This document shows, piece by piece, positions 1 to 34,473 of a stretch of DNA of 34,473 bases. The first letter of the stretch is position 1. Each line of letters starts with the position of its first letter. Below the pieces are notes generated by a model. That model did no database searches and was not told the origin of the DNA. It saw only the letters and a program-made list of their open reading frames with translations. The position numbers and the translations under genes are program-made. This DNA is from an uncultured Sphingomonadales bacterium (GTDB lineage Bacteria > Pseudomonadota > Alphaproteobacteria > Sphingomonadales > CAKZYD01), in the NCBI GenBank assembly GCA_937884085.1, contig CAKZYD010000209.1, positions 1 to 34,473 on the forward strand, read 5' to 3'.

Positions 1-1
1 G

Positions 2-1012
2 ATTTTCGGTCCGTCCGGCAGCGGCAAAAGCCGTCTCCTGCGCTCCATCGCTGGACTTGATGGGCGTGATACTGGGCGGGCAACGGGGTCTATCCAATTC
101 GGGCCCTCCGTTTGGCAAGAGCATGCTGGCCGCGCCGCTACGCCAGCCCATGCCAGGTCAATTGGCTTTGTGCCGCAGCAGCCAGCGCTATTTCCGCATC
201 TGACGGTTCAAGGCAATTTGGCCTATGCCGCGCGGCGCGGTGGCGGCGCAGGCCTCAGCCTGGAAGAGGCAATCGATATATTTGATCTTGCGGCGCTGTT
301 GCCCAGGAAACCGACCACGCTGTCTGGCGGAGAAGCGCAGCGTGTCAGCCTGGCCCGGGCCTTGGCGCGGCGGCCCCGTCTCTTGTTGTTGGATGAACCC
401 TTGTCTGGCCTTGATCGCCCCCGCGCCCTCAGCACGCTGTCAGCCATAGAAGCCGTGTGTCGACGCTTTGGGCTGACCGCCATCTTTGTCAGTCATATCG
501 TCGAAGAAATCATCCGCATTGCCGATCGCACCATGCTGCTTTCGGGGCATACAGTGTTGGCTCATGGCCCAACGGTGGATGTCTTCGACCAGATTGATCA
601 AGCCGCGGCCGTGGGCGCGTTTGAAGCAGGCAGTATATTGGAAGCCCGCGTCGCCGCGCATGATCCAGAGATGATGCTGACCTCTCTCAGCATATCGGGC
701 GAGACGCTCGTTATGCCGATGCTGGACAGGCTTGAGGTCGGCGCTACTGTGCGGGTTAGACTGCGGGCGCGCGATGTGGCCGTCGCCTTGTCCCGTCCAG
801 CTGATATTTCCATCCGCAACTGCCTGCCAGCCACCATTGTCTCCATAGAGCGGGTGGAAGGGTCCGCCTTTGCCGAGGTACGTATGCAGTTTGGCACAGC
901 GACTTTGATGGCGCGGCTCACGGTGGCGGCTATTACAGCACTGCAGCTCGCCCCAGGTAAGCCAGTCTTTGCGCTGGTGAAATCAATCAGCTTTGATCGC
1001 CGGCTTTTCTAG
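2..1012 (+). CDS. modC: Molybdate ABC transporter ATP-binding protein ModC, 5'-truncated by window edge
   Basis: Open frame continues upstream of the listed ORF to position 2, reading IFGPSGSGKS (Walker A). LSGGEAQRVSLARAL signature, LLLLDEPLSGLD Walker B, and a C-terminal TOBE-like region. Confidence 0.85.
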   Translation: MFGPSGSGKSRLLRSIAGLDGRDTGRATGSIQFGPSVWQEHAGRAATPAHARSIGFVPQQPALFPHLTVQGNLAYAARRGGGAGLSLEEAIDIFDLAALLPRKPTTLSGGEAQRVSLARALARRPRLLLLDEPLSGLDRPRALSTLSAIEAVCRRFGLTAIFVSHIVEEIIRIADRTMLLSGHTVLAHGPTVDVFDQIDQAAAVGAFEAGSILEARVAAHDPEMMLTSLSISGETLVMPMLDRLEVGATVRVRLRARDVAVALSRPADISIRNCLPATIVSIERVEGSAFAEVRMQFGTATLMARLTVAAITALQLAPGKPVFALVKSISFDRRLF

Positions 1013-1037
1013 CTCGATACGGCCAGTTTGCTGAGGC

Positions 1038-3380
1038 CTAGCCGCATTTTGAATAGCCGCAGCTGATACAGGTGTCACAGCCTTCCTGCTTGATGAGCGC
1101 TGGCGCCCCGCATTTGGGGCAACTGGCTGCGCCCGCATGCGCTGGCGCGCCATCATCATTGGTGCCCACCGCCTTGCGCACTTTTTCTTGTGCATCTAGG
1201 GCTAGGCCGTCATCGGGTGCTTCCATGAAACCGATGTCGATCAGATGCTGTTCAATGACATCGCCAATACTGGCCAGCAAGGACGGGACATAGCGCCCTT
1301 GTACCCAATAGCCCCCGCGCGGGTCGAACACGGCTTTTAGCTCTTCAACGACAAAGCTTACATCGCCGCCACGGCGGAACACGGCTGAGATCATCCGCGT
1401 TAAAGCGACAGTCCAAGCATAATGTTCCATGCTTTTTGAGTTGATGAACACTTCAAAAGGGCGTCGGCGCCCATCTTGGATGACGTCATTCAAGGTGATG
1501 TACATGGCATGGTCAGAGGCCGGCCAGCGCACCTTGTACGTTTTGCCTGGCAATACCTCCGGCCGGTCAAGCGGCTGGGTCATGTAGACAATGCCGCCCG
1601 CTTCATAGACATCTTTTGGCTTTGCCGTGGCCGCGGGGCTCTCAGCAAGCGGCAATTGCGGCTCTTCTTTTCCCTGCTCGTCTTTGGTTTCTAAAACAGA
1701 GCCAGTGACGTCATTGGGCCGATAGGTGGTGCAGCCTTTGCAGCCGGACCGGTAAGCCTCAGCATAAACGTCCTTAAAGTCCTCAAAACTGATGTCTTCG
1801 GGGCAATTGATGGTCTTGGAAATCGATGAATCAATATGGCGCTGAACAACGGCTTGAACCTTTACATGGTCCATGGGGCTCAGGGTTTGCGCGGTAACAA
1901 AATAGTCTGGGAGCGGCGCATCCTCGCCGAATTTCTCGCGGAACTTGCGATAGGCGTAATCGCTTACGGTTTCTTCTTTTCGGGTATTGTCTGGCATCAA
2001 TACCTTGCGCGTATAGGTGAAGGAGAACACTGGCTCGAGGCCGGACGACACATTGTCCGCGAAGAGCGAAATGGTGCCGGTTGGCGCGACGGACGTCACA
2101 AGCGCGTTGCGAATACCATGTTCTGCAATGGCGGTTTGCACATCCTCATCCAGCGCCTTAATCGTCGGCGATGCCAAATACTGATCGCGGTCAAATAGCG
2201 GGAAGGCACCTTTCTCTTTCGCCAGGTCAACGGAAGCTAAATAGGCTTCGCGCTGCAATAGGCCGAGCCAATGATCAATCGTCTTTAGGGACCGTGCCCC
2301 GCCATAGCGCTGCCCCACCATGATAAGGGCGTCAGCCAGGCCAGTAACGCCAAGCCCGATGCGCCGTTTCGCCTTGGCTTCCTGGCGCTGTTCATCGAGT
2401 GGAAACTGCGAGACATCGACGACATTATCCATCATGCGCACGGCTGTGTGGATGGTTTGTTTGAGGGCTGCTTCATCAAGCGCGGCGTCTTCCTCAAAAG
2501 GCTGGGTGATAAACCTAGCTAAATTAACGGACCCCAGCAGGCAGGCGCCATAAGGCGGGAGGGGCTGTTCGCCGCAGGGATTGGTGGCGAAAATCTCCTC
2601 ACAATAGGCCAGGTTGTTGCGCGCATTGATGCGGTCGATGAAAATCACACCTGGCTCTGCATAGGCATAAGTCGAGCGCATGATCGTGTCCCAAAGATCC
2701 CGGGCAGCCAGGGTTTTGAACACGGTTCCATCAAACACCAGGTCCCAAGGCTGGTCCTCTTCTACGGCTTTCATGAAGCTATCTGTCACCAGTACGGTCA
2801 GATTGAACATGCGCAGTCGCCCAGGGTCCCGTTTGGCTTTGTTGAAGTCTTCAATGTCGGTGTGATCGCAGCGCATGGTGGCCATCATGGCGCCGCGGCG
2901 ATAGCCTGCTGACATGATGGTACGGCACATGGAATCCCAGACATCCATGAAGCTGAGTGGCCCAGAGGCGTCCGCGCCCACACCTTTGACCAGGGCCCCT
3001 TTTGGCCGGATGGTGGAAAAGTCATATCCGATGCCGCCGCCTTGCTGCATGGTCAGCGCGGCTTCCTTTAGATTGCTAAAGATGCCGTCCAGCGAATCGG
3101 GCACGCAGCCCATCACAAAGCAATTGAACAGCGTGACGTCCCGCCCCGTTCCTGCCCCTGCAAGAATGCGGCCGGCGGGCAAATATTTATAGTCTTTCAG
3201 CGCTTCATAAAACGTATCGGCCCAAGCCTGCTGGCTGACCGGCGCTTCGCAGGCGGCAAGCGCATCGGCCACTCGGCGCCAGCTGTCCTCAATGGTTTTA
3301 TCGACCGCTTCACCATCCGTGGTTTTCAGCCGATATTTCATATCCCAGATTTGCTGCGAAATTGCCGCGCTCGTGGCCAT
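1038..3380 (-). CDS. nrdJ: Adenosylcobalamin-dependent (class II) ribonucleoside-diphosphate reductase
   Basis: FNCFVMGCVPDSLDGI, NPCGEQPLPPYGACLLGSVNL, TSVAPTGTIS and a C-terminal CPKCG...CISCGYSKCG zinc-ribbon-like tail. Start set to MATSAAISQQIW at 3380 rather than the longer ORF start at 3587, which overlaps the upstream gene. Confidence 0.9.
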   Translation of the reverse strand: MATSAAISQQIWDMKYRLKTTDGEAVDKTIEDSWRRVADALAACEAPVSQQAWADTFYEALKDYKYLPAGRILAGAGTGRDVTLFNCFVMGCVPDSLDGIFSNLKEAALTMQQGGGIGYDFSTIRPKGALVKGVGADASGPLSFMDVWDSMCRTIMSAGYRRGAMMATMRCDHTDIEDFNKAKRDPGRLRMFNLTVLVTDSFMKAVEEDQPWDLVFDGTVFKTLAARDLWDTIMRSTYAYAEPGVIFIDRINARNNLAYCEEIFATNPCGEQPLPPYGACLLGSVNLARFITQPFEEDAALDEAALKQTIHTAVRMMDNVVDVSQFPLDEQRQEAKAKRRIGLGVTGLADALIMVGQRYGGARSLKTIDHWLGLLQREAYLASVDLAKEKGAFPLFDRDQYLASPTIKALDEDVQTAIAEHGIRNALVTSVAPTGTISLFADNVSSGLEPVFSFTYTRKVLMPDNTRKEETVSDYAYRKFREKFGEDAPLPDYFVTAQTLSPMDHVKVQAVVQRHIDSSISKTINCPEDISFEDFKDVYAEAYRSGCKGCTTYRPNDVTGSVLETKDEQGKEEPQLPLAESPAATAKPKDVYEAGGIVYMTQPLDRPEVLPGKTYKVRWPASDHAMYITLNDVIQDGRRRPFEVFINSKSMEHYAWTVALTRMISAVFRRGGDVSFVVEELKAVFDPRGGYWVQGRYVPSLLASIGDVIEQHLIDIGFMEAPDDGLALDAQEKVRKAVGTNDDGAPAHAGAASCPKCGAPALIKQEGCDTCISCGYSKCG

Positions 3381-3525
3381 GTTAATGCGCCTCATTTGGT
3401 CGTGGTGTTGAGCCTGAGCCCATATTGGGCTGTGCCGACTCACGCCCAGAATGCTGTGCAAAACCAACGCCGTTTGCAAGGGAAATTTTCCTGTTTTGTT
3501 CTCCTCAGTTTTTCCCGCATCTGTC

Positions 3526-4260
3526 CTAGGCCTTCTCCACAGGGTTGTTCTGCTGCGTTGACAGTAGCGCATCGCTGGCAGGCTCAATGGTGCTTTTGAG
3601 TGTCTCCAGCAGCTCGGCTTTTTTCAGGCCTGGCGGTATTTGCGGCAGAAATCGAACCTCAATGGCGCCGGGATATTTGCGCCAAGATTTGCGCGGCCAG
3701 ACTTGGCCGCTGTTCAGCGCAAAAGGATGGATGGGCATATCAAGTTGGCGATAAAGCGCCGCCACGCCCGGCTGGTAGGGCTTGCTTGTGCCGGGGGCGA
3801 CACGTGTTCCTTCGGGAAAGATCACGATAGGGCGACCATCTTTCGCCGCTTGGCGCGCGGCGCCTAGCATGGCGCGCAGTGCGGCCGAACCCGCTGAGCG
3901 GTCAATGGGGATCATATCGAGTTTCCAGATATACCAGCCAATCAGCGGCAGCCAGTTGAGCTCTTTTTTTAATACAAAAGCTGGGCGATCCAGAACCAGC
4001 GATAACAAGATGGTTTCCCACGCACTTTGGTGTTTGCCAGCTGTGATATAACCGCCGCCTTCCGGTGGTATGTCTCCGGTCACGCGCCAGGTGATCCCGC
4101 AGATGTGCTTTAAGAGGGACGCTGTCATGCGCGCCCATAGCCGATAGGACACGAACAGATAGTCCTTGGGCAACAAAAGCGTCGGCAACGAGAGGAGCGC
4201 CAGGACAAGCGTGCCTGAAAAGAACAGCAGGTTAAACAGAGCGGAGCGCAAAGTGGTCAT
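3526..4260 (-). CDS. plsC: 1-acyl-sn-glycerol-3-phosphate acyltransferase (PlsC family)
   Basis: KHQSAWET (HX4D-like motif), FPEGTRVAPG motif, N-terminal hydrophobic segment. Start chosen at MTTLRSALFN. Confidence 0.85.
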   Translation of the reverse strand: MTTLRSALFNLLFFSGTLVLALLSLPTLLLPKDYLFVSYRLWARMTASLLKHICGITWRVTGDIPPEGGGYITAGKHQSAWETILLSLVLDRPAFVLKKELNWLPLIGWYIWKLDMIPIDRSAGSAALRAMLGAARQAAKDGRPIVIFPEGTRVAPGTSKPYQPGVAALYRQLDMPIHPFALNSGQVWPRKSWRKYPGAIEVRFLPQIPPGLKKAELLETLKSTIEPASDALLSTQQNNPVEKA

Positions 4261-4273
4261 GACAGGCAAGAGG

Positions 4274-4840
4274 TCATGCAAAAAGGCGGGCAAAAAACAA
4301 CCGGATAAGGGCGAGGCTATATTTCGTGAACTCGCGCAGTTGCAGCATTGGGCCATGTGGTTGCGGCACTGTAATTGTCACCAAGCTGGCCTCTGGCATA
4401 ACGGCCGATAACTCTGCCAGAGCGCGGGGCATATGATAGGCTGATGTCAACACAAAAGCCTCTTTCATAGGGCGGGTCTTAAGCCATTCGGCCGCTTCCA
4501 GCGCGTTTCCAATGGTCTCGCGCGCTTCATAGCCTAAGGTGATGCAGCACATCACATCGGTTTCGCTCAGCCCGTCAATCTGCGGCAAATTGCTCGGCTT
4601 AAAGCCTTCGCCGAGGCCGGAGATAAAAACATGGCTGGTGCGTTTATCGGCCAATAGGTTGAGCGCCTCTTCCAGCCGGCCTGCATCGCCTGTTAAGACA
4701 ATTGTATTGGCCCTCGTGATGGCTGAGGCCAGTACTGCCTCTGAGGTCTTGGAAAAGCTGTCTTGGCGCGCATTGAATACCAGGAAAGCGCCTAGCAGCA
4801 GGGCGATGAGACCCACGCCAATCCGGACTGCCAGCGTCAT
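4274..4840 (-). CDS. YdcF/SanA-type DUF218 family protein
   Basis: IVLTGDAGRLEEAL, VFISG, E(A)RET(I)GNALEAAEWL, VLTSAYHMPRA are typical of YdcF. Start codon overlaps the ftsX stop. Confidence 0.8.
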   Translation of the reverse strand: MTLAVRIGVGLIALLLGAFLVFNARQDSFSKTSEAVLASAITRANTIVLTGDAGRLEEALNLLADKRTSHVFISGLGEGFKPSNLPQIDGLSETDVMCCITLGYEARETIGNALEAAEWLKTRPMKEAFVLTSAYHMPRALAELSAVMPEASLVTITVPQPHGPMLQLREFTKYSLALIRLFFARLFA

Positions 4841-5733
4841 GGGATTTGCCGCAGGGCGTGAAAAACAGTCATGCGCGCCGTTATCAGCGTGAGGATCGCG
4901 GCCAGTACAGGCAAGGGCAGGATCGCCGCCATCGCCCAGCCAGTGCTGCGCATGATGCTCAGCAGGCCGTCCTCATTGCCATCCAGCGTCATCCCAAGCA
5001 CAACAAGCGTCAGCAAGGCGCCCACTGTGCCCGCCGCGCCGCCGATCAGCCCCAGGCGCATAAAGCTATATTGGAATTCCTTGGCAATGACCGTGTCTTC
5101 AGCGCCCATATGATGGACGATTTGGATTGTCGGTCGGTGCGCTGCCAATTGCGCGCGCGTTCCAAACACCACGACCGCCACTGCTGCTATCAAGACAACT
5201 GCCAGGATAAAATATGCATTGGCAATCAAGGCCAGCGCTGGTCGGCGCAGTTGCGACAGCCAGGTGCCAGCGCCATCTACCCGAGCGTCCTTAAACGTCT
5301 TAAGCGCTGCTTCGAGCGTTGCCGCATCAATCGCGCTGCCATCGCTCACTTTTACGTCGATCAGCGCTGGGACTGGCAAATCATCAGTCACATTGCCTTT
5401 TCCGAGCCACGTCTCCAGCAGCGCTTTGTTATCGGCTGTGGAGAGAATCTCATAGCTCGCCACACCAGTGGTTGTGTCCAATAGCGGCTTGAGAGCCTTG
5501 GCTATTTCATCTTCTAATGTTCCTGGGTCATAGGCATCTGCCGGGATTTGGATGGTGAAAGAGCGATCAAGATTGCGGCTCCAGGTGCCAATCCCCAATT
5601 GCAGCGATAGCGCCGCAAACAGCGATAGCGCGCTCATATACATCATCACGGCGATAATAACCGGCAGAAGCCCGCCCGCCCGCGCGCCATCGGGCAGGAT
5701 GTTAAATTGTGGCTTGAGTATTGGAAGGATCAA
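4837..5733 (-). CDS. ftsX: Cell division protein FtsX
   Basis: FtsX-like topology (N-terminal TM, extracytoplasmic domain, three C-terminal TMs); VHHMGAEDTVIAKEFQ; start overlaps the ftsE stop. Confidence 0.85.
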   Translation of the reverse strand: MILPILKPQFNILPDGARAGGLLPVIIAVMMYMSALSLFAALSLQLGIGTWSRNLDRSFTIQIPADAYDPGTLEDEIAKALKPLLDTTTGVASYEILSTADNKALLETWLGKGNVTDDLPVPALIDVKVSDGSAIDAATLEAALKTFKDARVDGAGTWLSQLRRPALALIANAYFILAVVLIAAVAVVVFGTRAQLAAHRPTIQIVHHMGAEDTVIAKEFQYSFMRLGLIGGAAGTVGALLTLVVLGMTLDGNEDGLLSIMRSTGWAMAAILPLPVLAAILTLITARMTVFHALRQIP

Positions 5734-6467
5734 GCCACGCCACCTTGATACGGCGATGGAACAAGCTCGCCATCTTCCAGATGCAGGATATTGGCCGATA
5801 CGCGCTCCAATAGCCCTGTCTCATGTGTTGCAATTACCACAGTCGTGCCGATTTTGTTGAGCTCAGCAAAGAGATGCAGCAAGCGCCGCGACATTTGCGG
5901 GTCCACATTGCCGGTCGGTTCATCGGCAATCAACATGTCTGGCCGCCCGATCACAGCCCGGGCAATGGCAACGCGCTGCTGCTCTCCGCCGGACAGCGTT
6001 GGCGGGGTGGCATCCATGCGGTCTGCCAAGCCCACCCACGTGAGCAGCTCGCGCACATGGTCGCGAATTTGTGCGTCTTTACCGCCGGCAAGCCGCAGCG
6101 GCAGCGCCACATTTTCTAAGGCGCTCAAATGATCCAATAAGCGAAAGTCTTGAAACACGACGCCAATGCGCCGCCGCAGTGCGGGCAGCCGTCGCCGCGC
6201 CATATTGGCGGCATCTTGGCCGAAAATCTCAATGATGCCACGAGAGGGCCGATGGGCGAGGTATAAAAGCTTGAGCAGCGATGTCTTCCCCGCGCCGCTC
6301 GGTCCGGTCAAGAAATGAAAGCTGCCTGGCTCGAGTTGAAAGGTGATGTTGCGCAGAACTTCCTTCCCCAGGCCATAGCGCATGCCAACATTTTCAAAGC
6401 GCACACGATTCGCCTGGCCCACGCTTTCCAGTGTCGGGGTCACAGCATTTGCCGATAAGGTGGACAC
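5730..6467 (-). CDS. ftsE: Cell division ATP-binding protein FtsE
   Basis: VRFENVGMRYG...LTGPSGAGKTSLLKLLYLAHRPSRG, VVFQDFRLLDHLSALENVALPLR, LSGGEQQRVAIARA, LIADEPTGNVD. Proposed GTG start at 6467 preceded by GGGGAGAAAGTC; the ORF track extends it to 6746. Confidence 0.88.
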   Translation of the reverse strand: MSTLSANAVTPTLESVGQANRVRFENVGMRYGLGKEVLRNITFQLEPGSFHFLTGPSGAGKTSLLKLLYLAHRPSRGIIEIFGQDAANMARRRLPALRRRIGVVFQDFRLLDHLSALENVALPLRLAGGKDAQIRDHVRELLTWVGLADRMDATPPTLSGGEQQRVAIARAVIGRPDMLIADEPTGNVDPQMSRRLLHLFAELNKIGTTVVIATHETGLLERVSANILHLEDGELVPSPYQGGVA

Positions 6468-6651
6468 GACTTTCTCCCCAAAGCGCCGGATGGTGTTTGG
6501 CCCATCACTGTAGTGCTTTGAAGCGGCAAATAAAGGGGTAAGGTGGCAATCGCCCATGCTCGCGCGGCATGCAATTCGCGCGCAGCCTGCTTGCAACATT
6601 TTCGAAAACCGGTCAAAAGCACTGCAGGTAGGAAAAGCGGAGCGGCTTTTT

Positions 6652-7635
6652 TTGATCGTCACATGTGAAAACTGTTCTAGCCGATTTGTCGTCGACCCCA
6701 AGCAATTGGAGCCCAGGGGCCGCCGGGTTCGCTGTGCGCGCTGCAAATATGTGTGGTTTCAAGCGCCCTCGGACGAAGCCGTTCTGTCTGGTGAAGCTGA
6801 TGTGGCTGCAGCCCAGCAAGAAGATCGAAAGCAGATTTTTCGGCGAAGCGGCGAAGCTGTTGCTGATGCGGCCGCGCCAGGCCCCTTCACGGAACCAGAG
6901 CCAACCCCAGAGCCTGATGACAGCGCCATGTCTGACGCGGCCGCTGTGGACGAGGATATTTCATCGGAGGCGGATACACCCGGGTTTGACGACCCGCAGG
7001 TGCAACCTGAGCCCGCCTCGGATGACGCGCCTGAGCCGCAAGAAGACGAAACCTTTCCCGACCTGCCTTGGGGCAAAGCGGATAGACCACGACGCTCTCA
7101 GGTACCGGCGGTGTATAAAGAACGCTCGCCTTGGCTGGTGGCGGCCGGTTGGGCTGTCCTTTTCGCGCTGGTTGCATCGACCTTTAGCGGGCTTATTTTC
7201 GCGCGCGAAACCATTGCATCGAAAATACCGTCCACGAAACCGCTTTATGCCGCTATCGGGCTGGAAATTGAGCCGGAGATCATTGAATATAATGTGGCGC
7301 GGTATCTCAGACTAGAAACGCCGCCGCCGCCGCCGGCTGACTTGCGCGACGGCATGATTGTGCAAGAAGTCACAGGCACTATCACCAACACTGCCAACGC
7401 GCCGGTCAAGCTCCCTGTGCTGGAGGGCAAATTGTTAGACCGGGACAACAATGAGCTCTACCGCTGGGTTTTCTCTGCTGACACCGATGTCTTAAAGCCG
7501 GGTGAGCGCATTGCCTTCGCCACTGAAATTGTGGACATGCCGCAAGAGGCGGTTGAAATGGAGCTTAGCTTTGCTGAAAACGCTGCATCTAGCGGCGCGG
7601 CAGGCCAAAGCGATTCCTACCAAAACTCGCGCTAG
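6652..7635 (+). CDS. MJ0042-type zinc-ribbon protein with a TM segment and C-terminal DUF3426-like domain
   Basis: IVTCENCSSRFVVDPKQLEPRGRRVRCARCKYVWFQ (CXXC...CXXC). Acidic/proline-rich linker, TM WLVAAGWAVLFALVASTFSGLIFA. Likely TTG start at 6652; the exact start is uncertain. Confidence 0.75.
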   Translation: MIVTCENCSSRFVVDPKQLEPRGRRVRCARCKYVWFQAPSDEAVLSGEADVAAAQQEDRKQIFRRSGEAVADAAAPGPFTEPEPTPEPDDSAMSDAAAVDEDISSEADTPGFDDPQVQPEPASDDAPEPQEDETFPDLPWGKADRPRRSQVPAVYKERSPWLVAAGWAVLFALVASTFSGLIFARETIASKIPSTKPLYAAIGLEIEPEIIEYNVARYLRLETPPPPPADLRDGMIVQEVTGTITNTANAPVKLPVLEGKLLDRDNNELYRWVFSADTDVLKPGERIAFATEIVDMPQEAVEMELSFAENAASSGAAGQSDSYQNSR

Positions 7636-7682
7636 CGCCGTCTCATAGTCTGGGTGGATATGAGATGGCGCTAGAGTTTTTC
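7632..7682 (+). terminator. Rho-independent terminator
   Basis: CTAGCGCCGTCTCAT (7632-7646) pairs with ATGAGATGGCGCTAG (7660-7674), 15 bp with one G/U-type position, followed by AGTTTTTCC. The stem contains the TAG stop of the upstream CDS. Confidence 0.85.
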
Positions 7683-7742
7683 CTTTGCCGCACTTTGCGG
7701 GCGCATAACCGACGCCCACTTATGCTGAAAGTGCTCTAGACC

Positions 7743-8099
7743 ATGGCAAATATTCTTGTTGCCGAAGATGACCCGGCCGTGCGGGACTTTGTTAGCCGCG
7801 CTTTAGAAGCGCATGGCTATAGCGTGGAGACCGCCAGTGATGGCGGCGCGGCGCTAGAAGAACTGCAGCAGCGCGGCTATGACCTGCTGCTCACGGACAT
7901 CATGATGCCCGTCATGGACGGTATTGCCCTTGCCCTGCAAGCGGCGGAGCTTCACCCTCATATGCCGATTTTGATGATGACGGGCTACTCCGGCCAAAAA
8001 GAACGCGCCCACAATCTCGATGCCTTGATTGAGGACGTTCTTTTAAAGCCGTTTAACCTGGACCAGTTGCGCAAGGCGGTCAGTGCCGCCCTGTCTTGA
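7743..8099 (+). CDS. cpdR: Single-domain response regulator, CpdR-like
   Basis: MANILVAEDDPAVRDFV, LLLTDIMMPVMDGI, MMTGYSGQKERAHNLD, VLLKPFNLDQL. Receiver domain only, 118 aa. Confidence 0.82.
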   Translation: MANILVAEDDPAVRDFVSRALEAHGYSVETASDGGAALEELQQRGYDLLLTDIMMPVMDGIALALQAAELHPHMPILMMTGYSGQKERAHNLDALIEDVLLKPFNLDQLRKAVSAALS

Positions 8100-8197
8100 C
8101 TGTGCCTTGACTGTCTTAGCCTAAATTTTGTGGCCTAGCTCGCAGCAGGGGCTGCGTCTGCGCCAATCCCTAGCTCGTTGGGCTCCATGGTTTGGAA

Positions 8198-8941
8198 CTA
8201 GGATAAGCTGAAGAGGTGCGCGTGAATGACGGCAAGCGTGCCGTTTTGATTCATCTCCGAAACGGCTTTCTGCTTTAACTCTCTGAGCTTGTTTTCATCG
8301 ATAATGCGGAAACCGGAAAAGCGCGTTGGCTTATCGCCGTTTTGCACCACCGCTTCCCCCTCGCGGAGCAGCTCAAGTTCATTCAGCTTTTCGCAAAACA
8401 GCCGGGTTTGGGCAACGCCGCGCTCATAGCGCTCACAGAAGGTGAGAATATCTTTGGTGAGCTGGCTGCCTTCTTCGCCGTCGAACAGCTTCCGGCTACC
8501 TGCTTTTTGAACGATTTTTGCTGTTGGGTCTATGCAGAGGCTCAGTTTTTCATCGCCATCGCGTAAACGGGCCAGCATGAACGGGTAGCGACGGATATAC
8601 GCGGGAATATACACCTCCTTCTTCCAGCCGCCGTCATCTTCCACATAGCTGTTGATGCCTTGGCGCAGGCCCATGATTGCGATGGGCTGGCCAATGCCTT
8701 GGCTATCAAACACAACGGGGAAAAACCGCTGCGCAATGGGAAATTCCTCTGCCAGCAACGGCACAAGATGCGCTTCCTTCGCAAACTCGAAATTGGGCGT
8801 ATCTGCCAAACACAGGTCGCTATGATCGCGGTGGTTCAATGGCTCCACGGTGTTGAAAAACATAGGCAGGCGCGGCGCACTACCATCTCCATTTGTGGGA
8901 GGCGTATTTTGGTCGTTTGAAGCGGGTGTCTCATCAGCCAT
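8198..8941 (-). CDS. SapC family protein
   Basis: FFNTVEPLNHRDHSDLCLA...HLVPLLAEEFPIAQRFFPVVF...YVEDDGGWKKEVYIPAYIRRYPFMLAR is typical of the SapC family (PF07277-type). Confidence 0.82.
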   Translation of the reverse strand: MADETPASNDQNTPPTNGDGSAPRLPMFFNTVEPLNHRDHSDLCLADTPNFEFAKEAHLVPLLAEEFPIAQRFFPVVFDSQGIGQPIAIMGLRQGINSYVEDDGGWKKEVYIPAYIRRYPFMLARLRDGDEKLSLCIDPTAKIVQKAGSRKLFDGEEGSQLTKDILTFCERYERGVAQTRLFCEKLNELELLREGEAVVQNGDKPTRFSGFRIIDENKLRELKQKAVSEMNQNGTLAVIHAHLFSLS

Positions 8942-9080
8942 GGGAGACTGGCTCCTTTCTCTGCGTACTTAATTTTGAATGGCTAAAAGCCGAATGGCAG
9001 GCCTGTTAGCGTGTTTGAGGCGGTTTGGCCACGGCAAAACGCCCAAGTTGGCTGCAAAGGCGGCCAGGGGGGGCCGGTGC

Positions 9081-9128
9081 AAAAAAAAGCCCACCAGTTT
9101 CGGCATAAAGTCCGAAGGTCTGGCGGGC
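9081..9128 (-). terminator. Rho-independent terminator for the minus-strand gene 9179-9505
   Basis: On the minus strand: GCCCGCCAGACCTTCGGACTTTATGCCGAAACTGGTGGGC followed by TTTTTTTT (plus-strand A8 at 9081-9088). Confidence 0.85.
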
Positions 9129-9178
9129 GTCCAAAGAGGACAGGTCAGGGAGGAAAAAGGAAGCTCTTGTGGGTAAGC

Positions 9179-9505
9179 CTAGTTCAGGCGCTCTGCTAAG
9201 AACCGTGCGGCCGGAGAATTCACCAGATTGTTGGGTGAGACCGTTGCAGCATAGTCGTCACTGGCCAGATATTGCCGTGCAATATAAGGGCGGCCAATCG
9301 GACCTTCTTCGATTTTGGCGCTCTGATTGGCCACTTGGCTCACCAGCTCTGGAAGGTTGGTAAGGTCAAGCTGGTTCACCGGCGTTTTTGCTTCCGCGAC
9401 TGCGATGAACATGGTCATGCCAACCAAAACAAGTCCGACGCGAAGAACGTTGTCACGGACCAGTGTAGCAACACTGTTGGTGAAAGCGGTGTTTGCAGAT
9501 GCCAT
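9179..9505 (-). CDS. Hypothetical small protein with one N-terminal TM or signal segment
   Basis: Start MASANTAFTNSVATLVRDNVLRVGLVLVGMTMFIAVAEA at 9505, preceded on the minus strand by AGGAGACGACCC; dedicated terminator downstream. No family recognised. Confidence 0.65.
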   Translation of the reverse strand: MASANTAFTNSVATLVRDNVLRVGLVLVGMTMFIAVAEAKTPVNQLDLTNLPELVSQVANQSAKIEEGPIGRPYIARQYLASDDYAATVSPNNLVNSPAARFLAERLN

Positions 9506-9675
9506 GGGTCGTCTCCTATTGGCTTCCAGCGTCTTGCTCGCTGGCTGTGTCGTCGTTGGGCTTTGATGTAGACCGGTGCTGCCCGTTTCAGAAGCCGTGA
9601 AGATCATATAATTCTGTTCTCAATCACTGAACAATCACCTTTATGTGATGCATCCGTGAGTATAATTGGAAACAA

Positions 9676-9690
9676 CGAACACAGTGTTCG
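9676..9690. promoter_or_regulatory. 15-bp operator-like palindrome upstream of the opp operon
   Basis: CGAACAC-A-GTGTTCG, 10 bp downstream of a TATAAT (9661-9666). Confidence 0.45.
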
Positions 9691-9769
9691 GGTTTCTCGA
9701 TCAATGGCCATTTGGCGCGTTTCTCTCGCGGGGCTTTTCACTGGAAGCGCGCTATGCAACGGTAAGCCG

Positions 9770-11359
9770 ATGCGGCCGCTCCTCATTTGTTTTGCAATCT
9801 TTTTCAGCGGGTGTGGTGGGCCGATTGATCGACCAGCGCGTGAGGACAAAACTCATATCGTGCGTGTGAACGATGATGAGGTGCGCACGCTTGACCCTCA
9901 TAAGGTCAGCATTGTGACGGATGGGCGTGTGGTGGGGGATCTTTTTCAGGGCCTCATCGATCTAGACGTATCCGGCAGGCCCATCCCGGGGCAAGCCCAG
10001 TCTTGGTCGGTCAGCGATGATGGCCTGACATGGGTCTTTATCTTGCGACCTGATTTGGTCTGGTCGGACGCAACGCCCCTGTCGGCGGAGGATTTTGTCT
10101 ATTCTTTCCGCCGCTTGGTGCTGCCTGCAACGGCTGCGCCCTACGCCAACTTGGTGAACGGCTGGGTCGGCGCGCGGGCCATCTTAAAAGGCGAGGCGCC
10201 CGCGGAAAGGCTTGGCGTCACCGCCCTTGATAGTCAAACGCTAGAGATACAGCTGATCCGGCCAGAACCAGCACTGCTTAACATGCTCGCCTATGCCGCT
10301 TTGGTGCCTGTACCGCGGCATGTCATTGCCAAACATGGTGATGCGTGGAGCCGGCCTGGAACGCTCATCGGAAATGGGGCTTACACCTTAAGCAGCTGGC
10401 GGCGCCAAGCCTCCATGGAGATGGTCAAGAACCGGCGCTTTCATGCCGCTGACAGCGTAGCGCTGGACCGCGTCACCTATGTTCCCATTAGCGATGAAAT
10501 GGCAGCTGTGCGTCAGTTTCGCGCTGGCGAGGTTGATATTGTTCCAGATTTTCCGGGAACCATGGCGGCGGTGCTGGAGCAGCAGCTGGGCGACCAGGTC
10601 CATATCGGCCCTTATTTGACGACCTTTTATTGGGTTTTTAATACCACCAAGCCGCCCTTCGATAGTCCCGCTGTCCGCCGCGCCCTTTCGATGAGTGTGG
10701 ACCGGGAAGCCATCATCAAATCCATCATGCGCACTGGCAATGCGCCCGCTTATGCCATGGTTCCGCCAGATACAGGAAGCTATGGCCCAGCTCATTTGCC
10801 TGATTGGGCGTCTTGGCCGTTGGAAGCCCGGCGCACTGAGGCGAAGCGTCTATTAGAGGCGGTCGGCATTACGCCTGCGTCACGGCTCGAAGTGGTCCAT
10901 CGCTATAACACGTCTGACACCTATCAACGCATTGCCTTGGCGATCGGCCAAATGTGGGCGGAACTTGGCGTCGATCTCGTCTTGTTCAACAGCGAGACTG
11001 CGGTGCATTATGCTGCCCTGCGCTCGGGCGACTATGTGCTGGGCAGAGCGGGGTGGGCGGCGGATTATGCTGCGCCGGAAAACTTCTTGTTTGTCTTCGC
11101 AAGTGCCAGCAAAGGGCTCAACTATCCACGCTATCGAAACCCGCGCTATGATGAGTTGCTGGACGCAGCGGTATCAGAAAGCGATGTGCCAACGCGCATG
11201 GCGTTGATGCGGCAGGCCGAAGCGATCTTGATCGAGGACAGCCCGATCCTGCCGATCTTCTACTATGTGTCAAAATATCTCGTTGCAGACGACGTCACCG
11301 GCTGGAGCCCAAATGTGCTGAGCGCCCATCGCAGCCGCTGGCTTGGGTTTGCACCATGA
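9770..11359 (+). CDS. oppA: Oligopeptide ABC transporter substrate-binding lipoprotein (OppA-like, SBP family 5)
   Basis: Lipobox MRPLLICFAIFFSGC; LDPHKVSIVTDGRVVGDLFQGLIDLD; DGLTWVFILRPDLVWSDATPLSAEDFVYSFRRL. Start at 9770 favoured over the ORF start at 9656. Confidence 0.85.
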   Translation: MRPLLICFAIFFSGCGGPIDRPAREDKTHIVRVNDDEVRTLDPHKVSIVTDGRVVGDLFQGLIDLDVSGRPIPGQAQSWSVSDDGLTWVFILRPDLVWSDATPLSAEDFVYSFRRLVLPATAAPYANLVNGWVGARAILKGEAPAERLGVTALDSQTLEIQLIRPEPALLNMLAYAALVPVPRHVIAKHGDAWSRPGTLIGNGAYTLSSWRRQASMEMVKNRRFHAADSVALDRVTYVPISDEMAAVRQFRAGEVDIVPDFPGTMAAVLEQQLGDQVHIGPYLTTFYWVFNTTKPPFDSPAVRRALSMSVDREAIIKSIMRTGNAPAYAMVPPDTGSYGPAHLPDWASWPLEARRTEAKRLLEAVGITPASRLEVVHRYNTSDTYQRIALAIGQMWAELGVDLVLFNSETAVHYAALRSGDYVLGRAGWAADYAAPENFLFVFASASKGLNYPRYRNPRYDELLDAAVSESDVPTRMALMRQAEAILIEDSPILPIFYYVSKYLVADDVTGWSPNVLSAHRSRWLGFAP

Positions 11360-12276
11360 TAGGTGTGCTGGCCTCGCGCCTGCTGTGGGCCATCCCGACC
11401 ATGCTTGCCATTATTACGCTTGCGTTTTTCATGATGCGCATCGCGCCTGGCGGGCCTTTTGATGGCGAAAGGGCGATGACGGCGGAGGTGAAGGCCAATT
11501 TAGAGCGCGCCTATAAGCTCGATAAGCCCGTTTACGTTCAATATGGGCACTATCTTGCAGGCGTGGTGCAAGGCGATTTCGGCCCCTCTTTTCAATATCG
11601 CGACCAATCCGTCAGTGGGCTGATCCGGCAAGGCCTTGGGCCAAGCCTGCTGGTGGGCGGGCTTGCCGTCAGCCTTGCCTTTGTCATGGGCATGGCCTTG
11701 GGCATCACAGCTGCCACGCATCAAGGCGGCGTTGTTGACCGGCTGACGATGGCGCTTGCCTCGCTGGGCCTTGCCTTGCCGAGTTTTGTGATCGCGCCTT
11801 TATTGGCGCTCGCCTTTGGCGTTGGGCTGCGGTTGTTTCCGGTCGCTGGCTGGGGCACAGCGGCGCATTTGGCGCTTCCGGTTTTTGCTTTGTCGATCCC
11901 CTATGCCGCCAGCATCGCCCGGCTGACCCGGGGCGGTATTCTCGCCACAACGTCCGCCCCCTTTGTGCGCACGGCGCGGGCAAAGAATGTGTCACCGGCC
12001 CGGATTTTGTGGCGCCATATCCTGCCGCAGGCGATCATGCCGGTGGTCAGCTATTTAGGCCCCTCGGCAGCAGGCGTCCTCACCGGCTCGGTCGTGATCG
12101 AAACGATTTTTCAAATCCCAGGCATTGGCCGCTATTTCGTGCAAGGTGCTCTCAACCGGGATTTCACCTTGGTGATGGGGGTTGTGATCGTCTATGCGGC
12201 CATGATCATCGTCTTCAATCTGCTGGTTGATCTTGTCTTGCAACGCCTTGATCCGCGCACCCGGAGCACAGCCTAG
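11356..12276 (+). CDS. oppB: Oligopeptide ABC transporter permease, OppB type
   Basis: RLLWAIPTMLAIITLAFFMMRIAPGGPFD; C-terminal ETIFQIPGIGRYFVQGALNRDFTLVMGVVIV. Start overlaps the previous stop. Confidence 0.88.
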   Translation: MIGVLASRLLWAIPTMLAIITLAFFMMRIAPGGPFDGERAMTAEVKANLERAYKLDKPVYVQYGHYLAGVVQGDFGPSFQYRDQSVSGLIRQGLGPSLLVGGLAVSLAFVMGMALGITAATHQGGVVDRLTMALASLGLALPSFVIAPLLALAFGVGLRLFPVAGWGTAAHLALPVFALSIPYAASIARLTRGGILATTSAPFVRTARAKNVSPARILWRHILPQAIMPVVSYLGPSAAGVLTGSVVIETIFQIPGIGRYFVQGALNRDFTLVMGVVIVYAAMIIVFNLLVDLVLQRLDPRTRSTA

Positions 12277-13073
12277 TGCCCCGCGCGGCCTTTTGGATCT
12301 TTATGGCTGTGGTCATCCTGTGTTTTGTCGGGCCGTTTCTCCTTCCCTTTTCTGCCGGGCAGATGGATTTGCTCGATACCTATGCGCCGCCATCCCTTGC
12401 CAGCGGCCATCTGCTTGGCACCGATGCGCTGGGCCGGGATGTGCTGGCCAGGGTATTGGAGGCAGGCCGGGTTTCCTTGGCTGTGGGCTTTGCCGCCACG
12501 CTGGCCAGCAGTCTGATCGGCGTCTTCTATGGCGCGGTTGCTGGCTATCGGGGCGGCACCACCGATCAGCTGATGATGCGCTTTGTCGACGTGGTCTATG
12601 CCCTGCCGTTCATGTTCTTCGTAATTGTCCTCATGGTCATTGTGGGCCGGCAGGTTTGGCTTATCTTCGTTGCCATCGCGGCTGTCGAATGGCTGACCAT
12701 GGCGCGCATTGTGCGCGGGCAAACCGCCTCTCTGCGGCAAATGGATTTCATCAAAGCCGCGCATGCCATGGGCCTGCGTGATGGCGTTATCATCCGGCGT
12801 CATATCGTGCCCAATTTGGCGACCCCGGTGGTCATTTTCGCCACCTTGTCCGTGCCGCAGGCCGTTATGATCGAGAGTTTTCTCTCCTTTCTGGGCCTTG
12901 GCGTGCAGGAACCGCTATCCAGCTGGGGCAGCATGATCCAGCAAGGGGTGGCGGATATGGAATTCGCGCCCTGGCTGCTCATCGCGCCGGCAGCCGCCAT
13001 GGTCGTCACGCTGGTATGCCTTACTGTGCTGGGGGATGCGGCCCGGGATCGCCTGGATAAGCGCGCCACATGA
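12276..13073 (+). CDS. oppC: Oligopeptide ABC transporter permease, OppC type
   Basis: HLLGTDALGRDVLARVLEAGRVSLAVGFAAT; ESFLSFLGLGVQEPLSSWGSMIQQG. GTG start overlapping oppB. Confidence 0.88.
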   Translation: MPRAAFWIFMAVVILCFVGPFLLPFSAGQMDLLDTYAPPSLASGHLLGTDALGRDVLARVLEAGRVSLAVGFAATLASSLIGVFYGAVAGYRGGTTDQLMMRFVDVVYALPFMFFVIVLMVIVGRQVWLIFVAIAAVEWLTMARIVRGQTASLRQMDFIKAAHAMGLRDGVIIRRHIVPNLATPVVIFATLSVPQAVMIESFLSFLGLGVQEPLSSWGSMIQQGVADMEFAPWLLIAPAAAMVVTLVCLTVLGDAARDRLDKRAT

Positions 13074-14617
13074 CGCTCGCAGTGGACAGCTTGCGCATTG
13101 CCTATGCTGGCAGCGCTGTTGTGGATGGGGTTTCGTTCAGCCTTCCGCCTAGCAAATGCCTTGGCGTCGTCGGAGAATCAGGCTCTGGTAAAAGCCAGAT
13201 GGGCCTGGCCTTGATGGGCCTTCTCCCTGCCACCGCTGAGACCGATGGCACAGTCCACATCCATGGCGAGGCTTTGCCTGACGTTGCCCGGCGCGACCAG
13301 TTGGCCATGGTGTTTCAAGACCCACAATCGGCCTTCTGCCCCCATATGCGTATTGCGGACCAAGTGTTTGAAGCCATGGGCGGGCGCGATGCTACTGCGG
13401 CGGCCGCCTTCTTGAAGCAAGCGGGCCTTTCGAACCCGGAGCAAGTGCTGGCCGCTTATCCCCACGCCCTGTCCGGCGGCATGCGCCAGCGGGCCATGCT
13501 GGCCATGGCCCTGGCGCGCACGCCTTCGGTCATTGTTGCCGACGAGCCAACGACCGCCCTCGATGCAGAGGTGCAGCTGGCGCTTTTAAAAGAGTTCGCC
13601 GCCGTCAAAGCGAGCGGTGTGTCGTTGATCCTGATCAGTCATGACATGGGGGTCATTGCTGGCCTGGCCGATGATATCCTGGTGATGCAAAATGGACGCG
13701 CTGTTGAGCAAGGCGCTGCCGAGGCCATTCTGCGCCAGCCGCAACACCCTTACACGCGTGATTTGATTGCAGCGGCGACGCTGAAACAGGCCGTCCCAGC
13801 ACAAACACAAGCAGGGCCAGTGTTGATCGAAGGCCGCGGCCTCACCAAGCGCTTTCCTATGCCGAAAGCCCATCCTTTCGCGCGGACCCACGTGAAGCAG
13901 GCGCTGGTCGATGCGGCCATTGAAGTCCGGGCTGGCGAAACGTTGGCCATTGTTGGCGAATCAGGGTCAGGCAAGTCAACGCTGGCGAGCCTGATGCTTG
14001 GCCTTGCGCCGCCCAGCGAAGGTGAGGTTCTGTGGAAAGGCCAGCATTTCACAGCCCTTCCGCCACAACATCAAAGGCGGCTGCGCCGCCATGTGCAGCC
14101 GGTCTTCCAAGACCCCTTTGCCAGCTTTGACCCGCAGCGCACCCTCGGGCGATCTATTCAAGACATGATCGACCTGCACGGCACAAACCACAGTGTTGAG
14201 GCGCTCCTTGCGTCTGTGAATCTGTCGCCAGATATTGCAGAGCGGTACCCGCACCAAGCCTCTGGCGGACAAAACCAGCGCGCAGCCTTGGCCAGAGCCT
14301 TAGCGGCGGACCCGGAGGTCCTCGTCTGTGATGAAGCACTCAGCGCGCTCGATAAGACCACGCAAGCACAAATCCTGGCGCTCTTACAACGCATCAAAGA
14401 AGAGCGCGGCCTTGCCATGTTGTTCATCAGCCACGACCTGGATGTGGTGGCTGCCATTGCAGACCGCATCGCCGTCCTAAAGGACGGTCATATGGTTGAG
14501 ACGGGGCCTGTCCAGCAGATCATGCAAAGCCCGCAATCGCCTTATACGCAGCGCCTATTGGCAGCGCAGACTGTGCCAGATGCAGCCGTAATGCGCGCGA
14601 AGATTACAGCGTCTTGA
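13070..14617 (+). CDS. Fused oligopeptide ABC transporter ATPase (OppD-OppF type)
   Basis: Two Walker A motifs (GESGSGKSQMGLA, GESGSGKSTLASL) and two signature motifs (ALSGGMRQRAMLA, QASGGQNQRAALA). Start overlaps the oppC stop. Confidence 0.9.
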   Translation: MTLAVDSLRIAYAGSAVVDGVSFSLPPSKCLGVVGESGSGKSQMGLALMGLLPATAETDGTVHIHGEALPDVARRDQLAMVFQDPQSAFCPHMRIADQVFEAMGGRDATAAAAFLKQAGLSNPEQVLAAYPHALSGGMRQRAMLAMALARTPSVIVADEPTTALDAEVQLALLKEFAAVKASGVSLILISHDMGVIAGLADDILVMQNGRAVEQGAAEAILRQPQHPYTRDLIAAATLKQAVPAQTQAGPVLIEGRGLTKRFPMPKAHPFARTHVKQALVDAAIEVRAGETLAIVGESGSGKSTLASLMLGLAPPSEGEVLWKGQHFTALPPQHQRRLRRHVQPVFQDPFASFDPQRTLGRSIQDMIDLHGTNHSVEALLASVNLSPDIAERYPHQASGGQNQRAALARALAADPEVLVCDEALSALDKTTQAQILALLQRIKEERGLAMLFISHDLDVVAAIADRIAVLKDGHMVETGPVQQIMQSPQSPYTQRLLAAQTVPDAAVMRAKITAS

Positions 14618-15587
14618 GCCAATCGCGCCGGGCGTTGAAGGCTGCCAGCGGGAAGTCGGTGAAGACGCCGTTCACGCCAAGATCGAAGACTGCTTTATAT
14701 TCATCCCCCGGCGTTTTGAACGGCGCAGGCACATCATCGGACCGGAATGTCCAGGGATAGATCTTCAGCCCAGCGTCTTTTGCCGCTTTCACAAGCCCCG
14801 AATCTTTCAGGTCTGGCGTGACAAGCGCGGATTTGTTTGGGCCAATCGCATCGGCATATTTGGCAATCTCCGCCATATCCGGCCAATCGTCCGGGCCGCG
14901 CAGATAGAGAAGCTGCACCTTATTGAGGTTCTTCACCTTCGGCATGCTTTTCAGGAAGTCAGGCTCGAAGCACTGCATGAAAGACGTCTGCAATTTGCCT
15001 GCATTTAAGCGGTCAAAGAAGGGCTGCAACGCTGCCAAAACATCAAAGCCCAGCGAGGCAGCCACCGAGGGCTGCTTAATCTCTGGAAACAGGCGCCAAT
15101 AGCGAAACTCGGCCTCTTCCAAGACCTCAGCAAAGGTCGGAATGGTATAAGTATCATCGAACGCGCTTTTACGGCCTTGGACAGGCGTTCGCGCGCGCAG
15201 CTGGCCAATCTCTTCCAGCGTGAAGTCTTCGGCAAACCAATCTGCCTCTTTCCGGCCAGGCTTGGTCGTGCGCCGGTCCGCGAATTGCGGCAGGTCGGCG
15301 ACATTGGTTGTCGTCGACAAATACCGGTCATGGCGGCAGATCAAATGGCCGTCTTTGGTGAACACGAGGTCTGGCTCAATGGCATCGGCATAGAGCGAAT
15401 GTCCCAAGCGGTAGGCCCCGAGCGTATGTTCCGGGCGCTTCCCAGAGGCACCGCGATGGGCGATGATCATGGGCTCTTGCGGCGGCTTCAGCTTCATGGC
15501 CTCCTCCGCTGTTGCCTTTGACCCTATGCTGCTGGCCAGCAGACTACCGCCTAGCCCAGCAACAGCCGTGCGCCGTGTCCACTTCAT
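14604..15587 (-). CDS. glpQ: Glycerophosphodiester phosphodiesterase, Tat-type signal peptide
   Basis: MKWTRRTAVAGLGGSLLASS twin-arginine-like leader; MIIAHRGASGKRPEHTLGAYRLGHSLYADAIEPDLVFTKDGHLICRHD catalytic motif. Confidence 0.9.
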   Translation of the reverse strand: MKWTRRTAVAGLGGSLLASSIGSKATAEEAMKLKPPQEPMIIAHRGASGKRPEHTLGAYRLGHSLYADAIEPDLVFTKDGHLICRHDRYLSTTTNVADLPQFADRRTTKPGRKEADWFAEDFTLEEIGQLRARTPVQGRKSAFDDTYTIPTFAEVLEEAEFRYWRLFPEIKQPSVAASLGFDVLAALQPFFDRLNAGKLQTSFMQCFEPDFLKSMPKVKNLNKVQLLYLRGPDDWPDMAEIAKYADAIGPNKSALVTPDLKDSGLVKAAKDAGLKIYPWTFRSDDVPAPFKTPGDEYKAVFDLGVNGVFTDFPLAAFNARRDWLKTL

Positions 15588-17428
15588 ACCACAGGCTCCA
15601 AGGTCGTTTCATCTGGGGCGCCGCCGGGAACAACGCGAAAGACCGGGCCGTCCTTGGCGTCAAAGTCGCGGGACTTGACCGTGGAGACATAGTGGTAGCG
15701 CGCAATAGCCTCCTCCCGCGTCAACCGGATGGTGACATAGCCGCGGTCCTTGGCGTTCATGTATTTCACATCCGGTGAGGCGTCCTTTAATCCCGCTTCA
15801 ACGGTCTCCGGCGCGATAGGCAAATAGCCTTCGAACCCAGGGGATGAAACCGACGGTGTTGCCACTTCCCAGCCAACAGGCCCGCGCTTATCCGTTAGCT
15901 GGGAGACCCAGCTATTGTGCGTGTCGCCGGCTAAGACGATGAGATTTTTAGCAAATTGTCGGGCCTGATCAAACAGGCGTTGCCGCGCTGCCGGATAGCC
16001 GTCCCACGCGTCCATATTGAGGGGCAGACCAAAGGGCACCAGCTGCGCAACAGCGCGCAGACTTTCGCTCAGCGCGTTATCTTCGTCACTGGCATAGGTC
16101 CCAACGTCTTTTGGGATGAACACCTTGGCCATTAACACTTGCTGGGCCAAAATTTGCCATGGCTGTCCGCGTTTCTTGGAGCCTTCGAGCTGTGGGCCAA
16201 GCCAGGCTTCTTGTTCCTCGCCCAGCAACGTCCGGGCCGGCTCCTCCAGCTTTTCCTTAAAGCCGCCGACGTCGGGCAAATAAGTCAGATAAGGTGGTGC
16301 GTCTTTGGGGTCAAAAGTGCGAATAACATCCAGGTCGAGCAATGGCTTTGGCGGCTTTTCGCGCATATCAAAAGGCACCGCCAGTCGCTCGACTTTTGTG
16401 GCGGCCATAGTCGCTTGTGCATCCGGCGTGCGCAGCGGCTTTGGATTGTCCTGGTCGCTCACATCCACAGCGATGGTGCGCGGGTCAAAGTCGGTTGCGT
16501 AGTTCAGCTGCTTGTCGCGGCCCCATAGCCTTGTGTCCAACACCACGAGGCGGGCCAAATCGCCTAGATCGATGCTGCGCCAGGGCCGCCGCATATCCGC
16601 GCGGGTTGGCATCCACTCATCATAGGCCTTTAAGGCCGCATCCCGGCGCTCTTCAAACAGTCCTTCGGTGCCGGGTTGATGGTTTTCTGCGCCCGCAGAC
16701 CATGTATTATTGCTGATTTCATGGTCATCCCAAATTGCCACAAAGGGGTGGGCTTGATGGGCTGCTTGTAAGTCTGGATCTGACCGGTAGAGCGCATAGC
16801 GCTTGCGATAGTCTTGCAGCGTCAGGATTTCCGTTTCAGGGTCAGCGATGCGCCCCTTGGCTTCAACGGATGGGTCCGAATAGGTCCCCTTAGCATATTC
16901 ATAAATATAGTCGCCCAGATGCAGCACGATATCGATATCGGCATTGGCGGCGATTTGGCGATATACATGGAAGAAACCATAGGGATAGTTGGAGCATGAG
17001 CAGCTCGCAATGGTCATGCTCTCCACATCGCCCACTGGCAAGGTCATCGTGTGGCCAACGGGGGAGACTTGATCCAGCGCTTTGAAGCGGTAGACATAGC
17101 GTTTGCCCGGTTTGAGGCCGGACACATCGATTTTGACGGTATAATCACGGGCCGCGCTTGCCGTCCCCTTGCCTTCGGCCACAAGCGCGTCAAACGTGTC
17201 TGTTTCCGAGACTTCCCACGTGACTGGAATTGGCGCGTCAGCGGCGTCTACAGACACTCGCGTCCACAAGATCACGCGGTCTGAGAGTGGATCCCCGCTG
17301 GCAACACCGTGCTGGAAGATGGGAGCGGCTTCTAAAACTTCTTCCTGCGCACCGGCCGCCGCTGCGGCCGCGCCAAGCCCCATGGCTTGAAGCATGGCAC
17401 GGCGGCCAATTGTGAAGCGTGATGTCAT
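15584..17428 (-). CDS. phoD: Alkaline phosphatase D family phosphodiesterase/phosphatase (PhoD), Tat-type signal peptide
   Basis: MTSRFTIGRRAMLQAMGLGAAAAAAGAQEE; FQHGVASGDPLSDRVILWTRV; HLGDYIYEYAKGTYSDP; AIWDDHEISNNTWSAGAENH; VLAGDTHNSWV. Confidence 0.9.
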   Translation of the reverse strand: MTSRFTIGRRAMLQAMGLGAAAAAAGAQEEVLEAAPIFQHGVASGDPLSDRVILWTRVSVDAADAPIPVTWEVSETDTFDALVAEGKGTASAARDYTVKIDVSGLKPGKRYVYRFKALDQVSPVGHTMTLPVGDVESMTIASCSCSNYPYGFFHVYRQIAANADIDIVLHLGDYIYEYAKGTYSDPSVEAKGRIADPETEILTLQDYRKRYALYRSDPDLQAAHQAHPFVAIWDDHEISNNTWSAGAENHQPGTEGLFEERRDAALKAYDEWMPTRADMRRPWRSIDLGDLARLVVLDTRLWGRDKQLNYATDFDPRTIAVDVSDQDNPKPLRTPDAQATMAATKVERLAVPFDMREKPPKPLLDLDVIRTFDPKDAPPYLTYLPDVGGFKEKLEEPARTLLGEEQEAWLGPQLEGSKKRGQPWQILAQQVLMAKVFIPKDVGTYASDEDNALSESLRAVAQLVPFGLPLNMDAWDGYPAARQRLFDQARQFAKNLIVLAGDTHNSWVSQLTDKRGPVGWEVATPSVSSPGFEGYLPIAPETVEAGLKDASPDVKYMNAKDRGYVTIRLTREEAIARYHYVSTVKSRDFDAKDGPVFRVVPGGAPDETTLEPVV

Positions 17429-17441
17429 GGACTGAAGGTCC

Positions 17442-19861
17442 TTAAAAGCGTCCGGTCAGCTCAATGCCATATATGCGCGGTGCGCCAGGAATGAATGTTG
17501 GCCGACCGAACAGACCACCGGTATTACCGCCGTCAATCAAATACTCTTTGTCGAACATGTTGTTCACAAAAGCTTCAACCTGCCATCCGTCGTCGGTATC
17601 CTTAAGGCCCAAACGTGCATTGACCAGCGAATAGCTGTCTTCCTCAACGCCGGCGACATTCGGCTGTTCAAAGAATTTTTGCCCCTCAAACGTCCAAGTG
17701 AGCGAGCCAATAACCGCTACGTCATCGGTCAGGTCTTGCTCATAGAGCGCGCCAAGGGCTGCGGCCCAGCGTGGCTGCAACCGGAAGCGCTGCCCGGCCA
17801 AATTGCCATTTTGCGGATCATCATTGATTTCCGCGTCGATATAGGCTGCATTTCCAAAGAGCTGGAATTCCTCAGTGACCTGGGCTGAAAAATCCGTTTC
17901 AACACCCCAGTTGGTCGCCCCACTGGCGCTAGATGGGATGAACATGCCGACATTATCCGGATCAGGAATTGTAACCTGGAAGTTCTCATAGTCTTGGTAG
18001 AATATGCCGACGGTTGCAAACAGCCGATTGTCAAAGAAGTTACCTTTGATGCCACCTTCATAGTTCCAGATGATTTCGGCGGGAATGAAGGTTGCATCGG
18101 CAAATGGCGGTACGGTGACCGTATTGCCATTAATCTCGCGCATGTTTGCAGTCATGACGTCGATAACGTCCGAACGTCGCCCGCGTCCGGCCGTTGCATA
18201 AAAGCTGATGTCATCTGTCAAGCGATAGAGGACATTGGCGCGCAGCAACCAATCGGAATAATCTTGGGATACATCCAAAACTTCGCCATTCGTGTTGACT
18301 TCGCCCAGGGATAAAAAGCTGAGGGCCCCAGCAAGATCAGCTGCGCCCGGCACACCAGAATCAAGAAGGATGGGCGCAAGCTGTGAGTCCGTGATTTCTG
18401 CAAATGCGCCGCTTGTTCGGCTTTCATTCACATAACGCATACCAAGGCTGACTTCGAGCCGGTCGGTTACATTGACCGTCGCATCACCATAGAGGCTCCA
18501 GATGTCAAAGCTTCCGGTGTTGCCGGTGACTTGGCTATACGGGATTGCGCTCAGAAACCCGCCGGTGAGCAGAGATGTTGTGTTCAGCGCAGGTACGGAC
18601 CCATCAGGAGCAACACAGCTCCCCAAGGGGCTGCCAAACAAGGCATCTGTAAAGCATGTCAAAAACACCCCCTCCTCGGTGGCAAAGGGAATGCGCTGTG
18701 TGCCGTCTTCGTGAAAATAGCTGCCGCCGAAAAAGGCGGCGAGGCCTTCGCCTTCGTAATTCAGCCGGACTTCTTGGCTCCATTGATCACCGACTGAATC
18801 CTCGGTGAATTCCAAGTAAGGCGCGGCGCTGCCGTCCGCATCGAACACTTCAACACTGTCAAATTCACGGTAGTTGGTGATCGTTGTCAGTTTCCATTGC
18901 TCATTGAAGTCATAAGCAATGGTCAGGTTGATATCGAAGACCTCGCGGTCGAGGCCAAGCTCGGTGCCGCCCAAAATCTCTTCTGATTGTGGGCTGCCGG
19001 ACAGCGTTGCGCCATTAAAGATGTTGGTATCTCCATCCAGGCCTGGGAATGTCCCGGAAACAAAGGCCGTGCCTGGCGGTTTTTGTTGATCAAAGCTTCC
19101 GATAAGGTCGACGGTAAGATCTTCATTGGGGGTGAAGCGCAGGCTGGCGCGGAAAGCGAGCACGTCTTGGCCGTTCAAGGCGTCGCCGAACTCACTGGGA
19201 TCAAGGCTGCCTGGTCCAGGGAAATCGTTGGCGATAAAGCCGTCGCGCTGTTTGACCGAATAGGCAAAGCGGCCAGCAATGATGTCATTGCCCACATTGA
19301 TAAAGCCTTGGCTTTCTATGAGATCGAGATTGCCATAGGAGAAGGACGCTTCGCCAGAGATGCCAGGTTCTGGCTTGTTGGTGATCACGGAGATGGCGCC
19401 AATGGCAGCGGCGGTGCCGAACAAGGTTGATTGTGGCCCCTTCACAACCTCGACGCGCTCGATGTCAAACAGGTCGAAATAAGATCCGCGCGAGCGGCTC
19501 ACATCCACACCATTATAGTAGATAGAGACCCGTGGTGCGATTTGCGCTGAGCCTGAGTCGGAGGTGATGCCCCGGATGACGAAGCCTGGATTGTTTGGGC
19601 TTGCTCATGAACCGTACGGCCAGGAATGAAGGGCGAGATTTCCTCAAATTCCGTCGCGTTGAGGCGGGTCAACAGATCGCCGGTTAACGCTGACACCGTA
19701 ACAGGCACATCTTTGAGGGATTGTTCGCGCTTTTGCGCGGTGATGAAGATCTCTTCAAGCGCGTTCACTTCGCCTTGGGCAGATGCAATGGCGGGAAGAG
19801 ATGTGCTGGCGAGTACAGTGCTCGCGATAAAAAGGGACCGATTCAAGGACATCTGGGGCAT
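17442..19861 (-). pseudogene. TonB-dependent receptor interrupted by an apparent -1 frameshift near 19600-19602
   Basis: ORF 19499-19861 carries the signal peptide and plug start (ALEEIFITAQKREQSLKDVPVTVSALTGDLL...FIPGRTVHEQ). ORF 17442-19508, open upstream without a stop, carries PGFVIRGITSDSGSAQIAPRVSIYYNGVDVSRSRGSYFDLFDIERVEVVKGPQSTLFG and the barrel to ...YGIELTGRF. Could be a real mutation or a sequence error. Confidence 0.85.
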
Positions 19862-19935
19862 TGGGCGGGCTCTCCTGCTTCATCATTTTTTGTGTGCATA
19901 GCATATGCGTTTGCGCGGGGTATGCGATGCGGGTG

Positions 19936-19964
19936 ATGACGAGAAGATGACAAGGGCATGAAAA
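19936..19964 (-). promoter_or_regulatory. Candidate PHO box (PhoB site): three heptamers phased at 11 bp
   Basis: Minus strand reads TTTTCATGCCC-TTGTCATCTTC-TCGTCAT; plus-strand ATGA motifs start at 19936, 19947 and 19958. Lies about 75-100 bp upstream of the TonB receptor start. Confidence 0.5.
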
Positions 19965-20127
19965 TTTTGTCGCGTTGCAGAACTGTCACGTTAGGCAAGA
20001 CTGTGCATACGCCTTGTTCCGTTTGGATTGGCAAGGCACGACATGCGACGGTTTAACAGCCTCGCAAGTTTTGCAATTCCGGTCGAAGTGCACCATATCC
20101 CTGTGACAGTGAGAAAGGATTTCTATC

Positions 20128-20316
20128 ATGATGCTCGTGCTGGTCATTGCAGCTGCGGTCTTGACCGCCGGAATTCTTGTGACAGGAATCATTCAAATGG
20201 CGCGCGGCACAGACGTGACCGGAAAAACCTCAAATAAGCTGATGCAAGCCCGTGTGGTTGCGCAGGCCGTCACTGTGGTCTTGGTCATGATCATGCTTGC
20301 GCTCGCCGCAACATAG
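20128..20316 (+). CDS. HIG1-domain-like twin-transmembrane protein
   Basis: 62 aa with two TM segments flanking TSNKLMQARVVAQ, matching the HIG1-type basic/RXRXXXQ-like turn; precedes the adenosyltransferase. Confidence 0.7.
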   Translation: MMLVLVIAAAVLTAGILVTGIIQMARGTDVTGKTSNKLMQARVVAQAVTVVLVMIMLALAAT

Positions 20317-20361
20317 CCGGCTCACACACTCTTCTTCATCTCTAGCGCAGGGGTCCAGCTC

Positions 20362-20928
20362 ATGGTCGAACTGACCAAAATTTATACAAAAGGCGGCGAT
20401 AAAGGGAAAACCTCCCTTGTTGACGGTTCTCGCCGCGAAAAACACGACCCGCGGATCGATGCCTATGGCACCGTCGATGAAACCAATAGCATCATCGGTT
20501 TGGTTCGCCTGCAAACCTCTGATGCGGTGGATGAGATGCTGTCGCGCATCCAGAACGACCTCTTTGATGTCGGCGCGGACTTGGCCACACCAGGCGAAAA
20601 TTTCGAAGGCGGCGAGATGGAGCTGCGCATCCAGCCAATTCAGGTCGAGCGTCTTGAAGCAGAGATTGACACAATGAACGCTGCCCTGGAGCCGCTAAAA
20701 AGCTTTGTCCTTCCAGGCGGCGAACCGGCAGCCGCACATCTCCATCTCGCGCGCACTGTCGCGCGGCGGGCAGAGCGGGCCATCACCTTGGCGATGCAGT
20801 CAGAACCAATCAACCCAGTGGCTCTTCGCTACCTCAATCGCTTATCGGACCATTTCTTCGTCCTGAGCCGCTATATCAACGCCCAAGGTAGCGGCGATGT
20901 TTTGTGGGTACCGGGCGCGAACCGCTAG
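20362..20928 (+). CDS. Cob(I)yrinic acid a,c-diamide adenosyltransferase, PduO type
   Basis: IYTKGGDKGKTSLVDGSRREKHDPRIDAYGTVDETNSIIG; FVLPGGEPAAAHLHLARTVARRAERAI; YLNRLSDHFFVLSRYIN. Confidence 0.92.
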   Translation: MVELTKIYTKGGDKGKTSLVDGSRREKHDPRIDAYGTVDETNSIIGLVRLQTSDAVDEMLSRIQNDLFDVGADLATPGENFEGGEMELRIQPIQVERLEAEIDTMNAALEPLKSFVLPGGEPAAAHLHLARTVARRAERAITLAMQSEPINPVALRYLNRLSDHFFVLSRYINAQGSGDVLWVPGANR

Positions 20929-21063
20929 AGTATTTCGCTCGCTTCACGTCAATTGGTCAGGTGATTTGACGGGGGTAGAGCGCTAGGCTATGCCAACGCG
21001 TCACATTTCATAAGTCTAAAAAGCAGATTAAACCCCGAAAAGATCGAAGGGAGATAGTGAACA

Positions 21064-21813
21064 ATGAAGGTGCTTGTGCCCGTCAAACGGGTTGTCGACT
21101 ACAATGTCAAAGTGCGGGTGAAGGCTGATCAAAGCGGCGTTGAGCTTGCCAATGTAAAAATGTCCATGAACCCCTTTGACGAAATCGCTGTCGAAGAGGC
21201 CGTGCGTCTCAAAGAAAAAGGCGCGGCCACTGAGATTGTTCTGGTCTCGGTGGGTCCAAAACAAGCGCAAGAGACGATCCGCACCGGCCTTGCCATGGGC
21301 GCCGACCGCGGCATCCTCGTCATAAGCGATGAGGCGGATGTTGAGCCGCTGGCGGTCGCCAAAGTGCTGAAAGGCATCGTGGCTGACGAAGACCCGCAGC
21401 TTGTCATCATGGGCAAACAAGCCATTGATAACGATGCCAATCAAACCGGCCAAATGCTCGCTGCGCTGCTGGATTATCCACAAGCGACTTTCGCCTCGGA
21501 AGTTGTGCCGGGCGATGGCGATGTCACCGTCACGCGCGAAGTTGATGGCGGCCTTGAAACAGTAAAGCTATCCCTGCCGGCGATTGTCACGACTGACCTG
21601 CGCCTTAATGAGCCGCGCTATGCCTCCCTGCCGAACATCATGAAAGCCAAGAAGAAGCCGATTGATGAGAAAACCGCTGCCGATTACGGCGTTGATATCA
21701 CGCCGCAACTGGCCACGCTAAAAGTCACCGAGCCGCCAAAGCGCGAGGCTGGCATCAAAGTTGAAGACGTGAACGCGCTCCTAGACGCGCTGAAAAAAGA
21801 GGGAGTCCTCTGA
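21064..21813 (+). CDS. etfB: Electron transfer flavoprotein subunit beta
   Basis: [80 protein letters not shown] upstream. Confidence 0.95.
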
Positions 21814-21814
21814 G

Positions 21815-22744
21815 ATGACAATTCTTGTTTTTGCTGATCATGACAATGCAAGCTTGCGCGATGGCACGCTGAATGTGGTCACAGCCGCCGCTGCCATCGA
21901 TAGCGATGTCCATGTTCTAGTGGCGGGGAAAGACTGCGGCCCCGCAGCGGATGCGGCCGCTAAAGTGGCTGGCGTCTCCAAAGTGCTCGTTGCGGATGAT
22001 GCGATCTATGAGCATAATCTTGCCGAAAACATCGCCCCTCTGATTTTGGGCCTGATGGATGGCTATGACGGTATTTTAGCTGCCGCCAATACCACGGGTA
22101 AGAACGTGCTTCCGCGTGTCGCCGCCAAGCTCGATGTGCCGCAAATTTCTGACATTACCGCTGTAGTTGATGCCACGACCTTTGAGCGCCCGATTTATGC
22201 CGGCAATGCCATCGCAACCGTGCAAACAAGTGCGCCCAAGAAGGTGATTACGGTACGGACCACCGGGTTTGATAAAGCGGATGCCGAAGGCGGCAGCGCA
22301 GCCGTTGAAGCAGTCACTGCCGGCGCCGACTCAGGCAAATCCAGCTTCATTGGTCAAGAGCTTTCCAAGTCGGATCGTCCGGAACTGACCAGTGCAGACG
22401 TGATTGTTTCCGGCGGTCGCGGCATGGGCTCTGGCGAAAACTTCAACATTATTGAAGCGCTTGCCGACAAGCTGAATGCGGCTGTCGGTGCATCTCGGGC
22501 TGCGGTTGATGCTGGGTTTGTGCCCAACGACTACCAAGTTGGCCAAACCGGCAAGAATGTAGCCCCGCAGCTATATATCGCCGTTGGGATTTCCGGCGCC
22601 ATTCAGCATTTGGCCGGCATGAAAGATTCCAAGATCATTGTCGCGATCAATAAAGACGAGGAAGCGCCCATCTTCTCCGTGGCCGATTATGGCCTGGTGG
22701 CTGACCTGTTTGAGGCTGTTCCAGAGCTCACGTCGAAGATCTGA
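21815..22744 (+). CDS. etfA: Electron transfer flavoprotein subunit alpha
   Basis: [90 protein letters not shown]. Confidence 0.95.
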
Positions 22745-22794
22745 CGTTCGGATTAGATGTGCGGCTGTCATACAGCCGTAAGAAAACCATTGCG

Positions 22795-22828
22795 CTGGGC
22801 GAGTTGGCAGGTTAGCCACTCGCCCCAG
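22795..22828. other. Strong intergenic hairpin between etfA and hbd
   Basis: CTGGGCGAGTTGGC-AGGTTA-GCCACTCGCCCCAG: 13 pairs with two single-nt bulges. A smaller perfect stem CGGCTGT-CAT-ACAGCCG lies at 22762-22778. No T-tract. Confidence 0.5.
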
Positions 22829-22892
22829 TCTTGTGCGTTGCAGCGAAATCGCTAGCATGCCGGAGGTTGAAAAAGAGTGGGGTGGTCCTCTC

Positions 22893-23765
22893 ATGAAGAG
22901 TATGGGTGTCATCGGTGCTGGCCAAATGGGCAATGGAATTGCGCATGTGGCGGCGCTTGCCGGTCTGGATGTCGTGATGTCTGACCTGGACTTGGACCGC
23001 GCCAAGGCCGGGAAAGACAAAATTGCCCGTAACATGCAGCGGCAAGTCGCTAAACAGTTGATTACCCCTGATGAAATGAACGCTGGGCTTGCCCGCATTG
23101 AGCCGATTGATGCCATTTCAGCGATGTCTCATGTGGATATTGCGGTCGAAGCCGCCACAGAGGCCGAAGAGGTTAAAAAGAAGATTTTCGAAATCCTCTG
23201 CAAAGACCTCAACGAAGGCGCGGTCATTGCGACAAACACATCCTCGCTGTCCATCACGCGCTTAGCCTCTGTCACAGACCGGCCTGAGAAGTTCATGGGC
23301 ATGCACTTCATGAACCCCGTCCCATTGATGAAGCTGGTGGAAGTCATCCGCGGCATTCAGACGGACCAAGAGACCTTTGCCTCTGTCACGGCCCTTGCCA
23401 AGGACATGGGCAAAGTCGTCGTCAATTCGGAAGACTTTCCCGCGTTTATCGTGAACCGCATCTTGGTTCCCATGATCAATGAGGCGGTTTACACGCTTTA
23501 TGAAGGTGTTGGCTCTGTTGCGTCGATTGATGCAGCCATGAAGCTAGGCGCAACCCACCCTATGGGACCCTTGCAGCTGGCTGACTTCATTGGCCTCGAT
23601 ACCTGCCTGAGCATCATGCAGGTGCTCTATGAGGGCCTGGCCGATTCCAAATACCGCCCCTGCCCATTGCTCGTAAAATATGTGGAAGCGGGCTGGCTTG
23701 GCCAAAAAGCCCGGCGCGGCTTTTATGATTATCGCGGTGACGGCGAGCCAGAGCCGACGCGCTAA
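22893..23765 (+). CDS. hbd: 3-hydroxybutyryl-CoA dehydrogenase
   Basis: MGVIGAGQMGNGIAHVAALAGLDVVMSD; TNTSSLSITRLASVTDRPEKFMGMHFMNPVPLMKLVEVIRG; HPMGPLQLADFIGLDTCL. Confidence 0.93.
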   Translation: MKSMGVIGAGQMGNGIAHVAALAGLDVVMSDLDLDRAKAGKDKIARNMQRQVAKQLITPDEMNAGLARIEPIDAISAMSHVDIAVEAATEAEEVKKKIFEILCKDLNEGAVIATNTSSLSITRLASVTDRPEKFMGMHFMNPVPLMKLVEVIRGIQTDQETFASVTALAKDMGKVVVNSEDFPAFIVNRILVPMINEAVYTLYEGVGSVASIDAAMKLGATHPMGPLQLADFIGLDTCLSIMQVLYEGLADSKYRPCPLLVKYVEAGWLGQKARRGFYDYRGDGEPEPTR

Positions 23766-23781
23766 AGTCTTCCAAGCCGCC

Positions 23782-23863
23782 ATCCCGGACTTGATCCGGG
23801 ATCTCGTGCCGCGAAAGGCTCAGGTGGTTGAACGAGGTCCTGAATCAAGTTCAGGACAGCGGC
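23782..23863. repeat. REP-like dispersed double-hairpin element, copy A
   Basis: TCCCGGA-CTTGA-TCCGGGA (23783-23801) and GTCCTGAA-TCAAG-TTCAGGAC (23837-23857); closely similar to 29878-29958. Confidence 0.85.
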
Positions 23864-23878
23864 TGTTATTCCGCAGCC

Positions 23879-24451
23879 CTAACGTCTAAACGGGTTTTTC
23901 TTATCAGAAATCGCTACCGCGAAGGCGATAGCCATATCATAGTCCCAATCTGCCTCGCCATAGAGCACAGCCACCATCAGGCCGTCTGCATTTACAGCGA
24001 CGGTGATGGGCACGCCGCTGGCCTCTAGGGCCACTGGCAGACCTTGCATAGGGTCGCGCAGTAAGATGAGCGTTTCGCCTGCTTTTTCCTCCAGAAAAGC
24101 CGCGATCTTCTCCGGGCGTCCGCGTTCAATGTTGAGGGCATAGACCGGAAGGTCCGTAATTTCACTCAGCCGTGCAAGGGCAGGCAGCTCTTTCACGCAC
24201 GGCGCGCACCAGGTGGCCCAGAGATTGATAAGCGCCGGACCAGGGACAGCTTCAGAGAGCGGTACCTCTTCATCGCCGGTGCCTGGGCGTATCATCAGGT
24301 CTGGCAGGGGCTTTGGCGTATCAAAAACCTCCAGTTTCTCTAGCGGACCGGTGGCAAAGTCTTGTAGCTCTTGCTCACCCGCGCTATCGGAAGGGCCATC
24401 GCAGGCCGCTAGACACAGCGCTGCAAGAAAAGGGATGAGAAAGCGGCTCAT
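23879..24451 (-). CDS. TlpA-like thioredoxin-fold lipoprotein
   Basis: Lipobox MSRFLIPFLAALCLAAC; ALINLWATWCAPCVKELPALARLSE. Start at 24451 chosen over the ORF start at 24487. Confidence 0.85.
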   Translation of the reverse strand: MSRFLIPFLAALCLAACDGPSDSAGEQELQDFATGPLEKLEVFDTPKPLPDLMIRPGTGDEEVPLSEAVPGPALINLWATWCAPCVKELPALARLSEITDLPVYALNIERGRPEKIAAFLEEKAGETLILLRDPMQGLPVALEASGVPITVAVNADGLMVAVLYGEADWDYDMAIAFAVAISDKKNPFRR

Positions 24452-24489
24452 AGGGTCTCTTTTTGTACGGCAAGGATTGGCACTCATAC

Positions 24490-25899
24490 ATGTCTTCTAA
24501 TCAAAAGACGACAAGCGCGTCAGCCATGTGGGGCGGGCGATTTGCCGCTGGGCCAGATGCCGTCATGCAGGCCATCAATGCCTCAATTGATTTTGACCAG
24601 CGGCTGTGGCGGGAAGACTTGGCTGGCAGCCGGGCGCATTGCCGCATGTTGGCGGACCAAGCCATCATTTCGGCTGCGGATCGAGATGCGATTTTAGGTG
24701 GCCTCGATCAGATTGAAGCCGAGCTGGAAGCTGGCGATTTCACCTTCGACCCCGCGCTAGAAGACATTCATATGCATGTGGAAGCGCGCCTGCGGGAGAT
24801 TATTGGCCCTGCCGCTGGCCGCCTGCATACGGCTCGCTCGCGCAATGACCAGGTGGCAACGGACTTTAAGCTTTGGGTGCGCAACGCCATTGACAGCATC
24901 GACGGCCAGCTCGCCGCCTTTCAAACGGCCCTCTTGGCCCAGGCCGAGGCCCACCTCGAAACGATTATGCCGGGCTTCACGCATCTGCAAACCGCCCAGC
25001 CGGTGACCTTGGCGCATCATTTGATGGCCTATTGGGAAATGGCCCGGCGAGACCGTGGCCGCTTTGCCGATGCGCGTGCCCGGCTTAACGAATGTCCCTT
25101 GGGGGCAGGGGCTTTGGCTGGAACATCCTTTGCGATTGATCGGGCGGCAACGGCCGCGGCGCTTGACTTTGACAAGCCGACCGACAATTCCCTCGACAGC
25201 GTGTCGGACCGGGATTTCGCGCTGGAATTTCTCTCTGCTGCCAGCATTTGCGCGCTCCACCTGTCGCGCCTTGCCGAAGAGCTGGTGATTTTCGCCAGTC
25301 AGCCCTTTGGCTTTGTGACGCTGTCGGACCGGTTTTCAACGGGTTCATCCATGATGCCGCAAAAGCGCAATCCTGATGCAGCGGAGCTAACGCGGGCGAA
25401 AGTTGGCCGTATCCTCGGCGCCTTCCAAGCGCTCTCTATTGTCATGAAAGGCTTGCCGCTGACCTATTCCAAGGATTGTCAGGAAGAAAAGGAGCCGGTG
25501 TTTGACGCCACGGACTCTCTCAGCCTGGCGATTGCGGCCATGTCCGGCATTATGGAGGACTTGAAGTTTCGCCCCGAGCCTTTGCGCGCGCATGCTGCTG
25601 CTGGTTTTTCGACAGCGACGGACTTGGCAGATTGGCTTGTCCAAGCGCTTGGCCTGCCGTTCCGGGATGCCCATCACGTGACAGGCGCGATTGTTAAACT
25701 AGCTGAAGATAAAGGCTGCGGCCTGGAAGATTTATCATTGGCGGAGATGCAAAGCGTGCATAGCGACATAACGCAGGATGTTTTCACCCGTCTTGGCGTG
25801 GATAATTCCGTTGCCAGCCGCACAAGCCATGGCGGCACGTCACCCACGAATGTGGCCGCGCAAATCAAAGCGGCCAAAGCCGTTATGGGATTAGAATGA
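24490..25899 (+). CDS. argH: Argininosuccinate lyase
   Basis: [68 protein letters not shown]. Start set at MSSNQK. Confidence 0.95.
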
Positions 25900-26036
25900 C
25901 CCGCGTAATGATAGTCATAGCTCTCGCGATCGCGCTTGGCACAAGCGCTTGCGGCAAGCGTGGCCCGTTGTCTTTCCCGCCGGGAACGGACAGCTTGCCG
26001 CCTGACCCGTCCAAACGCGACGACCCACCGGCTTAA
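25896..26036 (+). CDS. lptM: LptM-like small lipoprotein (LPS translocon maturation chaperone family)
   Basis: Manual translation of a 46-aa ORF absent from the ORF track: [46 protein letters not shown]. Lipobox followed by CGKRGPL; ATGA overlap with argH; lies between argH and lysA. Confidence 0.82.
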
Positions 26037-26040
26037 GCCC

Positions 26041-27327
26041 ATGGCCCATCATTTTGAGCGCCGCAATGGCGAAATGTTTGCCGAAGATGTGCCCCTCAGC
26101 ACCATTGCCGCTGAGGTGGGAACGCCTGTCTATGTCTATTCCACAGCGACGCTAGAGCGGCACTACACTGTCTTTTCGAGCGCGTTTCAAAACCTTGATG
26201 CGCTGGTGTGTTTTGCGGTCAAAGCCAATTCCAATGTGGCGGTCCTCAAAGTCCTGGCTGATCTTGGCGCCGGCGCTGATGTTGTCTCTGGCGGTGAGCT
26301 GAAGCGCGCACTTGCCGCGGGCATTCCTGGCGAGCGCATTGTCTTCTCAGGCGTTGGCAAAACGCCTGAAGAAATGCAGCTTGCCTTGGAAGCAGGCATT
26401 CACCAGTTCAATGTCGAGTCAGAGCCAGAGTTAGAGGCGCTATCGCAGGTCGCCTCAGCCATGGGCGTTGAAGCGCCTATCGCCTTTCGCGTGAACCCAG
26501 ACGTAGATGCCAAAACCCACGCGAAAATCTCTACCGGGAAAGCGGAAAACAAGTTTGGCATCGCATGGAGCCGGGCACGGCCAGCCTATGCCCATGCGGC
26601 CCGTCTACCTGGCATCGTGGTCAAAGGTGTGGATGTTCATATCGGCAGCCAGCTCACTGAGCTTGGACCCTTCCGCGAAGCCTTTGAAAAAGTCGCTGGC
26701 CTGGTAGCGGATCTGCGCGCGGATGGGCATGAGATTGTCCAGCTCGACTTGGGCGGTGGTCTTGGCATCCCCTATGCGGCAGGCTCCAATGCCGCGCCGC
26801 CGCTTCCTGCCGACTATGGTGCGCTCATTGCAGATGTGGCTGGCGGACTAGGCTGCCAAATCATCTTAGAGCCAGGCCGCTTGATTGCGGGCAACGCGGG
26901 CGTTCTGCTTACTAAAGTTCTCTACGTGAAAGAGGGCGAAGAACGGCGCTTTGTGATCGTTGATGCTGCCATGAATGACCTGATTCGCCCTGCCATGTAT
27001 GATGCGCATCACGATATTGTTCCGGTCGTGGAACCATCCAGTGAAGATCAGTGGACAGCGGATATTGCGGGCCCTGTCTGTGAAACCGGCGATGTGTTTG
27101 CCAAAAGCCGCGCCATCTCTCCCGTGGCCGCGGGGGAGCTTATGGCCATCATGTCTGCGGGGGCCTATGGAGCGGTCTTGTCCTCCACATACAACACCCG
27201 GCCCTTGGTGCCTGAGGTCCTTGTGAAGGGCGATGCGTGGGCGGTTATCCGCCGCAGACCAAGCGTTGATGCGCTTTTAGCGCTGGACAGCTTGCCGCCT
27301 TGGTCCTCACAATGGGCAGCGGAATAA
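26041..27327 (+). CDS. lysA: Diaminopimelate decarboxylase
   Basis: VYVYSTATLERHY; CFAVKANSNVAVLKVLADLGAGADVVSGGEL; GVDVHIGSQLTEL; LEPGRLIAGNAGVLLTKVLYVKEG; CETGDVFAKSR. Start at 26041. Confidence 0.95.
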   Translation: MAHHFERRNGEMFAEDVPLSTIAAEVGTPVYVYSTATLERHYTVFSSAFQNLDALVCFAVKANSNVAVLKVLADLGAGADVVSGGELKRALAAGIPGERIVFSGVGKTPEEMQLALEAGIHQFNVESEPELEALSQVASAMGVEAPIAFRVNPDVDAKTHAKISTGKAENKFGIAWSRARPAYAHAARLPGIVVKGVDVHIGSQLTELGPFREAFEKVAGLVADLRADGHEIVQLDLGGGLGIPYAAGSNAAPPLPADYGALIADVAGGLGCQIILEPGRLIAGNAGVLLTKVLYVKEGEERRFVIVDAAMNDLIRPAMYDAHHDIVPVVEPSSEDQWTADIAGPVCETGDVFAKSRAISPVAAGELMAIMSAGAYGAVLSSTYNTRPLVPEVLVKGDAWAVIRRRPSVDALLALDSLPPWSSQWAAE

Positions 27328-27387
27328 GAATTTCGCCATAGTTTGGTGGCAGTTTTGATGCCGCTAACGAAAGGATAGGCGCCCCAC

Positions 27388-29865
27388 GTGCCAAAACCGT
27401 CAACCAGCTTAGGGTTTAAAGCGGCGCTTTTCGCTGCCCGGCTGACGACGTTTTTAGAGCGGCTCTGGCCCCATTTCTGGCCCTTCCTGCCCGTTCTCAC
27501 CCTATTTTGTGCCTTTGGTCTACTCGGCGTTTGGCAGGTCATGCCGCTGTGGCTGCACATCCCGGCCTTGCTGGCGCTTATCGGCTTGGCGGGGTTCACT
27601 GCCAAGGGCATGTGGCAAAGCGTTTTAGTACCAAGCCGAGAAGAAGGCCTTGCCCGGCTGGAACGCCACAACGAGCTTGCGTTTCAGCCGCTGCGCAAAT
27701 CCTTGCAAGGTCAAGCCGTGCATGGGCAGGGCGCCTCACAAGCGCTGTGGCAGGCGCATTTGGCGCGGCTGGCCAAGAAGGCGGCCACTGTAGAGGCGCC
27801 GCGCGCGCAGCTTAGCTGGCTCGGCCAGGATAGATTTGCTCTGACAGCCGTTGCGGCCCTCACGCTCATCACGGGCTTATTTGCAGCGGGCAGTCAAACC
27901 GGTGAGCGCCTCAAATACGCCTTCTTGCCCAGTCTTGGCGGCGCTCCCGCCCAGGTGGATATGGTGGTTGAGGCCATACCGCCCAGCTATACGGGTCTGC
28001 CGCCCATTCTGCTCACCGCCTTTCAAGGCGCGCAAGGTGAGCGGGCGAAGATGGTTTTCCCGGCTGGCACCATGCTTGATATGACGCTTGAAGGCGGTTG
28101 GCGCACGCCGCGCTTGGCTATGGCTGGCCAAGAAACACCGTTTGAAGATATCGGCAACGGCCGCTACCGACTGCGCCGTGTAGCGCCTGCAGCCGAGGGC
28201 TTTGACGTCCTGCAGGGCGCGCGTACGCAATTTACCTGGCCTGGCGCCTTTGCCACCGATCGCCCGCCGCAGATTGGTTTCGCAGATATGCCTGAGCGGT
28301 CGGCAAGCGATGCCTTGTCCTTTAGTTTTGATGTGTCAGATGATTATGGCCTCGCCCGCACAGCGCTCTTCTTGCGCCCGCAAGACCGGCCCGCCGCGCC
28401 GGAGCGGTTTGAGGTTCCAACGCCATCGATTGCGCCGGGCGAAACGGAGAAGCGTCAGTTTTTCAAAGATTTAACGGCCAGCCAATGGGCAGGGCGGCCA
28501 GTCCAATTGGTGCTCGAAGCTTGGGATGGCTTGGAGCAAAAAGGCACATCGGAGACGATTGAGGTCATCCTGCCGGAGCGGGCGTTCAACCATCCCTTGG
28601 CCCGAGACATCGTGCAGCAGCGCAAGCGTTTGTTCTTTGAAAATGGCAGCCGGCTTGGCGTGGCCAACTGGCTAAACGACGCCAGCCGCAGCCCGGCGCG
28701 TTTCGATGATAGCCTATGGGCCTTTTCCATGTTGCGCTCTGCCCATTATCGCCTGATGCGCCATGATGAGCCGCCGGTCGTTGACGCGGTCACGGCGCAA
28801 ATGTGGGAAATTGCCACCTATTTGGAAGATGGCGGCGTGAGCCAAGACCGGGCAGCCATGCGTGAGGCGCTGGAAGATATGATGTCAGCGCTGGAAGCGC
28901 AGGACTCAGAAAAATTCGACGCCTTATCCCGAGAGCTCGAAGCCAAAATTGCGGACCTGATGGCCAAGCAGATGCAAATGGCCCGCGGTGAAACCCCGCC
29001 TCAAGGCATCGATGGCGGCGAGATGCGCATGATTGATTCCTCCACGCTGGAGCGGATGATGCAGCAAATGCGCGACCTGGCCGCGTCCGGCGATATGGCC
29101 GGGGCCATGGAAATGCTGCAAGCCATTCAATCGCTGATGGAGAATCTCAGCCCAGGCTCTGGCCCCAGCCAAGAGCTAATGGAACAGGCCCAAGCGGGTC
29201 AAGATGCGCTTGAAGACCTGAACGCGCTCATAGAAGACCAGCGGACCTTGATGAACCAGACCGTCCGGCAAGCACTGGATGGGGTGCAGCAAAGCGAAGC
29301 CAATCGCGCTGGGCCGCAAGACCAATCCGGGCCGCCCAGCGGCACACAAGGTGCTCAGCAAGGTGGAAACGAAGGCCCAAATCAAGGCTCAAATCAGGGA
29401 GAGGGCAGCTATTCCGCGCTCCAAGGCCAGCAATCGGGCCTTGAACAGACAGGCCAATCCCTTGGCCAACGCCTGAGCGATGCGGGTGTGCCGCTGCCGA
29501 CGGGCCTGGACGATGCCAATGCTAATATGGGCCAGGCCGCCCAGCGGCTTGGCCAAGAACGCGGCTTACCGGCACTGCGGGCACAGGCAGAGGCTCTGCG
29601 TAACCTGGAAAACGCGCAGCAAGCGCTTGAATCCCAAGTGGAAGAGATGATGAACCAAATCCGCTCGCAATCCGCTGGGCGAGACCCCTTTGGCCGGCCA
29701 GATGGTCGCTCCTTGTCCAACGGCCAGGTGAAAATCCCAACCGAAGCGGAAGCGAAACGAGCCCGGCAAATTCGCGATGAACTCCAGCGCAGGCTTGGTG
29801 ACCCGGACCGCAGCCGCCTTGAGCGGTCTTACTTCCGGCGCTTGCTGGAACAGTTCAGCCGCTAG
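27388..29865 (+). CDS. TIGR02302/DUF4175 family large membrane-anchored protein
   Basis: Two N-terminal TM segments, VEAIPPSYTGLPPILL, helical region and Q/G-rich C-terminal tail ending RRLGDPDRSRLERSYFRRLLEQFSR; GTG start; downstream of lysA. Confidence 0.82.
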   Translation: MPKPSTSLGFKAALFAARLTTFLERLWPHFWPFLPVLTLFCAFGLLGVWQVMPLWLHIPALLALIGLAGFTAKGMWQSVLVPSREEGLARLERHNELAFQPLRKSLQGQAVHGQGASQALWQAHLARLAKKAATVEAPRAQLSWLGQDRFALTAVAALTLITGLFAAGSQTGERLKYAFLPSLGGAPAQVDMVVEAIPPSYTGLPPILLTAFQGAQGERAKMVFPAGTMLDMTLEGGWRTPRLAMAGQETPFEDIGNGRYRLRRVAPAAEGFDVLQGARTQFTWPGAFATDRPPQIGFADMPERSASDALSFSFDVSDDYGLARTALFLRPQDRPAAPERFEVPTPSIAPGETEKRQFFKDLTASQWAGRPVQLVLEAWDGLEQKGTSETIEVILPERAFNHPLARDIVQQRKRLFFENGSRLGVANWLNDASRSPARFDDSLWAFSMLRSAHYRLMRHDEPPVVDAVTAQMWEIATYLEDGGVSQDRAAMREALEDMMSALEAQDSEKFDALSRELEAKIADLMAKQMQMARGETPPQGIDGGEMRMIDSSTLERMMQQMRDLAASGDMAGAMEMLQAIQSLMENLSPGSGPSQELMEQAQAGQDALEDLNALIEDQRTLMNQTVRQALDGVQQSEANRAGPQDQSGPPSGTQGAQQGGNEGPNQGSNQGEGSYSALQGQQSGLEQTGQSLGQRLSDAGVPLPTGLDDANANMGQAAQRLGQERGLPALRAQAEALRNLENAQQALESQVEEMMNQIRSQSAGRDPFGRPDGRSLSNGQVKIPTEAEAKRARQIRDELQRRLGDPDRSRLERSYFRRLLEQFSR

Positions 29866-29877
29866 ACGCTCTCCGTT

Positions 29878-29958
29878 ATCCCGGACTTGATCCGGGATCT
29901 GGTGCCGCGGGAGGCCCAGGCAGCTGAACGAGGTCCTGAAGCAAGTTCAGGACTGCGG
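29878..29958. repeat. REP-like dispersed double-hairpin element, copy B
   Basis: TCCCGGA-CTTGA-TCCGGGA (29879-29897) and GTCCTGAA-GCAAG-TTCAGGAC (29933-29953); same layout and spacing as 23782-23863. Confidence 0.85.
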
Positions 29959-29959
29959 G

Positions 29960-30985
29960 CTATACTTGGTAATAATCCCGGTACCAGGCGACAAACCGCT
30001 CGACCCCCTCTTTGACGGGCGTGCGCGGGCGATAGCCGGTGGCGGCGACCAGTGTTGACACATCGGCATAGGTATCGGGCACATCGCCAGGCTGCATGGG
30101 GAGGAACTCTTTCTCCGCCTCCATGCCCAGCGCATCTTCAATACACGCCACATAATCCATCAAATCCACCGGCGTTTCGTTTCCGATATTGTAGATGCGC
30201 CAGGGTGCTTTGGCGCTATCAGAGGCGGGCTTTCGTCCGTCCCAATCAGGATTGCCCGTGGCGGTGTTATCAAGGGCGGCAATCACGCCGTCGGCGATAT
30301 CGTCCACATAGGTGAAATCGCGTTTGTGCTTGCCGTAGTTATACAGCTCAATGGGCTTGCCGTCTAAAATGGCACGGGTGAATTTAAATAGCGCCATGTC
30401 TGGGCGGCCCCAGGGGCCATAGACGGTGAAGAACCTGAGGCCCGTGGTCGGAATATCAAACAGGTGCGAATAGCTGTGCGCCATAAGCTCATTGGCGCGC
30501 TTGGTGGCCCCATAGAGCGCGACCGGGTGGTCAGCGGCTTGTTCCGTTTTGAAGGGGATTTCGGTGTTGGCGCCATAAACCGAGCTGGTTGAGGCATAGA
30601 CCAGATGCTCAATGCCGTGGTGGCGGCAGCCTTCCAGGATGGTGAGAAATCCCGTGACGTTACTGTCGATATAAGAGAAAGGCGCTTCCAGCGAATAGCG
30701 CACACCGGCCTGGGCGGCCAAATGGATCACTTTCTTGATATCGCCTTTGGCAAAAAGTGACGCCATGGCGTCGCGGTCTGCTAGGTCCAGCTTTTGAAAG
30801 TCGAACGTGCCGCCATTGCCTTGGCCGCTTTGCGCGGCGAGCCGCTCTAGCCGGGCCTCTTTGAGGGTGGGGTCGTAATAGTCATTGAGATTGTCGAGGC
30901 CGATGACACGCTCGCCCCGTTCCATGAGTTTGCGCGCTACAACGCTGCCGATAAATCCGGCGGCGCCCGTCACCAAAATGGCCAT
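29960..30985 (-). CDS. NAD-dependent epimerase/dehydratase, UDP-glucuronate 4-epimerase-like
   Basis: ILVTGAAGFIGSVVARKLMERGERVIGLDNLNDYYDPTLKEARLERL; YASTSSVYG; YGATKRANELMAHSYSHLF; GPWGRPDMALFKFTRAIL. Confidence 0.88.
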   Translation of the reverse strand: MAILVTGAAGFIGSVVARKLMERGERVIGLDNLNDYYDPTLKEARLERLAAQSGQGNGGTFDFQKLDLADRDAMASLFAKGDIKKVIHLAAQAGVRYSLEAPFSYIDSNVTGFLTILEGCRHHGIEHLVYASTSSVYGANTEIPFKTEQAADHPVALYGATKRANELMAHSYSHLFDIPTTGLRFFTVYGPWGRPDMALFKFTRAILDGKPIELYNYGKHKRDFTYVDDIADGVIAALDNTATGNPDWDGRKPASDSAKAPWRIYNIGNETPVDLMDYVACIEDALGMEAEKEFLPMQPGDVPDTYADVSTLVAATGYRPRTPVKEGVERFVAWYRDYYQV

Positions 30986-31007
30986 TTAGAGCTCCTTTCG
31001 CCCGGTC

Positions 31008-31952
31008 TTAGCTTAAGCAGACAAGCGCTTCTTTCAAGGTCTCAATCAGCTCCTCTGTGCGCGCCTCCGCCGTCGGCAGGGCTTGGCGAAAACTATAAAA
31101 GCCGTGGATGAGCCCGGCTTCATCGCGAAGCCAAACCGGGATACCAGCTGCTTTAAGCTTGTCAGCATAGGCAACCCCCTCATCATGTAGAGGGTCATAC
31201 TCCGCAACCACGACGACCGCGGGCGCCAGGCCGGCGAGGTCATCCTCATAGAGCGGCGAGATCTTAGGGTCGGTGTACATGGTTTCGTCAGCGCAATAAG
31301 ACGCGGAAAACATATCCATGGCTGACTTATCCAGCAGCTTGCCTTCCGAATGGGCTGCGCGAGACGCATAGTCTCCAGCGAAGTCGATGACGGGATAGAG
31401 CAAGACTTGCAGGTCGATGGTGGCGTCCTCATCGCTGCGCAAGCTTTGGGCAACAACAGCGGCTAGATTGCCTCCCGCAGAATCGCCAGACACAATCAGT
31501 CCAGTGATTGGCCGGCCCAAAACCTCCGCCAGTCCTGAGGCGGCCCATTGTGTGGCTGCTAAACAGTCGTCTAGAGGCGCTGGGAAAGGGAACTCTGGCG
31601 CTAGGCGATAATCAACGGCGATGCCTGGAATGCCCAGCCCATCAATGAGGCGGCGCGCAACGCTGTCATGGCTTTCCAGGTCGCCAATGACATAGCCGCC
31701 ACCGTGATAGAAAACCAAGGCGCGGCTTGGGTCTGTGTGTCCGGGGTTGGGGTCATAAATGCGGATGGGGATATCGCCCCCTGGCCCAGATATGGTTTGG
31801 TCTGAGACCGAGGCAATGTCGCGCCCAGGCAGGTCCGTCAACCCGCTTTGGCCGGCAAAGGCCGCGCGCAGCTCTTCGACGGGCATGGCCATGCTATCCG
31901 GCATGCCAGAGGCCGTCATTTGCTCCAGCAGGGTTTTGACTTCAGGCAGCAT
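31008..31952 (-). CDS. Alpha/beta hydrolase, hormone-sensitive-lipase-like esterase
   Basis: VFYHGGGYVIGDLESHD (HGGG oxyanion motif), SGDSAGGNLAAVV nucleophile elbow, EYDPLHDEG, IHGFYSF. Start at MLPEVKTLLE. Confidence 0.88.
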   Translation of the reverse strand: MLPEVKTLLEQMTASGMPDSMAMPVEELRAAFAGQSGLTDLPGRDIASVSDQTISGPGGDIPIRIYDPNPGHTDPSRALVFYHGGGYVIGDLESHDSVARRLIDGLGIPGIAVDYRLAPEFPFPAPLDDCLAATQWAASGLAEVLGRPITGLIVSGDSAGGNLAAVVAQSLRSDEDATIDLQVLLYPVIDFAGDYASRAAHSEGKLLDKSAMDMFSASYCADETMYTDPKISPLYEDDLAGLAPAVVVVAEYDPLHDEGVAYADKLKAAGIPVWLRDEAGLIHGFYSFRQALPTAEARTEELIETLKEALVCLS

Positions 31953-33303
31953 GGCGTTTTCTCCTAGTGGGGCCGAACAGGCTTTTTTCCATGGGCAGAT
32001 AGGCAGCAATAAGCCCAAGCCCTCTTAATCCAAAAAAACTGAGGAAAGCAGCACATAACCCAGCAGAGCCCTTGATGGGCACCAGCCATTGTGTGAGGGC
32101 GTAGAAGCCGATGAGCGCTGCCGCCATGGTCCACATCATCGGTTTTGCCCGCGCAGCCCCAACAAAAATGCCGTCAAGCTGGTAGCACCAAATGTCGATA
32201 GGCTGTGTGAGCGCTTTCCAAATGTAAAGCGGTTCCGCGGCCGCGCGCACAGCAGCTTGGGCGGTAAAGAGGTTGAAAAGCGGCCGTCCGAAGGCACCAA
32301 AAACCCCAAAATACAGGAGGGAGAGTGCCACGGCCCAGAGTGTGGTGCGGATAACCCAAGCGCGCATTTCCTCCCGGCTATCTCGGCCAATCGCTTCGCC
32401 GACCAGCGCTTCTGCGGCATAGGCCAAGGCGTCTAGCGTCAGGGCTTGCAGCACATAGAAATTCAGCACGATATGGCAAGCGGCTAAGGTTACGGTGCCT
32501 ATGTCGCCAGCCACGTTCAGGAATAGGCCAAAGCCAGCGATAAGCAGCAGCGTGCGGATGAAGAGGGCGCCGTTAAGTCTGAACAACGCTGCAAAGGCCT
32601 GCCAACGCCAAAGCCGGCGCTGCCGCAGCATGATGCCAAGCAGACCTGGCCGCAGCGCTGCGACCAATATCGCTAGGCTGAGAAGGCCGCCTGAGACTTC
32701 CGCAATCAAGGAGGCCCAGGCCGCGCCTGGCACGCCGAGCGATAGGATGGTGACAAAAAGGATGGTCAGTACGGCGTTTGAGATATTCACAAACGCTTCC
32801 AAAAAGAGCGCGATATCCGTGCGCTGGCGTCCAATGAGGAGGCCGAGAACGGCCATTTTCGCCAAAATCAATGGGACGCCCCAAAGCCGAATCCCGGCAT
32901 AGGTCTTGGCGATATCTTCCTCTGGCCCGCTGGCGCCCAGCACAGTCAGCGCCCCCTCTATCAAGGGCCCTTTTGCCAGTAGCATAAGACCGCCAAGGCC
33001 AAGCCCAATGATGGTGGCCCGCACCACCACTTCGGCAGCCCGCCGGGCCTGCCCGCTACCGGCGGCTTGCGCCACCAGGCCTGTTGTCCCCATGCGCAGG
33101 AAGCTGAGCGCCCAGGCCAGCATCGACATGCCATAGGCGCCCAGGGCGAGACCGGCCAATGCTGCCTCTTCTGGCAGATGGCCCACCGCCCAGCTGTCTA
33201 CCAAGCCGATGGAGGCGGTGGTGACGTTCGACACAATGGCTGGACCAGCGATGGCCCAGATGCGGCCATCTGGCTGGCTTGTAATTTGTGTCGCCCAGCG
33301 CAC
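31942..33303 (-). CDS. MATE family efflux transporter (DinF-like)
   Basis: IWAIAGPAIVSNVTTASIGLVDSWAVGHL; multiple TM helices; SFLRMGTTGLVAQAAGSGQARRA. The 3' end overlaps the hydrolase start by 11 nt. Confidence 0.88.
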   Translation of the reverse strand: MRWATQITSQPDGRIWAIAGPAIVSNVTTASIGLVDSWAVGHLPEEAALAGLALGAYGMSMLAWALSFLRMGTTGLVAQAAGSGQARRAAEVVVRATIIGLGLGGLMLLAKGPLIEGALTVLGASGPEEDIAKTYAGIRLWGVPLILAKMAVLGLLIGRQRTDIALFLEAFVNISNAVLTILFVTILSLGVPGAAWASLIAEVSGGLLSLAILVAALRPGLLGIMLRQRRLWRWQAFAALFRLNGALFIRTLLLIAGFGLFLNVAGDIGTVTLAACHIVLNFYVLQALTLDALAYAAEALVGEAIGRDSREEMRAWVIRTTLWAVALSLLYFGVFGAFGRPLFNLFTAQAAVRAAAEPLYIWKALTQPIDIWCYQLDGIFVGAARAKPMMWTMAAALIGFYALTQWLVPIKGSAGLCAAFLSFFGLRGLGLIAAYLPMEKSLFGPTRRKRHAA

Positions 33304-33343
33304 CTATGGTCCAGTCAATCAGAGAAGGAGCTCTTGTTAAACC

Positions 33344-34264
33344 ATGTCGGTGCCGCCGGGCCAAGTCGCCATCATTCACAGCCCTGCTTATGTGGCCCCG
33401 CTGCCGGATGGTCACCGCTTCCCCATGAACAAGTATTTTTACTTGCTGGAGCAGCTCAAAGCCTCTGGCTTGGCCAAGGAGACCAACCTTTTCACGCCCG
33501 CACCAGCGCCGCGCGCGTGGCTGGATTTGGCGCATGACCCAGCCTATGTCACCGCCGTTTTAGAGCAGCGCCTAGATGACAAGGCTACCCGGCGCATTGG
33601 CTTTCCAGTGACAAAGCAAGTGGCGCTGCGCTCCCAGCTCTCGTCGGCTGGCACCGTGATGGCAGGGCGCCTGGCGCTGGAAGACGGCATTGCCATCAAT
33701 TCAGCAGGTGGGAGCCACCACGCCCATCGGGACTTTGGTGCTGGGTTTTGCGTTTTCAATGATGTGGCAGTCGCCGCAAGCGTCTTGCTAGAAGGCGGCG
33801 AGGTCTCAAAAATCCTGGTGGTTGATTTAGACGTTCATCAAGGCGATGGCACAGCCCGAATTTTTGCCAGTGACCGCCGCTGCACCACCTTTTCCATGCA
33901 TTGTGCCATCAATTTTCCAGTGCGTAAGGCCGAGAGTGACTTGGATGTGCCGCTGGACCCTAAGACAGCAGACAGCGCCTATCTCGCCACACTAGCCCAG
34001 CATCTCCCGCCACTCTTAGCCCGCGAGCGCCCCGACCTCGTCTTTTACAATGCCGGCGTTGACCCCCATGAAGCCGACCGCCTTGGCAAGCTCAGCCTCA
34101 CCGATGGCGGCCTGGCCACGCGGGACCGCTATGTCATCAACACCTGCCGTACCCGCAGTATTCCCATCGCCATTGTCATGGGTGGCGGCTACGGCGAAGA
34201 CGTCCCCGCCATCGCCCGGCGCCACAGCTTTGTGTACCAGGCGGCTGTAGAGGCGTTTCCATAA
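33344..34264 (+). CDS. Histone deacetylase/acetoin utilisation family deacetylase
   Basis: INSAGGSHHAHRDFGAGFCVFNDVAVAA; ILVVDLDVHQGDGTARIF; DLVFYNAGVDPHEADRLGKLSLT; VMGGGYG. Metal and catalytic residues look intact. Confidence 0.9.
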   Translation: MSVPPGQVAIIHSPAYVAPLPDGHRFPMNKYFYLLEQLKASGLAKETNLFTPAPAPRAWLDLAHDPAYVTAVLEQRLDDKATRRIGFPVTKQVALRSQLSSAGTVMAGRLALEDGIAINSAGGSHHAHRDFGAGFCVFNDVAVAASVLLEGGEVSKILVVDLDVHQGDGTARIFASDRRCTTFSMHCAINFPVRKAESDLDVPLDPKTADSAYLATLAQHLPPLLARERPDLVFYNAGVDPHEADRLGKLSLTDGGLATRDRYVINTCRTRSIPIAIVMGGGYGEDVPAIARRHSFVYQAAVEAFP

Positions 34265-34270
34265 TATCCA

Positions 34271-34300
34271 TTGAAAAAAGCACAATATATTGTACATAAT
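34271..34300 (+). promoter_or_regulatory. Predicted antitoxin promoter/operator
   Basis: TTGAAA (34271-34276), 18-bp spacer, CATAAT (34295-34300). Contains perfect palindrome ACAATATATTGT (34282-34293) and TGTACA (34291-34296) overlapping the -10. Confidence 0.55.
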
Positions 34301-34323
34301 CTAGAGTATGAAAGGCTGATGTT

Positions 34324-34473
34324 ATGGATGTAATGACCTATTCCGATGCGCGGGCGAAGCTGAAGTCGGTGATGGACCGCGCCATTCACGACAAGCAGGA
34401 AGTCGTGGTGACGCGCCCAAAGGGAGAGGCGGTCGTTGTCGTCGCGCTCGACACGTGGAACAGTATTAACGTG
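34324..34473 (+). CDS. Phd/YefM family antitoxin, 3'-truncated by window edge
   Basis: Manual translation: MDVMTYSDARAKLKSVMDRAIHDKQEVVVTRPKGEAVVVVALDTWNSINV, matching the YefM/Phd N-terminal pattern. Confidence 0.85.
   Translation, partial: MDVMTYSDARAKLKSVMDRAIHDKQEVVVTRPKGEAVVVVALDTWNSINV

Follow-up and report, generated by a model that had tools for sequence, protein, structure and literature searches.

A one-base frame break in a TonB-dependent receptor gene of a Sphingomonadales draft genome, probably a consensus error

TonB-dependent receptors (plug domain PF07715, beta-barrel domain PF00593) are represented by full-length orthologues of the gene described here in Kordiimonas, Eilatimonas and Sphingomonadaceae. 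The end of the plug and the barrel are both present in one long ORF of our locus, but in the assembly a frame break cuts through the plug. Reading-frame transitions have been surveyed with GeneTack in search of those that are evolutionarily conserved (PMC3711429); ours also lies within one conserved gene, but it is found in none of the relatives. Frameshifts and premature stops can also be brought in by sequencing error, as described for long reads (PMC12007338). Our draft is similar in that single-base lesions interrupt conserved, otherwise whole genes all over the assembly, with the difference that they are mostly stops with few indels, which resembles more the substitution errors of short reads.

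The window (the whole stretch of DNA analysed, 34,473 nucleotides, contig C209 of draft G000) contains the receptor frame on the minus strand from 19861 to 17442, changing by one base at ~19601. The features of the region are the following:

19936-19964, minus strand: Pho-box-like array upstream of the receptor start, TTTTCAT-GCCC-TTGTCAT-CTTC-TCGTCAT
19499-19861, minus strand: N-terminal ORF of the receptor, with the signal peptide and the first part of the plug (tblastn, translation)
19598-19606, minus strand: one-base frame break, GAG CAA / GCC in the N-terminal frame and AGC CCA in the downstream frame
17442-19601, minus strand: downstream frame with the remaining plug and the beta-barrel, open to its natural stop (translation, Pfam, tblastn)
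15584-17428, minus strand: PhoD-like phosphatase/phosphodiesterase gene, starting 13 nt after the receptor stop (Pfam, NCBIfam)
14604-15587, minus strand: glycerophosphodiester phosphodiesterase (GDPD) gene, with a 4-nt overlap with the PhoD gene

An AGGAG-like stretch is located 8 to 9 nt before the ATG at 19861, from which the N-terminal frame reads ...FIPGRTVHEQ/AQTIQAS... Its homology to other receptors is restricted to the first 87 codons (to ~19601), after which it runs out of frame until the stop at 19499. From 19601 the downstream frame encodes SPNNPGFVIRGITSDSGSAQIAPRVSIYYNGVDVSRSRG, and it stays open from 19604 as far as 17442. When both pieces were compared by tblastn, residue 88 of the N-terminal piece and residue 1 of the C-terminal one fell on the same codon of the relatives, in a single frame. 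Since the two pieces abut at one codon, the break is far beyond chance, and it is present in the letters as the original prediction had claimed; a reference-free coding-HMM scan placed it at 19592. We compared 30 distinct orthologues (33-57% identical), the nearest of them from the same order (Eilatimonas, Kordiimonas, Sphingomonadaceae). In all 30 the reading frame continues unbroken through the site, where the motif is PG[L/F/V]..QEQ followed by S.NNPGFVIRGITSDS. A two-ORF arrangement shared by relatives had been named beforehand as evidence against a lesion, and it was found in 0/30, so the lesion is private to this draft.

The site letters, read directly, are CTT at plus-strand positions 19600-19602, and the orthologues mostly have CAAAGC or CAGAGC (GAG-CAA-AGC, GAG-CAG-AGC and similar). 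The loss of one A out of three, as originally proposed, is compatible with these letters and plausible, but it is not the only possible one-base loss, as the G of a CAG would do equally well. In any case, a change from A3 to A2 hardly counts as a homopolymer change.

Outside the break the gene looks like a normal receptor. The barrel matches PF00593 with an E value of 1.2e-40 over residues 155-650 of the 688-aa downstream ORF. The plug is whole in the orthologues; in the assembly it is not continuous with the barrel, and the downstream ORF carries only its last third (profile positions 75-106), above the Pfam cut-off like the barrel. In a genome-wide plug search the match at this broken receptor spans profile positions 40-106, with a TGA inside. 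The signal peptide and the TonB-interacting N-terminus lie in the other frame (19861-19601). The other 806 codons look constrained, with 6 departures at 137 near-invariant columns of the orthologue alignment, which indicates that selection has acted on the gene up to the present or the very recent past, and agrees with the claim that the frame is intact apart from the break. Two odd residues were found no more than 6 codons upstream of it: PGL has become PGR, the last residue being L, F or V in all other orthologues, and VQEQ has become VHEQ, with Q in 29/30 orthologues. Their clustering near the break is weak evidence for an error.

None of the curated NCBIfam equivalogs scored above its cut-off for the receptor, and therefore the substrate cannot be assigned by family. 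Receptor, PhoD and GDPD genes form an apparent operon (14604-19861, minus strand), and in about ten relatives a PhoD homologue is also found near the receptor, mostly just downstream. The array in front of the receptor consists of three 7-mers at 11-nt spacing and gives two overlapping matches to the Pho box (CTGTCAT-N4-CTGTCAT) at 19936-19964, each with 3 mismatches. Matches with at most 3 mismatches were present in 13 of 30 upstream regions (the window included), with 0.17 expected in shuffles and 1 found on the other strand. Both the PhoD and GDPD genes downstream and the conserved array upstream suggest that this is probably a phosphate-starvation receptor; when phosphate is scarce, its likely role would be to import phosphate esters or the products made from them. 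Among the titles and abstracts retrieved by searches of the phosphate literature, none closely matched this receptor-PhoD-GDPD/Pho-box arrangement.

The draft is incomplete. It has 433 contigs and 90.4% completeness, and the RpoB C-terminal domain, present in all 14 control genomes, had no match in it, all as expected of a metagenome bin. We surveyed 990 kb of this draft (about a quarter) together with 1.2 Mb of the isolate G058, taking the coding-filtered ORFs of the draft, G058 and other relatives, aligning them to each and applying a sense-strand filter against antisense ORFs. This homology survey was preferred to the coding-HMM, which under-called nonsense because paths that stop and then restart are cheaper. 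Homologues covered 397 kb of the draft, and here we found 14 single in-frame stops on the sense strand of genes that are otherwise whole, with TAA, TAG and TGA all represented; leaving aside the contigs picked for an odd-looking receptor, the number is 12. The isolate, with the same pipeline and filter, had zero in 410 kb covered (p about 2e-4). The 12 events correspond to ~9e-5 stops per codon, i.e. about one stop, spurious or real, per 11,000 codons, and, on the assumption that a stop arises from 4.5% of random substitutions, to roughly 7e-4 substitutions per base. Frameshifts were much rarer. Against the 12 stops the survey had only the break in the window and at most one other, weak case (~12 to 1), and clear frameshifts in non-transposon genes were two only, again counting the one in the window. 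For natural unselected mutation we assumed about two frameshifts per nonsense mutation, in line with spontaneous mutation spectra. Under that ratio at least 12 nonsense events out of 14 would have a probability of about 8e-5, a figure softened by the less sensitive detection of frameshifts.

Besides receptors, the genes hit by stops include an Mrp-like ATPase (read from sequence), a P450-like gene, an AMP-forming ligase-like gene, an amidohydrolase and a beta-lactamase-like gene. The typA/bipA gene, its domains confirmed, has two of the 14 in-frame stops, TAA and TAG (L106:9802 and 10147, contig C153); each of them adjoins one more odd residue. In metH (L130:6845, contig C34) a TAG replaces the invariant Glu of GERTNV in the second half; this is a fifteenth stop, found outside the survey. 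The metH region was also considered as a frameshift, a reading rejected as there are naturally two genes here, with the nonsense TAG in the second. An alternative genetic code was rejected too, as TAA, TAG and TGA all occur in frame where the relatives have varied residues. A TGA in an enolase-superfamily-like gene (L179:7326, minus strand, contig C403) coincides with a Cys of the homologues (LCADES); selenocysteine was considered for it, but at the remaining TGA sites the corresponding residue is not Cys. Another TGA lies within a long cadherin-repeat-like protein (L107:3784, contig C184) with coding signal on both sides. On contig C25 two transposase-like copies (L122, near 2761 and 8002) change frame between two aligned parts. 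Insertion sequence transposase genes often use frameshifting, and these frame changes are possibly programmed; such matches in two frames were left out of the lesion count.

The plug-domain search matched 62 places in the draft. Eight of them were first judged to be cut by contig ends from their positions and visible lengths (the one on C245 from coordinates alone), but the one on C33 proved to be internally broken, leaving 54 or 55 assessable receptors. Of ~54, five are broken, the one in the window and the following:

Contig C286 (L067, near 9250): frame change
Contigs C420, C184 and C33: in-frame stops, respectively TAG, TAA and TGA (the three positions being L068:7971, L060:9891 and L070:1503-1505)

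In six isolate relatives no stop and long open frames were found among the ~150 plug places listed (p about 0.001 versus the draft). At the genome-wide background about 4 nonsense events would be expected in 54 receptors, close to the 5 broken ones observed, so receptors are not singled out.

How the two frames came about can be explained in several ways. Slipped-strand mispairing could turn the receptor on and off by a change that, as here, involves one base, and TonB receptors of some pathogens do vary in phase. However, the tract would be A2 versus A3, no simple or tandem repeat was found in 19400-19900, and the orthologues, several of which have the same CAAAGC, are all switched on. The phase-variable slip, one of the three options left by the original prediction, is thus extremely improbable, lacking a repeat tract at the site and being seen in no relative. 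Programmed -1 frameshifting, or reinitiation, might join or use both ORFs: a -1 shift does reach the downstream frame, and the GTG at 19508 could start a 688-aa product. Yet such a product would have neither signal peptide nor most of the plug, an in-frame X-XXY-YYZ heptamer is missing from the letters GAG CAA GCC CAA ACA, shuffled sequences fold locally just as well (z = -0.09, without any unusual hairpin), and none of the 30 orthologues has the two-frame arrangement. We consider this explanation very improbable.

The second of the original options, a genuine recent inactivation, is more serious. The sampled cells might truly lack the base. The receptor would then be a pseudogene of recent origin, or a loss-of-function allele that is still segregating, and the lineage might be one that is losing many genes. 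Receptors are often redundant, as the 62 plug domains illustrate, and most of the lesions are in genes that the cell could do without (receptors, P450, amidohydrolase, beta-lactamase-like), while the five tRNA-synthetase loci inspected were all intact; real decay would give the same picture, and this counts against an error, as does the rarity of one-base indels among short-read errors. On the other hand, such an excess of stops over frameshifts is unlike natural decay, and the two stops in typA, the one in an invariant motif of metH and the normal constraint in the rest of the receptor also speak against inactivation. A mutator lineage was considered and dropped: MutS and MutY are intact in the draft and therefore nothing suggests a mutator. 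We regard recent inactivation of the receptor as possible but unlikely. That the lesions as a whole are real, the population being in a burst of single-base inactivation, mostly by nonsense, that includes typA, metH and a phosphate-linked receptor, seems quite doubtful.

We prefer the remaining option, a sequencing or assembly error in the consensus, with a probability of roughly 0.7, because the whole draft bears many single-base lesions. The predominance of nonsense over frameshifts is more in keeping with sequencing errors of the substitution type than with natural decay, and the typA and metH lesions, together with the absence of a mutator signature, point in the same direction; we infer that the other lesions of the draft are also consensus errors rather than real mutations. 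The gene would then be an ordinary full-length TonB-dependent receptor heading a probable phosphate-starvation operon (receptor, PhoD, GDPD), the break at 19601 would come from base calling or assembly in an error-rich draft consensus, and the gene of the living cell would probably be intact.

In practical terms, this draft over-calls broken genes, and relatives and reads need to be consulted before any "pseudogene" taken from it is accepted. A real break would mean that a phosphate-scavenging receptor has been lost. Of more lasting interest is the conserved pairing of receptor and PhoD genes downstream of a Pho box, which is a candidate outer-membrane uptake route for phosphate esters.
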